Below are positions 1 through 53,182 of a stretch of 53,182 nt of DNA, in pieces. Position 1 is the stretch's first letter; each line of letters opens with the position of its first letter. Source of the stretch: Paludibacteraceae bacterium (lineage in GTDB: Bacteria > Bacteroidota > Bacteroidia > Bacteroidales > Paludibacteraceae); assembly GCA_017525455.1 (NCBI GenBank), contig JAFXSS010000081.1, positions 1-53,182 on the forward strand. The letters run 5' to 3'. The notes under the pieces were generated by a model. The model had not been told where the DNA came from. It was given only the letters and a program-made list of their open reading frames with translations, and did no database searches. A program made the position numbers and the translations under genes.

Positions 1-719
1 TAGATAGTGATGACTATGTTGAGAATAACCATGTGCTATTGATGACGGAATGTGCAGAAAATGAGCAAGCAGATATAGTCCTGACAGATTACTATATAGA
101 TTTGTCTGGAAAACAAGAATTAGTTCATCAAAAACCAATTAGTCTTGACAAGAAGAGATTGATTTGTGATGCGTTGGAAGCTCGTCATCATGCTGGGTTA
201 TGGTGCAAAATTTTTAGACGTGAGGTAATAGCGAGAAATGCAATCCCGCCGGCACCATATTCCTATTACGAAGACATGTTTTCCTATTTTTCATTTCTTC
301 AATATGCGACAAATATCGTTTATTCCCCATGTGCCACCTACCATTACCGGTATAATCAACAATCAATGACAAATTCCATAGATGTCCCAATGCGAATCAG
401 CACGTATGAGCAATGCATGAAAAATTTGGAGGAATTAGTTCGTATCTGTAAATTTAGTGATGATGAGGAAATAATGAAAGCACTATATGATAGAGTAAAT
501 GGGGAAAAGATACGGCTCTTTATTTTTTGCTCTCAACACTACCAATTTCTGAAATCTTCTTTAATGAGTTATTTCCCGCAGTCATTCACGACCTTACAAC
601 CTCATACGATAAACGAAAGAATTGTTTATCTAACCATAAAAGGAAAAGTTATATTTCAGCATCTTTATATGCTATGGTATAGATTGTGTAGAAAACTGCT
701 TTTGAAACAGAAAATATAA
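1..719 (+). CDS. GT2 family glycosyltransferase, 5' truncated
   Basis: The reading frame is open from base 3 and enters the window at a DSDDYV motif, the metal-binding DxD segment of GT-A fold family 2 glycosyltransferases, so the start codon and the nucleotide-binding N-terminal part lie outside the window. About 238 residues remain. They include a WCKIFRREV stretch and a YYEDMFSYF segment, which are typical of the acceptor half of GT2 enzymes that act on surface polysaccharides. The last 20 residues are basic and hydrophobic and may touch the membrane. The donor and acceptor sugars cannot be told. It is separated from the next GT2 by 42 bases and probably belongs to the same operon. Confidence 0.85.
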   Translation, partial: DSDDYVENNHVLLMTECAENEQADIVLTDYYIDLSGKQELVHQKPISLDKKRLICDALEARHHAGLWCKIFRREVIARNAIPPAPYSYYEDMFSYFSFLQYATNIVYSPCATYHYRYNQQSMTNSIDVPMRISTYEQCMKNLEELVRICKFSDDEEIMKALYDRVNGEKIRLFIFCSQHYQFLKSSLMSYFPQSFTTLQPHTINERIVYLTIKGKVIFQHLYMLWYRLCRKLLLKQKI

Positions 720-761
720 TGATTGATAAATGCTTGAGAATAAAAACATTAGGGTGATAGT

Positions 762-1793
762 ATGAACAAACTACTAACTCTTGCGGTGCCGACATATAAT
801 ATGGAGAAATATCTGGCACGTTGTTTGGACTCGGTGCTTTGTGGCAACAGGGACTATTTAGAAGTAATCGTTGTTAATGACGGTAGCAAAGATCGTTCTT
901 CTGAGATAGGGCATGAGTATGAGGCAAAGTATCCGAATGTAATTAGAGTGATTGATAAGGAGAATGGCAATTACGGCTCATGTGTCAACCGAGCTTTGGC
1001 GGAGGCGACCGGCAAGTATTTTCGTATGTTGGATGCTGATGATTGGTGTGACACGGAGGCCTTGAACCAATGGGTAGAATACCTGAAGGCATGCGATGCT
1101 GATATGGTTCTGACTGTGGCGGAAGATCGGGATGATGAGGGACAGTTGATACAAACGCTTGCTGCCCCACGTGCGGTGCAAGAGAGGAAAGTATATACAA
1201 TAGATGAATTTGACGGAATAAAACTGGGCTATAACAAATTGTTTTGCTCGCATATTATAACCTACAAAACATCAATCTTAAGGGAGATAGGCCTACAACT
1301 GCAGCACGGTATCAGTTATACTGACAATGAATATGTTTTCTTTCCGTTGGACCATGTCCAGACAATAATATATTACAATCTGCCAGTGTATCAGTATTTT
1401 GTCGGTCGCGAAGGGCAAACTACGCAGCCTGAAATATTAATGAAACAAGCAGAACAGATTTTGCAAGTGTTTAAGCGCTTGTATGATTATTACAATTTGA
1501 ATAAAATAAGTTTACCGGAAGCCGTACTTAATAATCAGCGTATCGTATTGAGTGAAATGCTAAATTGGATTTATAGTCCATTGTTTAGAGATCCAGCATC
1601 TGAGGGAAAAAAGAATCGTTTGATGCAGCTCGAAAGTATCGTTCGAAGCGATGCTGCCATTTATGCGATGACAGGCAATCGTCAGGCGATGTTATCGTTT
1701 TTTAGAAAAACAGGGTTATATATTGATTCGTGTTGGGCAAAAGCTTATAAGCATTTATACAGGATATTATCTGCTATAAGAAGATTATTCTAG
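762..1793 (+). CDS. GT2 family glycosyltransferase
   Basis: This 343-residue protein starts with a strand-rich GT-A domain. PTYNMEKYLARCL lies at the N-terminus, NDGSKD at residues 39-44 and the DADDW metal site at 91-95, the standard layout of cytoplasmic GT2 enzymes building polysaccharide repeat units. The middle contains NGNYGS and GISYTDNEY, which are shared almost word for word with the GT2 encoded at 51501-52619, with the two motifs at identical residue numbers. The two are paralogues. The stop codon is immediately followed by the ATG of the next gene, which implies co-translation. The sugar donor is unknown. Confidence 0.9.
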   Translation: MNKLLTLAVPTYNMEKYLARCLDSVLCGNRDYLEVIVVNDGSKDRSSEIGHEYEAKYPNVIRVIDKENGNYGSCVNRALAEATGKYFRMLDADDWCDTEALNQWVEYLKACDADMVLTVAEDRDDEGQLIQTLAAPRAVQERKVYTIDEFDGIKLGYNKLFCSHIITYKTSILREIGLQLQHGISYTDNEYVFFPLDHVQTIIYYNLPVYQYFVGREGQTTQPEILMKQAEQILQVFKRLYDYYNLNKISLPEAVLNNQRIVLSEMLNWIYSPLFRDPASEGKKNRLMQLESIVRSDAAIYAMTGNRQAMLSFFRKTGLYIDSCWAKAYKHLYRILSAIRRLF

Positions 1794-2996
1794 ATGACAC
1801 CTATCGGACAACTTGAGCGTTGGGCGTACTTGGCGGCAGGGGTGTTGACAATCAACAACCTGTTTATTATACGTTTCTCCAGAGCTATAGTATATTTTGT
1901 CGTATGTGCACTATTGCTTACGATAATGATATACCCTGTCCTAAAAGAGAAACTATACATCCGTGATGCCGCATTGCGTCCATATACATGGTTCATGTTA
2001 TATACGATAGGATTGGTTGTTGTTTCAGCTTTTGCGGTGGAGGGACGCGATGGCTTACAATTCCTTATACCTAATTCTATAGCTATGCTATGCTTCGCTA
2101 TTGTGCCGGCTATGGCAACAAGAGATCATTTAGTGCCGGTCCTGCGTACATTGTTCCATATCCTTCCTTTTATGTGCGTGTTTTTTAGCGGGGGATTGTA
2201 TCTGCTTAACCTGGTGCTGATTCCATATTCAATAGTGGTGTTATTTTTTAGCGAGTTCAAAGGGGCTAAAAGATGGATATTGCTGGCTATCGCACTGTTG
2301 GTTTGTGTAGTGTCCTATATTAATGTTGATAGAGCTTTGCTGATTAAGATGGCAGTGGCCTTGGCAATAGGATTTGCATCTGCTTACATGTCGAGTCTCT
2401 TTGATAAATGGGTGGCAGCCACATCTTTAGGATTACTAATAATTCCGTTCTTGTTTGTAATATTGTTTTTGACAGGGCGTTTTAATGTTTTTGAATTCAA
2501 TAAATATATTTCTAATGCGCAGCAGGATGAATCGGGCTTGTATGATGACACACGTACCGGTGTGTATGAGGAGGTAATAGCGTCTGCTGTTAACAATAAT
2601 TATGTATGGCTCGGCCGTTCCTTGGCCCGAGGCTATGATACTGAATTCATTTTAGGACGATTCAAGGAAAAAGAATATTCTAAACAAACCCTGGAAAGGG
2701 GTTCAGAGGTTGCGGCACTTAACTTGTTTACTTGGGGAGGTGTCGTGTATCTGCTACTATATTTTGTGTTGCAATGTGTTGTGGTGTATATGGGGTTAAA
2801 GAAAACCAACAATAGATATACACCGATATTAGCGTTGTATGTTGCGTTTTACTGGGCTTTTTCTTGGGTGGAGAATGTGCAAGTCTTCTCAATGTTCTAT
2901 ATTTTCCCCATCATTATCATGGCCATGTGTATGAGTCCGGAGTTCCGTGAAATGGACGATGATGAATTCCGCAATATGGTGCAGGAGTTTTTTTAA
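1794..2996 (+). CDS. Wzy-like polysaccharide repeat-unit polymerase
   Basis: The 400-residue product is highly hydrophobic, with roughly ten predicted membrane segments and one longer loop (around residues 225-300) rich in charged and polar residues that contains RTGVYEEV and LGRSLARGYDTEF. That layout fits O-antigen or capsule polymerases of the Wzy type, which join undecaprenyl-linked repeat units at the periplasmic face. Wzy proteins share little sequence, so the call rests on topology, length and position between glycosyltransferases. An O-antigen ligase-type protein is the main alternative. The ATG directly follows the upstream stop codon. Confidence 0.7.
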   Translation: MTPIGQLERWAYLAAGVLTINNLFIIRFSRAIVYFVVCALLLTIMIYPVLKEKLYIRDAALRPYTWFMLYTIGLVVVSAFAVEGRDGLQFLIPNSIAMLCFAIVPAMATRDHLVPVLRTLFHILPFMCVFFSGGLYLLNLVLIPYSIVVLFFSEFKGAKRWILLAIALLVCVVSYINVDRALLIKMAVALAIGFASAYMSSLFDKWVAATSLGLLIIPFLFVILFLTGRFNVFEFNKYISNAQQDESGLYDDTRTGVYEEVIASAVNNNYVWLGRSLARGYDTEFILGRFKEKEYSKQTLERGSEVAALNLFTWGGVVYLLLYFVLQCVVVYMGLKKTNNRYTPILALYVAFYWAFSWVENVQVFSMFYIFPIIIMAMCMSPEFREMDDDEFRNMVQEFF

Positions 2997-2997
2997 A

Positions 2998-4269
2998 ATG
3001 AAAGTTCTTTGGTTTGCAAATACCCCGTGTGGGGCGGAAGAATACCTGTCCGGGAGAAAGATCAGAAGTGGCGGCTGGCTATATGCTTTGTGTGAGCAAC
3101 TAAGACTACAGCCGGATGTTGAACTCCATGTGGCATTCTTTTGGGGAAAAGCGTTGAAAGCTTTTGCATACAAGGATGTTATGTATCACCCTGTTGAGCG
3201 AGTAGGGGTAGAAACGGTATGGGGACGATATGTCAATCGAGTTAGAGGGCAGTTCTCTGACGCTGATGATAAACGCGAGCTCGAGAGGTGCAAACAAATA
3301 GTCCGTGAAGTTTCACCGGATATTGTACATGTTCATGGCAGTGAGGAATTATTCGGATTAGTCGCCAACAACGATGATGTACATGCGCCGGTGGTGTTGT
3401 CTATTCAGGGTTTGTTGAGTGCATACAAGGTGAAGTACTACTCAGGTATAACACCGAGTGATTTACGGTATGGCGAATCATTTCTGAAAAGACTATTGTT
3501 GGATGATGTCAACGGACGATATCGCAATTTCTGTCGTAGGGCAAAGCGCGAGGCTGATATTTTCAATTCTTTGCGATACGTAATAGGACGTACGCATTGG
3601 GATCGGCGATGTGCACTTGCGCTCAATCCGAATGTGTGTTATTTCACGGTCAATGAAATATTGCGTTCGGAATTCATGACGGTCTCGTGGCAACGACGAT
3701 TAGATATGCAGCCGTTTGTAATCGTGTCAACTATCAGTTCCGGTATATATAAGGGATTGGAGGTCGTGTATCATACTGCTAAGTTGCTGACGGAATTGAA
3801 TTTTTCGTTCGAGTGGAAAATCATTGGACTTAATTCCCGGGATGAGTTAGTCGGTATAGTAGAAAAATCGAGTGCGTTACACGCTTCGGCGATACATGTA
3901 GAATTATTGGGAAGTCGGCAAGCCGACGAGATGATACCGATTATGAGGCAGTCAGATTTGTATGTTCAGGTATCTCATATCGAAAATTCCCCGAACGCAT
4001 TGTGTGAAGCGATGGCATTAGGAATGCCTATCATCGCATCGTTTGCAGGTGGAACGTCCAGCATGTTGAGAGATGGGGAAGAGGGCGTATTGATTCAAGA
4101 CGGAAATTGGTACGAACTTGCCGGGGCGATTATGGATGCGAATCGTGATTATAACAATGCTGTGGCGATGGGAGAAAATGCACGTAAGCGAGCATTAGCA
4201 AGACATAATCCTGATGCCGTAGTCAAAGAACTTATGGCGGTGTATAATACATTATGTTCTTCGATTTAA
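2998..4269 (+). CDS. GT4 family glycosyltransferase
   Basis: I place the start at 2998 because MKVLWFANTPCG is a normal first beta strand of a GT-B enzyme and lies one base after the upstream TAA. A longer form from 2947 would overlap the polymerase. The 423-residue protein has an N-terminal acceptor domain with VHVHGSEE and a C-terminal donor domain with ENSPNALCEAMALGMPII, the E-x7-E type donor-binding signature of family 4 retaining transferases. It should act in the cytoplasm on a nucleotide sugar. Its end overlaps the next gene by 16 bases. Confidence 0.88.
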   Translation: MKVLWFANTPCGAEEYLSGRKIRSGGWLYALCEQLRLQPDVELHVAFFWGKALKAFAYKDVMYHPVERVGVETVWGRYVNRVRGQFSDADDKRELERCKQIVREVSPDIVHVHGSEELFGLVANNDDVHAPVVLSIQGLLSAYKVKYYSGITPSDLRYGESFLKRLLLDDVNGRYRNFCRRAKREADIFNSLRYVIGRTHWDRRCALALNPNVCYFTVNEILRSEFMTVSWQRRLDMQPFVIVSTISSGIYKGLEVVYHTAKLLTELNFSFEWKIIGLNSRDELVGIVEKSSALHASAIHVELLGSRQADEMIPIMRQSDLYVQVSHIENSPNALCEAMALGMPIIASFAGGTSSMLRDGEEGVLIQDGNWYELAGAIMDANRDYNNAVAMGENARKRALARHNPDAVVKELMAVYNTLCSSI

Positions 4270-5240
4270 GCCTTTTCTCTAAATACCGGACAGAGCTGAT
4301 GGGCGTTGCTGCAATGCTGATTATAGTATGCCATGCCTATGCGAACGGAGTGGGGATGAGTGTGCCGATGCAGAAGATTACAGGTTTGGGCGGTTGTGGC
4401 GTTGATATGTTTCTCTTCCTGTCAGGAATGGGGTTAACATGTTCATTGACGGGGAGGAATGCAATAAGCGTTACCGAAACAAATATATGTCAATGGTATA
4501 AAAAAAGATATTGTCGAATATTAACTCCGTATTTAATATTTGCTGTTCCCGTATATGCAATAATAGCAGACATAAACAACCAATGCATCTCAAAATATCT
4601 GTTTAATATATCAACTATATCATATTGGCTGGATGGCTGGGGACTATGGTTTGTCGCAATGCTACTTCCGTTGTATCTTGTAGCTCCGTTTATCATTAGC
4701 TTGCTTACGAGTGATAAGGGATATCTATGGCTTGGCGTATTGATGGTGATGTCCATATTATTTGCCCTCGTGCATTTCCCAAATGATAGCGTCATGTCCC
4801 ATGTGCAGTTCTGTGCAAATCGCCTTCCCGGATTCTTTATGGGAGTATATATGTGGCGCGCAATATGCAAAGGGGGAAAGTTGTCGCTGTGGTTGGGGGT
4901 GGGAGCGCCGCTGTTAGCCTATATCGTGCTATATGTCGTGAACCATTCTTTCGGCTTATGTTTTTCTTTGTTCTGGTTGATGACATTGCCGCTATTGATA
5001 ATCAGTTCTTTGCTTGTGAGTAAAATTCGCTGGCTACGATATGTGTCTCGCTTCATGGGCAATATTTCATTAGAGTCATATTGTACAAATGTGTTCGTCC
5101 CATCATTGTTGATGAGTATATTCAATGTGCGGTCATCAATGTTTGGGTACATAGCGTCGGTGTGTGCTTGTATATTGTTATCCGTTATCATCAATAGGTT
5201 AGCAGATTGCCTCAATCATAAAATTTTTAAAGCTATTTAG
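4254..5240 (+). CDS. Acyltransferase family 3 membrane protein
   Basis: The 328-residue protein has about ten hydrophobic segments. It carries an early CHAYANG segment, which matches the conserved histidine region of acyltransferase-3 (OafA-like) proteins, and CGVDMFLFLSGMGL, the FFxxSG-type motif of the family. Members acetylate or otherwise acylate sugars of O-antigen and exopolysaccharide at the inner membrane. It begins inside the end of the upstream GT4 gene and is followed two bases later by a soluble hexapeptide acetyltransferase, so two different acylation steps may be coupled here. Confidence 0.85.
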   Translation: MFFDLSLFSKYRTELMGVAAMLIIVCHAYANGVGMSVPMQKITGLGGCGVDMFLFLSGMGLTCSLTGRNAISVTETNICQWYKKRYCRILTPYLIFAVPVYAIIADINNQCISKYLFNISTISYWLDGWGLWFVAMLLPLYLVAPFIISLLTSDKGYLWLGVLMVMSILFALVHFPNDSVMSHVQFCANRLPGFFMGVYMWRAICKGGKLSLWLGVGAPLLAYIVLYVVNHSFGLCFSLFWLMTLPLLIISSLLVSKIRWLRYVSRFMGNISLESYCTNVFVPSLLMSIFNVRSSMFGYIASVCACILLSVIINRLADCLNHKIFKAI

Positions 5241-5242
5241 AG

Positions 5243-5845
5243 ATGCAGGACGATTTTTTCCGTAACTTTGCGCATTATGTAAGTGAAGGATTGGCCATTC
5301 TTGACAGATGGCATAGTTCATTGTGGCTGCGCTTGCGTGCGCGTATCTGGCGCGTAGAGTTGCGGAGGCATTGCCGAGCTATAGGTCCTGTGTTTTTTTA
5401 TAGAAGACAAGATAGTAAAATATCTATCGGTAGAGCCTGCACATTCTTATCCCGAAAAACATCAAATGCAGTTGGATTGTACTGCCCATGCATGCTTTCA
5501 ACAATAGAAAGGCATGCTGAGTTGAAAATAGGTAACAATTGTGGTTTTTCTGGAACGCGGATATGGGCGGCCAAGTCCGTTGAGATAGGTAGTAATGTGC
5601 GTTGTGGGGCAAATACGTTTATTACAGATTCTGATGCCCATACAAACGATCCTAGAGCCGGCAAAGATGCTCCGGTTGTAATAGAGGATAATGTATGGCT
5701 CGGAGCCGGTGTAATGGTGTTAAAAGGAGTACATATTGGCAGAAATTCAGTAATAGGAGCCGGAAGTGTTGTCACGCATGATATACCGGCAAATGTTGTG
5801 GCCGCGGGCAATCCGTGCAGAGTAATCAAAGAGTTGAAGGTATGA
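5243..5845 (+). CDS. Hexapeptide-repeat (LbH) O-acetyltransferase
   Basis: The 200-residue protein shows imperfect hexapeptide repeats from about residue 95 onward (IGNNCGFSG, IGSNVRCGANTF, IGRNSVIGAGSVV), which form a left-handed beta helix. The segment DSDAHTNDP holds the likely catalytic histidine of the maltose/galactoside acetyltransferase subgroup. The C-terminal NPCRVIKEL is the usual closing element. Such enzymes are cytoplasmic trimers using acetyl-CoA, here probably on a nucleotide sugar or lipid-linked sugar. The gene overlaps the next by four bases (ATGA). Confidence 0.9.
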   Translation: MQDDFFRNFAHYVSEGLAILDRWHSSLWLRLRARIWRVELRRHCRAIGPVFFYRRQDSKISIGRACTFLSRKTSNAVGLYCPCMLSTIERHAELKIGNNCGFSGTRIWAAKSVEIGSNVRCGANTFITDSDAHTNDPRAGKDAPVVIEDNVWLGAGVMVLKGVHIGRNSVIGAGSVVTHDIPANVVAAGNPCRVIKELKV

Positions 5846-6975
5846 ATGTGCTGATTATGTGCTCAAATGGGTATGGATGTACCTATTCCGCTGTCAATGC
5901 TAAGAGTGAGTATATTGCTCTTGGGTTGAAGGAGTCTGGTTGTAATGTGCACATAATTGATACTATTCGTGGAATCTCCGAAGTAGCGGCATGTGAAGAG
6001 AATACATCTGCCGCAGGTGTACCTTATGTAGTATTCTCGCAACTTAACAATCACAATATTATACCCAATCTCAGATTGTACAAGCGCATACTGACTCACT
6101 ACCGGCAACACGGAGAGATCAACCATATAATCATAGGTATGGAGTATATGCCCATATTTATATACTTGACCAAATGTGCAAAAAAGGCAGGGTATACGAC
6201 AAGTACTTTATTCCATGAATGGCATATAGGTATGCAAACGAAGGGCGTGAAATCACTCCATAAGTACTGGCAGGATTATCGCTTTGGCAAATATGTAGAT
6301 GCGATATATCCAATAAGCCATCTTCTGCAACAGAAATGTGCTCGTTTCGGTAAGCCGACAATGCTATTACCTGTATTGGGGAAATATGACCGGTTGCCCA
6401 AAGTTGAAGTCGAACAGCAATTTACATATTGCGCCGACGCGGGATATTTGTTGCGCAACCGACTCATCTTACAGGCCTTCCGGATTGTGGTTGAGAAATA
6501 TGCAAATATCAAGTTGGTACTTGTGCTATTCGGTAGAAAAGATGATCTGCAGGAGGTGCGCAATCTTGTGGCTGAGTTGCATGTAGATAAGAATGTTATT
6601 TTCATGTCTCAAATCTCACAGTGTGAATTGGAACATCTGTATGCATCATCTTTAGGCTTGTTGATGCCGTTAAATCCGGATAACATGCAAGATATCGCTC
6701 GTTTTTCGCAAAAGATAGCAGAGTACTTGGCATCAGGACGCCCCATTATTACTTCCAATGTAGGAGAGATCCCCTATTATTTCGTTCATAATAAGAATGC
6801 AAAAATCGCAGCATATACATCGGAATCATACGCAGAACAGATGTTGGAACTTATCAATGACAGGGTGCTAGCAACAGAAATCGGCCGAAAAGGATATGAG
6901 ACGGGAAAAAACTCTTTTGAATATTCTAAAAACGGTAATAAGTTGAAACAATTTATACTGGAAAATTTCAGCTAA
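5842..6975 (+). CDS. GT4-like glycosyltransferase
   Basis: The start at 5842 gives MNVLIMCSNGYGCTYS and an ATGA overlap with the previous stop. An earlier in-frame start at 5815 would add nine residues of unlikely sequence. The 377-residue protein has a GT-B layout: the N-terminal half contains HEWHIGM, and the C-terminal half has FSQKIAEYLASGRPIITSNVGEIP, the donor-site loop of family 4 enzymes. Its first domain is divergent, so the exact CAZy family is less certain than for its neighbours. It belongs to the same operon, with 32 bases before the next gene. Confidence 0.8.
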   Translation: MNVLIMCSNGYGCTYSAVNAKSEYIALGLKESGCNVHIIDTIRGISEVAACEENTSAAGVPYVVFSQLNNHNIIPNLRLYKRILTHYRQHGEINHIIIGMEYMPIFIYLTKCAKKAGYTTSTLFHEWHIGMQTKGVKSLHKYWQDYRFGKYVDAIYPISHLLQQKCARFGKPTMLLPVLGKYDRLPKVEVEQQFTYCADAGYLLRNRLILQAFRIVVEKYANIKLVLVLFGRKDDLQEVRNLVAELHVDKNVIFMSQISQCELEHLYASSLGLLMPLNPDNMQDIARFSQKIAEYLASGRPIITSNVGEIPYYFVHNKNAKIAAYTSESYAEQMLELINDRVLATEIGRKGYETGKNSFEYSKNGNKLKQFILENFS

Positions 6976-7007
6976 ATAGTTTTATAAACCAATTTGTATA
7001 AATACCA

Positions 7008-7583
7008 ATGCGAATTATTGATATAGCACTATGCTCGTTAAAGGCGTTTCCCTATTTGTTGGATAAGTGTTTGGCGCCATTATACAAACGTGCCATGAAG
7101 TATTGTGGCAAACATGTATATATCCGACCTATGTACTCGGATTTCAAAGGTCTGAATAATCTGACAATTGGCGATGACACATCCATTCCCAAGGGCAGTA
7201 CATTCTATTGTACTATCGCGCCGCTAACAATCGGGAAAAAAGTCGTGTTCGGACCGAAACCCACAATTATTACCGGGGATCATCGAATAGATATTGTGGG
7301 TAGATTCATGAGTGATATAACTAATGCAGACAAGTCACAGGAGCAGGATCAAGCGGTCATTATCGAAGATGATGTGTGGTGTGGTGCCAATGTCACGATA
7401 CTGAAAGGGGTAACCATCGGGCGAGGTAGTGTAGTCGCAGCCGGTGCGGTAGTGACGAAATCTTGTCCGCCATATTCTATAATCGGTGGGGTGCCTGCTA
7501 AAATTCTGAAAAATCGTTTTACTCCTGAACAAATAGCTCAACATGAGTTGATTTTATATGCCCAAGAACATAATTCCTTATAG
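7008..7583 (+). CDS. Hexapeptide-repeat (LbH) acyltransferase
   Basis: This 191-residue protein is a second soluble beta-helix acetyltransferase. Repeats such as [20 protein letters not shown] and [13 protein letters not shown] are visible, and ITGDHRID contains the probable catalytic histidine. [10 protein letters not shown] closes the domain as in the maltose O-acetyltransferase group. Compared with the enzyme at 5243-5845 it has a shorter N-terminus and a different active-site loop, so the two likely modify different positions or sugars. Five bases separate it from the next gene. Confidence 0.9.
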
Positions 7584-7588
7584 AATAA

Positions 7589-8587
7589 ATGAAAGAATAT
7601 AGAAAAGATTTGTTAATCACGCCATCGATTTATACTCTGTTTTTGTATCTGCTACTTAATGATAAGTGGATGGAGAGTGATTATGTGTTGCACAATCGCG
7701 TTCCTATGATAATACATGATAAACTAGAAGCAATGGGGGCGAATGTTTATTCAGATTTTGTTCAAGGTCAGAACAATACGGTTCTGACCAAGTTAATGCA
7801 AAATGTTTTGTATTGGAAATACTTACGCTATAGTAAAAATATCAAGTATGGTAATGTGTACGGAAATGATGAGTATTATCTCAGTATGAAGTATCGTAAT
7901 CAAGGAATTAAAGTGATAGAAGATGGACCATATTATAATGATAAACAACTTTTGAGAACTCGACGAACCAAACAATATGCAGGATTATTAAATTATTGGT
8001 TTTATTGGTTATGGAAAGATTATGTGCCATTTGGTTTTGATAAAAGAGTTCAGGTCGTTTATCATACTGCATTAAACCATATCCCTAATGAAATTGCGTG
8101 GAAAGGTAAGTTGGTAGAAATGAGAAAATTATGGGACGGGAAGTCTATCGAACATAAGCAAATGATAATGAAAGTATTTGGGCTAGATGAGTCATTAATT
8201 GGAAAAATAGGAAAATATAGAACAATATTGATTACTCAAGCGTTACCAAGTACAATTTCTGAATCTGAAAAAGTTGACATTTATCAATCATTGCTGCAGG
8301 AAAATGGTATAACTCAATCTGAGTTGTTAATCAAATCACATTATGCTGAGAAAACGAACTATCGCCAGGCCTTTCCCGAAGCAACAGTCATTGATACTCC
8401 GGTTCCGGCGCAATTGCTGGATATGATAGGATATGAGGCTGATACAGCCCTTACCATTTCGTCATCAGCTATATTTGCCTTCGTTAAACCAAATACAAAA
8501 ATCGTTTTTAAAGGCACAGAATTTGATGAAAGACTTTCGCGCTTCTATGGCGTAATCAAACTTGAGGATTTTGTGAAAAAGGCATAA
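7589..8587 (+). CDS. Putative sialyltransferase-like glycosyltransferase (GT52/polysialyltransferase type)
   Basis: The 332-residue protein has the scattered motifs known from bacterial sialyltransferases. An acidic-acidic-Gly triad (EDG, residues 111-113) follows a beta strand, a basic-x-His motif (KSHY, 249-252) stands where these families have KPHP, and a Ser-rich SSSA (291-294) lies near the C-terminus. This is motif recognition, not close homology, and the proline of the HP motif is replaced by Ser-His. Its DNA is visibly richer in A and T than the flanking genes, which suggests separate acquisition. If the call is right the donor would be a CMP-linked acid such as CMP-sialate or CMP-Kdo. 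No neuA or neuB lies in the window, but kdsB does. Another GT-B family is possible. Confidence 0.55.
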   Translation: MKEYRKDLLITPSIYTLFLYLLLNDKWMESDYVLHNRVPMIIHDKLEAMGANVYSDFVQGQNNTVLTKLMQNVLYWKYLRYSKNIKYGNVYGNDEYYLSMKYRNQGIKVIEDGPYYNDKQLLRTRRTKQYAGLLNYWFYWLWKDYVPFGFDKRVQVVYHTALNHIPNEIAWKGKLVEMRKLWDGKSIEHKQMIMKVFGLDESLIGKIGKYRTILITQALPSTISESEKVDIYQSLLQENGITQSELLIKSHYAEKTNYRQAFPEATVIDTPVPAQLLDMIGYEADTALTISSSAIFAFVKPNTKIVFKGTEFDERLSRFYGVIKLEDFVKKA

Positions 8588-8625
8588 TCGCGTATATATG
8601 ATCGTGTGAGTATAACCGGTTAGTT

Positions 8626-9621
8626 ATGTTAGGTAGCACTATGATTGCAAGCAAGCGAAATGAGGCCATTGACATCCTGAAATTCGTGGCGGTTATTTTG
8701 GTCGCCCACTCTCACATGGATGCCTTATATCCAAGATATAGTTTTATCTGTACAGGTGGCGCAATCGGTGATGCGTTATTCTTCTTTATTTCCGGATACA
8801 CATTATTCTGCTCATCACGGTGGGGACGGTTTGATAATTGGTACAAACGGCGAATACAACGCATATATCCTACCATAATTGCATGGGCAGTAATAGCGTG
8901 CGCAGCATTTGGCACCAGCCAAAATGCTGTCGAAGTGATGCTGTTTGGCGGAGGATATTTTGTAAGTTGTATCATGATCTTTTATCTAATCATATTTTGG
9001 ATAGGCAAATATCTGAGGAATTATATTCAATATGCATGTCTGTTTTGTGTTGCACTTGTTATTGGCGTTTTCCTGCTACGCCCTGGTGCTATAACTGATA
9101 ATATGTATTCGAGCATAAGTGCTGTGTGGCCGATATGGAATTTCATGTTCATGCTTTTTGGGTCAACAATAGCGGTGCGTGAGCAAGAGGGTTGCCAAAC
9201 AATAGGTAAGTCGGCCGTTATGGAGTTGTTGTTGGCTATTATGTATCTAATTGCATACTACGTCATTTTGTATATTGCTGCAAGGTTGCATATGCAGTGG
9301 CTTCAGGTGGTTGGTTTGTTGCCTTTGACCGGACTGGTCTTTCATCTGTATCTACTTGCGAAGTCGGAGAGTGTGAAAAATGTGTATCATAAGCGTGGAG
9401 TACGCTTCTTGATATATAGCTTGGGGCAGTTGTGCCTGGAGGTGTACATTGTTCAATATTATTTGATATCCGGCCGATGGAACTTCTGGTTTCCTGTAAA
9501 CGTCATTGTGACTTGGATTTTAGTGTTTGGAGTTGCCTATATGCTGAAAGTATGCAGTAACTTTGTCGCTCAAACATTCCGGGCAGAAGATTATGACTGG
9601 AAGAAAATGTTCAAATTGTGA
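8626..9621 (+). CDS. Acyltransferase family 3 membrane protein
   Basis: The protein has 331 residues from the first ATG. A second in-frame ATG at 8641 gives MIASKRNEAIDILK and is an equally good start. It carries the family hallmarks RNEAIDILKFVAVILVAHSH at the N-terminus (conserved Arg and His of the first helix), then FFFISGYTLF and YKRRIQRIYPT, followed by about eight more hydrophobic helices. Such proteins O-acylate cell-surface glycans. It is the second member of this family in the locus. Its stop overlaps the next start (TGATG). Confidence 0.88.
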   Translation: MLGSTMIASKRNEAIDILKFVAVILVAHSHMDALYPRYSFICTGGAIGDALFFFISGYTLFCSSRWGRFDNWYKRRIQRIYPTIIAWAVIACAAFGTSQNAVEVMLFGGGYFVSCIMIFYLIIFWIGKYLRNYIQYACLFCVALVIGVFLLRPGAITDNMYSSISAVWPIWNFMFMLFGSTIAVREQEGCQTIGKSAVMELLLAIMYLIAYYVILYIAARLHMQWLQVVGLLPLTGLVFHLYLLAKSESVKNVYHKRGVRFLIYSLGQLCLEVYIVQYYLISGRWNFWFPVNVIVTWILVFGVAYMLKVCSNFVAQTFRAEDYDWKKMFKL

Positions 9622-10658
9622 TGACGAATCATAGAGTGTTGATAGTAGGCGATTCACGTAAGATGAAAGGCGGGGTTTCCACCGTGATAAAAACGATGGA
9701 GAACTCTTATTTATGGCATAAGTATCAATGCCGATGGCTGGAGTGTCAGATTAATGCATCTAAATGGATGAAAGTATTATATCTGCTCCGCGGCATGTTA
9801 CTTGCATTATTCGTTGTACCCCGGTATCAAGTAATTCATTTTCATACAACTCCCGGTAATAGTATACGTGTTCAGTTTGGTATTTTTGTATATGCTCTCA
9901 TGTGGCGAAAGCATATTATACTTCATCTGCATGTGGGTAATCAGTTGATGCATGCTCAGAATGACAAAATATTTGCATTTTGCTGCCAAAAGGCAGATGC
10001 GATAGTTACATTAGGCGAGGTGTGGAGGCAGTACATTCCTGTTGCTGACAAATCTAAAGTGCATGTAATATATAACCCGGCTCCAATAGTGTCAACTCCG
10101 TGTGTACCCCAAAAGTATTTCTTGTTTGCCGCATACTTGGACATTATTTACAAAGCGTACGACGTTTTGATAAAAGGTTGGGCAGTCGTAGCCAGAACTC
10201 ATCCTGATTGGAAGTTAGTGGTATGCGGAGCAGGTGAGGTCGATAATTTGATGCGATTTATTCGTGAAGAAGGTGTTGATGCCTCGGTGGATTTTCGCGG
10301 TTGGGTTGATGGAGAGCAGAAAAAGCAGTTGTTTGAGCATGCCTATGGCTATATCATGACTAGTGTTTTGGAGGGACTGCCAATGTCTATTTTGGAATCT
10401 TTGGCAATGGGAGTCCCAGTTGTCACCACTCCTGTGGGAAGTCTGCCTGAAATACTTGAAAACGGCAAGAATGCGTTGATCTTTGATTTTAATGATGCAC
10501 AGGGGATGGCTGAATGTGTCATTAGGCTGATTGATGAGAATACCTTACGCCGGCATTTGGTGGACGGTGGTCAGCAATTAGCAGAAGGGAGACTATCTGT
10601 GAATTGTTTTGTCAATCAGGTGAACGAATTATATCTATCACTTGTAAATGAGAAGTAA
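9621..10658 (+). CDS. GT4 family glycosyltransferase
   Basis: The 345-residue GT-B protein begins MTNHRVLIVGDSRKMKGGVSTV, where GGVSTV is the Gly-rich acceptor-domain loop of family 4. IHFHTTPG and LHLHVGN follow in the first domain. The donor domain shows TSVLEGLPMSILESLAMGVP, a textbook E-x7-E motif. I prefer the ATG at 9621 over GTG at 9618 because it gives the TGATG overlap common in this operon. It is a cytoplasmic enzyme that adds one sugar to the lipid-linked unit. The linkage is unknown. Confidence 0.9.
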   Translation: MTNHRVLIVGDSRKMKGGVSTVIKTMENSYLWHKYQCRWLECQINASKWMKVLYLLRGMLLALFVVPRYQVIHFHTTPGNSIRVQFGIFVYALMWRKHIILHLHVGNQLMHAQNDKIFAFCCQKADAIVTLGEVWRQYIPVADKSKVHVIYNPAPIVSTPCVPQKYFLFAAYLDIIYKAYDVLIKGWAVVARTHPDWKLVVCGAGEVDNLMRFIREEGVDASVDFRGWVDGEQKKQLFEHAYGYIMTSVLEGLPMSILESLAMGVPVVTTPVGSLPEILENGKNALIFDFNDAQGMAECVIRLIDENTLRRHLVDGGQQLAEGRLSVNCFVNQVNELYLSLVNEK

Positions 10659-10659
10659 T

Positions 10660-11526
10660 ATGTGTGTCTTAATAATGGGAGGACGTTCATTTGTCGGGGA
10701 TGGATTACCCGTTTATTTGATGTCGTGTGGATATGATGTGGAGACGTTTTCGCACGGTAAGGAGGAACGGACTGGAAACAATATATATGGTAGATATTTC
10801 TGTGTCAACACCAATAGCCATATGGCTTCCAATTATGATGTGGTGATTAATTTGGCAATCTTGAAGGATCAGTCTGCTGCGGAGAATTGTCGATATATAC
10901 AGACATTGATAGATTTTTGTAATACCCACCATGTGAAAAAACTGATACATTTTTCCTCCATCATGGTGTATAATTATGGCGAATCGGTTGTAAGTGAACA
11001 AACCCCAATTGCCCGTTCGTCAGAGACTTATATGCAGGGCTATGGCCGGATAAAGATAGCTGTTGATGAATATCTCTTGACACATCGTCAGGAACTCGAC
11101 GCTGAATTGGTGCTTGTCCGCCCCGGGTATGTGTTGGCAGACAACAGGCCTTGCCCGTTCATCATCAACCTGCCTTTGGGCATACATTTGATCAAAGGCG
11201 ACAAACGCAGCAAACAACCGATTGTTTTGCGAGAGGATATACATCGAGCCTTGGCGGCTATCATTGCTACTGAGCATAACAATCCGGTTTATCATTTCTT
11301 CCCGTCTGACGGAATGACAAAGCATCGTTATGCACAGCAAACAGTAGGCGGAGTGGTCCTAACTATGCCCAAGTGGCTGTTTGAGCGAATCCCGTATGCA
11401 TTGGCCAAGTTGCATGTTATTCCGTGGAGCTTGTATTCTCGTTTTCAGGGAATGTATATTTATTCTGACTTTCGGTCAGTGCAGACAGAACAAAAATTAC
11501 ATATTCATTTTAATAGTTTAGCATAA
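10660..11526 (+). CDS. NAD-dependent epimerase/dehydratase (extended SDR)
   Basis: The 288-residue protein starts MCVLIMGGRSFVGDGL, a Rossmann dinucleotide loop of the GGxxFxG type. FSSIMVYN supplies the catalytic Ser region and YGRIK the YxxxK pair of short-chain dehydrogenases. The family converts nucleotide sugars, for example by 4-epimerisation or 4-reduction. The exact sugar cannot be read from sequence. An earlier ATG at 10648 would add four residues and is possible. The gene starts beside the stop of the upstream GT4 and its TAA overlaps the next ATG by one base. Confidence 0.82.
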   Translation: MCVLIMGGRSFVGDGLPVYLMSCGYDVETFSHGKEERTGNNIYGRYFCVNTNSHMASNYDVVINLAILKDQSAAENCRYIQTLIDFCNTHHVKKLIHFSSIMVYNYGESVVSEQTPIARSSETYMQGYGRIKIAVDEYLLTHRQELDAELVLVRPGYVLADNRPCPFIINLPLGIHLIKGDKRSKQPIVLREDIHRALAAIIATEHNNPVYHFFPSDGMTKHRYAQQTVGGVVLTMPKWLFERIPYALAKLHVIPWSLYSRFQGMYIYSDFRSVQTEQKLHIHFNSLA

Positions 11527-12896
11527 TGCGTATAGCAGTAATAGGGGCCGGTACATATGGCAGTTATGTCATCGACAGCCTGTTGACAAAATATCCCCAA
11601 GCCGACATTACTTTGTTTGACGTCGGGCAACGAGGCGTGAAAAATGAGCAGGAAATAGGGTATTATACCGCACTCAAGCAAGCGATGTACAAGGGGCTGT
11701 CCGATGGACGATATTTTGGTTTCGGGGGAGCTTCTGATAAATGGGGCGGACAGTTGTTGACTTTCACCGAAAATGACTTCGCCCATCCGGATGCGTTCAT
11801 GCAGGATGTTATCCGTGTGGATAAGGCGCGCAAAGATGAGATGCTGGCTAAGTTCAAGATAGAGAACAAGTATCCCGAGCATCGCATATCCGATAAGTTG
11901 TTTACCAAGACCGGTGTGTGGTTGAGTGCGTTTCACCGCAACTTTTTCAATTGGTTCAAGATTCATAAGCGAAAGCAGGTGCATATACTGACGCATGCCC
12001 GAGTCGTCAAACTTGTAGCAGGTAACAAGAATTCTATCAAGGAAGTTATCTATCTGCAAGACGGCAAGGAGCAGGCAGCCTCATTTGATTATTATTTCCT
12101 GACAGCCGGAGCATTTGAGAGTGCACGTATCCTGCTGTCATCGGGTATGATGAAAGACAGCAAAGTGTACTTCTCTGATCATCTGTCTACTAAGGTGTTT
12201 AAGATCAAGGGCAAGACGATGATCAAAGATGAAGACTTCATCTTCCGTATGCGTGGCACATCGCTTATCACCAAGCGCATGATTGGTGAGCAAAACGACT
12301 GCTCATATTACATCCATCCGGTATTCAATCTGCGGTTCCCGTTCTTTGAATGCATGAAGGAGGTGCTGTTCAAGCACCATTTCGAATGGAAATATATCTG
12401 GATTGCCCTCAAGGATATACCTCATTGCCTCGGCTTTGCATGGGCTGTGTTGGCGCAGCGCAAGATGTATGTGATGAACAACGAGTGGTATCTGTATATC
12501 GATGCAGAGAACCCTGCCAAAGATTGCTACATCACGCTGTCAGATCATAAAGATGCGTTTGGCCTACCGGGCCTGGATGTTTATTACCATATAGGTGATA
12601 AGGCTCAGGATGTATATGACGATGCAAAACATGCAGCGCAGAAAGTTCTCGATGATGCCGGTGTTACGTATGAAGTGCTGGCGGATAAGATTGATGTGCA
12701 GACGTGCGAGGATATCTATCATCCGTATGGGATGTTTGATTTTCGGGATATGAATGATTATTTCAGCCGTTGGGCTAACATGCTGGTGGTTACTACCGGT
12801 TGCTTGCCGCGTAGCGGTGGCATCAATCCTACTGCATCGTTGTTGCCTGTGGTGGATGAGTTTATAGAGAGTCATGCGTTTGCGGGTACTAATTAA
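11526..12896 (+). CDS. GMC-like FAD-dependent oxidoreductase
   Basis: The 456-residue protein opens with VIGAGTYGSYV, the GxGxxG FAD-binding loop (residues 7-12). FGFGGASDKWGG near residue 60 fits the second FAD contact of the glucose-methanol-choline group. The C-terminal HPYGMFDF and TTGCLPRSGGINPT match the family's active-site histidine and final flavin-contact segment. Oxidoreductases of this type occur in glycan loci, where they may oxidise a sugar hydroxyl. The substrate here is unknown. It overlaps the upstream epimerase by one base and the downstream GT by 23 bases. Confidence 0.8.
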   Translation: MRIAVIGAGTYGSYVIDSLLTKYPQADITLFDVGQRGVKNEQEIGYYTALKQAMYKGLSDGRYFGFGGASDKWGGQLLTFTENDFAHPDAFMQDVIRVDKARKDEMLAKFKIENKYPEHRISDKLFTKTGVWLSAFHRNFFNWFKIHKRKQVHILTHARVVKLVAGNKNSIKEVIYLQDGKEQAASFDYYFLTAGAFESARILLSSGMMKDSKVYFSDHLSTKVFKIKGKTMIKDEDFIFRMRGTSLITKRMIGEQNDCSYYIHPVFNLRFPFFECMKEVLFKHHFEWKYIWIALKDIPHCLGFAWAVLAQRKMYVMNNEWYLYIDAENPAKDCYITLSDHKDAFGLPGLDVYYHIGDKAQDVYDDAKHAAQKVLDDAGVTYEVLADKIDVQTCEDIYHPYGMFDFRDMNDYFSRWANMLVVTTGCLPRSGGINPTASLLPVVDEFIESHAFAGTN

Positions 12897-14148
12897 TAGT
12901 TATACATGTTGCCCTGATATGGGTTCAGAACCCGGTATGGGTTGGCACTGGATCACATCGCTGGCACAATACTGCGAATGTTATGTTGTGTCAGAGGGCG
13001 AATTCCGCCCGCAGGTAGAGCAATGGATGGCGCAGCCGGATAACCGAGAGCTTGCCCAGGCACTGCATTTCTACTGGTTGCCGATAGGCGGTCGTGATGT
13101 ACAAAGATGCTCCCGTATTCGTCAGATGTGCTGGAATCAAGGCGATTGGCGATTCTATTATTATTACCGCAAGTGGCAAAAGCGTGTGGCGGATTGTGCA
13201 CGTGATATTATTGATGTTCAGAATAAACAAGGTGAACCGATTCATATCCTTCATCAACTGAACATGATAGGCTTTCGAGAGCCAGGATATTTGTGGCAGG
13301 TGTCCAAGGAGAAGAATGTGCCTTTCGTGTGGGGGCCAGTAGGAGGAATGAAAATGTTTCCCTTGGCATATGCATCCAGTTGGAAGCAAAAATGTTTTAA
13401 TTGGTTGAAGAACCAACTGACAATAACGCAACTGAAATATAGTATTCGCGTAAAGCGCGCAGTACAACAAGCCAAGGCTGTAATAGCATCCATACCGGAT
13501 TCTCAAAAGGCTATTTCCAAGTATTACGGATGTGACAGTATAATCATTCCGGAAACAGGCTGCGAGGCGCCGCTAATCCGGCAAGTAGGTGCGAACTTGC
13601 ATGGCTTTTCTGTTTTATGGGTCGGTAAATTTGACTATAGAAAAAGATTGGATATTGCCATTTCTGCCATTTCTGCCACTAAAAATAAGAATATTTCTTT
13701 AACGATATGTGGCTCCGGAAATCAGAAGCAGATTGAAGAAGCAAGAAGACTTGTGAGAGAATTAAATATTGAGGATCAGGTCTTGTTTGCAGGGCTCAAA
13801 AAGAATAGTGAGGTGAAGTCGGAAATGTTGCGGGCTGACATCTTACTATTTACCAGTGTAAGCGAAGATACATCAACGGTGGTGATGGAGGCTATATCAG
13901 CCCAACTTCCTGTCGTGTGTTTTGACTGTTGTGGCATGGCTGCGGTCATTAATGATAGAGTGGGAATCAAGGTTCCGCTCTCGACACCCCGTTATTCCAT
14001 TGCCGATATAGCAGAAACGTTGAATCAGTTGTACATAAATGAAGGGCTTCTTATGCAAATGAGACAGAATTGTCTGACGCGCGCTTCTGAACTTTCATGG
14101 GGAAATGAGGCAAATCAGATTGTACGTCTGTACCGGACATTGGTATAA
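12874..14148 (+). CDS. GT4 family glycosyltransferase
   Basis: The 424-residue GT-B enzyme contains SEPGMGWHW near the N-terminus, a signature I associate with a Bacteroidales group of family 4 transferases that have an extended acceptor domain. VWGPVGG lies near residue 155. The donor domain shows TSVSEDTSTVVMEAISAQLP, with the usual pair of acidic residues. Its ATG lies inside the end of the flavoprotein gene, so the two are translationally coupled. The 46 bases that follow show no clear promoter. Confidence 0.88.
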   Translation: MRLRVLINSYTCCPDMGSEPGMGWHWITSLAQYCECYVVSEGEFRPQVEQWMAQPDNRELAQALHFYWLPIGGRDVQRCSRIRQMCWNQGDWRFYYYYRKWQKRVADCARDIIDVQNKQGEPIHILHQLNMIGFREPGYLWQVSKEKNVPFVWGPVGGMKMFPLAYASSWKQKCFNWLKNQLTITQLKYSIRVKRAVQQAKAVIASIPDSQKAISKYYGCDSIIIPETGCEAPLIRQVGANLHGFSVLWVGKFDYRKRLDIAISAISATKNKNISLTICGSGNQKQIEEARRLVRELNIEDQVLFAGLKKNSEVKSEMLRADILLFTSVSEDTSTVVMEAISAQLPVVCFDCCGMAAVINDRVGIKVPLSTPRYSIADIAETLNQLYINEGLLMQMRQNCLTRASELSWGNEANQIVRLYRTLV

Positions 14149-14194
14149 GTAGAGAGGCTGTAATCCTCAATAATAGAACTTGGTTGCATAACAA

Positions 14195-15112
14195 ATGCAA
14201 AAGGTAGCAACAGTAATAGTAACATTCAATCGTAAGGAATTACTTGCGATTTGCTTGGATGCAGTTGAGAAGCAAGTGTATAAGCCTGCTGTTACGTACA
14301 TCATTGACAATGCGTCAACCGACGGGACGGATGTGTGGGTGCAGACAAATGGATACGACAGAAAGAAATCCAATATTGAATTTCGTTATGTCCGGCTACC
14401 TGAGAATATTGGAGGTTCTGGTGGCTTTCATACCGGGCTAAAGACAGCCTTTGAGGCACATGACAATTTTGATGCCTTTTGGCTGATGGACGATGACGGT
14501 ATACCTGATGCAATGCAACTTGAGAAACTTCTTGTGCATATTGACGAGCGAGATTATTTGTCTCCCTTGGTCGTAGCTAAGGAAAACCCGAGTAAACTTT
14601 CGTTCGGTGGCAGCCCGAATGTTGCCGATTTTGAGGCAAAAGCTGATAATCTCGGATTGGTTGATAATGTAGCATTCCCGTTCAACGGAGTGCTGTATTC
14701 TCGTAAGTTGGTAGAAATGGTAGGCTATCCGGTCAAAGAACTGTTTATATGGGGTGATGAGATAAATTATCAGTTGCGGTGTATTGAAAAAGGATTTGTT
14801 CCGACGGTTGTGACTGATGCAATACATATTCACCCCGCGGACAGGCAAACTCCGGAAATCATATTGCGTAATCTGAAAGTCACGATACCGACGCAAGACT
14901 GGAAGCTCTATTGCTATGTGCGCAACAAGATGTATAACCTGCGGACACTGGCTACGCTCAAGCATTTCGTGGGCGATACGTGTCGATTGTTATTCCGCTA
15001 TACCATATATTTTACATTCTATTCCTTCGAGTGGAGACGGCTAGGCATCGTGTATCGCGCAATGTGGGATGGCTTCCGCAAAGATTTAAGCAGATTGGAT
15101 AATTACAGATGA
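14195..15112 (+). CDS. GT2 family glycosyltransferase (galactofuranosyl/rhamnosyltransferase-like)
   Basis: The 305-residue protein has the compact GT-A layout of the GlfT/RfbF-like branch: VTFNRKELL, IDNASTDGT, the loop NIGGSGGFHTG (residues 71-81), the metal site WLMDDDG (DDD at 99-101) and FIWGDEINYQLR with the catalytic acid. That branch transfers galactofuranose or rhamnose in mycobacteria and Gram-negative bacteria, so a similar donor is plausible but not shown. Two hydrophobic stretches lie near the C-terminus. The last codon overlaps the transposase-like gene that follows (ATGA). Confidence 0.85.
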   Translation: MQKVATVIVTFNRKELLAICLDAVEKQVYKPAVTYIIDNASTDGTDVWVQTNGYDRKKSNIEFRYVRLPENIGGSGGFHTGLKTAFEAHDNFDAFWLMDDDGIPDAMQLEKLLVHIDERDYLSPLVVAKENPSKLSFGGSPNVADFEAKADNLGLVDNVAFPFNGVLYSRKLVEMVGYPVKELFIWGDEINYQLRCIEKGFVPTVVTDAIHIHPADRQTPEIILRNLKVTIPTQDWKLYCYVRNKMYNLRTLATLKHFVGDTCRLLFRYTIYFTFYSFEWRRLGIVYRAMWDGFRKDLSRLDNYR

Positions 15113-16260
15113 CGGATTGGCAGTCATATTGGGACAAGAAACGGGAAACAGGAGGGGCACGACCTATGCAGACCACCTCGCATCGGGCGCGTAAGTCATG
15201 GAACGACTATAGCGGCTGTGGTATTTATCATATTACCATTGTCACCCACAATCGACAGCGCGTGTTTGGCGAACTGAACCGTGACCTTGGTCATCCCCAG
15301 GTTATATTGACCAAACTTGGCCAATTCGTGGCGGAGCAGTGGCTGAAGATCCCTGACATCCAGTCCGAAAAAGGGCGAAAGGTAAGTGTGCTTGGTCATC
15401 AGGTCATGCCTGACCATTTTCACGGCGTTTTGCGAGTGGAAGAGCCTATGGATGTTAGCATGGGGTGTATCATACGCGACTTCAAGGCTGTCTGCACCAA
15501 AGAGTGCCGCCGTATGTATCAGCCAAGCTTAGCTGATCTATTAGAGCACCCTGACACGCAAGCCCGTCTTGAACACATGTCCCATCGCCAGCGTGAAGAC
15601 TATTACGCCTCGATTGGTGCAGAACCGCTGTTTGATGACAATTACGATGATACCATTTGTTACCGCAAAGGGCAACTGGAGAACATCATCCGATACGTAC
15701 AGGATAACCCGCGACGTGCTATCTTGCGGGCAATGCAGCCGGATTTCTTCAAGCGTATTCAGCACATAACAATCGATGGCGTTGATTTTGCTGCGTATGG
15801 CAACTTGTTCCTTCTTCGCCGTCCGTGGAAGGAGCAAGTGTTCTGCCATCGTTGGCGTATGGATGGTGAAAAGCGTGATTATAGCACCCCGTATGAGAAG
15901 ACCGATGAATATCAATATCAACGCTCTGCATGGTTGCAAGCGGCTGAGGATGGTGCTGTGTTGATTACACCGGGTATATCCAAAGGAGAACAACAACTGG
16001 TGAAAGACTGCATGGAGCAGGAGCTACCGCTGATTCATTTGCAATCCGAACCCATAGGCACAAATTGGCATCCCGAATACAAACGGTACGAATTGTGTGC
16101 TTCCGGTAAACTTCTAATCCTCTCACCTTGGCAGTTGGATGATCAAGGCGATGTGAATGGAGTGCCTGCAGATACGGCTTATAGCCGTTTCCACAATCTG
16201 AATGACCTCGCCCGACTGATTTGTGATGACGAATCCCCTGATATGCTCATCAAACGCTAA
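15109..16260 (+). CDS. REP-associated (IS200-like) tyrosine transposase with extra C-terminal Rossmann-like domain
   Basis: Residues 35-235 match the Y1/RAYT transposase family. IYHITIVTHNRQRVF is the first strand, MPDHFHGVL holds the HxH metal site (H103, H105), and RYVQDNPRRAIL holds the probable catalytic Tyr196. Beyond that is a further 150-residue part with LITPGISKGEQQLV and KLLILSPW, which looks like a DprA-type nucleotide-binding fold. RAYTs usually cut and join single-stranded DNA at short palindromes. Related palindromes lie inside this gene (15518-15537) and just after its stop (16265-16284). The gene overlaps the GT upstream by four bases, so it is embedded in the polysaccharide operon. 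No terminal repeats of a complete insertion sequence are visible. Confidence 0.82.
   Translation: MTDWQSYWDKKRETGGARPMQTTSHRARKSWNDYSGCGIYHITIVTHNRQRVFGELNRDLGHPQVILTKLGQFVAEQWLKIPDIQSEKGRKVSVLGHQVMPDHFHGVLRVEEPMDVSMGCIIRDFKAVCTKECRRMYQPSLADLLEHPDTQARLEHMSHRQREDYYASIGAEPLFDDNYDDTICYRKGQLENIIRYVQDNPRRAILRAMQPDFFKRIQHITIDGVDFAAYGNLFLLRRPWKEQVFCHRWRMDGEKRDYSTPYEKTDEYQYQRSAWLQAAEDGAVLITPGISKGEQQLVKDCMEQELPLIHLQSEPIGTNWHPEYKRYELCASGKLLILSPWQLDDQGDVNGVPADTAYSRFHNLNDLARLICDDESPDMLIKR
15518..15537. repeat. REP-like palindrome inside the transposase gene
   Basis: The 20-base ATCAGCCAAGCTTAGCTGAT is an inverted repeat with a single mismatched pair. It encodes the residues around QPSLAD of the RAYT-like protein. 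It differs at only two positions from the palindrome after the stop codon, and one of these differences changes the pairing in the stem. Confidence 0.6.
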
Positions 16261-16264
16261 GATA

Positions 16265-16284
16265 ATCAGCCAAACTTGGCTGAT
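16265..16284. repeat. REP-like palindrome just after the transposase stop
   Basis: Nine-base arms ATCAGCCAA and TTGGCTGAT surround a two-base centre, starting four bases after the stop codon. It may be the recognition hairpin of the adjacent RAYT-type transposase, or simply a terminator or mRNA-end hairpin. The following bases (AAATATATAT) lack a clean T tract. A shorter CCAAACTTGG core also occurs at 15311-15320. Confidence 0.6.
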
Positions 16285-16292
16285 AAATATAT

Positions 16293-17039
16293 ATGCTATC
16301 CTTATATACCCTCAACATCCTCCCTTCCAAGCAAGCCTTGTCCAACCTCCCCAAGGGCAAGCTGCTCATCAACACCATCAACGCCCATTCGTACAACGTG
16401 GCGCAGCAGGATGCGTTGTTTGCCGAGGCGCTGGCCAATGGCGATGTGCTGACTGCCGATGGGGCAAGTATCGTGCATGCGTGCCGTTGGCTACGCACAC
16501 CGTCGCAACCCAAGGAACGTATAGCTGGATGGGACGTCTTCATCCATGAGATGACAACTCTTGCGAAGCGTGCAGAGGCAGAGCACACACATCCGACGGT
16601 GTTTTTCATGGGCTCATCGCCTGCAGTGCTGCAACGCATAGTGGAGCGGGCTGCACTGGATTATCCACATCTGAAGATCGTTACGTACTCGCCGCCATAC
16701 AAACCCGAGTTTTCGCAGGAAGACAATATAGCGATCCTCAGCGCAATCAACGCGGCCAATCCTGATCTGCTATGGATAGGCATGACTGCTCCCAAGCAGG
16801 AGAAATGGACATATTATCATTGGCAAGATCTGAATATACATTGCCACGTAGGCACCATAGGCGCGGTGTTCGATTTTTATGCCGGCACAGCCAAACGTGC
16901 ACCGCTATGGTGGCAGCGTCACTCTCTTGAATGGCTGTACCGCCTGCTGACTGAACCAAGCCGTATGTGGCGCAGGTATATCATCGGCAATGCACTGTTC
17001 ATTCACAATATCCTCAAAGAGAAGCGTGCAAAGCGATAG
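16293..17039 (+). CDS. WecG/TagA/CpsF family glycosyltransferase (GT26)
   Basis: The 248-residue protein carries the family motifs NTINAHSYN (residues 27-35), LTADGAS (53-59), FFMGSSP and IGMTAPKQEKW, the last being the conserved PKQE segment. It ends with a WLYRLLTEPSRMWRRY helix typical of the membrane-docking C-terminus. Members add the second sugar to undecaprenyl-PP-linked acceptors (ManNAc or ManNAcA in the best-known cases). It is therefore likely an early step of repeat-unit synthesis. It starts nine bases after the palindrome and overlaps the next gene by 14 bases. Confidence 0.92.
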   Translation: MLSLYTLNILPSKQALSNLPKGKLLINTINAHSYNVAQQDALFAEALANGDVLTADGASIVHACRWLRTPSQPKERIAGWDVFIHEMTTLAKRAEAEHTHPTVFFMGSSPAVLQRIVERAALDYPHLKIVTYSPPYKPEFSQEDNIAILSAINAANPDLLWIGMTAPKQEKWTYYHWQDLNIHCHVGTIGAVFDFYAGTAKRAPLWWQRHSLEWLYRLLTEPSRMWRRYIIGNALFIHNILKEKRAKR

Positions 17040-18024
17040 AGCATATACATTTCTATTAGCCCTGCTGCGGCTGGCTTTGGGAGAGGATGTGCAAAACATG
17101 CCCATGGCTTTGTCGCCTGACGAGTGGCGCGAGGTGTATCGCATGGCGGCCAAGCATGCCGTAATTGCTATCGCGTGGGATGGGGTAGAACAGTTGCAAC
17201 AGCATACCCCGCAGATGCTCCAGTCCATGCCTGCTGATCTGATGGGCAAGTGGTTTGCTGATGTGCATGCTATCGAGACCGCTGATTTCCGCATGGCCAA
17301 GCATACCGCTCAAGTTCAGAAACTTATGAGCGATGGCGGATTTGATTCGCAAGTGCTTAAAGGCGCTACTTTGGCAGCCTATTACCCCAAACCGGAACAT
17401 CGCCAGGCGGCTGATATTGACTTGTGGGTACTACCGCAACAGGGCAAGTCGCTTGTAGCGCATCGTCAGGATCTGCTGAAGTACCTGCAGTCGCAACATG
17501 CAGCCGCGGTAGGTCAAGTCGTGTACCATCATATAGAAACGACAATTGGCGATGTGGAGGTAGAGATGCATGTTACACCCACATGGCTCTGCCATCCGTT
17601 GCATAACCGCCGCTTGCAGCAACTATTTGCGCAAAACCGCCAACTCACTCCCGAACAGCAGGAACTATACACTTTGCTTCATGCGTTCCGCCACATTTAT
17701 CACGATGGGTTGGCGCTAAGGCATGTGTTGGATTTTTATCTGGTCAGCGCATCCAATCGCCAACGCGGCATCTCTGCACCCTACAAGTTGAATGCGCAGC
17801 TTGGGTTACAGCCTTTTGCGCAAGCCATATGCCAAGTGGCTGATTACGTGATGGGCAAGACGCCTGCCGACCGACTCTCAGCACGCGCCATGCATATTTT
17901 GCAGGCTTTGCCGGAGCGCCGGGTTTCTTGCCGGGTGCAGTGGGATTACCCCGGTGAAACGCTCTGCAACCTGCCTTGGCGGGCGATTCATTATATTTGG
18001 CGAAAATCGCATCACTATGCTTAA
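17026..18024 (+). CDS. NTP_transf_5 family nucleotidyltransferase-like protein
   Basis: I choose the GTG at 17026 (332 residues). A longer form from 16990 would overlap the GT26 gene by 50 bases. LKGATLAAYYP near residue 110 and the DxD pair ADIDLW near 129 match the active-site core of the PF14907 nucleotidyltransferase-fold family. A helical C-terminal half holds HAFRHIYHDG. Members sit in polysaccharide loci and also in lasso-peptide and other RiPP clusters beside PqqD proteins and ABC exporters. Both settings apply here. The reaction is unknown. The gene overlaps the ABC transporter by eight bases, which ties the two together. Confidence 0.8.
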   Translation: MQSDRAYTFLLALLRLALGEDVQNMPMALSPDEWREVYRMAAKHAVIAIAWDGVEQLQQHTPQMLQSMPADLMGKWFADVHAIETADFRMAKHTAQVQKLMSDGGFDSQVLKGATLAAYYPKPEHRQAADIDLWVLPQQGKSLVAHRQDLLKYLQSQHAAAVGQVVYHHIETTIGDVEVEMHVTPTWLCHPLHNRRLQQLFAQNRQLTPEQQELYTLLHAFRHIYHDGLALRHVLDFYLVSASNRQRGISAPYKLNAQLGLQPFAQAICQVADYVMGKTPADRLSARAMHILQALPERRVSCRVQWDYPGETLCNLPWRAIHYIWRKSHHYA

Positions 18025-19630
18025 TCAACCCAACATACACTATCTTCGCCACGCTGCAAGTGCTTATCGCTTGCAGATGACGCTCAATATCCTGTTGGGC
18101 GTGATGGACGTATGCATCGGCTTGGCCGAAGTGTGGCTGAGCAAGCAACTGATAGATGCTGCCACCTCTGGTCACTCATGGTCGCTTGCCGATGGCGGAT
18201 GGCTCTCGCTGCCGGCATTGGCAGCAATGCTCATCGCTTGTATGCTCACATCTATCGCTCTCGCTTATGCCGTACGATGGCTGCGTGCCCAACTCAGCGT
18301 GCGTTCGCTCAATCGTCTGCAGGCCGGCGAGTATGCCCGACTCCTTCAGTCACCGTGGCTCTACCTGCGCAAGCAGCACTCAGGCACGCTGACAAACACC
18401 CTTGTCGAGGATATTGATACCGTCTCTGCCTTTCTATCTGAGCAGTTCCCGGCACTCATCACAGCTGTGCTGCAGTTTATCGGCGCGTTTGCTTTCCTGT
18501 GTGTACTCAATTGGCGATTGGCTATTGTAATTATCATAGTCACACCCGCTATCATTGCGGCTGCGCAATTGTATATCCGTCGCATGCGCCGTCACCGCCA
18601 TCAGGTGCGTGCCGACCAGGCATCTATCCTGGCGTTTGTTCAGGAATCGATTCAGCACTCGCTTGTGCTCAAAGCGCTCAACCGAACCACCTATGCTTCA
18701 GCCCTGCTGGATGAGCAACATGCCGGTTATCAGCAGAGTTACATGCGCCTGACACGTTACTCGGCTTTGGCGATGGTTCTGGTGCGAACAGCATTTGTGG
18801 CCGGTTACTTGATAGCTTTCTTCTGGAGCGCATACAGCCTGTCGGTGCACGCTATCACTTTTGGCGCGATGGTTGCGTTTGTGCAACTGGTGGGACGTAT
18901 ACAGCAACCCATGCGCACGCTCATCGGTTATGTAGGTACGTTTGTCAATGTCTCCACCGCTGCCGAACGCCTGAATAACCTCCATCAGCCGGCAGAGACA
19001 AGCAATCTTCAAATCCTCAAATCTTCCGATCTACAAATCAAAGTTAGCGACCTCTCGTTCACTTATCCCGATTCCGATGAGCCTGTGCTCTCGCATCTGG
19101 ATGCGGATATACCCGCAGGCTCGCTCACGGCTGTGGTTGGCAAGACGGGTATCGGCAAGACGACCTTTGTCCAACTGCTCCTGGGTTTGTTGCCCATCGA
19201 GGATGGCTCCATCTCTTTGCCCGAAGGCGGCATGGCTTATGTCCCGCAGGGTAATACGCTTCTCTCCGGCACTATCCGATATAACCTGCTGTTCGGTAAT
19301 CCTACGGCCTCCGACAGCGCGATGTGTGATGCTTTGCGACTAGCTGGGGCAGACTTTGTGTTGGATGACGAACGCGGACTCGATTATCCTTGTGGCGAAC
19401 GAGGCACGGGACTCAGCGAGGGGCAGGCTCAGCGCATAGCCATCGCTCGCGCCTTGCTCATCGATGCGCCGGTCTTGCTGCTTGACGAGGCTTTTTCTGC
19501 CCTTGATACACCTACGGCTGAGGCTATACTTGCTGCCATTCGCGCTGCCCGACCTAAGCAGACCATCATCTGCGTCACACACCGAGATGCCATCATCCCG
19601 CATGCCGACCAAGTGATACATTTGACGTAA
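18017..19630 (+). CDS. ABC exporter, fused membrane and ATPase domains
   Basis: From the ATG at 18017 the protein has 537 residues: a six-helix type IV exporter membrane domain (about 1-320) and an ATPase domain with Walker A GKTGIGKTTF, Q-loop VPQGNTLLSG, signature LSEGQAQR, Walker B VLLLDEAFSALD and an H-loop histidine (CVTHRD). No peptidase domain is present. A linker rich in Ser, Leu and Lys (SNLQILKSSDLQI) joins the parts. Its DNA repeats cttcaaatc/ctcaaatc and may be a low-complexity insertion. Possible cargoes are a lipid-linked glycan (PglK-like, since no Wzx is seen), lipid A core (kdsB follows), or a modified peptide (PqqD gene nearby). Confidence 0.9.
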   Translation: MLNQPNIHYLRHAASAYRLQMTLNILLGVMDVCIGLAEVWLSKQLIDAATSGHSWSLADGGWLSLPALAAMLIACMLTSIALAYAVRWLRAQLSVRSLNRLQAGEYARLLQSPWLYLRKQHSGTLTNTLVEDIDTVSAFLSEQFPALITAVLQFIGAFAFLCVLNWRLAIVIIIVTPAIIAAAQLYIRRMRRHRHQVRADQASILAFVQESIQHSLVLKALNRTTYASALLDEQHAGYQQSYMRLTRYSALAMVLVRTAFVAGYLIAFFWSAYSLSVHAITFGAMVAFVQLVGRIQQPMRTLIGYVGTFVNVSTAAERLNNLHQPAETSNLQILKSSDLQIKVSDLSFTYPDSDEPVLSHLDADIPAGSLTAVVGKTGIGKTTFVQLLLGLLPIEDGSISLPEGGMAYVPQGNTLLSGTIRYNLLFGNPTASDSAMCDALRLAGADFVLDDERGLDYPCGERGTGLSEGQAQRIAIARALLIDAPVLLLDEAFSALDTPTAEAILAAIRAARPKQTIICVTHRDAIIPHADQVIHLT

Positions 19631-19661
19631 TTCGAAATTTTTAATTTTTAATTCGTAATTT

Positions 19662-20399
19662 ATGAAAATAATAGGTGTCATCCCTGCCCGCTATCAGTCC
19701 AGCCGTTTCCCCGGCAAGCCGCTTGCCAATATCCTGGGGCATCCGATGATCTGGTGGGTTTATCAGCAATGCATCAAGGTGCAGGAACTTGACGAAGTGT
19801 ATGTGGCTACTGACGACCAGCGCATATTCGACACCTGCCGGCAACTCGGTTTGCGCGTCATCATGACCTCCGACCAATGTCACACAGGTACGGATCGCGT
19901 GGGCGAGGTGGCCGCAAAGATTGATGGCGACCTGTTTGTCAACATCCAGGGCGACGAACCGCTTATCGAACCGCAGATGATTCGTGACATAATCGGCATC
20001 TTCCGCGACGAATCCGTCTATTTCGGCTCATTGCGCAAACAGATTACCGATGAGGCGGAGATTCTTGCGCCCAGCACAGTCAAGGTGGTTGTTGACAAGA
20101 ACGAGGATGCCTTGTATTTCTCACGCAGTGTCATCCCCTCAAATGTCAAGGACGGCAAACTGGCGCGCGTCTATCGCCATGTGGGAATCTATGCGTACAA
20201 ACGCGATTTCCTGCAGACTTTCATCCAGTTGCCGCCAACCGAACTGGAGGCAGGCGAAGGACTGGAACAACTCCGCGCATTGGAGAACGGATACAACCTT
20301 CGCGTGCATGAAACGCAGTTCGACACTATCGGTGTTGATCTGCCCGAGCACATAGCGATGGTCGAAGATCTTATCCGGGCACGCCAAACTGCTATTTGA
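19662..20399 (+). CDS. kdsB: 3-deoxy-manno-octulosonate cytidylyltransferase
   Basis: The 245-residue protein begins MKIIGVIPARYQSSRFPGKP, the CTP-binding loop of KdsB, and contains ATDDQRIFD, MTSDQCHTGTDRV and the metal site NIQGDEPLI. It activates Kdo to CMP-Kdo for the inner core of lipopolysaccharide. The length fits the family. An AT-rich 31-base spacer (runs of AATTTTTAATT) separates it from the ABC gene, so it may be co-transcribed. A hairpin and an 11-base repeat array follow the stop. Confidence 0.96.
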   Translation: MKIIGVIPARYQSSRFPGKPLANILGHPMIWWVYQQCIKVQELDEVYVATDDQRIFDTCRQLGLRVIMTSDQCHTGTDRVGEVAAKIDGDLFVNIQGDEPLIEPQMIRDIIGIFRDESVYFGSLRKQITDEAEILAPSTVKVVVDKNEDALYFSRSVIPSNVKDGKLARVYRHVGIYAYKRDFLQTFIQLPPTELEAGEGLEQLRALENGYNLRVHETQFDTIGVDLPEHIAMVEDLIRARQTAI

Positions 20400-20406
20400 C
20401 ATAACA

Positions 20407-20438
20407 CTCGGGGAAACGTCCACTTTCACCGAGGTTTT
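20407..20438 (+). terminator. Probable terminator after kdsB
   Basis: CTCGGGGAAA pairs with TTTCACCGAG apart from one mismatch, around a seven-base loop, and is followed by GTTTT. It overlaps the first units of the 11-base array, so one element may serve both roles. Confidence 0.5.
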
Positions 20439-20489
20439 ACCGTACTTTTACCGTACTTTCATCGAACCATTATCGAGCCGTTATCGGGA
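20424..20489. repeat. 11-base-period tandem array A (six units)
   Basis: The units are TTTCACCGAGG, TTTTACCGTAC (twice), TTTCATCGAAC, CATTATCGAGC and CGTTATCGGGA, each exactly 11 bases with no gap. Read on the other strand they share a core CG(G/A)T(A/G)A at fixed phase. Similar arrays occur after tex and after the DUF2284 gene. The period is close to one DNA turn. Function is unknown. Confidence 0.8.
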
Positions 20490-20581
20490 GTGATCAGTCG
20501 ACCCCTTGTGTCGCAATTTGCAGACTTCATGTCGCAAAATGTAGTTTCGAATGTGTTTTATAACATAAAATTCGGCACTAT

Positions 20582-20613
20582 GTTGCATTTTCCGAATAAT
20601 TTTGTTATCTTTG
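20582..20613 (+). promoter_or_regulatory. Bacteroidota promoter for the 709-residue secreted protein
   Basis: GTTG at 20582-20585 (-33) and TATCTTTG at 20606-20613 (-7, TAnnTTTG) are 20 bases apart, as for the Bacteroides housekeeping sigma factor. The start codon is about 125 bases downstream. Confidence 0.75.
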
Positions 20614-20741
20614 TGGACTAATATGTGCGCGCATAATGCGTTGTGCGTATGAGCAATCAAAAAAGATTGGTTTAACGAATAATATTAACACAAAGGCAGC
20701 CCTCATCTCCGCATGACGTCTGCCAATAAAAAAAATAAAAA

Positions 20742-22871
20742 ATGAAAGCAAAATGTTTGTTTTTGACGATCGCACTATTTCTCCTGTTACCGCTGTCTGT
20801 GAAGGCCGCTACGGCAACGGATGTATTTATTGTGCCGTCCGGTACTCCGGATGTTTATGCCACTATTAACCCGTCATCGTATGGTTCCACCACTAGTGGG
20901 GCAACATATTCCGGCGAAGTGGATTATGACTCCAACTACCCGCTTGTTTGGTTGGATAATTCCAAGGTATGGGCTACAATTGGTTCTCCGGGCAAGGCAA
21001 AGTCGGTAACTATTTATTGGGATCTTAGTGGAGATTATAACAATGCGACCTCAACCATTCGCATTTATGGTCAAAATACGCCGTATACAGGTTCTGAAAC
21101 ATTGGGAACAATGACAGGTTCTTTGTTGGGAAGCCAAACGTATAACGGTTCAGCATCGCACACAATTGATATTAGTGCCGGTGATTGCGATTTTATTGCT
21201 ATAGTCGGAAGCCCGGATGCGGGTATCGCTTTCAATCGTCTGGAAATCTCGTGGACAGTGCCTGATGTAACAACATATGCAATCTCTACGACGAAGACTG
21301 GTAAAGGTTCTATCAGCGTGTCCCCCGCTTCTCCTGTAGCAGAAGGCGTGAGCGTGACGGTTACATTCTCGGGAACAGGTTCGGGCAATGAAATCAATTC
21401 TTACGTTATTGATGGCGTTACGACTGTTTTGACTGAAGATGAATATAAGAAATCGACAAGTGCGACATTTGTAATGCCGGCTCACGATGTAGATATATCC
21501 GCTGTGTTCGCTGCCAAACCTTCTCGTGGTGAGAATGCAGTGTCTATTAACGGTACACCTAATGTTCTGGCTGCGAATATTGAGTCCGGTGTTGAGAGAA
21601 ATTTCACTATTTCGACTCAGCAAAACGGTAGTTCGTCGCCTGCATATACTGCCGGGCTGAAAAGCGTAACATCAACTTATGGAAAGGTTTCGATAGTTGG
21701 CAATACGTTCAATGCATCTACAGGTACAGGAACCTTGACCTTGCGTGGATTGGCTTCCGGTTATGACGAAGTCGTTATCACTACTTATCAGACTAACGGC
21801 TATCAGCGTTCTACGGCTACTATTCAGGTTACCGTTGTAGCTCGTGACGTAGCGCTTGTAACCGAGCTTAATGACAAGTATTATGCCGTCACGCATAGTA
21901 TAGGGGGGACTACCGCTACAGCTCAGGAGTTAATCAAAGATGGTGAGAATTACTATTACAAGTCGGGCGTAAGTGTTAGTGATATCACATGGCAATACGA
22001 AATCGCCAATGCTGCCGGAACTAAATACTACCTCAAGCATGCTGGGAACTACTTAACCGTTGACGCTGCAACCATTTCGATGGAAGCGGCTGCTTTCCAG
22101 TGGTCAAAGAACGCAAGCGATGTGTTTATTACTGGTTACTTGACAGGTCTTTGCTATGACGAGGAGTTCTCTGCCTTTACTGCGGATAACCAGAATGAAT
22201 ATAGGACGATTTCAACAATTTCCGCTCCTGTTCATGAGGTAAGCATTTCCAACATCCTACCTGCTACCGAATATACCCGTTCGCTCACTAATGGCAATTA
22301 TGCTACCATGTGCTTGCCGTTTGCAGTGAGCAGAAGTGAGACCTTCTTTAGTGGCGTGACGGTGTTTAATATCACCGGTAAGCGCGTGTCCGGTTCAACC
22401 ATTACAGGTATTGAAATGGAGGAAGTAGAAGGTACACTGGAGCCCGGTAAACCGTATATTATCCAGGCTTCTGCCAGTGCAATAAGTGCTTGGCATGGTG
22501 ATGACGAGGTAGCCATGCCGGTTTCGGCAACCGGTCTCGTCGGAAACCTTGGTAGTTCGTATGCCGTGCCTGTTGGATGCTATGTTATCTCTTCCAATAA
22601 GATTCGTAAGGTCGTTTACTCGGGCACCGCAAATGTAGGACAATACAGGGCATACCTTAATTTGGATGCTGTTCCTGAAGTTGATGGCGCATCTGCTCCC
22701 GGACGTAGAGTGTTGTATGTTGAAAGTACAGCAACCTCGGTTGAGGATCTGCTTGAAAACGCTACGCTCATCAATTGGAACGAGCCTGTGTATAATATCA
22801 TGGGTCAGCGAGTTGGTAAAGGTACAACAGGCGTGCTTATCCAGAACGGACAGAAATTCCTGGTACAATAA
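20742..22871 (+). CDS. Secreted surface protein with InlB-type repeat and conserved C-terminal tail
   Basis: The 709-residue protein has a clear signal peptide (Lys-rich start, LFLTIALFLLLPLSVKA, cleavage near residue 22). Residues 180-260 resemble an InlB B-type/Listeria-Bacteroides beta-grasp repeat (TTKTGKGSISVSP, then FVMPAHDVDISAVF). The middle is beta-rich, with YYYKSGVSVSDITWQYE. The last 27 residues (VYNIMGQRVGKGTTGVLI plus a short end) form a tail shared with the protein at 30373-31251. Such tails resemble cell-surface sorting domains, but I cannot assign them to type IX secretion. It should lie outside the inner membrane. No enzymatic motif is visible. It heads the unit that continues with the small peptide and the PqqD gene. 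Confidence 0.8.
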   Translation: MKAKCLFLTIALFLLLPLSVKAATATDVFIVPSGTPDVYATINPSSYGSTTSGATYSGEVDYDSNYPLVWLDNSKVWATIGSPGKAKSVTIYWDLSGDYNNATSTIRIYGQNTPYTGSETLGTMTGSLLGSQTYNGSASHTIDISAGDCDFIAIVGSPDAGIAFNRLEISWTVPDVTTYAISTTKTGKGSISVSPASPVAEGVSVTVTFSGTGSGNEINSYVIDGVTTVLTEDEYKKSTSATFVMPAHDVDISAVFAAKPSRGENAVSINGTPNVLAANIESGVERNFTISTQQNGSSSPAYTAGLKSVTSTYGKVSIVGNTFNASTGTGTLTLRGLASGYDEVVITTYQTNGYQRSTATIQVTVVARDVALVTELNDKYYAVTHSIGGTTATAQELIKDGENYYYKSGVSVSDITWQYEIANAAGTKYYLKHAGNYLTVDAATISMEAAAFQWSKNASDVFITGYLTGLCYDEEFSAFTADNQNEYRTISTISAPVHEVSISNILPATEYTRSLTNGNYATMCLPFAVSRSETFFSGVTVFNITGKRVSGSTITGIEMEEVEGTLEPGKPYIIQASASAISAWHGDDEVAMPVSATGLVGNLGSSYAVPVGCYVISSNKIRKVVYSGTANVGQYRAYLNLDAVPEVDGASAPGRRVLYVESTATSVEDLLENATLINWNEPVYNIMGQRVGKGTTGVLIQNGQKFLVQ

Positions 22872-22963
22872 TCAGCAGCAATTGCCGACTATTGGCTATA
22901 GTAAACTTGTTGACTGGTAAACCGGCAACAAATATCAATAACGTAAATAAAAGGCTAAATAAT

Positions 22964-23140
22964 ATGAAAAAGTTTATTGCACCTGAAGTCAGTGTAGTGC
23001 GTTACGACACAAGTATTTTGTGCGCAAGCATTGGCATGGGCGATGATATCGGTGAAGGCGAGTCAATCGACGCTGATGCTCCTGGTCGCCGCCGTGGTAT
23101 ATTCGACGATAGCGAAACTACTACGTCCACACGCCTGTAA
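22964..23140 (+). CDS. 58-residue peptide with PqqD-type leader-like N-terminus
   Basis: I place the start at 22964, giving MKKFIAPEVSVVRYDTS. The frame stays open upstream but has no better start. F4-x-x-P7-x-V9 recalls the YxxPxL motif that lasso-peptide leaders use to bind PqqD/RRE domains. A small-residue segment CASIGMGDD follows, then an acidic stretch, APGRRRG and a Thr-rich acidic tail. Peptides of this MKK-aromatic-xxP type are common in Bacteroidales without known function. It sits 92 bases after the secreted-protein gene and 18 bases before a PqqD-family gene. A RiPP precursor is a hypothesis only; a small structural or surface peptide is the alternative. Confidence 0.65.
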   Translation: MKKFIAPEVSVVRYDTSILCASIGMGDDIGEGESIDADAPGRRRGIFDDSETTTSTRL

Positions 23141-23158
23141 TCAGCGCAACTGCAACGC

Positions 23159-23488
23159 ATGCGACTGCTTTACTCGTTCCGCTTTCAGCAGATTGGCGAT
23201 ACATGGCTCGCGTCTGCTGTCGGACAAAATGCCCACCTCTTCAACGGAGTTCTCCAACTGAATGAGGTGGGGCATTTTATTGTCTCCGAACTCGCCAAAC
23301 AATCTGTCAGCTCTCAGAGTTCTGATGGTTCGGAATCATCCGGCTCTCCTGACTTATCCGAACAGCAGTTTATAGAATATCTGACCAACAGACTGACAAA
23401 AGAATATGCGGTGGATTGCTCCACCGCACAATCTGCTGTCCAACAGGTTTTGGACTATCTCAAAACTGAACGAGTAATATCGGATTGA
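23159..23488 (+). CDS. PqqD-family (RiPP recognition element) protein
   Basis: The 109-residue protein has the PqqD/RRE pattern in full: YSFRFQQIGDTWLASAVG (beta hairpin), a strand ending VLQLNEVGHFIVSEL, then helices FIEYLTNRLTKEYAVD and AQSAVQQVLDYLKTERVI. PqqD domains bind leader peptides and present them to modifying enzymes. A Ser-rich loop of about 20 residues (residues 50-68) interrupts the domain after the first helix and is unusual. It follows the 58-residue peptide closely and converges on argS. No modifying enzyme lies next to it. Confidence 0.82.
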   Translation: MRLLYSFRFQQIGDTWLASAVGQNAHLFNGVLQLNEVGHFIVSELAKQSVSSQSSDGSESSGSPDLSEQQFIEYLTNRLTKEYAVDCSTAQSAVQQVLDYLKTERVISD

Positions 23489-23524
23489 TTTGTTTTGTCG
23501 TTCTTTCGAGCAAGTTTGCGTTTT

Positions 23525-25318
23525 CTACATCCGTTCCGGCATCTCGATACCTAATAGTCCCATCGCGTGCTTCAGCACTTTGGCAACCTCTGCGCTCAAT
23601 AAGAGCCGGAGGTTTTTCTTTTGCTCGTCAGTCTCGTTCAGTATCGAATAATCGTGATAGAATGAGTTGAACTCTTGTGCCAATGCATACGCATAATTGC
23701 ACAACACTGCCGGACTAAACTCTTCGCCTGCCTGCTTCACCGCACTTGGATAATCTGTCAGTCGCTGAATCAGAGCCACCTCTTTGTCATTGAGTTGCTG
23801 ATTGCTGATTGTTGATAGCCGACTGCCGGTTTCTGCTTTACGCAGCACGCTTTGTATGCGCGCGTATGTATATTGTATAAACGGACCGGTGTTACCGTTG
23901 AAATCAATGCTTTCTTCGGGATTGAACAACATGTTCTTACGTGGGTCAACTTTCAGGATAAAGTATTTCAACGCTCCCAAACCAACTTTTCGTGCAATCT
24001 CATTGGCTTCCGCCTCGGTGATGTCGGGTAGGGTATTGACTTTGTCTTTGCTGATCTCTTTGGCATCCTGAATCATCTGCTCCATCAGATCATCGGCATC
24101 AACTACTGTTCCTTCGCGGCTCTTCATCTTGCCGTTAGGCAGTTCAACCATACCGTAGGAGAAATGCACAAGTTCTTTGCCAAACGGGAATCCCAATTTG
24201 TCCAATAGTAGCGATAGTACTTTGAAGTGATACTCCTGCTCGTTGCCTACAACATATACCATTTTGTCAATAGGGTAATCCTGATAACGCAGCTTGGCCG
24301 TGCCTATATCCTGTGTCATATATACGGACGTGCCATCCGAGCGAAGCAACAGTTTCTCGTCCAAGCCGTCAGCGGTGAGGTTCGCCCAAACCGAACCGTC
24401 CTCACGACGATAGAATAATCCTTCTTGCAGACCGCGTTCTACTTCTTTCTTACCTTCCAGATAGGTGTTCGACTCGTAGTAAATCTTGTCGAAGCTGACT
24501 CCCATCATTTTGTACGTCTCGTCAAAACCGGCATATACCCAACTATTCATCTTTGCCCAGAGCTCGCGTACTTCTTTGTCGCCTTGCTCCCACTTCAGCA
24601 GCATGGCTTGTGCCTCTTTCATCAGCGGAGCTTCGCGTTTGGCATCATCCTCGCTCATACCACCGGCCATCAGTTCGGCTACCTGCTTGCGATATTCTTT
24701 GTCAAAACGTACGTAGTAATCGCCTATCAGGTGATCGCCTTTCTTGCCCGATGACTCCGGTGTTTCGCCATTGCCGAATTTCAACCAAGCAAGCATCGAC
24801 TTGCAGATGTGTATGCCGCGGTCGTTGACAATGTTCGTCTTCACCACCTTCCAGCCGTTAGCCTCCTGAATGCGTGCAATGCTTGAGCCGAGCAGGTTGT
24901 TTCTGACATGACCAAGGTGCAGCGGCTTGTTGGTGTTAGGCGATGAATACTCGACCATCATCAGTTTATTGCGGTCGGACTGTTGGCCGTAGTTTGCGTC
25001 AGCAGCGATAGCTTCGAGTTGCTCGATCCAAAACGATGGGGCAATGCTCATGTTCAGGAAGCCTTGTACCGCATTGTACTTTTCGATGACCGGTTCGCAC
25101 ACAATGGCACTGTCCGTCATTGCTTTGCCAATCTCTTCGGCTACCTGTGCGGGTGCTTTGCGGGCAAGTTTGACGAACGGGAACACTACCAGCGTAATGT
25201 TTCCTTCAAACTCCGGACGGGTCTTCTGCAGTTGTATCTGTTTGTCGTCAGCGTCAATGCCATATAGAGTCTTGACTGCCGCTGTGACTTGTTGCTTGAG
25301 TGTTTCTTCGAGTGTCAT
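23525..25318 (-). CDS. argS: Arginyl-tRNA synthetase
   Basis: The 597-residue class I synthetase shows SPNTNKPLHLGHVRNNLLG (the HIGH motif as HLGH, near residue 132) and GKMKSREG (KMSKS-like, near 398). The N-terminal Arg-tRNA D-loop domain contains LQKTRPEFEGN, and a C-terminal DALR anticodon-binding domain is present. I prefer the ATG at 25318 (MTLEETLKQQV) to one ten residues upstream, whose extra residues come from AT-rich spacer-like DNA. In the C-terminal half, residues SRLSTISNQQLND are encoded by a CAATCAGCAATCAGC tract that looks like inserted simple sequence. It is the last gene of a nadC-aminopeptidase-argS unit. Confidence 0.97.
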   Translation of the reverse strand: MTLEETLKQQVTAAVKTLYGIDADDKQIQLQKTRPEFEGNITLVVFPFVKLARKAPAQVAEEIGKAMTDSAIVCEPVIEKYNAVQGFLNMSIAPSFWIEQLEAIAADANYGQQSDRNKLMMVEYSSPNTNKPLHLGHVRNNLLGSSIARIQEANGWKVVKTNIVNDRGIHICKSMLAWLKFGNGETPESSGKKGDHLIGDYYVRFDKEYRKQVAELMAGGMSEDDAKREAPLMKEAQAMLLKWEQGDKEVRELWAKMNSWVYAGFDETYKMMGVSFDKIYYESNTYLEGKKEVERGLQEGLFYRREDGSVWANLTADGLDEKLLLRSDGTSVYMTQDIGTAKLRYQDYPIDKMVYVVGNEQEYHFKVLSLLLDKLGFPFGKELVHFSYGMVELPNGKMKSREGTVVDADDLMEQMIQDAKEISKDKVNTLPDITEAEANEIARKVGLGALKYFILKVDPRKNMLFNPEESIDFNGNTGPFIQYTYARIQSVLRKAETGSRLSTISNQQLNDKEVALIQRLTDYPSAVKQAGEEFSPAVLCNYAYALAQEFNSFYHDYSILNETDEQKKNLRLLLSAEVAKVLKHAMGLLGIEMPERM

Positions 25319-25354
25319 ATAGTCATTTACTATTGGATCAATTACCATTTGATT

Positions 25355-27199
25355 TTATATTGCTTTGCACTTGTCAGCAAGCCACAATGCTTCATCTTCG
25401 TTCAGCAGCGGGCTGATGCGGCGATAAACCTCGGCGTGATAATCGTTCAGCCATTGGCGTTCCTGCTTGGTGAGCAAACTGAAGTCGATGAGTGTCGTGT
25501 CGTATGGGCAGAGCGTGAGCGTTTCCCATGTCAACCACTCATCTTCTGTCGTAGCTTCCTTCGTGCTGTCAACGGGAGTTACTACTACCAGATTCTCCGT
25601 GCGTATACCCCATTTGCCGGTGCGGTAGATGCCCGGCTCGTCCGAACAGATCTGTCCGGGTTCAAGTACTGTGGGATTCATATCCGTGCGGATGTTCTGC
25701 GGTCCTTCGTGGCAACCCAGGAAGTGTCCTACGCCGTGACCTGTGCCATGCCCGTAGGTGATGCCAGCCTGCCACATATATTGTTTGGCCAGTGCGTCAA
25801 TCTGGTTACCGCGTGTGCCGCGCGGCCAACGTATATGTCCGAGCATTAGATGTCCTTTCAGCACGTAGGTATAGTCGCGTTTGGCTTGTGCAGGTATATC
25901 TCCACCGAGCCATACGGTACGCGTGATGTCGGTTGTACCGTCCAGATATTGTCCACCGGAGTCCAATAGCAGCATACCTTTAGGATAAACCGTAGCCGCC
26001 GTCTCTTCCGTGGCAGCATAATGCACAATGGCACCGTTCCCCTGATAGCCGGCTATCGTGCCGAAACTCTCTTCGGTGAAGGTCTTCCCCATCAGTCTGT
26101 ACTGGTGCAGTTGTTCCATCAGATCCCACTCGGTCAGTTTGCCTTCTGCCATCTTGTCACGTGTATCCTTGCTCTCCAGCCAGCGGAAGAACCGCGTCAG
26201 TGCTACTGCGTCCTGCTCCATTGCGCGACGCACACCGGCTAGCTCTATATCATTCTTATGAGACTTAGCCACAAGGATAGGCGATTGTGCATTTACCTTC
26301 TTTGCCCCGGCGTTGATGGCCTCGTACAGAGCCTCGTTGACCTTAGCTCCGTCGTATAGTATTGTTCCGTTGAGCATGCCAAGGTAAGCAAACACATCGC
26401 CGTAATCTTTGATGGTAATGTCATTGGCGCGCAAGTAGGCGGAAACCTCTTTGGTCACTTTTTCCGGCAGCACGAACAACGTGCATTTGTCCTGTTCCAG
26501 TACCAGATAACTGATTACTACAGGGTTGTATTCAACATCATTGCCGCGGATGTTCAGCACCCATGCTATCTCGTCCAGCGCGCTTACGACCATTGCGTCA
26601 GCCTTCTTGTCATGTAATTTGGCGCGAATCCGCTGCAGTTTGCTATGCACGCTTTCGCCGGCATAACGGGTATCGAACTCGTAGAATGGGGTAGTAGGGA
26701 TTGCCGGGCGGCTTTCGGGATTTTCGCAAGCATCGTGCTTCGGGACTGTTTTCCACAGCGGACGAATCAAGTCAACGGATTTCAATCCTATTCCTGCTTC
26801 CGCCAGTTGTTCCTTCAATTTCTTGTAGCCGTCTACGCTCCACATCTCAGGGTTGACGCCTACGCAGGGGTGTTCAGCAGAATTCGGCAGATTGCTGATC
26901 AGCCACTCTGCAATCTTAGGGCAGTCGATGTCCGACTCGCGCATCAGGCTGACGGTTGTACCTTCCAACTCAATGCCTGCCTGCAGGTAGTAGCGACTAT
27001 CGGTCCAGAGCAGTGCCTGATCCGATGTCACAACAGCAGTGCCGGCTTCCCCGGTGAACGATGTGAGCCAGCACACTTCAGTCCAGTGGCTGGCCATATA
27101 TTCCGATGCATGCGGGTCAGTGCTCGGCACGATATATGCGCTCAGCCCCTCCTGCTGCATTAGTCCGCGTAATGCGGTAAGTTTATCTTGTACGGTCAT
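25355..27199 (-). CDS. M24 family Xaa-Pro aminopeptidase (aminopeptidase P type)
   Basis: The 614-residue protein has the three-part layout of the larger aminopeptidase P: two creatinase-like N-terminal domains (SAYIVPSTDPHASEY near residue 20), then the pita-bread domain. Its metal ligands are DSGGQYLDGTTD (two Asp), GHGTGHGVGH (His), the Glu of SDEPGIY and that of IRTENLVVV. It removes an N-terminal residue preceding proline, in the cytoplasm. The start at 27199 is an ATG; an upstream TTG would add four residues. It is followed by argS after 36 bases. Confidence 0.93.
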   Translation of the reverse strand: MTVQDKLTALRGLMQQEGLSAYIVPSTDPHASEYMASHWTEVCWLTSFTGEAGTAVVTSDQALLWTDSRYYLQAGIELEGTTVSLMRESDIDCPKIAEWLISNLPNSAEHPCVGVNPEMWSVDGYKKLKEQLAEAGIGLKSVDLIRPLWKTVPKHDACENPESRPAIPTTPFYEFDTRYAGESVHSKLQRIRAKLHDKKADAMVVSALDEIAWVLNIRGNDVEYNPVVISYLVLEQDKCTLFVLPEKVTKEVSAYLRANDITIKDYGDVFAYLGMLNGTILYDGAKVNEALYEAINAGAKKVNAQSPILVAKSHKNDIELAGVRRAMEQDAVALTRFFRWLESKDTRDKMAEGKLTEWDLMEQLHQYRLMGKTFTEESFGTIAGYQGNGAIVHYAATEETAATVYPKGMLLLDSGGQYLDGTTDITRTVWLGGDIPAQAKRDYTYVLKGHLMLGHIRWPRGTRGNQIDALAKQYMWQAGITYGHGTGHGVGHFLGCHEGPQNIRTDMNPTVLEPGQICSDEPGIYRTGKWGIRTENLVVVTPVDSTKEATTEDEWLTWETLTLCPYDTTLIDFSLLTKQERQWLNDYHAEVYRRISPLLNEDEALWLADKCKAI

Positions 27200-27231
27200 A
27201 TAGGTCAACAATTACCAACAATTATCTACAA

Positions 27232-28095
27232 TTATTTGACTGCCTTGAAAGACATGTCGAGCGACTTGTAAGAGTGGGTGAGAGCGCCAACGCTCACGAA
27301 GTCCACGCCGGTGAGTGCATAGTCGCGCAGCGTGTCGATGGTTATGCCACCCGAGCTCTCTATCTCCATTTTGCGGTGACTCTTCTCCCACTCGCGGATG
27401 GTCTTTACAGCCTCTACGGTGTGTGCAGGAGTATAGTTGTCCAGCATAATGCGGTCGGGGATACCTGTGCTTAACGCTTCCGCCAATTCGGCATCGTTGC
27501 GAACCTCTATCTCTATCTTCAGGTTTTTGCCTTTGGCCTTGCAATAGTCGCGCGCACGAGTCAGCGCAGCGGTTATGCCTCCGGCAAAATCCACATGGTT
27601 GTCCTTCAGCAGAATCATGTCAAACAGACCTATACGGTGATTCATGCCTCCGCCGAGAGCTACAGCTTCCTTCTCCAGATAACGCAGTCCCGGAGTGGTC
27701 TTGCGTGTATCCAGCACATGGCAGCCGGTATCGGCAATCAAGCTCTGATAGCGATGTGCCGTGGTTGCAACACCGGACATACGCTGCATCACGTTGAGCA
27801 TCGTACGTTCTATCTGCAGTAGACTGAGTTCCTTGCCATATACGCGGAAAGCTACATCACCTTTCTTCACTTGGTCACCGTCGTGCAGGAACTGCTCGAA
27901 GCGGCATTCGGGATCGAAATAATTGACGATCTCCTTAGCTACTTCCACACCGGCCAAGATGCCATCTTCCTTGATAATCAACTGCTGGCAACCTTGTGCA
28001 TCGGCTGGTATACAACTGAGTGATGTGTGGTCGCCGTCGCGGATGTCTTCGTCAAACCATATCGCAATCAATTTGCGTAGTCTATCTTTTTCCAT
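27232..28095 (-). CDS. nadC: Nicotinate-nucleotide pyrophosphorylase (carboxylating)
   Basis: The 287-residue enzyme converts quinolinate and PRPP to nicotinate mononucleotide in NAD synthesis. Visible motifs are DHTSLSCIPADAQG near the N-terminus, MSGVATTAHRY, the PRPP/quinolinate site TRKTTPGLR near residue 130, and HRIGLFDMILLKDNH. IEVEVRN-like and ESSGGI segments complete the barrel. It is the first gene of the operon with the aminopeptidase and argS. A promoter and an adjacent palindrome lie upstream. Confidence 0.96.
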   Translation of the reverse strand: MEKDRLRKLIAIWFDEDIRDGDHTSLSCIPADAQGCQQLIIKEDGILAGVEVAKEIVNYFDPECRFEQFLHDGDQVKKGDVAFRVYGKELSLLQIERTMLNVMQRMSGVATTAHRYQSLIADTGCHVLDTRKTTPGLRYLEKEAVALGGGMNHRIGLFDMILLKDNHVDFAGGITAALTRARDYCKAKGKNLKIEIEVRNDAELAEALSTGIPDRIMLDNYTPAHTVEAVKTIREWEKSHRKMEIESSGGITIDTLRDYALTGVDFVSVGALTHSYKSLDMSFKAVK

Positions 28096-28136
28096 ATAGT
28101 AATTGATAATTATTCGTGTTGTAATCCAAAAACTTA

Positions 28137-28168
28137 CAAAATTACTAAAAAAAACTCACATTTGCAAA
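28137..28168 (-). promoter_or_regulatory. Promoter of the nadC operon
   Basis: On the - strand, TTTG at 28168-28165 and TAATTTTG at 28144-28137 are 20 bases apart, which fits the Bacteroidota -33/-7 consensus. Transcription would begin about 35 bases before the nadC start. Confidence 0.75.
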
Positions 28169-28174
28169 TTTTCT

Positions 28175-28192
28175 GCAGATAATTATATCTGC
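28175..28192. promoter_or_regulatory. Perfect palindrome upstream of the nadC promoter, possible operator
   Basis: GCAGATA and TATCTGC are perfect inverted arms around ATTA. The site ends seven bases upstream of the -33 box. Its position fits an activator or repressor site for NAD synthesis, but I cannot name the regulator. Confidence 0.45.
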
Positions 28193-28254
28193 ACTTGTGA
28201 AAATTGTTGCACTTTTGCAAGCGCAATTATAATTAGAACAGACAAGTTTGAGAC

Positions 28255-28288
28255 AAACAAACGCCACGCGATTGCGTGACGCTTGTTT
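28255..28288 (-). terminator. Terminator of the two-gene secreted-protein operon
   Basis: On the - strand, AAACAAGCGTCACGC pairs with GCGTGGCGTTTGTTT around a four-base loop with two imperfect positions. The 3' arm ends in a T-rich TTTGTTTG. It lies 50 bases after the stop at 28340. Confidence 0.7.
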
Positions 28289-28292
28289 TGGC

Positions 28293-28318
28293 AGCGTATG
28301 TTTGATATTTGATACGCT
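28293..28318. repeat. Inverted repeat between gene end and terminator
   Basis: Seven-base perfect arms AGCGTAT and ATACGCT flank a 12-base AT-rich loop, 22 bases after the stop of the 665-residue protein gene (- strand). It may stabilise the mRNA 3' end. Confidence 0.5.
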
Positions 28319-28339
28319 TATTGTCTTTGCAAACTTTGC

Positions 28340-30337
28340 TTACTTGGCCTCAACACCTTGTACGCTATAGATCTTGCCGTCGCGGATGAGGTAGAGCTGT
28401 CCGTTGATGAACAACTTGGTAGTTGAACCAACAGTGCTGTTGTCAATAGCGGTAACAACTTTCTTTACCGGACGCAACTCGAGACGATTGTTGTATGTAC
28501 CGGCCTCAGAGTAGATGGTCACTTTCTCGTACAGGTCGTATGTGCGGCCGCTACGTGTATCATACAACTCGTAGTCGTTAGCATAAACCGGCATCTCGAT
28601 GTTGATCTCGCCTGCTTCACGGAGCATGTAGCCGAGACGGATATTGTCCTCACCAGCCGGACGAACCATCTGTGCGCACTCGATGTTATCTACATCGATG
28701 AAGTACATCTGGATAGGTGCGGTAGAAGTCATGAACTTCGATGCATCACGGCCTGCCTCGTACTTCACGCTGGAGTTTGAACGGAAGATGATACGCGATT
28801 TGTCGGTATATCCACCTGCTGTAGCCTCAATATCCACGCGGCTGTTCTCTTCAACCTGTGCCGGAGCCTGACGTGCCGGAGCAGGATTGGCGTTCTTGTC
28901 GAACGTGATCATGAACTCACCCGGAGTCTGGATGAAGAATGCCTGCATCGGTTGGAATGCCAGCGAAGCGCTGCTGAGCAGTTCGTTGTCATAACCTGTT
29001 CCGTTCCACATCGTAGCAGTGAGCTCTGCGGTGTCCGGGAAGATGATAGCCGAAGCCTCGATAGCTACGTTGTACGGGTTACCGATGAAGTTCCAGTTGG
29101 CGTTTTCGGCGTGAGCTGACTCGAATTCTTGCAGCATAACATCGACAGCCTCTGTTGCAACCATTTCAGGGTAAGCGTTCAAGCGGAGCATGCCGGCTTT
29201 TGTGCTGTAGATGATGTAACCTTGCTTAGCATAGAACTCCTCGGGGGTCATCCAGCCGGATTGTGCGCTGGCACGCAACTCGCCGCTGTATGTACCCCAA
29301 GCAACGTTTGCCAGAGAGTCGGTGATGAGCATCTCCGTCTGCCAGCCGTCGCCAATCATGATTTCCGGCAGGCAGAAGAATGTCCAGGCGTTAGCAGCAA
29401 CAGGTATGTCGATGTACGAATCGGCAAACAATGCTGTGAACACGGTATCCTGTGTAACGGTAACCATGCGCTGCAGATCGGTATTGCCGTCAGACCATTG
29501 TGTGAAGTGCTGTTCGGCCGGCTCGGTAGGATAGATGGTCACCTCTGTGCCGTATGTCACTGACTGCTGAATTGTTGTATCTGTGCCGCAGATGACAATT
29601 ATGCTGTACTGGAGCTCTGTCTCCTCGTAGGTAGCGGTATAGTTCTCATCTCCCTCAACAGCGTGCAATTCAGGCTCCCAACCCGAGAAGGTGTAAGCTA
29701 TACCTTGCTCAGCCGGACGATTCATACCCGTAGGAGCGGTAGGCATAGTGCCGTAGTCGAGTGTGTCTGTCTTGAGTACGGTCTCATCGTAATCAAAGAA
29801 CTTAACAACATAACGATTGACAATCGTGTCATACTGAGCAATGTACGTAGTCTCACCTTTTACGATAGAGTCACGTTCCGGACTCCAACCGGCAAATACG
29901 AATGTATATTGCGCGGTAGCTTGCAAAGTAGGATCTTGAATGCTGGGCAGCGGATCGCCGTAGTAGTACTGGGCTGACGAAAGAGCAGTGCTGTCGGCGT
30001 TGAGGAACGTTACTGTGTACAGATCGTGGTTGTAGAAGGCTGTAACGGACTTCGTTGCATCCATGATAACCTGCAGCGGGTTGTCGGTCGACTGGTTGTC
30101 CCAAGAAGTGAAGGTGTAACCCGGAATAGTGCGTGCAGTAACCATAACTGTATCACCCAGGCTATATGCTCCGGCACCTGTCGGTGCTTGCCCGGGGATG
30201 GAGTCACCAGTCTGATCGACTGCTACTGTTTCCAAGTCAACAACTACTGTACCCGGGTCACCGGGGAAATTCTGTGCTACCATTGATGCGCTGAATAACA
30301 TAGCAAAGATAGCTGTAAGAGTAGAGAACTTTTTCAT
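28340..30337 (-). CDS. Secreted surface protein with Listeria-Bacteroides (InlB-type) repeats
   Basis: The 665-residue protein has a signal peptide (MKKFSTLTAIFAMLFSASMVAQ). At residues 45-300 there are at least four InlB B-type repeats of the form YTVTFLNAD...YYYGDPLP...FAGWSPE...YIAQY, a small beta-grasp fold used in surface adhesins. The second half is a beta-rich region (NWNFIGNPYNVAIEA, PMQAFFIQTPGEF) seen in Bacteroidales surface proteins of unknown role. It ends KLFINGQLYLIRDGKIYSVQ, a tail common in such proteins. It likely contacts other cells or glycans. The gene follows the 292-residue secreted protein after 35 bases and shares its FPxDPG start of the mature protein. Confidence 0.82.
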   Translation of the reverse strand: MKKFSTLTAIFAMLFSASMVAQNFPGDPGTVVVDLETVAVDQTGDSIPGQAPTGAGAYSLGDTVMVTARTIPGYTFTSWDNQSTDNPLQVIMDATKSVTAFYNHDLYTVTFLNADSTALSSAQYYYGDPLPSIQDPTLQATAQYTFVFAGWSPERDSIVKGETTYIAQYDTIVNRYVVKFFDYDETVLKTDTLDYGTMPTAPTGMNRPAEQGIAYTFSGWEPELHAVEGDENYTATYEETELQYSIIVICGTDTTIQQSVTYGTEVTIYPTEPAEQHFTQWSDGNTDLQRMVTVTQDTVFTALFADSYIDIPVAANAWTFFCLPEIMIGDGWQTEMLITDSLANVAWGTYSGELRASAQSGWMTPEEFYAKQGYIIYSTKAGMLRLNAYPEMVATEAVDVMLQEFESAHAENANWNFIGNPYNVAIEASAIIFPDTAELTATMWNGTGYDNELLSSASLAFQPMQAFFIQTPGEFMITFDKNANPAPARQAPAQVEENSRVDIEATAGGYTDKSRIIFRSNSSVKYEAGRDASKFMTSTAPIQMYFIDVDNIECAQMVRPAGEDNIRLGYMLREAGEINIEMPVYANDYELYDTRSGRTYDLYEKVTIYSEAGTYNNRLELRPVKKVVTAIDNSTVGSTTKLFINGQLYLIRDGKIYSVQGVEAK

Positions 30338-30372
30338 AATCTATAGGGATTAATGTTACTTGCGTTTATTGC

Positions 30373-31251
30373 TTACTTCAGCAGATAGGTTTGCCCCTGC
30401 TGAACGACTATACCCTTGTAGTTTGCGCCAACCTGTATGCCCAAAATGTTGTACACAGGCTGAGTCAAGTCCAAGGCGTGACGAACTTTGACGTTAGGCA
30501 GTGCGTCTTCCAGATTGTCATCCTCGGCTGTCAGTTCAAACTCACTGAGCACGTCGATCTCGCCATTCTCATTTACTACGTACAGGCAATTGATAGTGCC
30601 ACTGCCAGCCGACTCTTCCATCTCCACTTCGCCATACTCGGCATCGGGCGGCGTGATTGCGGTCTTGTTGAAGTCGGCTGATGCAAAGCCAGATAATGCA
30701 GGACCGCCGGTCTCGTCCAATTTCTTTCCGTAGCGAATGCGTCGGCGCAGTGCCTGCGGGGATGGAACCGAGCGAACGTACATACTTACCGAGTCAAACG
30801 TGATAGTAGCGGTGGGAGCACCGGCGATAGGAACGATGCCCTCGGCAACCAATAGACCGTCACCGGTAATGATAATGTCGGATTGTGACGTGATAACTGT
30901 ATCCGCCAGGATGGATGAAGTATCGCACAGAACAATTACCAAAGTTTCCGAGCCCTCATAACTGATGGCGGTAACCGTACTGTCACCGGCTGTCAGTTCA
31001 ACATTGGTCAGCGTAAGGACATTTTCCTCGGTGTCGTACAGGATTGTCGAGTCGTTGAGCACATCGATCACCTTGTCGACTGTCGTAGTATCCGACACAT
31101 CAACCGTATCGCCCATTATTATAATAACTGACGGGATATACAGATTGCCCGGATCTTCAGGAAATTCAGGCGTTTGTGCCGATAGGCGCGTGCTAAAGAA
31201 TGCCAACAGCAACAGGCACAACATAAGCATGTGAGAGATGCGAGTTTGCAT
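30373..31251 (-). CDS. Secreted protein with carbohydrate-binding-like beta region and conserved tail
   Basis: I choose the ATG at 31251 (292 residues) because it gives a good signal peptide (MLMLCLLLLAFFSTRLSAQ). Upstream in-frame codons would lie before the transcription start predicted from the promoter. The body has a strand-rich DSTVTAISYEGSETLVIVL...IIITGDGLLVAEG segment, like beta-helical putative carbohydrate-binding domains. RRRIRYGKK then follows. The C-terminus VYNILGIQVGANYKGIVV is related to the tail of the protein at 20742-22871. No function is known. It is the first gene of an operon with the InlB-repeat protein. Confidence 0.75.
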   Translation of the reverse strand: MQTRISHMLMLCLLLLAFFSTRLSAQTPEFPEDPGNLYIPSVIIIMGDTVDVSDTTTVDKVIDVLNDSTILYDTEENVLTLTNVELTAGDSTVTAISYEGSETLVIVLCDTSSILADTVITSQSDIIITGDGLLVAEGIVPIAGAPTATITFDSVSMYVRSVPSPQALRRRIRYGKKLDETGGPALSGFASADFNKTAITPPDAEYGEVEMEESAGSGTINCLYVVNENGEIDVLSEFELTAEDDNLEDALPNVKVRHALDLTQPVYNILGIQVGANYKGIVVQQGQTYLLK

Positions 31252-31291
31252 ACGAAACAGAATAATTAGTTGCACTAACGCATTTTCGAAA

Positions 31292-31323
31292 CAAAGATAC
31301 AAAAAAAATATTGTATTTGCAAA
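31292..31323 (-). promoter_or_regulatory. Promoter of the secreted-protein operon
   Basis: On the - strand, TTTG (31323-31320) and TATCTTTG (31299-31292) are 20 bases apart. It is divergent from the tex promoter 36 bases away. Confidence 0.8.
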
Positions 31324-31358
31324 TATTTTACACATATTTTTACTTTTGTTGCAAATAA

Positions 31359-31390
31359 TTTGCTTTAATGTGTAAAATTTAGTATCTTTG
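31359..31390 (+). promoter_or_regulatory. Promoter of tex
   Basis: TTTG at 31359-31362 and TATCTTTG at 31383-31390 are 20 bases apart. This decides the start of tex: an in-frame ATG at 31392 is too close to the -7 box to be translated, so 31440 is used. Confidence 0.8.
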
Positions 31391-31439
31391 CATGGCTTTT
31401 TTGATAACCCGATACACAATTACCGTTAACAATTTGCAT

Positions 31440-33518
31440 ATGAATATATCCTCTGTCATCAGTCATCGTCTTTGCCTGGGCGAAAAGCAGATACTGGCCG
31501 TCATCAGTTTGCTCCGCGAGGGTGCAACAATCCCGTTTATAGCGCGTTACCGCAAGGAGCGCACAGGCTCGCTTGACGAGGTGCAGATCGCTGCTATCCA
31601 AACAGAGTACAATCGTCTGGAGGAACTGGAGCAACGTAAGCAGACGGTTCTCTCCACTATCGATGAGCAGGGCAAACTTACGCCCGAACTGCGTGAACGT
31701 ATAGAGGCCTGCGAGGATGCCGTTGAACTCGAAGATATCTATCTGCCTTACAAGCCTCATCGAAAGACGCGTGCCGACAAAGCCCGTGAGCAGGGTCTGC
31801 AACCCTTGGCTGACCTGCTACTGAAGCAAGACCCGCGTATCGATTGCCGCCTTGAGGCACAACATTACGGTCAGCCTGATGAGGCTCTGCAGGGCGCACG
31901 AGACATCATTGCCGAGCAGATAAGTATGGACGAGCGTTCGCGTAATGCCGTGCGCAGGGAGTTTGCGTACACAGCCATGATTAGGACAAAGGAAATCAAG
32001 CAACTCACCGAACAACGTGCTCAGGAGGCAATGAACTATCGCGAGTATTTCCGTGTGGAAGAGCCGCTCAAGCGTATCAGTTCGCATCGGTTACTGGCTA
32101 TACGCCGTGCAGAGACAGAAGGGTTCATTCGCGCTGATATATGTTGCGACCAGGAAAAGGCGTTGGACAAACTTGCCCGCATATGGCTGCGTAACAATTC
32201 CAATGCAGCCTATGAGGTCGAGCAGGCGATGGAGGATAGTTACAAACGACTGCTCAAACCTGCCATTGAGACGGAGTTTGCCGCCTCGTCGAAGCAAAAA
32301 GCAGACGCTGAGGCGATTCGCGTGTTTGCCACCAATCTCCGCCAATTGCTGTTGGAAAGTCCCCTTGGGCAGAAACGTGTTTTGGCGCTCGACCCAGGAT
32401 TCCGTACGGGCTGCAAGCTCGTTTGTTTGTCAGCACAGGGCGACTTGCTCTATCATACGGCAATCTATCCACATCCTCCGGTCAGCAAACGTAGTGAGGC
32501 AGAGACTATTCTTAACAAAGCATTGCATGACTATCAGATTGAGGCAATTGCAATCGGCAACGGTACTGCGAGCCGTGAGACAGAGGCTTTTGTGCGGTCA
32601 GTTACCAGTCATCAGCAATCAGTTATCGGCATATTTGTAGTGAGTGAGAGCGGTGCGTCGGTTTATTCGGCATCGAAGATTGCCCGCGAGGAGTTTCCTG
32701 ACAAGGATGTGACCGTTCGCGGGGCAGTGAGTATTGGTCGCAGGCTGATGGATCCATTGGCGGAACTGGTGAAGATTGACCCGAAGAGTATAGGAGTAGG
32801 GCAGTACCAGCACGATGTGGATCAGACGGAACTCAAAAGGAGCCTGGATCAAACGGTGGAGAGTGTAGTTAACTATGTCGGTGTGGATGTCAATACTGCC
32901 AGCAAGCACCTGCTGACGTATATATCCGGCGTGGGGCCGGTGCTGGCACAAAACATAGTCAACTATCGGGCAGAGCATGGAGCGTTCCGCGATCGCCAAT
33001 CGTTGATGCAGGTGCCCAAGATGGGACAGAAAACTTTTGAGCAATGTGCAGGGTTTCTGCGTATTGCCGGAGGCGCTAATCCGTTGGATAACACAGCTGT
33101 CCACCCTGAGAGTTATGCAATTGCTGCCCAACTGCAGCAAGCCAAGCAGGCAGGAAAAGAAGTGCGACTGGAGGATTATGTGACCGAGCAGGTTGGGCTG
33201 CCAACCTTGCAGGATATTTGGCACGAACTGGACAAACCGTCGCGTGACCCGCGTGAGCAGATTGAGGAGTTCCATTTTTCCGACACGGTGCATACTATCG
33301 ATGATCTGCAGGAAGGCATGACACTGCCAGGTATAGTGACGAACATTAGCAATTTTGGCGCATTTGTTGATCTGGGTATCCATAAAGACGGATTGATTCA
33401 CGTATCGCAGCTCCGTGGCAAACCTCTTGCGCTGCATCAGCATCTAAGTGTTGAGGTTCTCAACATCGACCGCGAGCGCAAGCGTATATCCCTGAAGCCT
33501 GCGCAATGCAATGCGTGA
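31440..33518 (+). CDS. tex: Tex family transcription accessory / RNA-binding protein
   Basis: The 692-residue protein has the full Tex layout: a helical N-terminal region with PFIARYRKERTG, a YqgF/RuvC-like domain at LALDPGFRTGCKL (near residue 318), tandem helix-hairpin-helix motifs (ISGVGPVLAQNIVNYR near 495, VPKMGQKTFEQCAGF), and a C-terminal S1 RNA-binding domain (PGIVTNISNFGAFVDLG, about 623 onward). Tex binds nucleic acid and affects transcription and RNA turnover. A stretch SVTSHQQSVIG before VVSESGASVYSAS is encoded by a CAGTCATCAGCAATCAG tract resembling one in argS. An 11-base tandem array follows the stop. Confidence 0.95.
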   Translation: MNISSVISHRLCLGEKQILAVISLLREGATIPFIARYRKERTGSLDEVQIAAIQTEYNRLEELEQRKQTVLSTIDEQGKLTPELRERIEACEDAVELEDIYLPYKPHRKTRADKAREQGLQPLADLLLKQDPRIDCRLEAQHYGQPDEALQGARDIIAEQISMDERSRNAVRREFAYTAMIRTKEIKQLTEQRAQEAMNYREYFRVEEPLKRISSHRLLAIRRAETEGFIRADICCDQEKALDKLARIWLRNNSNAAYEVEQAMEDSYKRLLKPAIETEFAASSKQKADAEAIRVFATNLRQLLLESPLGQKRVLALDPGFRTGCKLVCLSAQGDLLYHTAIYPHPPVSKRSEAETILNKALHDYQIEAIAIGNGTASRETEAFVRSVTSHQQSVIGIFVVSESGASVYSASKIAREEFPDKDVTVRGAVSIGRRLMDPLAELVKIDPKSIGVGQYQHDVDQTELKRSLDQTVESVVNYVGVDVNTASKHLLTYISGVGPVLAQNIVNYRAEHGAFRDRQSLMQVPKMGQKTFEQCAGFLRIAGGANPLDNTAVHPESYAIAAQLQQAKQAGKEVRLEDYVTEQVGLPTLQDIWHELDKPSRDPREQIEEFHFSDTVHTIDDLQEGMTLPGIVTNISNFGAFVDLGIHKDGLIHVSQLRGKPLALHQHLSVEVLNIDRERKRISLKPAQCNA

Positions 33519-33548
33519 GTCTTCGGCACTATTGACCCGCAATGACGT

Positions 33549-33597
33549 ACTTATCACGCACTTATTACGTACTAACGACGCACTTATCACGCACTAA
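33549..33597. repeat. 11-base-period tandem array B (four units and a part)
   Basis: The units ACTTATCACGC, ACTTATTACGT, ACTAACGACGC and ACTTATCACGC follow each other without gaps, then a partial ACTAA. The reverse strand reads GCGTGATAAGT, sharing the phase and a GATAA core with array A. It starts 31 bases after the tex stop. Confidence 0.78.
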
Positions 33598-33612
33598 ATT
33601 CTGTGCGTGATA
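33585..33612. terminator. Hairpin after tex
   Basis: Perfect 10-base arms TATCACGCAC and GTGCGTGATA enclose an 8-base loop. The 5' arm lies inside array B. It is followed by TGTTATTATATATAC rather than a clean T run, so termination is likely but not certain. A second small hairpin (TATATAC/GTATATA) lies at 33621-33637. Confidence 0.55.
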
Positions 33613-33704
33613 TGTTATTATATATACGTAGTATATATAGTGTATAAATGTGGTATAAATACTCATTGACGCGTCATGGTTGAGATGAAACAGATATATA
33701 ATAA

Positions 33705-33740
33705 GCAATCCCACACTGATTGATATCAATGTGGGATTGC
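33705..33740 (-). terminator. Strong terminator of rpsU
   Basis: Perfect 11-base arms GCAATCCCACA and TGTGGGATTGC flank a loop that can pair further (TGAT/ATCA). On the - strand it is followed by TTATTATATAT. It lies 19 bases after the rpsU stop and could also stop tex transcripts from the other side. Confidence 0.75.
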
Positions 33741-33759
33741 AGTAGATAGAGGCGGACGA

Positions 33760-33954
33760 TTAAATTTCGTCGTTGACGTGCAATTGCTGTACGTACTTTG
33801 CATGAGCCATCTTCACACGTTTGATTTGGCTCGGAGCCTCGAATTGCTGGCGACGACGCAGCTCCTTGATGACACCGGTCTTATCGAATTTACGTTTGAA
33901 TTTCTTAATCGCGCGCTCGATGTTCTCGCCTTCCTTAACAGGTACGATGATCAT
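33760..33954 (-). CDS. rpsU: 30S ribosomal protein bS21
   Basis: The 64-residue protein MIIVPVKEGENIERAIKKFK is a typical Bacteroidota bS21, with the basic KRKFDKTGVIKELRRRQQFE core. The start at 33954 is fixed by a very strong upstream Shine-Dalgarno site with nine bases of spacing. A longer frame upstream runs through that site and the promoter, so it is not used. bS21 sits at the 30S platform and, in Bacteroidota, helps hide the anti-SD of 16S rRNA. It has its own promoter and terminator. A two-codon ATG-CAA-TGA overlaps the start codon. Confidence 0.96.
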   Translation of the reverse strand: MIIVPVKEGENIERAIKKFKRKFDKTGVIKELRRRQQFEAPSQIKRVKMAHAKYVQQLHVNDEI

Positions 33955-33961
33955 TGCATTA

Positions 33962-33973
33962 CACCTCCTTTCT
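33962..33973 (-). promoter_or_regulatory. rpsU: Twelve-base Shine-Dalgarno site of rpsU
   Basis: On the - strand AGAAAGGAGGTG is complementary over its whole length to the 3' end CACCUCCUUUCU expected for Bacteroidota 16S rRNA. SD sites are rare in this phylum. In Flavobacterium, ribosomes lacking bS21 expose the anti-SD, so this site likely serves autoregulation of rpsU. Confidence 0.85.
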
Positions 33974-34025
33974 CGCTGATCCAGATTTATTTTATAAATT
34001 ATTGTTACTTTTTCAAAATGGGCTG

Positions 34026-34057
34026 CAAAAGTACAAAATGTTTGTGAATTTTGCAAA
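34026..34057 (-). promoter_or_regulatory. Promoter of rpsU
   Basis: On the - strand, TTTG (34057-34054) and TACTTTTG (34033-34026) are 20 bases apart, about 75 bases upstream of the start codon. It lies in the short gap after the ftsE stop. Confidence 0.75.
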
Positions 34058-34078
34058 TGTTCATGCAAAAAACGGTTA

Positions 34079-34744
34079 TTATTCTTCCGTTATCTTGCCG
34101 TCTGCGAAGTAGAGTTTGCGTCCGGGGTATTGTTCCGGCCAGATGATATTGTGCGTGGACATGATAATCGTGATGCCGGCTTTGGATATACTATACAGCA
34201 AATCCATGATTTCTTTGCCAGTCTCATGGTCAAGATTACCTGTAGGCTCGTCGGCAAGAATCAGCGAAGGCATGTTCAGTAGTGCGCGTGCGATGACCAC
34301 ACGTTGTTGCTCGCCTCCAGAGAGCTGATAGGGCATTTTGTAAGCTTTGTTGGCCATGCCAACCTGGTCCAGAACATCCATCACATGTGACTTCATGGCG
34401 TTCTTATCTTTCCAACCCGTAGCGCGCAACACAAACAGCAGGTTTTCCTCGACATTGCGGTCGGTAAGCAACTGGAAGTCCTGAAATACGACACCCAGTT
34501 TCCTGCGCAGATAAGGAACTTGCTTCCTGCGCAGTTTAGCCAGATCATAATCCAAAATCTGTGCTTCTCCGGAGGCTATAGGCAGTTCGCCGTACATGGT
34601 CTTCATGAACGACGATTTGCCCGAACCTACACGTCCTAGCAGGTAGACAAACTCGCCCTCACCAATCTCCAGATTGATATCCTTCAGTACAATTTGCTCT
34701 GACTGATGGATGCTGACCTCATGATAGCGGATGATAGTACTCAT
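34079..34744 (-). CDS. ftsE: FtsE-type cell-division ABC ATPase
   Basis: The 221-residue ATPase shows Walker [10 protein letters not shown] (37-45), Q-loop VVFQDFQLL, signature LSGGEQQR (141-148), Walker [13 protein letters not shown] (161-172) and the H-loop STHN. The sequence is of the FtsE/LolD group and closest in style to FtsE, which with FtsX links division to peptidoglycan hydrolysis. No ftsX is adjacent, as is usual in Bacteroidales. It overlaps the DUF349 gene by one base (TAATG). Confidence 0.85.
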
Positions 34745-36198
34745 TATTCCATCTCGTTGATTTTGTTTTCAATCTCTTCGGCTTGCTTCTTGAGCTCGTC
34801 AATCTTCTTTTGCAACCCTGCTACAAGTGCATTGCCGCTCTTGGAGGTAAAGAACATGATATTGTTCTCCGCAGTGCGAATTTCAGCCTGCAGATTCTCG
34901 TACATGCGAATCAGTCTGTTGCGGTCGGTAAGATTGTCAAGGCTCTTGTGCCATTTCTCCGCAGCCTTCTCGCGGCGTTGCTTAAACGCTTCACGCTCCT
35001 GCTTGGTAGCTTCACGTTTGGCCTCAAAGAATGAGTCGCAAGCTGCAGTGAACTGCTTCCAGATGTCGTCGGAATATTTGCGTGCTACAGGACCTACTTT
35101 CTTCCACTTCTCTTGCAATTCTACGAATGCCTGTGTAGCCTCTTGCCACTCCTGACTGGACTTGAGTTCTTCCGCTTTAGCCAGTAGTTCGCGTTTGAGC
35201 TTCAGGTTCTCGGAGAACATATCGCGGGTAGATTTGTAGAATCCCGCTTTGCTCTTGTAGAACTGTTCGCACAAGGCGCGGTACTCGTCGTAGATTGACT
35301 GGTTGAACTTCTTTGGTGCAAAACCTATGGTGCGCCACTCTTGCTGTATGGATTGTACAAGTTCAGCCGCCTCTTCCCAAGCCTTGTTGGACTTGAGTTT
35401 GGTCAGGTCGATGGCTTTCAGTCGCTCGATAAGCGCCTGCTTCTTCTGCAAATTTTCTTCCTCGCGCTGGTGCAGAGCATCAAAGTACGCCTGATGCTTC
35501 TTGTTGATAACCGTAGAAGCCGCTTTGAAGCGCTCCCAGAGTGCTTCGCGCTGGTCACGGGCAACCGGACCTATTTCCGACCACTCGTTGTGCAACTGCT
35601 GCAACTGGCGATTAGCCTCAACGATGTTGTGATTGGCGTCCAGCGCTTCTGCTTTTTCGCATAGTGCTGTCTTGAGTTCAAGGTTGCGCTTGAAATCCAA
35701 GTCACGCAGTTCGATATTGATTTTCACCAAGTCGTAGAACTGCTCCTGATACAGATTGTACTGACGCCACAGTTCCTGTACTTTGGGCGCGGGCACCTGA
35801 CCGATGGTTTTCCACTCTGCCTGCAGGTCGCGCATCTTTTTCAAATCGGCCATCACGTCAGCCGTCTCGGGATTAGCCAATTCTTTCATCTGCGCAACGA
35901 TATTCTCCTTGCGCAGCAGGTTCTGCTCCTGTTCGGCCGTTTGTTTTTTGAGAAGTTCATCGCGACGAACCTTGTAGTCGCTCAATAACTGACGAAACGC
36001 CTCTTCCGTCTCGTCGGCTGCAGCCTCAAACGTCTCGCCGGCTTCTTCTGCCGCTTTGCGTAATGCTTCTTGCTCCTGATGTACGATGCGATAGAAGTGG
36101 TTCTTCAGTTCGGCTACTTGCTCTTTGATAGCAGTTACATCTCCTTCACTCAATAAGGTTCGCAGTTGTTCTACGATGGTTTGTTTTTCGTTTTCCAT
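34744..36198 (-). CDS. DUF349 repeat protein
   Basis: The 484-residue, highly charged and helical protein contains about five DUF349 units, recognised by their repeated Trp-centred pattern: LQAEWKTIGQVP, LHNEWSEIGPVAR, IQQEWRTIGFAPKKFNQ and LQEKWKKVGPVARKYSDD. A coiled-coil C-terminus follows (ELKKQAEEIENKINEME). The domain is of unknown function, and no signal or membrane segment is present. It sits between rny and ftsE with a one-base overlap to ftsE, which suggests a link to cell envelope or division. Confidence 0.9.
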   Translation of the reverse strand: MENEKQTIVEQLRTLLSEGDVTAIKEQVAELKNHFYRIVHQEQEALRKAAEEAGETFEAAADETEEAFRQLLSDYKVRRDELLKKQTAEQEQNLLRKENIVAQMKELANPETADVMADLKKMRDLQAEWKTIGQVPAPKVQELWRQYNLYQEQFYDLVKINIELRDLDFKRNLELKTALCEKAEALDANHNIVEANRQLQQLHNEWSEIGPVARDQREALWERFKAASTVINKKHQAYFDALHQREEENLQKKQALIERLKAIDLTKLKSNKAWEEAAELVQSIQQEWRTIGFAPKKFNQSIYDEYRALCEQFYKSKAGFYKSTRDMFSENLKLKRELLAKAEELKSSQEWQEATQAFVELQEKWKKVGPVARKYSDDIWKQFTAACDSFFEAKREATKQEREAFKQRREKAAEKWHKSLDNLTDRNRLIRMYENLQAEIRTAENNIMFFTSKSGNALVAGLQKKIDELKKQAEEIENKINEME

Positions 36199-36263
36199 AT
36201 GTGGGATAATTGGCGACTGTCAGCCATAGGGGCTATCAGCCATTAATCGTTAGTTGGTTGCGT
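36199..36263. other. Spacer with duplicated TCAGCCAT
   Basis: The 65 bases between DUF349 and rny carry TCAGCCAT twice (as CTGTCAGCCATAG and CTATCAGCCATTA), which looks like low-complexity CAG-rich spacer sequence also seen elsewhere in the window. No promoter is seen. Confidence 0.4.
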
Positions 36264-37793
36264 TTACTTGGCATACGAGATGGCACGTGTCTCTCGGATG
36301 ACGGTAATCTTGACTTGACCCGGGTATGTCATCTCGTCCTGAATCTTCTTGGCTATATCGTATGAGAGTAGTTCGGTATCTTTGTCGCTGATCTTGTCAG
36401 CACCCACAATCACGCGCAGTTCGCGTCCTGCCTGCAGAGCGTAGGTCTTGATGACACCCTCATGCGACATGGCTATATTCTCCAGATCTTTCAGTCGCTT
36501 AATGTAAGTCTCCACAATCTCGCGCCGTGCGCCCGGACGCGCACCTGATATGGCATCGCACGCCTGCACGATGGGTGCGATGAGTGTGTCCATCTCTATC
36601 TCGTCGTGGTGAGCACCGACGGCGTTGCAGATCTCGGGTTTCTCGCCATACTTCTCGCATAGTTTCATGCCTACCTCTGCGTGTGGCAACTCGTAATCTT
36701 CGTCAGCTACTTTGCCGATATCGTGCAGCAGACCTGCGCGGCGTGCTGTTTTCGGGTTCAGGCCAAGTTCCGATGCCATGGTGGCGCAGAGGTTAGCTGT
36801 CTCGCGCGAGTGCTGCAGCAGATTCTGACCGTACGATGAACGGTACTTCATCTTGCCAACCAGACGAATAAGCTCTGGGTGCAGCCCATGCACGCCCAGG
36901 TCTATGGTTGTGCGTTTGCCTATCTCAACGATCTCTTCCTCGATCTGCTGTGTGACTTTGGCAACCACTTCCTCAATACGTGCCGGGTGTATTCGTCCGT
37001 CCTGCACGAGTTGATGCAGGCTGAGGCGTGCAATCTCACGGCGAATGGGGTCGAAAGCGCTGAGCGTGATACACTCAGGTGTGTCATCTACAACGATCTC
37101 CACACCCGTAGCGGCTTCCAGAGCACGGATGTTACGTCCTTCGCGACCGATGATGCGGCCTTTGACTTCGTCGTTGTCGATATGGAACACACTGACTGCG
37201 TTCTCTACCGCGGCTTCGGATGCCACGCGTTGGATGGTTTTGATGATTACTTTCTTTGCCTCAAGGTTGGCGTTGAGTCTGGCTTCGTCCATCGTCTCGT
37301 TGATGAAGGACATCGCTTCGGTACGTGCTTCGTCCTTTAGGCTTTGAACGAGTTGCTTCTTAGCCTCCTCGGCTGACATGCCTGACAGTTCCTCCAACTG
37401 CTGTTGGGCTTGCTGGTGCAGTTTGTCGGTTTCGGCAGTCTTATAATCGATTACTTGCTGTTGTTTCTCAATCTGTTGCGTACGGTTTCGCAATTCATTC
37501 TGCTGTCGCTGCAGTTCGCCTTGTCGTTGGTTGAGTTGCTGCTCACGTTGTTGCAGACGTTGGTCGGCTTGCTGGCGTTTCTGCTCTTGCTGGCGAACCA
37601 TATTCTCGTGCTCGGCCTTCAGTGCAATGAATTTCTCCTTAGCCTCGACAATCTTGTTCTTCTTGATAATCTCAGCTTCAGCGAGTGCCTTTCTGAATAA
37701 TCCGTTGCGTGCAAATCGGCACACGAAGAAGCAGATTGTCGCTCCACACAGGAACGCTGCGATTGCAATGAGGGTTATCATTGTAGGGGTCAT
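36264..37793 (-). CDS. rny: Ribonuclease Y
   Basis: The 509-residue endoribonuclease has a single N-terminal membrane helix ([18 protein letters not shown]) and a long coiled coil rich in Gln and Glu (residues 30-160). A KH domain follows ([21 protein letters not shown], about 205-270), then an HD domain with GLLHDIGK near residue 354 and GAHHDE. It starts bulk mRNA decay at the inner membrane. The start overlaps the zapA stop by four bases. Confidence 0.97.
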
Positions 37794-38116
37794 AGTTGTT
37801 GTGTTGTATTGGACGCGTCATCAGCGAGCGCGTCGATAATTGTTTGATTGATAGTGTTTATGCGTTGCATTACGGGTTCGATGTCGTATCGTGCATTCTC
37901 TCGCTGCAGATTGACTGCCGCTTCCAATGCGACATATACCCAAATCTGCTCTGCAGACTTGTTCTTCATGCCAGAACTATAGTACTGAAACCGCTGATTA
38001 AGGTGTGCGACTGCGTCACGATAGTACTTCTCTTCATTCCATGCTACCGGAAAGCGCAACGTGTGATCACCAACCTGCAGGGTGATATTCAGTGTGCTTG
38101 GAGTTTGTTCGGCCAT
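37790..38116 (-). CDS. zapA: Cell division protein ZapA
   Basis: The 108-residue protein matches ZapA: an N-terminal beta region [15 protein letters not shown] that binds FtsZ, then a helix [18 protein letters not shown] and a C-terminal coiled coil with [12 protein letters not shown]. It cross-links FtsZ filaments at midcell. Its stop overlaps the start of rny (ATGA), a pairing common in Bacteroidales. The small coiled-coil gene six bases upstream is probably a partner. Confidence 0.92.
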
Positions 38117-38122
38117 AGTGAT

Positions 38123-38401
38123 TTAGTGCTTCAATACATCAATAGTCCGATCTATATCGGCAATGATGGATTGGATATGGTTCTTGGCTTTTTGCCGTTG
38201 TGGAGAATCCACAGTTAAAGCATGTGCTATCTGCAGGTTTCTCAAGTCAGTTTGGGTTTGCTTGATTTGTGTTCGCAGAACGAACAATTCGTCGTTTTGC
38301 TGCTTGAGTTGTTCTTGCAGAGCAGCGTTCTCACGTCTCGCCTGCTTGTAAGCCTCGACGAGACGTGATACGTTCTGCTCTATCTCCTGTAGTTGCTCCA
38401 C
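38123..38401 (-). CDS. Small coiled-coil protein next to zapA (ZapB-like position)
   Basis: The 92-residue protein is almost entirely helical with heptad-like spacing (LVEAYKQARRENAALQEQLK), then ends with a short helix HIQSIIADIDRTIDVLKH. No known catalytic motif is present. Its place six bases upstream of zapA suggests a ZapB-like division role, but this is by context only. It follows the DUF3078 gene by 15 bases. Confidence 0.75.
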   Translation of the reverse strand: MEQLQEIEQNVSRLVEAYKQARRENAALQEQLKQQNDELFVLRTQIKQTQTDLRNLQIAHALTVDSPQRQKAKNHIQSIIADIDRTIDVLKH

Positions 38402-38416
38402 GTTGTGATTCTTGTA

Positions 38417-39601
38417 TTAGAAGCTATATCCGATACCCAAGCCAAGAACCGACTTGAATTGTACGCGCTCCTTGAGGTCACCGTTCTTGTCAGCGATGAG
38501 CACACCGGGATAGTACTTCATGTTGGTGGAAAGGCTGACATTCAGCACTTTGAGGAACTGATAGCTGATAGCCACGTCCCAGTCAACATCGAAGTGACCG
38601 AACTGGCGGTTGTTGTTGGAGTACTGGAAATACTTGTCAGCATCAGCCTGTGCGTCCCATGCGCCTGCACCGTAGGATTCGTCAAACTTTTCCTTCAGGT
38701 CAAAACCTTTTCCCTGATACGGGGTGAACAAGCCGAGCGTAGTGCTCAGTGTCAGATTTTCGTACTTGTATGCGATAGCGCCCTTGAAAGACAAACCGAA
38801 TTCAGCGCGGAAGTCGCGAGGAATTTTATCACCTGCTATATAATCTACTCCGTTGACAGTTACAGCCTCCTTAGCATATGCATACGTGCCATAGCGTTGT
38901 TGCAAGTCGCTGCGGAAGTCGTAAGTACCAAGCGCACCGAACTCATCGGCATATTCTTGGTTGATCTTTGCGTTCATTGCATTGCTAACCCAGGCGGTAG
39001 ATATACGACCTGCGATAGGTGACAGATATACAGAGAAATCTGCACCGTTCACGCTCTTCTTCCAGTCGATACCTATCGAGATATCGGTGTACGAAGGAGC
39101 GAGCCACTTGGATATTGCAGGATTGTAACCTGCCTCATAACTGCGACCTAAAGCGTATTGGCTTTGGAAACTTCCGAGTGCGGTCAGATACCAATTCTCC
39201 TTGAATTCCCAACCAAATTTCGTCGCGAGCTTGATATTATCACTGGACTTCTGGAACGGATCTTCGGGTTGGTCGATATAAGAGAGTCCGAAATCGGTGT
39301 CAAAGTTCGTCTCCCAAGCGATAGCATTTTTGTGGTATAGGAGATGCAACTTGGCGTATGCCACACCGTTGACGTTGTTATTACCGCCGGCAGCCCAGTT
39401 TACCAGACCTGTAGCGGCTGCGTTCAAACCTACTGTCCCATCAAACTTCCAGGCTTTCTCACCGGTATCAATGGCTTTCAAGTCGCCGGCTGCATTCTTG
39501 GCTGCGGCTGCCTGACCTTCTACTGTCGCTTTGTCAACATCTTGAGCAAACATACCTGCGCTGAACAGGATGACTGCTATAAAGGTAAAGATTTTTTTCA
39601 T
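38417..39601 (-). CDS. DUF3078 outer-membrane beta-barrel protein
   Basis: The 394-residue protein has a signal peptide (MKKIFTFIAVILFSAGMFAQ). Alternating strands then follow, with the family phrases TGLVNWAAGGNNNVNG, WETNFDTDFG, SPIAGRISTAWV and a terminal aromatic-ending strand GLGIGYSF, as expected for an outer-membrane barrel. DUF3078 proteins are common in Bacteroidota and their role is unknown. It leads the zapA-rny group, so this may be the first gene of the transcript, although I see no clear promoter box in the 95-base spacer upstream. Confidence 0.9.
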   Translation of the reverse strand: MKKIFTFIAVILFSAGMFAQDVDKATVEGQAAAAKNAAGDLKAIDTGEKAWKFDGTVGLNAAATGLVNWAAGGNNNVNGVAYAKLHLLYHKNAIAWETNFDTDFGLSYIDQPEDPFQKSSDNIKLATKFGWEFKENWYLTALGSFQSQYALGRSYEAGYNPAISKWLAPSYTDISIGIDWKKSVNGADFSVYLSPIAGRISTAWVSNAMNAKINQEYADEFGALGTYDFRSDLQQRYGTYAYAKEAVTVNGVDYIAGDKIPRDFRAEFGLSFKGAIAYKYENLTLSTTLGLFTPYQGKGFDLKEKFDESYGAGAWDAQADADKYFQYSNNNRQFGHFDVDWDVAISYQFLKVLNVSLSTNMKYYPGVLIADKNGDLKERVQFKSVLGLGIGYSF

Positions 39602-39696
39602 TGTTGTTTTGTTATTTTTGGTTATTGATATTTTAATTGTTTATAGTCGGCTAGCTGACCTGTATCTGGTTAACTGCAGACTGATAAATTAGTTTA

Positions 39697-40224
39697 CTAG
39701 TATTGTGCGGCATCATATACAGCATCTGCAACCTCCGACCCTTTGAGTTTCTCGATTATGCAGAACGCAAAATCACTACTGAGTCCGGGACCTTTGGCAG
39801 TGATGATGTTTTTCGACTCCACTACCAGTCCGCCTATGTAACTCTCGCCGAGGAATGATTCAAATCCCGGGTAGCATGTGGCCTGTTTGCCCTCGAGTAT
39901 TCCCAGGCGGCCAAGCACAGAAGGTGCGTAGCATATAGCTGCTATAAGTTTATCTTCCGCATTATGCTTTTTGAGCAGGTTGCACAATGCTTCGTGGTTC
40001 TCCAGGTGGGCAGCTCCACCCGGCAGGATAAGCATCTCTGCATCTGCGAAATTGCAATCTTCAAATAGCCGGTCGGCGTGAACGATTATCTGATGAGCGC
40101 CTGTTACTTGTATATTGCCTCGGATGGCAACAGTTGTCAGTTCTACGCCAGCACGGCGTAACAGATCGACTGTGGTCAGCGCCTCGATCTCCTCGAAGCC
40201 GTTGTCAAGAAAGAGATAGTTCAT
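39697..40224 (-). CDS. DJ-1/PfpI family protein
   Basis: The 175-residue protein has the DJ-1 core: GFEEIEALTTVDLLRRAG (with the conserved Glu), LPGG, and the nucleophile elbow AAICYAPSVLG with the reactive Cys. It belongs to the YajL/ThiJ group, for which protein repair, chaperone and glyoxalase roles have been proposed. It begins two bases after the tonB gene ends and closes the pdxJ-exbB-exbD-tonB operon. Confidence 0.92.
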   Translation of the reverse strand: MNYLFLDNGFEEIEALTTVDLLRRAGVELTTVAIRGNIQVTGAHQIIVHADRLFEDCNFADAEMLILPGGAAHLENHEALCNLLKKHNAEDKLIAAICYAPSVLGRLGILEGKQATCYPGFESFLGESYIGGLVVESKNIITAKGPGLSSDFAFCIIEKLKGSEVADAVYDAAQY

Positions 40225-40226
40225 AC

Positions 40227-41057
40227 TTAGTTCAATTTGAAAGTATATGTAATTTTTCCTACTTGAATCTTGTTGTCGGATGCAGAAAATTCTGCTTTGC
40301 GTGCTGCCTCCAATGCCACTTGGCGTGTCTGGTAGTCGCTGACGGTCGTGCCTTCGCCAATGGTAGCGGAAATCACCTTGCCTTCGCTGTTGACTTGAAT
40401 ATCCACAACCACACGTCCCTCTTGATTGAACTGTGTGGAAGGTCTAGGCAGTGCTTTGATGTTTCGTCCGGCCAGGCTCCAACTGTTGCCACCCATCGAG
40501 CCATGACCGACAGGGTTCTGCGAGCCTTGTTGCGAAGCACCTTGCGTAGTGCCGCTGCCTTGTGCACCCTGCTGGTTGTTTCCGAATAGTCCGCCTAAGG
40601 CTGCGGCTTTGTCGCGTTTTTCTTGCTCGATAGCAGCTTGCCGTGCGCGCTCTTCAGCCAACCTCTGCTCTTCTGCTCGGCGTTCGGCTTCCAAGCGAGC
40701 CTGTTCCTCACGTTGCTTGCGGATGAGTTCCTGCTGTTCTGCACGGCGCTTGCGCTCTTCCTCACGTTGCTTGGCCAGAGCCAGTGACTCTTCGTCGTCC
40801 TGAACAACCAAGTCGTTCTCCGAAGGTGCTTGCGGTGTTGGAGGCGGCGCTTGCGTGACAGGCTCCGCGGGCATCGGCACAGCTTCGGGCTCAGCGCCAC
40901 CACCGTTCTCATTGTCGCCGAACGCTACCTCAACGCCCTCTTCTTCTGTCTCGCGTGGTGCCTCAACGGATACGTACCACAACATCAGCAAGAGCAGCGC
41001 CATAATAGCCGCTGTCAGCAAACCTGATTCTATTTTAGCTTTTTTGTTGTCGTCCAT
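40227..41057 (-). CDS. tonB: TonB-type energy transducer
   Basis: The 276-residue protein has a short cytoplasmic start and one membrane helix (LLTAAIMALLLLMLWYVSV). A Pro-rich stretch (PVTQAPPPTPQAPS) follows, then a long Glu/Arg/Gln helix (residues 90-145) and a C-terminal TonB fold with RVVVDIQVNSEGKVISATIG. It transfers proton-motive energy from ExbB/ExbD to outer-membrane receptors. The long charged helix, recalling TolA, is unusual for classical TonB but common in Bacteroidota. It overlaps exbD by one base. Confidence 0.88.
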   Translation of the reverse strand: MDDNKKAKIESGLLTAAIMALLLLMLWYVSVEAPRETEEEGVEVAFGDNENGGGAEPEAVPMPAEPVTQAPPPTPQAPSENDLVVQDDEESLALAKQREEERKRRAEQQELIRKQREEQARLEAERRAEEQRLAEERARQAAIEQEKRDKAAALGGLFGNNQQGAQGSGTTQGASQQGSQNPVGHGSMGGNSWSLAGRNIKALPRPSTQFNQEGRVVVDIQVNSEGKVISATIGEGTTVSDYQTRQVALEAARKAEFSASDNKIQVGKITYTFKLN

Positions 41058-41470
41058 TACTTCCCATTTCTGGTGGCTATCACTAATTTCATATGATGGC
41101 TGTTGGCAATATCCAGTACGCGAACAACCTCTTTGTAAGCAATGTCTTCGTCAGCATGTAAGGCTATATACATGGCCGAATCCTGTTGTTGTACCGATGC
41201 CAGATACGGCTCAAGGTCCTCAGGCTCGATGGCAATAGGTTTTTCTTTTCCCAGCGCTACAAAATAGTTGCCGAGTTCGTCGATGCTGACTTTAGCCACT
41301 ACCTGTTTGGTGTTTGTTTTCGCCTTAGCCTGCGGCAGATTGATCTTGATGTCATTGGGTGACGACATTGTGCTTGCCATCACGAAGAACAGCAGCAACA
41401 GGAAGATCAAGTCCGTCATCGACGACATGGCGAACGTGGCTTCGACTTTATTTCGTTTCTTTAAACTCAT
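41057..41470 (-). CDS. exbD: ExbD/TolR biopolymer transport protein
   Basis: The 137-residue protein has one N-terminal membrane helix, SSMTDLIFLLLLFFVMAS, with the family's essential Asp in MTD, and a periplasmic domain with VSIDELGNYFV and ALHADEDIAYKEVVRVLDIA. With ExbB it forms the proton channel that powers TonB. Its stop overlaps the tonB start (TAATG) and it lies 37 bases after exbB. Confidence 0.93.
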   Translation of the reverse strand: MSLKKRNKVEATFAMSSMTDLIFLLLLFFVMASTMSSPNDIKINLPQAKAKTNTKQVVAKVSIDELGNYFVALGKEKPIAIEPEDLEPYLASVQQQDSAMYIALHADEDIAYKEVVRVLDIANSHHMKLVIATRNGK

Positions 41471-41507
41471 AGGGATTTAAAGATTAGAAGATTTCTGAAT
41501 GTGAAGA

Positions 41508-42197
41508 TTATGCAGGTTCGTTCAATAAGTCCATGAATTCCAGTGTCTTACCTTCCAACTGACGAACAACGCGGTCGATGCGAGAAACGAGGAAATTGTA
41601 CATGAACATCGCGATGATACCAACAATTAGACCACCGATGGTAGTTACCATAGCCTGATACATACCTTCGCTTAATGCGGACATTTCAATCACGCCACTT
41701 GCGTTTTGTGCCATATTGAAGAACGTTTGCACCATACCAAGAACCGTACCCAGGAAACCCAGCATCGGTGCTCCTGCAGCGATAGTGGCCATGATTACCA
41801 GGCCTTTCTCAAGAATGGATACTTCCAGGTTACCTACGTTCTCAACAGCTACCTGTACGTCTTGCATCGGGCGTCCTATACGGCTTATGCCTTTCTCTAT
41901 CATGCGAGCTGCAGGTGTGGCTGCTTGTTTGCATAAGTTCAGAGCAGAGTCAATCTTACCGTCGTGGATATAATCCTTGATGCGGTCCATGAATGAGCTG
42001 TCCTCTTTCGTAGCTTTGTGTAGGACAATCAGTCGCTCAATGAAGATGTAGATTGCCCATGCCAACAGCACAGCCAGGATAACCATAATCCAGCCGCCAT
42101 ATTGCGCCATGGTCAGCAGGTTGATAGACTCTTGTGCAGGCTCCTGTACCGGTGCAAATTGCTCAGCCAGAGCCGTTGTGTCGATTTGTAATAACAT
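41508..42197 (-). CDS. exbB: ExbB/TolQ/MotA family proton channel
   Basis: The 229-residue protein has three membrane helices: one near residues 35-55 (GGWIMVILAVLLAWAIYIFI) and two around 130-200. Between them lie the hallmark APMLGFLGTVLGMVQTF and VTTIGGLIVGIIAMFMYNFL segments. It is the pentameric core of the TonB motor. Placement between pdxJ and exbD matches other Bacteroidales. Confidence 0.93.
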   Translation of the reverse strand: MLLQIDTTALAEQFAPVQEPAQESINLLTMAQYGGWIMVILAVLLAWAIYIFIERLIVLHKATKEDSSFMDRIKDYIHDGKIDSALNLCKQAATPAARMIEKGISRIGRPMQDVQVAVENVGNLEVSILEKGLVIMATIAAGAPMLGFLGTVLGMVQTFFNMAQNASGVIEMSALSEGMYQAMVTTIGGLIVGIIAMFMYNFLVSRIDRVVRQLEGKTLEFMDLLNEPA

Positions 42198-42218
42198 ATT
42201 ATTAGTTTTTTAGATTAT

Positions 42219-42932
42219 TCATTTGCAGCAAGCGAGATAGCGCTGTATCGTCTCTTTTATTCCCCAGTATAGCGCATCGGCTATCAGCTGGTGACCGATG
42301 CTGACTTCATCAATCCACGGGAAAGCGTGTATCAGTGCGGGCAGGTTGGTTGTACTCAGGTCATGACCCGCGTTCAGCCCCAATCCGACCTCGCGGGCTT
42401 TGAGTGCAGCATCGCGGTACATGGCTATTGCCTGTTCAGGGGCTTGCTCAAACATTTCTGCGTACGGCCCTGTGTACAGTTCTACACGGTCAGCCTCGAC
42501 GGATTTGGCGCCTTCTACCATTTCTGCAACAGGGTTGATGAAGATAGATACTCGTATGCCTGCCTCGTGAAAACGCCGAGTTATCTCTGTCAAAAAGTCG
42601 CGGTGAGCGATAGTATCCCATCCGTGGTTCGATGTTAACTGGTCGTGACCGTCAGGTACAAGCGTCACTTGTGCAGGCCTGACTTCGCAAACCATCTTTA
42701 CGAACTCCGGTTCGGGATTCCCTTCAATATTCAACTCGGTGTGTATGCACCGTCTGATGGCATATACATCGCTGCGGCGTATATGCCGCTCGTCCGGACG
42801 CGGATGGACGGTTATGCCTTGTGCGCCGAATCGTTCGCAGTCTTTGGCGAACTGTTCTACATTCGGCACATTTCCTCCGCGTGCGTTGCGCAGGGTGGCT
42901 ACCTTGTTGATATTTACACTCAGTCTGGTCAT
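42219..42932 (-). CDS. pdxJ: Pyridoxine 5'-phosphate synthase
   Basis: The 237-residue TIM-barrel enzyme condenses 1-deoxyxylulose 5-phosphate with 3-amino-2-oxopropyl phosphate in vitamin B6 synthesis. It shows LSVNINKVATLRNARG at the start, ITVHPRPDERHI, and LNAGHDLS near the end. The start at 42932 is preferred over 42986 because the -7 box of the promoter overlaps the longer form. It heads the pdxJ-exbB-exbD-tonB-DJ-1 operon. Confidence 0.96.
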   Translation of the reverse strand: MTRLSVNINKVATLRNARGGNVPNVEQFAKDCERFGAQGITVHPRPDERHIRRSDVYAIRRCIHTELNIEGNPEPEFVKMVCEVRPAQVTLVPDGHDQLTSNHGWDTIAHRDFLTEITRRFHEAGIRVSIFINPVAEMVEGAKSVEADRVELYTGPYAEMFEQAPEQAIAMYRDAALKAREVGLGLNAGHDLSTTNLPALIHAFPWIDEVSIGHQLIADALYWGIKETIQRYLACCK

Positions 42933-42985
42933 TCTTTGTTCGTTCTTTGCGCGCGCATTAAAAGCAAACCGCACAAACCACGGCA

Positions 42986-43017
42986 CAAAGTTACAAAAAA
43001 AATCTCAAATTTGCAAA
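42986..43017 (-). promoter_or_regulatory. Promoter of the pdxJ-exb-tonB operon
   Basis: On the - strand, TTTG (43017-43014) and TAACTTTG (42993-42986) are 20 bases apart, with the -7 box 54 bases before the pdxJ start. Confidence 0.78.
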
Positions 43018-43035
43018 CAATTTGAGACTTTTTTT

Positions 43036-43061
43036 ACAAAAAAGTGCATTTCGGCACTTTT
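43036..43061 (-). terminator. Terminator of the rluB-SGNH unit
   Basis: On the - strand, AAAAGTGC pairs with GCACTTTT around a six-base loop and is followed by further T residues. It lies 28 bases after the esterase stop. Confidence 0.75.
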
Positions 43062-43088
43062 GCGCGATATTTTAAGGATAATTTTGTG

Positions 43089-44183
43089 CTATTTGACGGG
43101 CTTGTCTGTGATTGCCCATCCAGTCAGAGTAGCTACGTAGGGAAGTAGACTGTAAGCAATCTTTTGATGTCCGAGATAGTTGGGATGCCAACTTGCACCG
43201 AGATTTTCGTTGGTGTTGTAGTGGATGCCTTCGAACAGACCGGCAGCATAGACGTTTTTCATTCCGCTGTCATGCACGGCGGCACGCACATATTCGAACA
43301 TCTGCTCACTGGCTTTCGATGCCACACACAGGATCGGATGATCCTCACCGTAGTTGGCTTTGATGCTCTTGAGCAGTTTGATATAGTTCGCCACAAAATC
43401 CTCTCTATGTGGCAGCAAACGAGTGGAGAAATCGTTTGTTCCCAGATAGATAACTGTCAGTTGCGGTTTGAACGGATGAGTTGATGCCACCCATGCGCTG
43501 TCGCGTGAGCAGTCGAAGGTCTGCGTATATCGGTCTGGCATATACCATCCCGGAAACTTACTGTTGTAGTTGCGTGCGATACCCATTCCGGAGTGTGAGA
43601 TTGTCCAATAATCGGCTCCGAAGTACCGCGCAAGAATAGCGGCATAGGTTTTGGCAGGGTTCTGCGTTTCGATGGTGTAGGGGTCGGTGCGAACGCTATT
43701 CTCCGTGCCGTAACCGCAGGTGTAACTGTCGCCTACAAATTCGATTTGTCGCTCGGCCAATGCCGGAGCCTGGCGCAGTTCGCCTTCCAGTTCGAAACTA
43801 TGGAATGTAGTTATGCCTCGCTCGCCTTCCACGCGGCGCTGGATAAGCAGTTGATGCTCACGTTTGTCGCGTTTTGCGGAGTAGAGTACAATAGTGGTGT
43901 CGCTACTCTCAAGCCGGATAATTTTGTCCGGTTCAGCGGCGAACGGGCTATCGATCCACAGGTTGAACTCTATCGGGCTTGCCGAAGAGGCATGTAGCGC
44001 AGCGTAGTTGCCTGTGAATGTGAGGCGTGCGTATGTGGCGCTGTAGTCAAAACTCACGCCATCAGCATTGGTCAATGTGCGTCCGACATAGGTGATACGA
44101 CTATCGTCAGCCTTGTACATCGTACGCGCTTGCACGCACATAGCGCACATCGCACACAATACAATAAAGAAGAACCTTCTCAT
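43089..44183 (-). CDS. Secreted SGNH/GDSL carbohydrate esterase (CE2-like)
   Basis: The 364-residue protein has a signal peptide (RFFFIVLCAMCAMCVQA). An N-terminal beta-sandwich (residues 25-140) precedes an SGNH domain with GDSYTCGYG (151-159, catalytic Ser153), GTND (248-251) and SWHPNYLGH (331-339, catalytic His333). The GDSxTCGYG block and the jelly-roll domain match CE2 acetyl esterases, which remove acetyl groups from plant or host polysaccharides. Cysteines near the signal end could act as a lipoprotein site, but I cannot decide. It follows rluB by 11 bases. Confidence 0.88.
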   Translation of the reverse strand: MRRFFFIVLCAMCAMCVQARTMYKADDSRITYVGRTLTNADGVSFDYSATYARLTFTGNYAALHASSASPIEFNLWIDSPFAAEPDKIIRLESSDTTIVLYSAKRDKREHQLLIQRRVEGERGITTFHSFELEGELRQAPALAERQIEFVGDSYTCGYGTENSVRTDPYTIETQNPAKTYAAILARYFGADYWTISHSGMGIARNYNSKFPGWYMPDRYTQTFDCSRDSAWVASTHPFKPQLTVIYLGTNDFSTRLLPHREDFVANYIKLLKSIKANYGEDHPILCVASKASEQMFEYVRAAVHDSGMKNVYAAGLFEGIHYNTNENLGASWHPNYLGHQKIAYSLLPYVATLTGWAITDKPVK

Positions 44184-44194
44184 GATAGTTTGTA

Positions 44195-45301
44195 TTATTC
44201 GAATGCGCCCATTTGCAGCATTGCTACCTCGCGTTCGGTCAGGAAGCGGTAGCGTCCGCGCGGTACATTGCGCTTGGTAAGTCCGGCGAAGCTCACGCGG
44301 TCAAGGGTGACAACTTTGTAACCGACTTTCTCGAATATGCGACGAACCACACGATTCTGGCCAGAGTGAATCTCCAGTCCAAGATGTTTGCGGTCTTTGT
44401 CGGTGAACTCCAGTGCATCGGGAATGATTTCCTCATCGTCCAGTGTGATGCCGTGACGGATGAGTATCTCATCTTCCTCTGCAAGATCGCGGTCGAGGGT
44501 TACTGCGTAGATTTTCTTTTTGCCGAATTTAGGGTGTGTGAGTTTGGATGCCAGATCACCATCGTTGGTGAGCAGCAGTACACCCGTTGTGTTGCGGTCG
44601 AGACGACCTACCGGGTAGATGCGTTCGGAGCAGGCGTTCTTCACTATATCCATCACGGTGCGACGCTCCTCGGGATCATCGGTAGTGGTAACACAATTCT
44701 TGGGCTTATTGAGCAGAATGTACACTTTACGCTCGCGGCGTACGGGCTGATGATGAAACATTACTTTGTCCGTAGGCAGTACTTTTGCTCCAAGGCTGTC
44801 AACTACTTCGCCGTTGACTGTTACTACGCCGGCCTGGATGAAGTCATCTGCCTCGCGCCTGCTACAGAATCCTGCATTGGCGAGGAACTTGTTCAGACGT
44901 ATGGGCTTTGTAGGATCTTCGTAGCGCTCGCGGTACTCAATCTGTTTGCGTTGCGAATAAACGCTATTGTGTCGCTGCGGTGCCGGGCGATTCTGTCCTT
45001 GGGCAGCGCGATTGCCGTAGTTGTTGCCTGCAGGAGCCTGTCTGCGGTTGCCGTAGGATTGTCCGCCCTGCTGCTCTCGGCGCGGACGGCTATATGCTCC
45101 ATCTGCATTTGTGTGATATTGTCCTTCGCCACGGTGATATGACGATGAAACGGCTTGACGTCCGTATACGGAGTTGCCGCTACGAACGATACGTGTGCGT
45201 TGACGAGGTGCACGTTGGTCATTGTTGTTGGCGTACTCACCCGGATTCGCATCGGGGCGGAACGCAGGTCTGTAATTGGAAGACCGATTGTTGTCGTACA
45301 T
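44195..45301 (-). CDS. rluB: RluB-type 23S rRNA pseudouridine synthase with long disordered N-terminus
   Basis: The 368-residue protein has about 125 N-terminal residues rich in Asn, Arg, Gln, Gly and Tyr (for example GGQSYGNRRQAPAGNNYGNR) that look disordered and RNA-binding. They are followed by an S4 domain (IRLNKFLANAGFCSRREAD) and the RsuA-family catalytic domain with GRLDRNTTGVLLLTNDG (catalytic Asp) and SGQNRVVRRIFEKVGY. The enzyme modifies a uridine in 23S rRNA. The extension is typical of Bacteroidales RluB-like proteins but not of E. coli. No promoter of the usual type is seen in front. Confidence 0.93.
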   Translation of the reverse strand: MYDNNRSSNYRPAFRPDANPGEYANNNDQRAPRQRTRIVRSGNSVYGRQAVSSSYHRGEGQYHTNADGAYSRPRREQQGGQSYGNRRQAPAGNNYGNRAAQGQNRPAPQRHNSVYSQRKQIEYRERYEDPTKPIRLNKFLANAGFCSRREADDFIQAGVVTVNGEVVDSLGAKVLPTDKVMFHHQPVRRERKVYILLNKPKNCVTTTDDPEERRTVMDIVKNACSERIYPVGRLDRNTTGVLLLTNDGDLASKLTHPKFGKKKIYAVTLDRDLAEEDEILIRHGITLDDEEIIPDALEFTDKDRKHLGLEIHSGQNRVVRRIFEKVGYKVVTLDRVSFAGLTKRNVPRGRYRFLTEREVAMLQMGAFE

Positions 45302-45483
45302 AATACTATTGAATTAGGATTTTGGGCTTAGGCGTAATGGTATTATTTTCAGCTGTCCGTTGCCAACTGTCCGTTTTACTTTGATTTTTTCAAAACGGAC
45401 TCTACCGATACATGTCGCATGTTTCCGGCAGAGTCCGTGTCTGTTGCGTCATCGCAATTTGTTTCGTGCAATCAGCCGAATAC
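45302..45483. other. 182-base spacer between rluB and rpmF
   Basis: It holds a large two-level hairpin (terminator of rpmF) and a duplicated CTGTCCGTT (near 45353 and 45366). No open frame of interest and no -7 box of the TAnnTTTG type for rluB is seen. Confidence 0.45.
45395..45438 (-). terminator. Terminator after rpmF
   Basis: Nine-base arms ACGGACTCT and AGAGTCCGT, extended by CCG/CGG beyond one mismatch, surround an inner ACATG/CATGT stem. On the - strand it continues into TTTGAAAAAATC. It lies 45 bases after the rpmF stop. Confidence 0.72.
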
Positions 45484-45669
45484 TTAAGCTTCAGCAGCTT
45501 GCTCAACCGCCAGTTTACCACGATAGTATCCGCAGCTGGGGCATACAGTGTGGTAGATGTAGTGTGCGCCGCAGTTCGGGCAGATAGCCAATGCGGGCAA
45601 CTTAGCTACGTCATGAGTACGACGTTTCGCTTGACGGGTGTGCGATTGTCTACGTTTAGGATGTGCCAT
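45484..45669 (-). CDS. rpmF: 50S ribosomal protein bL32
   Basis: The 61-residue protein has MAHPKRRQSHTRQAKRRTH at the start and a zinc ribbon with Cys30-x2-Cys33 and Cys43-x2-Cys46, so it is the zinc-binding form of bL32. The gene follows the DUF177 gene by 52 bases, which is the standard pairing across bacteria. The protein sits in the large subunit near the exit-tunnel side. Confidence 0.97.
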   Translation of the reverse strand: MAHPKRRQSHTRQAKRRTHDVAKLPALAICPNCGAHYIYHTVCPSCGYYRGKLAVEQAAEA

Positions 45670-45721
45670 AATTATTTACAATTTAATCATTTACAATTTG
45701 TTCGTTATACTTATTATCTAA

Positions 45722-46195
45722 TCATTCGGGTTCCGCAGTGCTACTGAGGTGACTGTCGTCCCACTCTGTTTTGGTAGCGGGAACCCCGAAAGCTTGGAGA
45801 AGTTGTTGCATATCGGGAGTGCATTCACCATCCGGGTGACTGTGCACCAGCGGAAGATTGATTGTTATCGTTTCGTAAGCCAGCCATCCAAGGTCGAGTG
45901 TATCGGTTTGTTCGTCTTCCTCGTCAGGCAGGATATCGTCCTGAACATCCACAGGGTAGGGCATATCCGTAAGGCATCTGTCACAGATGAGCAGTACTTC
46001 GCCCTTGGCTGCTAAATGCAGGCTGTAGTCGCTTTCGCGCAATTGCAGGTCAGCTTCAACGTCAACGTTTCCTCCGGTGATTTCGCTATTTTCAATCGCC
46101 TTGAAGTACGCGTCATCCAAGTGGAATGCGAAATGGTGCTTTCCTTGCTCCAACTCGTTGAGCCGCAATACTATGTTCTTGCTGTCCTCTGCCAT
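45722..46195 (-). CDS. DUF177/YceD family protein
   Basis: The product has 157 residues from the ATG at 46195 (MAEDSKNIVLRLNELEQGKH); a start ten residues upstream is less likely. It holds the family core: a beta region FHLDDAYF, DVEADLQLRESDYSLHL, one Cys pair ICDRC, and an acidic middle (DEEDEQTDT). DUF177 proteins act in 23S rRNA or ribosome assembly in plants and E. coli (YceD), and are nearly always upstream of rpmF, as here. Confidence 0.9.
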   Translation of the reverse strand: MAEDSKNIVLRLNELEQGKHHFAFHLDDAYFKAIENSEITGGNVDVEADLQLRESDYSLHLAAKGEVLLICDRCLTDMPYPVDVQDDILPDEEDEQTDTLDLGWLAYETITINLPLVHSHPDGECTPDMQQLLQAFGVPATKTEWDDSHLSSTAEPE

Positions 46196-46269
46196 TTCGG
46201 TGACGTGTCTACTGCTATTGCGCAATTAAATGGGGCCTTCGGTCGGAGGCCTCTGTTCTAAAAGCGCGG

Positions 46270-46301
46270 CAAAGGTACAAAAATAATTTTGTATTTGCAA
46301 A
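46270..46301 (-). promoter_or_regulatory. Promoter of DUF177-rpmF
   Basis: On the - strand, TTTG (46301-46298) and TACCTTTG (46277-46270) are 20 bases apart. It is divergent from the + strand promoter at 46412-46443. Confidence 0.78.
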
Positions 46302-46411
46302 TATTCCCGGCAAAAACTGCACATTTTCCGTTACTTTCTGCAAAATGTTAGTCGGTGTTTGCATTTTATAGGCATAAAAATCTCATTTTTCCCATAATTA
46401 TCATGTCAAAA

Positions 46412-46443
46412 TTTGCATATATCAAATATTTTTTGTATCTTTG
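46412..46443 (+). promoter_or_regulatory. Promoter of the KdsC-like phosphatase gene
   Basis: TTTG at 46412-46415 and TATCTTTG at 46436-46443 are 20 bases apart, about 48 bases before the ATG at 46492. Confidence 0.8.
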
Positions 46444-46491
46444 CACGTTTAATTCAAATTAACGATATACTACATTAAACAACAGCGAAAT

Positions 46492-47034
46492 ATGGTCAAA
46501 TTGTTTTTGACAGATGTTGACGGTTGTATGACCGATGGCGGGATGTATTACGGCAACGACGGAGCAGAGCTCAAGCGCTTTTGCGTATATGACGGTATGG
46601 GTATGATGCTGCTTCGTCAGGCCGGTGTGCCATGCGGCATACTGACTAGCGAACGGGTGCAACTGGTAGTCAACCGGGCTCGCAAACTCAATCTCGATTA
46701 TCTGTATCTCGATACGGGCAGCAAAGCCGGTCAGGATTCAACTATCCGTTATTCGCCGGCCAGGGCTGAGGCTCAGCAACTTCCGTTCCGCACCAAGCGT
46801 GAGGCTGCTGAGGATATATGCAGTGAACTGGGCATAACGCTGTCTGAAGTGTGCTTTGTGGGGGATGATGTGAATGATATCGACCTACTGCAAGCAGTTG
46901 GTTATCCAATGTGTCCTCCAAACGCGGTTCCTGAGGTGCTTAACGTGCCGGGTATACGTGTGCTCAATACGGCCGGCGGACAGGGGGCTATACGCGAGGC
47001 TACAGGGCTAGCGTTGCAGACGTTGGATAAATAA
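46492..47034 (+). CDS. KdsC-like HAD phosphatase (Kdo-8-P or KDN-9-P type)
   Basis: The 180-residue protein has the C0-type HAD motifs: LTDVDGCMTDGG (nucleophile and general-acid Asp at 8 and 10), ILTSE as motif 2, a Lys region TKREAAED, and VGDDVNDIDLL as motif 4. DGMGMMLLRQAG is the family's loop. It likely removes phosphate from a nine- or eight-carbon acidic sugar and, with kdsB in the window, Kdo-8-phosphate is the first guess. About 18 residues (TGSKAGQDSTIRYSPARA) appear to be inserted before motif 3 compared with usual KdsC, so the substrate could differ. The next gene follows after 11 bases. Confidence 0.85.
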   Translation: MVKLFLTDVDGCMTDGGMYYGNDGAELKRFCVYDGMGMMLLRQAGVPCGILTSERVQLVVNRARKLNLDYLYLDTGSKAGQDSTIRYSPARAEAQQLPFRTKREAAEDICSELGITLSEVCFVGDDVNDIDLLQAVGYPMCPPNAVPEVLNVPGIRVLNTAGGQGAIREATGLALQTLDK

Positions 47035-47045
47035 CCGTACGGAAA

Positions 47046-47579
47046 ATGAGTGTTGACGAACTGAGGAACATATTGCATGTCAAGTATCCGGCAATGGAAG
47101 CAGTGCCCATTCGGCACAGGGATTTGGTGTTTGAGGAGCGTGTGCGGTTGAAGTGCTTTCATTGTCGCAATTACCAGACCAAGTGGACTTGCCCGGGAAA
47201 ATTGCCGCAATTCGACTTTCAGAAAATCATCGGAGAATACGAACAGATGGCTGTTGTGATAAATCGTCAGTCTAATGTTTCCGAAGCGGAAGGAATGAAG
47301 GAGGCATACCGAAAGGTTGGTAATGAGTTGCATAAGGCACTTTTACATTTGGAAGCCGAGTTGATGAAGCGCAATAATCCTTTGGCGCAATCGTTTATCG
47401 GAGGTTATTGTGACCTTTGCAAGGATGGTTGTCCGGCAGACAAATGTGCCAACCCCGAACAAGCACGTGTGTCGTGGGATGCCACGGGCTGTAACATTGT
47501 CCGCTCATTGGCAAATATCGGTATACATGTCGTGTTTGGCGGTAAGGATGTGTGCCGCTACGGACTGATATTATGGTGA
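47046..47579 (+). CDS. DUF2284 cysteine-rich metal-binding protein
   Basis: The 177-residue protein has two Cys clusters: KCFHCRNYQTKWTCPG near residue 37, and GGYCDLCKDGCPADKCANP with a nearby ATGCNI. These match the DUF2284 predicted metal-binding family, probably an iron-sulfur or zinc protein of the cytoplasm. Its role is unknown. It forms a two-gene unit with the KdsC-like phosphatase. An 11-base repeat array begins 11 bases after its stop. Confidence 0.88.
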   Translation: MSVDELRNILHVKYPAMEAVPIRHRDLVFEERVRLKCFHCRNYQTKWTCPGKLPQFDFQKIIGEYEQMAVVINRQSNVSEAEGMKEAYRKVGNELHKALLHLEAELMKRNNPLAQSFIGGYCDLCKDGCPADKCANPEQARVSWDATGCNIVRSLANIGIHVVFGGKDVCRYGLILW

Positions 47580-47589
47580 TAGGCAACAA

Positions 47590-47655
47590 CTACGGTAAAA
47601 CCCCGAGTATTGTCTAGGATTCTCTCGGTAAAACCTCGGTTAAGTCTCTAAAAGT
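47590..47655. repeat. 11-base-period tandem array C (six units)
   Basis: The units read CTACGGTAAAA, CCCCGAGTATT, GTCTAGGATTC, TCTCGGTAAAA, CCTCGGTTAAG and TCTCTAAAAGT. Units 1 and 4 are close to the reverse complement of array A units (GTACGGTAAAA). Units 2, 3 and 6 are weaker, but the phase is kept. It lies in a 161-base spacer before the second glycan module. Confidence 0.7.
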
Positions 47656-47740
47656 TCACAATAAAGAATTACGAATAGCAACAACTAAATGCCGTTATGG
47701 GTTATTTGTTTGGTAATAATATATATGTAAAAAAGCATAC

Positions 47741-48424
47741 GTGCGTGAAGTTCACTTTTCCATAGATGATGTAGTAGGTAGTCTGATGCAGGTTGCCACT
47801 TCTCCACAGGGATTGGATGGTAGTCCGGTATTCCGACACCTAATACGTCTGCATCGTCTGACAGGCATGAAGGTGACTTTGTATGTCTTCATGCGTGACG
47901 GCGAAGGGTTTAGTTTGGATGCTTTGCCCTCGTTGTTTGCAGATTATCCGTGGATTCGATTTGGGTTTCATGCTGTCAGGCCGACAAACCAACCACCAGT
48001 TATGTCATCAGCCGAACTGGATACAGCCCTTGGAGAGGTGCATCTTTGCATTGCTAGCTTCGCTGGGGAAGACCAACTGTCAAATATAGTTAGGATGCAT
48101 TATTGGCAATATCCTGACAATTACTTGCAGATTCTTGCCCGAAACGGCTATAATATTATACTGGTTAAGGAGGAGGGAGATCTTCCCGCTCGCATACCCA
48201 CAGAAAACGGAGTAATAATTACCACATGGCGAACACACGTAAATATAGAAACATCGTCATTTATGCAAATATGGGGCGTTATTAAAAGCTATTTGCAGTC
48301 TCCCGACAGGGGGCAGCCGCTTGTTATGTTTACACATGAATGGGCGTTAGCAAGACAAAGAGTAATATTTCGATTGATAATAACAATTATATTTTTGCGC
48401 ATGTGTAAGTTTAATTTCCTATAA
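47741..48424 (+). CDS. NodB-like (polysaccharide deacetylase-fold) protein, probable
   Basis: The 227-residue protein begins at GTG 47741; an upstream ATG in another phase runs into a stop. It contains HFSIDDVVGS (metal-binding Asp pair of the NodB/GH57-like fold), TGMKVTLYVF, FGFHAVRP (a possible His) and VMFTHEW near the C-terminus. These are seen in polysaccharide deacetylase-like proteins in glycan loci. The canonical HxxxH spacing is not clear, so activity is uncertain. It ends with a basic hydrophobic tail and abuts the radical SAM gene (3 bases). Confidence 0.6.
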   Translation: MREVHFSIDDVVGSLMQVATSPQGLDGSPVFRHLIRLHRLTGMKVTLYVFMRDGEGFSLDALPSLFADYPWIRFGFHAVRPTNQPPVMSSAELDTALGEVHLCIASFAGEDQLSNIVRMHYWQYPDNYLQILARNGYNIILVKEEGDLPARIPTENGVIITTWRTHVNIETSSFMQIWGVIKSYLQSPDRGQPLVMFTHEWALARQRVIFRLIITIIFLRMCKFNFL

Positions 48425-48427
48425 ATT

Positions 48428-49525
48428 ATGGCATCTTTTAAACGATTCATAGACGTACAAGTTCCAATCAATACGTGCACTTTGCGCTGTCCGTATTGTT
48501 ACGTTACACATCATAAGCTTTTCAGTCAGCAGTTGCCGAAATTCAAGTATAGCATCGACCAATGGAAAAGTGCTTTTGCGCCTGAACGTTGGGGGGGAAG
48601 ATGTATGGTGAACTTCTGCGCAGCGGGCGAGACTTTGTTGGCGCCGGAGATGGTTGATTATATCCGCGTTACATTGGAACAGGGACATTACGTGATGGTC
48701 GTTACTAATTGCACTGTTGATAGAGCTTTCGACCGAATATGCACCGAGTACTCTTCGGAGCTGATGGAGAGATTATTCTTTAAGTGCTCATATCACTACT
48801 TACAACTTAAGCAGCGCGGTCTGATTGAACGTTTCTTCAAGAACATTCAAAAGGTGCGTAACAGGGGCGCGTCGTTCACTTTGGAACTAACGCCTCATGA
48901 TGAGCTCATTCCATTTATAGACGAGTTAAAGCAGGTAGCCATAGAGCATGTAGGCGCTCTTCCGCATGTGACCGTTGCTCGCGACGAACACTATATGGAA
49001 AACCTGCCGATTCTGACCAATTTGTCTCGTGAGGAATACAAGCACTTGTGGGGGCAGTTCGATTCTTCTTTGTTTGAATTCAAATTATCAATCTTCAACG
49101 AGCCACGTAAGGAGTTCTGCTATGCCGGCAGTTGGACATTTGCCTTGGATATGGGCAGTGGCAAACTTAGACAATGTTATCGATGCTTGTATGCGCAAAA
49201 TATCCTTGACAATCCGGAAAAGCCAATACGTTTTCTGCCGATAGGCCACTATTGCCAAGAGCCACATTGCTTTAACGGTCATGCATGGCTCGGATTTGGT
49301 GCCATCCCGACTTTGGCTACCCCAACGTTTGCCGAGATGCGCAACCGGATTTGTACTGATGGAACAGAGTGGCTCACGCCTGTCTGCAAAGAAGCGATGG
49401 AGACCAAATTGAAAGAGACGAATGAAGTGTTGTCTACTAAAGAGGAACGTTGTGCCGACCTGCAAATGTGCTGGCGCGTGCCTGTTGACAGGGCAAAGCG
49501 ATTTGTGAAAAAAATTATCAAATGA
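48428..49525 (+). CDS. Radical SAM protein with SPASM-like auxiliary cluster region
   Basis: The 365-residue enzyme has the cluster motif CTLRCPYC (CxxxCxxC, near residue 17) and a GE-type motif at AAGETLLAP. In its C-terminal half is FCYAGSWTFALDMGSGKLRQC, which fits the first SPASM element C-x13-G-x4-C; CYRC and CQEPHC follow. SPASM proteins carry one or two extra 4Fe-4S clusters and often modify peptides, though some act on sugars. Here it lies between a deacetylase-like gene and a pyruvyl transferase (four-base overlap), so a glycan or nucleotide-sugar substrate is more likely than a peptide. Function unknown. Confidence 0.85.
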   Translation: MASFKRFIDVQVPINTCTLRCPYCYVTHHKLFSQQLPKFKYSIDQWKSAFAPERWGGRCMVNFCAAGETLLAPEMVDYIRVTLEQGHYVMVVTNCTVDRAFDRICTEYSSELMERLFFKCSYHYLQLKQRGLIERFFKNIQKVRNRGASFTLELTPHDELIPFIDELKQVAIEHVGALPHVTVARDEHYMENLPILTNLSREEYKHLWGQFDSSLFEFKLSIFNEPRKEFCYAGSWTFALDMGSGKLRQCYRCLYAQNILDNPEKPIRFLPIGHYCQEPHCFNGHAWLGFGAIPTLATPTFAEMRNRICTDGTEWLTPVCKEAMETKLKETNEVLSTKEERCADLQMCWRVPVDRAKRFVKKIIK

Positions 49526-50451
49526 CCGCCAAAGACAAAATAGTACAACTCCGGCAAGCGATTGTTAGTCAGTTAAATCCACTGATAGACAGTGATTATT
49601 ATTTGTTAGAATTGCCGTATTACAATAATATCGGTGATGTGTTAATCTGGCAAGGGGAAGAGGATTTCCTTCGTACGCTACCATACACTTGCAAAGGCCG
49701 CTATGCATTGGAGACATTCACTTTTCCGACTATTCCCGACGGAACACTTATACTCTTTCAAGGCGGTGGCAACTTCGGCGACCTATGGACGAAGCATCAT
49801 GAGTTCAAAATGAAAATTGTGGAACATTACACGAATTGTAAGTTCCTGTTCCTGCCGCAAACGGTGTTTTTCCAAAACGAGGCCAACCTCCAGGCTTGCG
49901 CCAAAAGACTATCAGAAAACAAGAACATAACAATCTGTGCTCGTGACCAAGCTTCGTACGATATACTTAAGCAAAATTTCAGCAATACTGTTCTGCTTGT
50001 TCCTGACATGGCGTTCTGCATTAACCGCAACCGTCTGCAGAAGTGTACCACGCCGAATGAGCAAGACATGCTGATGATACGTAACGATGCAGAGTTTCAG
50101 CTCTCAGACGAATTGGCGTCATTAATGGACCAGAAGAGCATTGCAGTTCGTGACTGGCCTCCGATGGAGCGACGTGACCTTTTTACTTGGTTGCTCGTCA
50201 AGTTTTCGCCAATTGTCAGCCCGAGACTGCTGGATTGGTACTGCCAGCAGATTTACATGCCTTACCTTGTCCGATGCGGTGTGCGTTTCATAAATAGGTA
50301 CAGAACGATCCATTCTACCCGTCTGCATGGCGCAATACTTGCACTCCTGTTAGGAAAGGATGTTGTACTTTATGATAACAGTTACGGCAAGAATAGTGGG
50401 TTCTACAACACGTGGCTCGCTGATTGCGAGAGCATAACACTCAAGCGATGA
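49522..50451 (+). CDS. Polysaccharide pyruvyl transferase family protein
   Basis: The 309-residue protein shows ELPYYNNIGDVLIWQGEEDFL at the N-terminus, LILFQGGGNFGDLW, LPQTVFFQ, and a late THSTRLHGAILALLLGKDV-like segment with the conserved RLHG. These are the marks of the pyruvyl transferase family (CsaB/EpsO/YvfF), which adds ketal-linked pyruvate from PEP to sugars and gives the glycan a negative charge. Overlaps of four bases on each side place it in a tight operon. Confidence 0.92.
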   Translation: MTAKDKIVQLRQAIVSQLNPLIDSDYYLLELPYYNNIGDVLIWQGEEDFLRTLPYTCKGRYALETFTFPTIPDGTLILFQGGGNFGDLWTKHHEFKMKIVEHYTNCKFLFLPQTVFFQNEANLQACAKRLSENKNITICARDQASYDILKQNFSNTVLLVPDMAFCINRNRLQKCTTPNEQDMLMIRNDAEFQLSDELASLMDQKSIAVRDWPPMERRDLFTWLLVKFSPIVSPRLLDWYCQQIYMPYLVRCGVRFINRYRTIHSTRLHGAILALLLGKDVVLYDNSYGKNSGFYNTWLADCESITLKR

Positions 50452-51497
50452 ACGATTGCAAGATATCCATAGCGTTTCCTGTATATGACGTAGCCGCCTA
50501 CGTTGAGCGGTCGTTATGCTCGGCGTTGGAGCAAACGTTCTCGTTGCCCTACGAAGTGCTGGTGATAGACGACAAGGGAACAGACAATAGTATGGACATT
50601 GTCCGGCGTGTGCAGAATGAGCATCCTCAAGGCGAGCGAATCCGCATCGTTGAACATCTGCAGAACAAAGGCTTGGGCGAGGCAAGCAACACCGCGATTG
50701 ATAATGCCAATGGCAAATATCTGCTGTTCCTTGACTCCGACGACCTACTTGAACCGGATGCGCTGCAAATACTCTATACAAAAGCAGAGAATGTGCATGC
50801 TGAAGTCGTAATCGGGTCGTATCAAGAAGTTAATGAACAGGGTGAGGTAGGCGAGAAACATGTTTTTTCGGACAGGACAATCATTCATCCGGCTGCATTG
50901 GTGTATGACTATATTCGTCATCATAAGGAACCGAACATTCACCGTTGGAACAAGCTCTTCCTTCTCTCGTTCCTGCGTGAATACCAGATTCGCTGTGTGC
51001 ACCGCATCATGGAGGACTCTGTATTTGATTTCAATGTGCGTGCCAATGCGAGTAGAGTGGTGATTTGTGACAACATAACATTGCATTACCTGATTCGCGA
51101 AAACTCCATCATGACTTCTGTCCAACGCACTGGTGCTCCAGATGTTTACGCCGAAGTATATTCTGATATAATCTATCAGGTGCAGGATTTGATTCGAACG
51201 AAATACCACGATGTACCGGGCATATATAACTATTACTATCAGCGTCTCTACGGCTCACTGCTGCAATTGCGCCGTACATCCTATACACCAGAGCAAAAGC
51301 AGTTGTTCGAACAGGCGGCGCAAGGATGCAACGATTTTGTACCATCTGTCCATGCTCTCGACCTGACGCGCTACCGCTTTGTTTATCTGTGGTGTAAGTG
51401 GCGGAAATGTCAGAATTGTGACACGTTCCTGCAAGGCTATGTTAATTCTCGTAAACTTTGGGGTTACGCTGTGCGTTGCTTACTGAAACTATTGTAA
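50448..51497 (+). CDS. GT2 family glycosyltransferase
   Basis: The ATG at 50448 gives MNDCKISIAFPVYDVAAYVE and an ATGA overlap, so I use it rather than a start 24 bases upstream. The 349-residue protein carries IDDKGTDNS at 40-48 and the metal site LDSDDL (DSDD at 96-99), then NIHRWNKLF and IMEDSVFDFNVRA. It is a family 2 transferase building the glycan of the second module. The donor is unknown. It is followed by another GT2 after three bases. Confidence 0.9.
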   Translation: MNDCKISIAFPVYDVAAYVERSLCSALEQTFSLPYEVLVIDDKGTDNSMDIVRRVQNEHPQGERIRIVEHLQNKGLGEASNTAIDNANGKYLLFLDSDDLLEPDALQILYTKAENVHAEVVIGSYQEVNEQGEVGEKHVFSDRTIIHPAALVYDYIRHHKEPNIHRWNKLFLLSFLREYQIRCVHRIMEDSVFDFNVRANASRVVICDNITLHYLIRENSIMTSVQRTGAPDVYAEVYSDIIYQVQDLIRTKYHDVPGIYNYYYQRLYGSLLQLRRTSYTPEQKQLFEQAAQGCNDFVPSVHALDLTRYRFVYLWCKWRKCQNCDTFLQGYVNSRKLWGYAVRCLLKLL

Positions 51498-51500
51498 AAG

Positions 51501-52619
51501 ATGAAACTCCTATCCATCATAATTCCTACGTACAACATGGCGGCGCTGCTGCCGCGGTGCTTGGATTCGCTGGTATCTGCAAAACAGGCTGACTTGCTGG
51601 ATATACTCGTGGTGAACGACGGCAGCAAGGACAACTCACTGGAGATAGCGCAGGGCTATGCGTGGAAATATCCGACCATCGTACACGTAATTGACAAGCC
51701 CAACGGCAATTACGGCTCGACCATCAATGCCGCGCTACCTGTGGCAACGGGGCAATATGTCAAAGTACTTGACTCCGACGATTGGTTTGATACCGTCGTG
51801 CTCGACGAATTGCTGACGACTATTGGCAATTTTGTTTCGCCTGTAAAAACAGAATCTTCCGAGCAGTCAGTAAGCAGTATTCAGTTACCCGACATGCTTG
51901 TTACGCATTTCACACAGATTGGTGCCTCTACGCGCGAGGTTTATCGCTACAACACAATGGGACGTGAACCATATGAGTACGGCAAGGTGTATGGTTTGGA
52001 TGAAGTGCTCAAGGATGGCTATATCCGTTTCTTCCTGATGCATGCTTTGACGTATCGCACTGAACTGCTTCGGAAGATAGGTTATCGCCAGACGGAAGGT
52101 GTTAGTTATACTGACACTGAGTGGGCATGTTATCCGACATTCTATGCTGCGACCATATGTTTCCTAAATCTCAATCTCTACCAGTACAACCTCGACCGAG
52201 AGGGGCAAACAATGGCTCCCGAGGTGCTGATGAAGAGCGTGCGCCAATTACAGACTGTGACAGATGCTATGCTTGCTTACTACGAAGCTCATGCAGTCGA
52301 CTTGTCACCTGTGCGGCGTAGTTGGATGGAGCAGTATTATATCAACCGATTGCGAATTCTGTACAAGATTTACCTGTTGGATATGCCCCGAGCAGACTTC
52401 AACGCAGACGATCTCGAGCAGATAGATGCTAAGTATGCGCCAATCTGCAAGAGAAATGGCTGGAAGGTTAAGTTGTATCCGGAGAACAAAATAATCCGAA
52501 TAGATTATGTAGCTTATTGGCAAAAACATCACCACCGATGGCCTGAGTGGCTTGAACGATTGAACCATAGTGTGGATGTGTGCGTCAAATGGCTATATGT
52601 TCGCTTGTTCAGGCGATAA
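51501..52619 (+). CDS. GT2 family glycosyltransferase, paralogue of the 762-1793 gene
   Basis: The 372-residue protein has NDGSKD at 39-44 and DSDDW at 91-95, the same numbers as the protein at 762-1793. It also shares PTYNMxxxLxRCLDS, VIDKxNGNYGS, GVSYTDTEW and YNLDREGQTMAPEVLMK. It is about 30 residues longer because of a Ser/Glu-rich insertion (VKTESSEQSVSSIQLP, about residues 115-130). The DNA of that insertion has a CAGTCAGTAAGCAG tract. Both proteins likely use the same or a related donor. Confidence 0.9.
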   Translation: MKLLSIIIPTYNMAALLPRCLDSLVSAKQADLLDILVVNDGSKDNSLEIAQGYAWKYPTIVHVIDKPNGNYGSTINAALPVATGQYVKVLDSDDWFDTVVLDELLTTIGNFVSPVKTESSEQSVSSIQLPDMLVTHFTQIGASTREVYRYNTMGREPYEYGKVYGLDEVLKDGYIRFFLMHALTYRTELLRKIGYRQTEGVSYTDTEWACYPTFYAATICFLNLNLYQYNLDREGQTMAPEVLMKSVRQLQTVTDAMLAYYEAHAVDLSPVRRSWMEQYYINRLRILYKIYLLDMPRADFNADDLEQIDAKYAPICKRNGWKVKLYPENKIIRIDYVAYWQKHHHRWPEWLERLNHSVDVCVKWLYVRLFRR

Positions 52620-52654
52620 CCAATATCCGGTTGCAAATGTCTAAAAGCTGAAAT

Positions 52655-53182
52655 ATGATGCCGAAGGTAAGTATTATAATACCTGTATATAACTCCGCGA
52701 AGTACATTCGACGTTGCTTATTGTCCGTCAACTCGCAGACACTTATTGACATGGAGGTTCTGTTGATTGATAACTGTGGCATCGACGATAGTGTAGCTAT
52801 TGCTGAGGCTTTTATTAGCCAATCTAAGCGTGAAGATATAGCCTATCGCATATTCGCCACGCCAACTAACAACGGGCCAGCTGCAGCGCGAAACCTAGGT
52901 TTGCAACTGGCCACGGGTGAGTATGTGGCGTTTTTGGATGCTGATGACTGGGTAGAGCCGGATATGTATGCACTGCTCTATGCCAAAGCCAAGGGGGCAG
53001 ACTTGAGTTGCGGCAATCTGAGTCAGGATTTTGAGGATGGTCGTCAGCCACGCATATTGACCAACCCGCGTTTGCCGCACACCGAGATTACTGTGCCTGT
53101 TCGTCGTTGGCTATTGCGCTCATTCGTATCTTACTTTACTACATATATATATCGCCGCGATTGGTTGATGGAACATGGTATA
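52655..53182 (+). CDS. GT2 family glycosyltransferase, 3' truncated by window end
   Basis: The frame is open from ATG 52655 (or the next codon, 52658) to the last base, giving 176 residues. It has VSIIIPVYNSAKYIRRCL, LIDNCGIDDS and the metal site FLDADDW (DADD at 95-98), so it is a complete N-terminal half of a GT2 enzyme. The end of the gene lies outside the window. It is a separate gene from the fragment at the window start, since both fragments carry their own DxD segment. Confidence 0.88.
   Translation, partial: MMPKVSIIIPVYNSAKYIRRCLLSVNSQTLIDMEVLLIDNCGIDDSVAIAEAFISQSKREDIAYRIFATPTNNGPAAARNLGLQLATGEYVAFLDADDWVEPDMYALLYAKAKGADLSCGNLSQDFEDGRQPRILTNPRLPHTEITVPVRRWLLRSFVSYFTTYIYRRDWLMEHGI

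Follow-up and report, generated by a model that had tools for sequence, protein, structure and literature searches.

HprK-related proteins occur together with PqqD-like proteins in the HPr-rel-A and SynChlorMet systems. A W/Y/LxxP/L/I recognition sequence has been reported for many RRE groups (PMC12710340, accessible text), a His-Lys-Asp-Asp motif has been reported essential in lasso kinases (PMC9266682, accessible text), and ruminal lasso clusters with kinase, PqqD and nucleotidyltransferase genes have been reported as well (PMC7533575, accessible text). The words kinase and Bacteroid are absent from the available portion of PMC7470986. Among the matches listed from the open-licence literature, which leaves subscription papers and preprints outside, no title or abstract beginning describes a PqqD-kinase-nucleotidyltransferase set without lasso enzymes.

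The window, by which we mean the whole stretch of 53,182 nucleotides that was analysed, carries the following elements around a small peptide gene and a PqqD gene:

16293..17039, + strand: WecG/TagA/CpsF glycosyltransferase, a linked neighbour (domain match)
16990..18024, + strand: NTP_transf_5 nucleotidyltransferase-fold protein with KG...DxD kept (PF14907, 104.7 bits)
18017..19630, + strand: ABC exporter without a peptidase domain (PF00664, ABC_membrane; PF00005, ABC_tran)
19662..20399, + strand: gene that we take to be KdsB-like, a linked neighbour (near the cassette in several relatives, not all)
20742..22871, + strand: secreted all-beta surface-type protein of 709 aa with a near-invariant C-terminal tail, first gene of the trio (orthologue in 10/10 species)
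22964..23140, + strand: candidate precursor peptide of 58 aa (ORF; orthologue before PqqD in 10/10 species with this PqqD type)
22973..22990, + strand: F-I-A-P-E-V motif (peptide residues 4-9), candidate RRE-binding site (identical in 10/10 orthologues)
23075..23104, + strand: D-A-P-G-R-R-R-G-I-F, conserved core segment (DAP(G)RRR(G/S)IF in 10/10 orthologues)
23159..23488, + strand: discrete PqqD/RRE protein of 109 aa, residues 52-64 being a low-confidence loop (PF05402 above cut-off; AlphaFold; Foldseek)

The peptide starts with MKKFIAPEV, that is, with an F-x-x-P-x-V pattern, and 18 nt of the plus strand separate its ORF (22964-23140) from that of PqqD (23159-23488). The leader motif is short. 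In the ten orthologous peptides MKKFIAPEV, VRYD, ILC.S, DAP, RRR and IF are invariant, and simple pN/pS counts over nine of the ten species gave 0.27 (peptide) and 0.36 (PqqD), values that point to purifying selection on both. Kept in ten species at such a pN/pS, the peptide is more than a chance ORF. Searches of Pfam and NCBIfam at an E value of 1 returned no match for it, and when it was used as query against its own genome the sole match was itself.

As a protein, the window PqqD scores 28.4 bits with PF05402, above the Pfam cut-off of 23.4; a whole-genome search with the same profile at an E value of 0.001 did not list it and returned only a stronger second PqqD on contig C13. An AlphaFold model built from ten relatives reached a mean pLDDT of 80.1 (four other models reached 49-54) and places strands at residues 6-12, 15-21 and 31-34 and helices at 36-50, 68-83 and 87-103, with residues 52-64 unordered. 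This succession of three strands and three helices is the RRE winged-helix layout, as predicted by the model. The eight best Foldseek matches in the PDB are chains of TbiB1 and TfuB1, each with leader, and of PqqD; in ninth place comes a sactipeptide enzyme, a protein with an RRE of its own. The best E value was 1.6e-3 at a probability of 1.00, and none fell below 0.001. Lasso B1-type NCBIfam models gave 17.4 and 16.7 bits, short of their cut-offs of 70 and 80, and the PQQ equivalog TIGR03859 gave no match at an E value of 1 or below. The ORFs, the PF05402 score and the predicted RRE fold thus bear out the preliminary description of a 58-aa FxxPxV peptide placed before a clear PqqD.

With the window PqqD as query, eight of 300 family genomes matched, namely its own, six congeneric ones and G095, which belongs to a different genus. 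The order of secreted protein, MKKFIAPEV peptide and PqqD is found in the window and in all six genus relatives. Further cassettes came from a pattern search (G614, G619) and from a scan of named genomes (L246, RUG12873), whose 12 loci were L246, eight repeats of known loci, G095 and two distant ones (L247, L249). Record labels read Bacteroidales or Paludibacteraceae for the near relatives and Prevotellaceae and Clostridia for the two distant loci, and goat rumen and yak omasum are named in two record titles. In every one of the ten species found with this PqqD type the peptide lies 12-59 nt before PqqD, so the conservation upstream of PqqD that had been anticipated for it holds across genomes. 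A MKKFIAP start occurs, among the 300 family genomes, in exactly the seven that carry this PqqD type and in no other; the one in G607 belongs to an unrelated 129-aa protein. In G095 just 2 nt separate the end of a divergent small F-x-x-P peptide (NKKRFVVPSLYFVEL...) from a PqqD, behind which come the kinase, an S26-like peptidase and NTP_transf_5. That the peptide and PqqD form a functional unit is well supported, and we consider it likely that the peptide is a client which the adjacent PqqD would bind for modification.

Peptides with similar starts are more widely spread. The broad pattern MKK[FY]xxP was misleading and was rejected: 114 of 121 genomes were among the matches listed, and most matches that were read turned out to be the beginning of a 506-aa protein. 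A tighter pattern gave 40 matches in 33 of the 300 genomes against 27 for a reversed control, and 23 against 5 within the genus. The ORF was read at 38 of these 40 matches, the second matches in G237 and G272 lying outside, and ORFs of 33-70 aa were kept. Long ORFs were dropped (G087, G268, G145, G023, G136, G081 C28, G106, G031, G103 C10, G095 C8 and G166, the last of 129 aa), as were those under 33 aa (G190, G034, G216, G081 C118, and G103 C74, whose ORF is cut by the contig end) and, by judgement, a membrane-like one of 47 aa in G263 and one of 36 aa in G095 C4, both from genomes with a PqqD. All 18 genomes with a verified peptide carry a PqqD somewhere, compared with 155 of 300 overall. 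PqqD is absent from eight genomes with only dropped matches (G268, G023, G031, G034, G103, G106, G166, G190), so the outcome depends on the length rule; if the rule is dropped, 25 of the 33 pattern-matching genomes have a PqqD. Leader-like peptides, by a crude rule of our own, lie within 900 nt of a PqqD on the same strand in 14 of 73 loci and on the opposite strand in 5 of 73, an excess that alone is modest evidence because the 14 include three that resemble lasso precursors (L084, L142, L145) and four that had been added deliberately (window, L246, L012, L018). After residue 20, AP.?[RK] occurs in 10 of 24 wider-class peptides, a set that includes close relatives, whereas 2000 shuffles averaged 0.28.

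The window's own genome contains two further MKKYxxP peptides, of 34 and 42 aa, situated 30 and 13 nt behind larger genes. These two are located on G000:C136 (L157, L208) and G000:C146 (L158, L209), with no PqqD nearby. Seven loci (L079, L082, L114, L122, L123, L125, L152), which belong to another genus of the family and to a different family, have YxxPx(I/L)-like peptides with an IS(L/M)-like stretch beside a PqqD, with a kinase within 5 kb in six of them; these peptides are possibly a second precursor type.

The gene before the peptide has to be considered in reading these data. By our crude rule, the 709-aa protein (20742-22871) has a signal-peptide-like start; its model is beta-rich with a pTM of 0.47, and its structure matches are unspecific beta-repeats only. 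Across the ten species, identity to the window copy is 31-90% over the whole protein, and the last 33 residues (INWNEPVYN...GQKF) are near-invariant. As this tail is kept while the rest diverges, it suggests a sorting or anchoring function. The peptide could be a small companion of this secreted protein, acting as its operon partner, regulator or surface ligand, with PqqD serving some other substrate. Several observations are in line with such a role. The secreted-protein gene precedes the peptide in all ten cassettes, and in G095 a 307-aa protein with a signal-type start ends ~160 nt before the divergent peptide. Moreover, 15 of 18 MKKYxxP rows that are not of the window type (genus and one relative) lie within 150 nt behind a gene of at least 410 aa with no PqqD nearby, and the peptide may therefore belong to the surface protein instead. 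Of 19 upstream proteins, 9 carry the motif [AST]P.{0,3}R within their final 130 residues, where the remainder of these proteins would predict 0.15, and several peptide cores contain a similar motif; the table of upstream genes left out loci beginning at the peptide (L167, L184, L235) and membrane-like or unrelated genes. Yet no more than 9 of these 15 upstream genes passed the signal-peptide rule, several of the genes being cut by the locus end, against a background of 38 of 120 ORFs, and both the exclusive pairing of this peptide type with this PqqD type and the PqqD present in every verified-peptide genome speak against a companion role, which we regard as rather unlikely. Peptide homologues lying mostly in loci without PqqD would, by the preliminary description, have counted against it, and the answer is divided: the MKKFIAPEV type was never seen without one, and the wider MKKYxxP peptides mostly occupy PqqD-free loci. 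The wider class is equally compatible with a single enzyme set that acts in trans on several precursors and with a link to surface proteins.

NTP_transf_5 and the ABC exporter lie 3.3-6 kb upstream of the pair on the same strand, where the preliminary description gave 4-6 kb, and are found upstream on the same strand in eight of the ten cassettes, one being untestable; G232 has the trio and no NTP_transf_5 or ABC gene within ~9 kb upstream. K124, G125 and D142-x-D144 of NTP_transf_5 are kept in at least 90% of 12 sequences, their putative roles being those of the family. A second NTP_transf_5 match in the own genome lies at G000:C109:2410-3078 (-). The exporter ORF was listed from 17954, and the internal ATG at 18017 fits the starts of its relatives better. 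A C39 domain is absent among its 11 domain matches. Its ten best matches outside the cassettes all lie within 3.2 kb of a PqqD, after which the score drops from 264 to 136, in a set of loci most of which had been chosen around PqqD.

The linkage of these two genes to the pair might merely be the inherited order of an LPS or polysaccharide locus, as WecG- and KdsB-like genes and glycosyltransferases surround them. WecG adjoins NTP_transf_5 in the window, in L013-L017 and in L190. The L246 locus, in contrast, has no WecG or KdsB match and keeps NTP_transf_5, ABC and the trio in order, and relatives of NTP_transf_5 and ABC adjoin PqqD in other families, so that the expected co-occurrence with PqqD extends to other Bacteroidales; inherited order is in our view an improbable explanation. 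The WecG/TagA/CpsF gene is possibly a passenger and the KdsB-like gene probably one. In L013 and L014 a gene that is presumably KdsC-like stands between ABC and KdsB, where the window has none, and a copy of ~45% identity is located at 46492-47034 (+) of the window. Upstream of WecG, 15109-16260 (+) encodes a 383-aa protein with a weak match to REP-associated tyrosine transposases (35.8 bits, cut-off 80) and a long extension; it adjoins WecG in several relatives and is 97% identical over 227 aa in G189, above its neighbours there.

The second PqqD of the own genome, on contig C13, adjoins an HprK-like kinase and an S26-like protein. This PqqD is present in all seven cassette genomes among the 300 and the kinase in six of them. 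In G232 the kinase and the second PqqD are 28 kb apart; no kinase was found in G248, whose contig stops next to the S26-like gene. Most second-type PqqD modules read in the genus are without such a peptide beside them. Elsewhere among the Bacteroidales, for instance in L077 and L108, kinase, S26-like protein, PqqD, NTP_transf_5 and ABC form one run. H149, K170, D189 and D190 of the kinase are invariant in 16 of 16 sequences (the numbering is not aligned to ThcoK), and Ser30, His68, Arg69 and Asp83 of the S26-like protein are kept in at least 90% of 23 sequences, with roles presumed from the family. Library matches are weak for both, and therefore the names HprK-like kinase and S26-like rest on below-cut-off matches and motifs. 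A PqqD ORF was recognised by reference sequences in 67 of 79 loci examined; within 5 kb, these PqqD loci had the kinase in 38 cases, the S26-like protein in 30, NTP_transf_5 in 13 and ABC in 10, whereas fifteen control loci had 0, 0, 0 and 1, respectively. As many of the order-level PqqDs come from other pathways, some of them lasso-like, these fractions are no rate for one system.

The split partners that had been suspected look right, the missing parts being the kinase and the S26-like protein of C13. A lasso-type pathway, which the pairing of NTP_transf_5 with an ABC exporter had brought to mind, is disfavoured. The pair could be a remnant of a lasso cluster, or an incomplete one, that keeps B1 and tailoring genes: the closest RRE relatives of the window PqqD are lasso B1 proteins, and the kinase and nucleotidyltransferase are of types reported for lasso tailoring (PMC9266682 and PMC7533575, accessible text). 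However, the lasso B2 protease (PF13471, Transglut_core3) was found in none of 12 draft genomes of 71-96% completeness (nine cassette genomes, G095, G376 and G508), and the purifying selection indicated for peptide and PqqD also speaks against this reading, which we hold to be very unlikely. The radical SAM gene at 48428, put forward earlier as the nearest candidate modifier, shares the contig of the pair in the own genome, and PqqD proteins often serve radical SAM enzymes, but it is rejected as the missing part, its chances being very small: it scores 26.7 bits against a Pfam cut-off of 29.5, adjoins a polysaccharide pyruvyl transferase gene, and was found in only four of ten genomes searched (nine cassette genomes and G095), with the copies of G276, G614 and G215 on contigs other than that of the cassette.

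At the genome level, 155 of the 300 family genomes have a PqqD, 140 have NTP_transf_5 and 146 the kinase; all three are together in 118 and none of the three is found in 130. PqqD and kinase are both present in 142 genomes and both missing from 141, with 17 discordant (13 + 4), and within the genus (120 genomes) the corresponding numbers are 86 and 27, with 4 + 3 discordant. For PqqD and NTP_transf_5 the counts are 126 both, 131 neither and 29 + 14 discordant. Incomplete drafts contribute false absences to these counts, and as the genomes are related, P values overstate the evidence, the Fisher values being a guide only.

Based on these data we lean, by a little more than an even balance, towards the peptide being a precursor and PqqD its leader binder in a RiPP-like pathway whose genes are divided between two loci and include no recognised cyclase. 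Counter to this pathway, the kinase and the S26-like gene are both located outside the window locus. In the proposed sequence of events PqqD would bind the MKKFIAPEV leader, the HprK-like kinase encoded on C13 would phosphorylate a core Ser or Thr, and NTP_transf_5 might then put a nucleotide or a sugar on the phosphate, in the manner reported of PsmN for pseudomycoidin. The leader would be removed near the conserved LC(A/G/T)S by the S26-like peptidase, also of C13, and the ABC exporter would move the product out. By a chemistry that we infer, the product is probably a linear peptide that carries phosphate and further decoration and is connected with surface proteins; since the gene before the peptide encodes a secreted beta-rich protein, this protein and the product probably act together at the cell surface.

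More tentatively, and with the balance tilted against it, the system may represent an undescribed, widespread Bacteroidales RiPP class of linear peptides with aromatic-x-x-P leaders, a free PqqD, HprK-like phosphorylation, an NTP_transf_5 cap, S26-like trimming and export, and no ring, in which one genome-wide enzyme set serves several precursors, the gene of each following that of the surface protein which the peptide decorates or regulates. If so, 118 of the 300 sampled family genomes would share one peptide-modification system, one that would escape searches based on cyclases or on a single compact cluster, given that its parts are scattered and that its precursors frequently lie elsewhere. 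The PqqD-kinase-NTP_transf_5 set outside lasso clusters would then have candidate substrates, and modified peptides would be linked to bacterial surface proteins, a link that could be tested with few genes in E. coli.

How does this set compare with described systems? The joint presence of HprK-related and PqqD-like proteins resembles the NCBIfam systems HprK_rel_A (HPr-rel-A) and SynChlorMet (ScmC). By profile score, the kinase-PqqD pairs fall far below the cut-offs of these named systems: three kinases gave 21.3 (own genome), 12.2 and 32.1 bits with HprK_rel_A (cut-off 200) and 27.3, 25.2 and 13.5 bits with ScmC (cut-off 125). The Bacteroidales RiPP clusters mined with BAGEL4 (PMC10352776, accessible text) belong to the same order and share putative precursors and ABC exporters; unlike the present set they have rSAM, YcaO or LanC-like enzymes and mostly peptidase-containing exporters. 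The available text of that paper contains no set like this one, the word nucleotidyltransferase 0 times and PqqD once. Like the present pair, RRE-dependent RiPP pathways (PqqD, lasso B1 and sactipeptide RREs) combine the RRE fold with a small neighbouring peptide that bears an aromatic-x-x-P motif, whereas no cyclase, YcaO or lanthipeptide-type enzyme was recognised among the conserved neighbours here and the window's single radical SAM gene does not stay with the cassette. In comparison with lasso tailoring systems (PadeK/ThcoK-type kinases, PsmN, split B1), the peptide is without the C-terminal Ser used by lasso kinases, no B2 protease was found and an S26-like peptidase is present instead, the parts are on two contigs, and a secreted-protein gene lies inside the cassette. 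Common to both are a discrete PqqD-fold binder, an ABC exporter, an HprK-like kinase in which a His, a Lys and two Asp residues are kept, and a nucleotidyltransferase-type protein.
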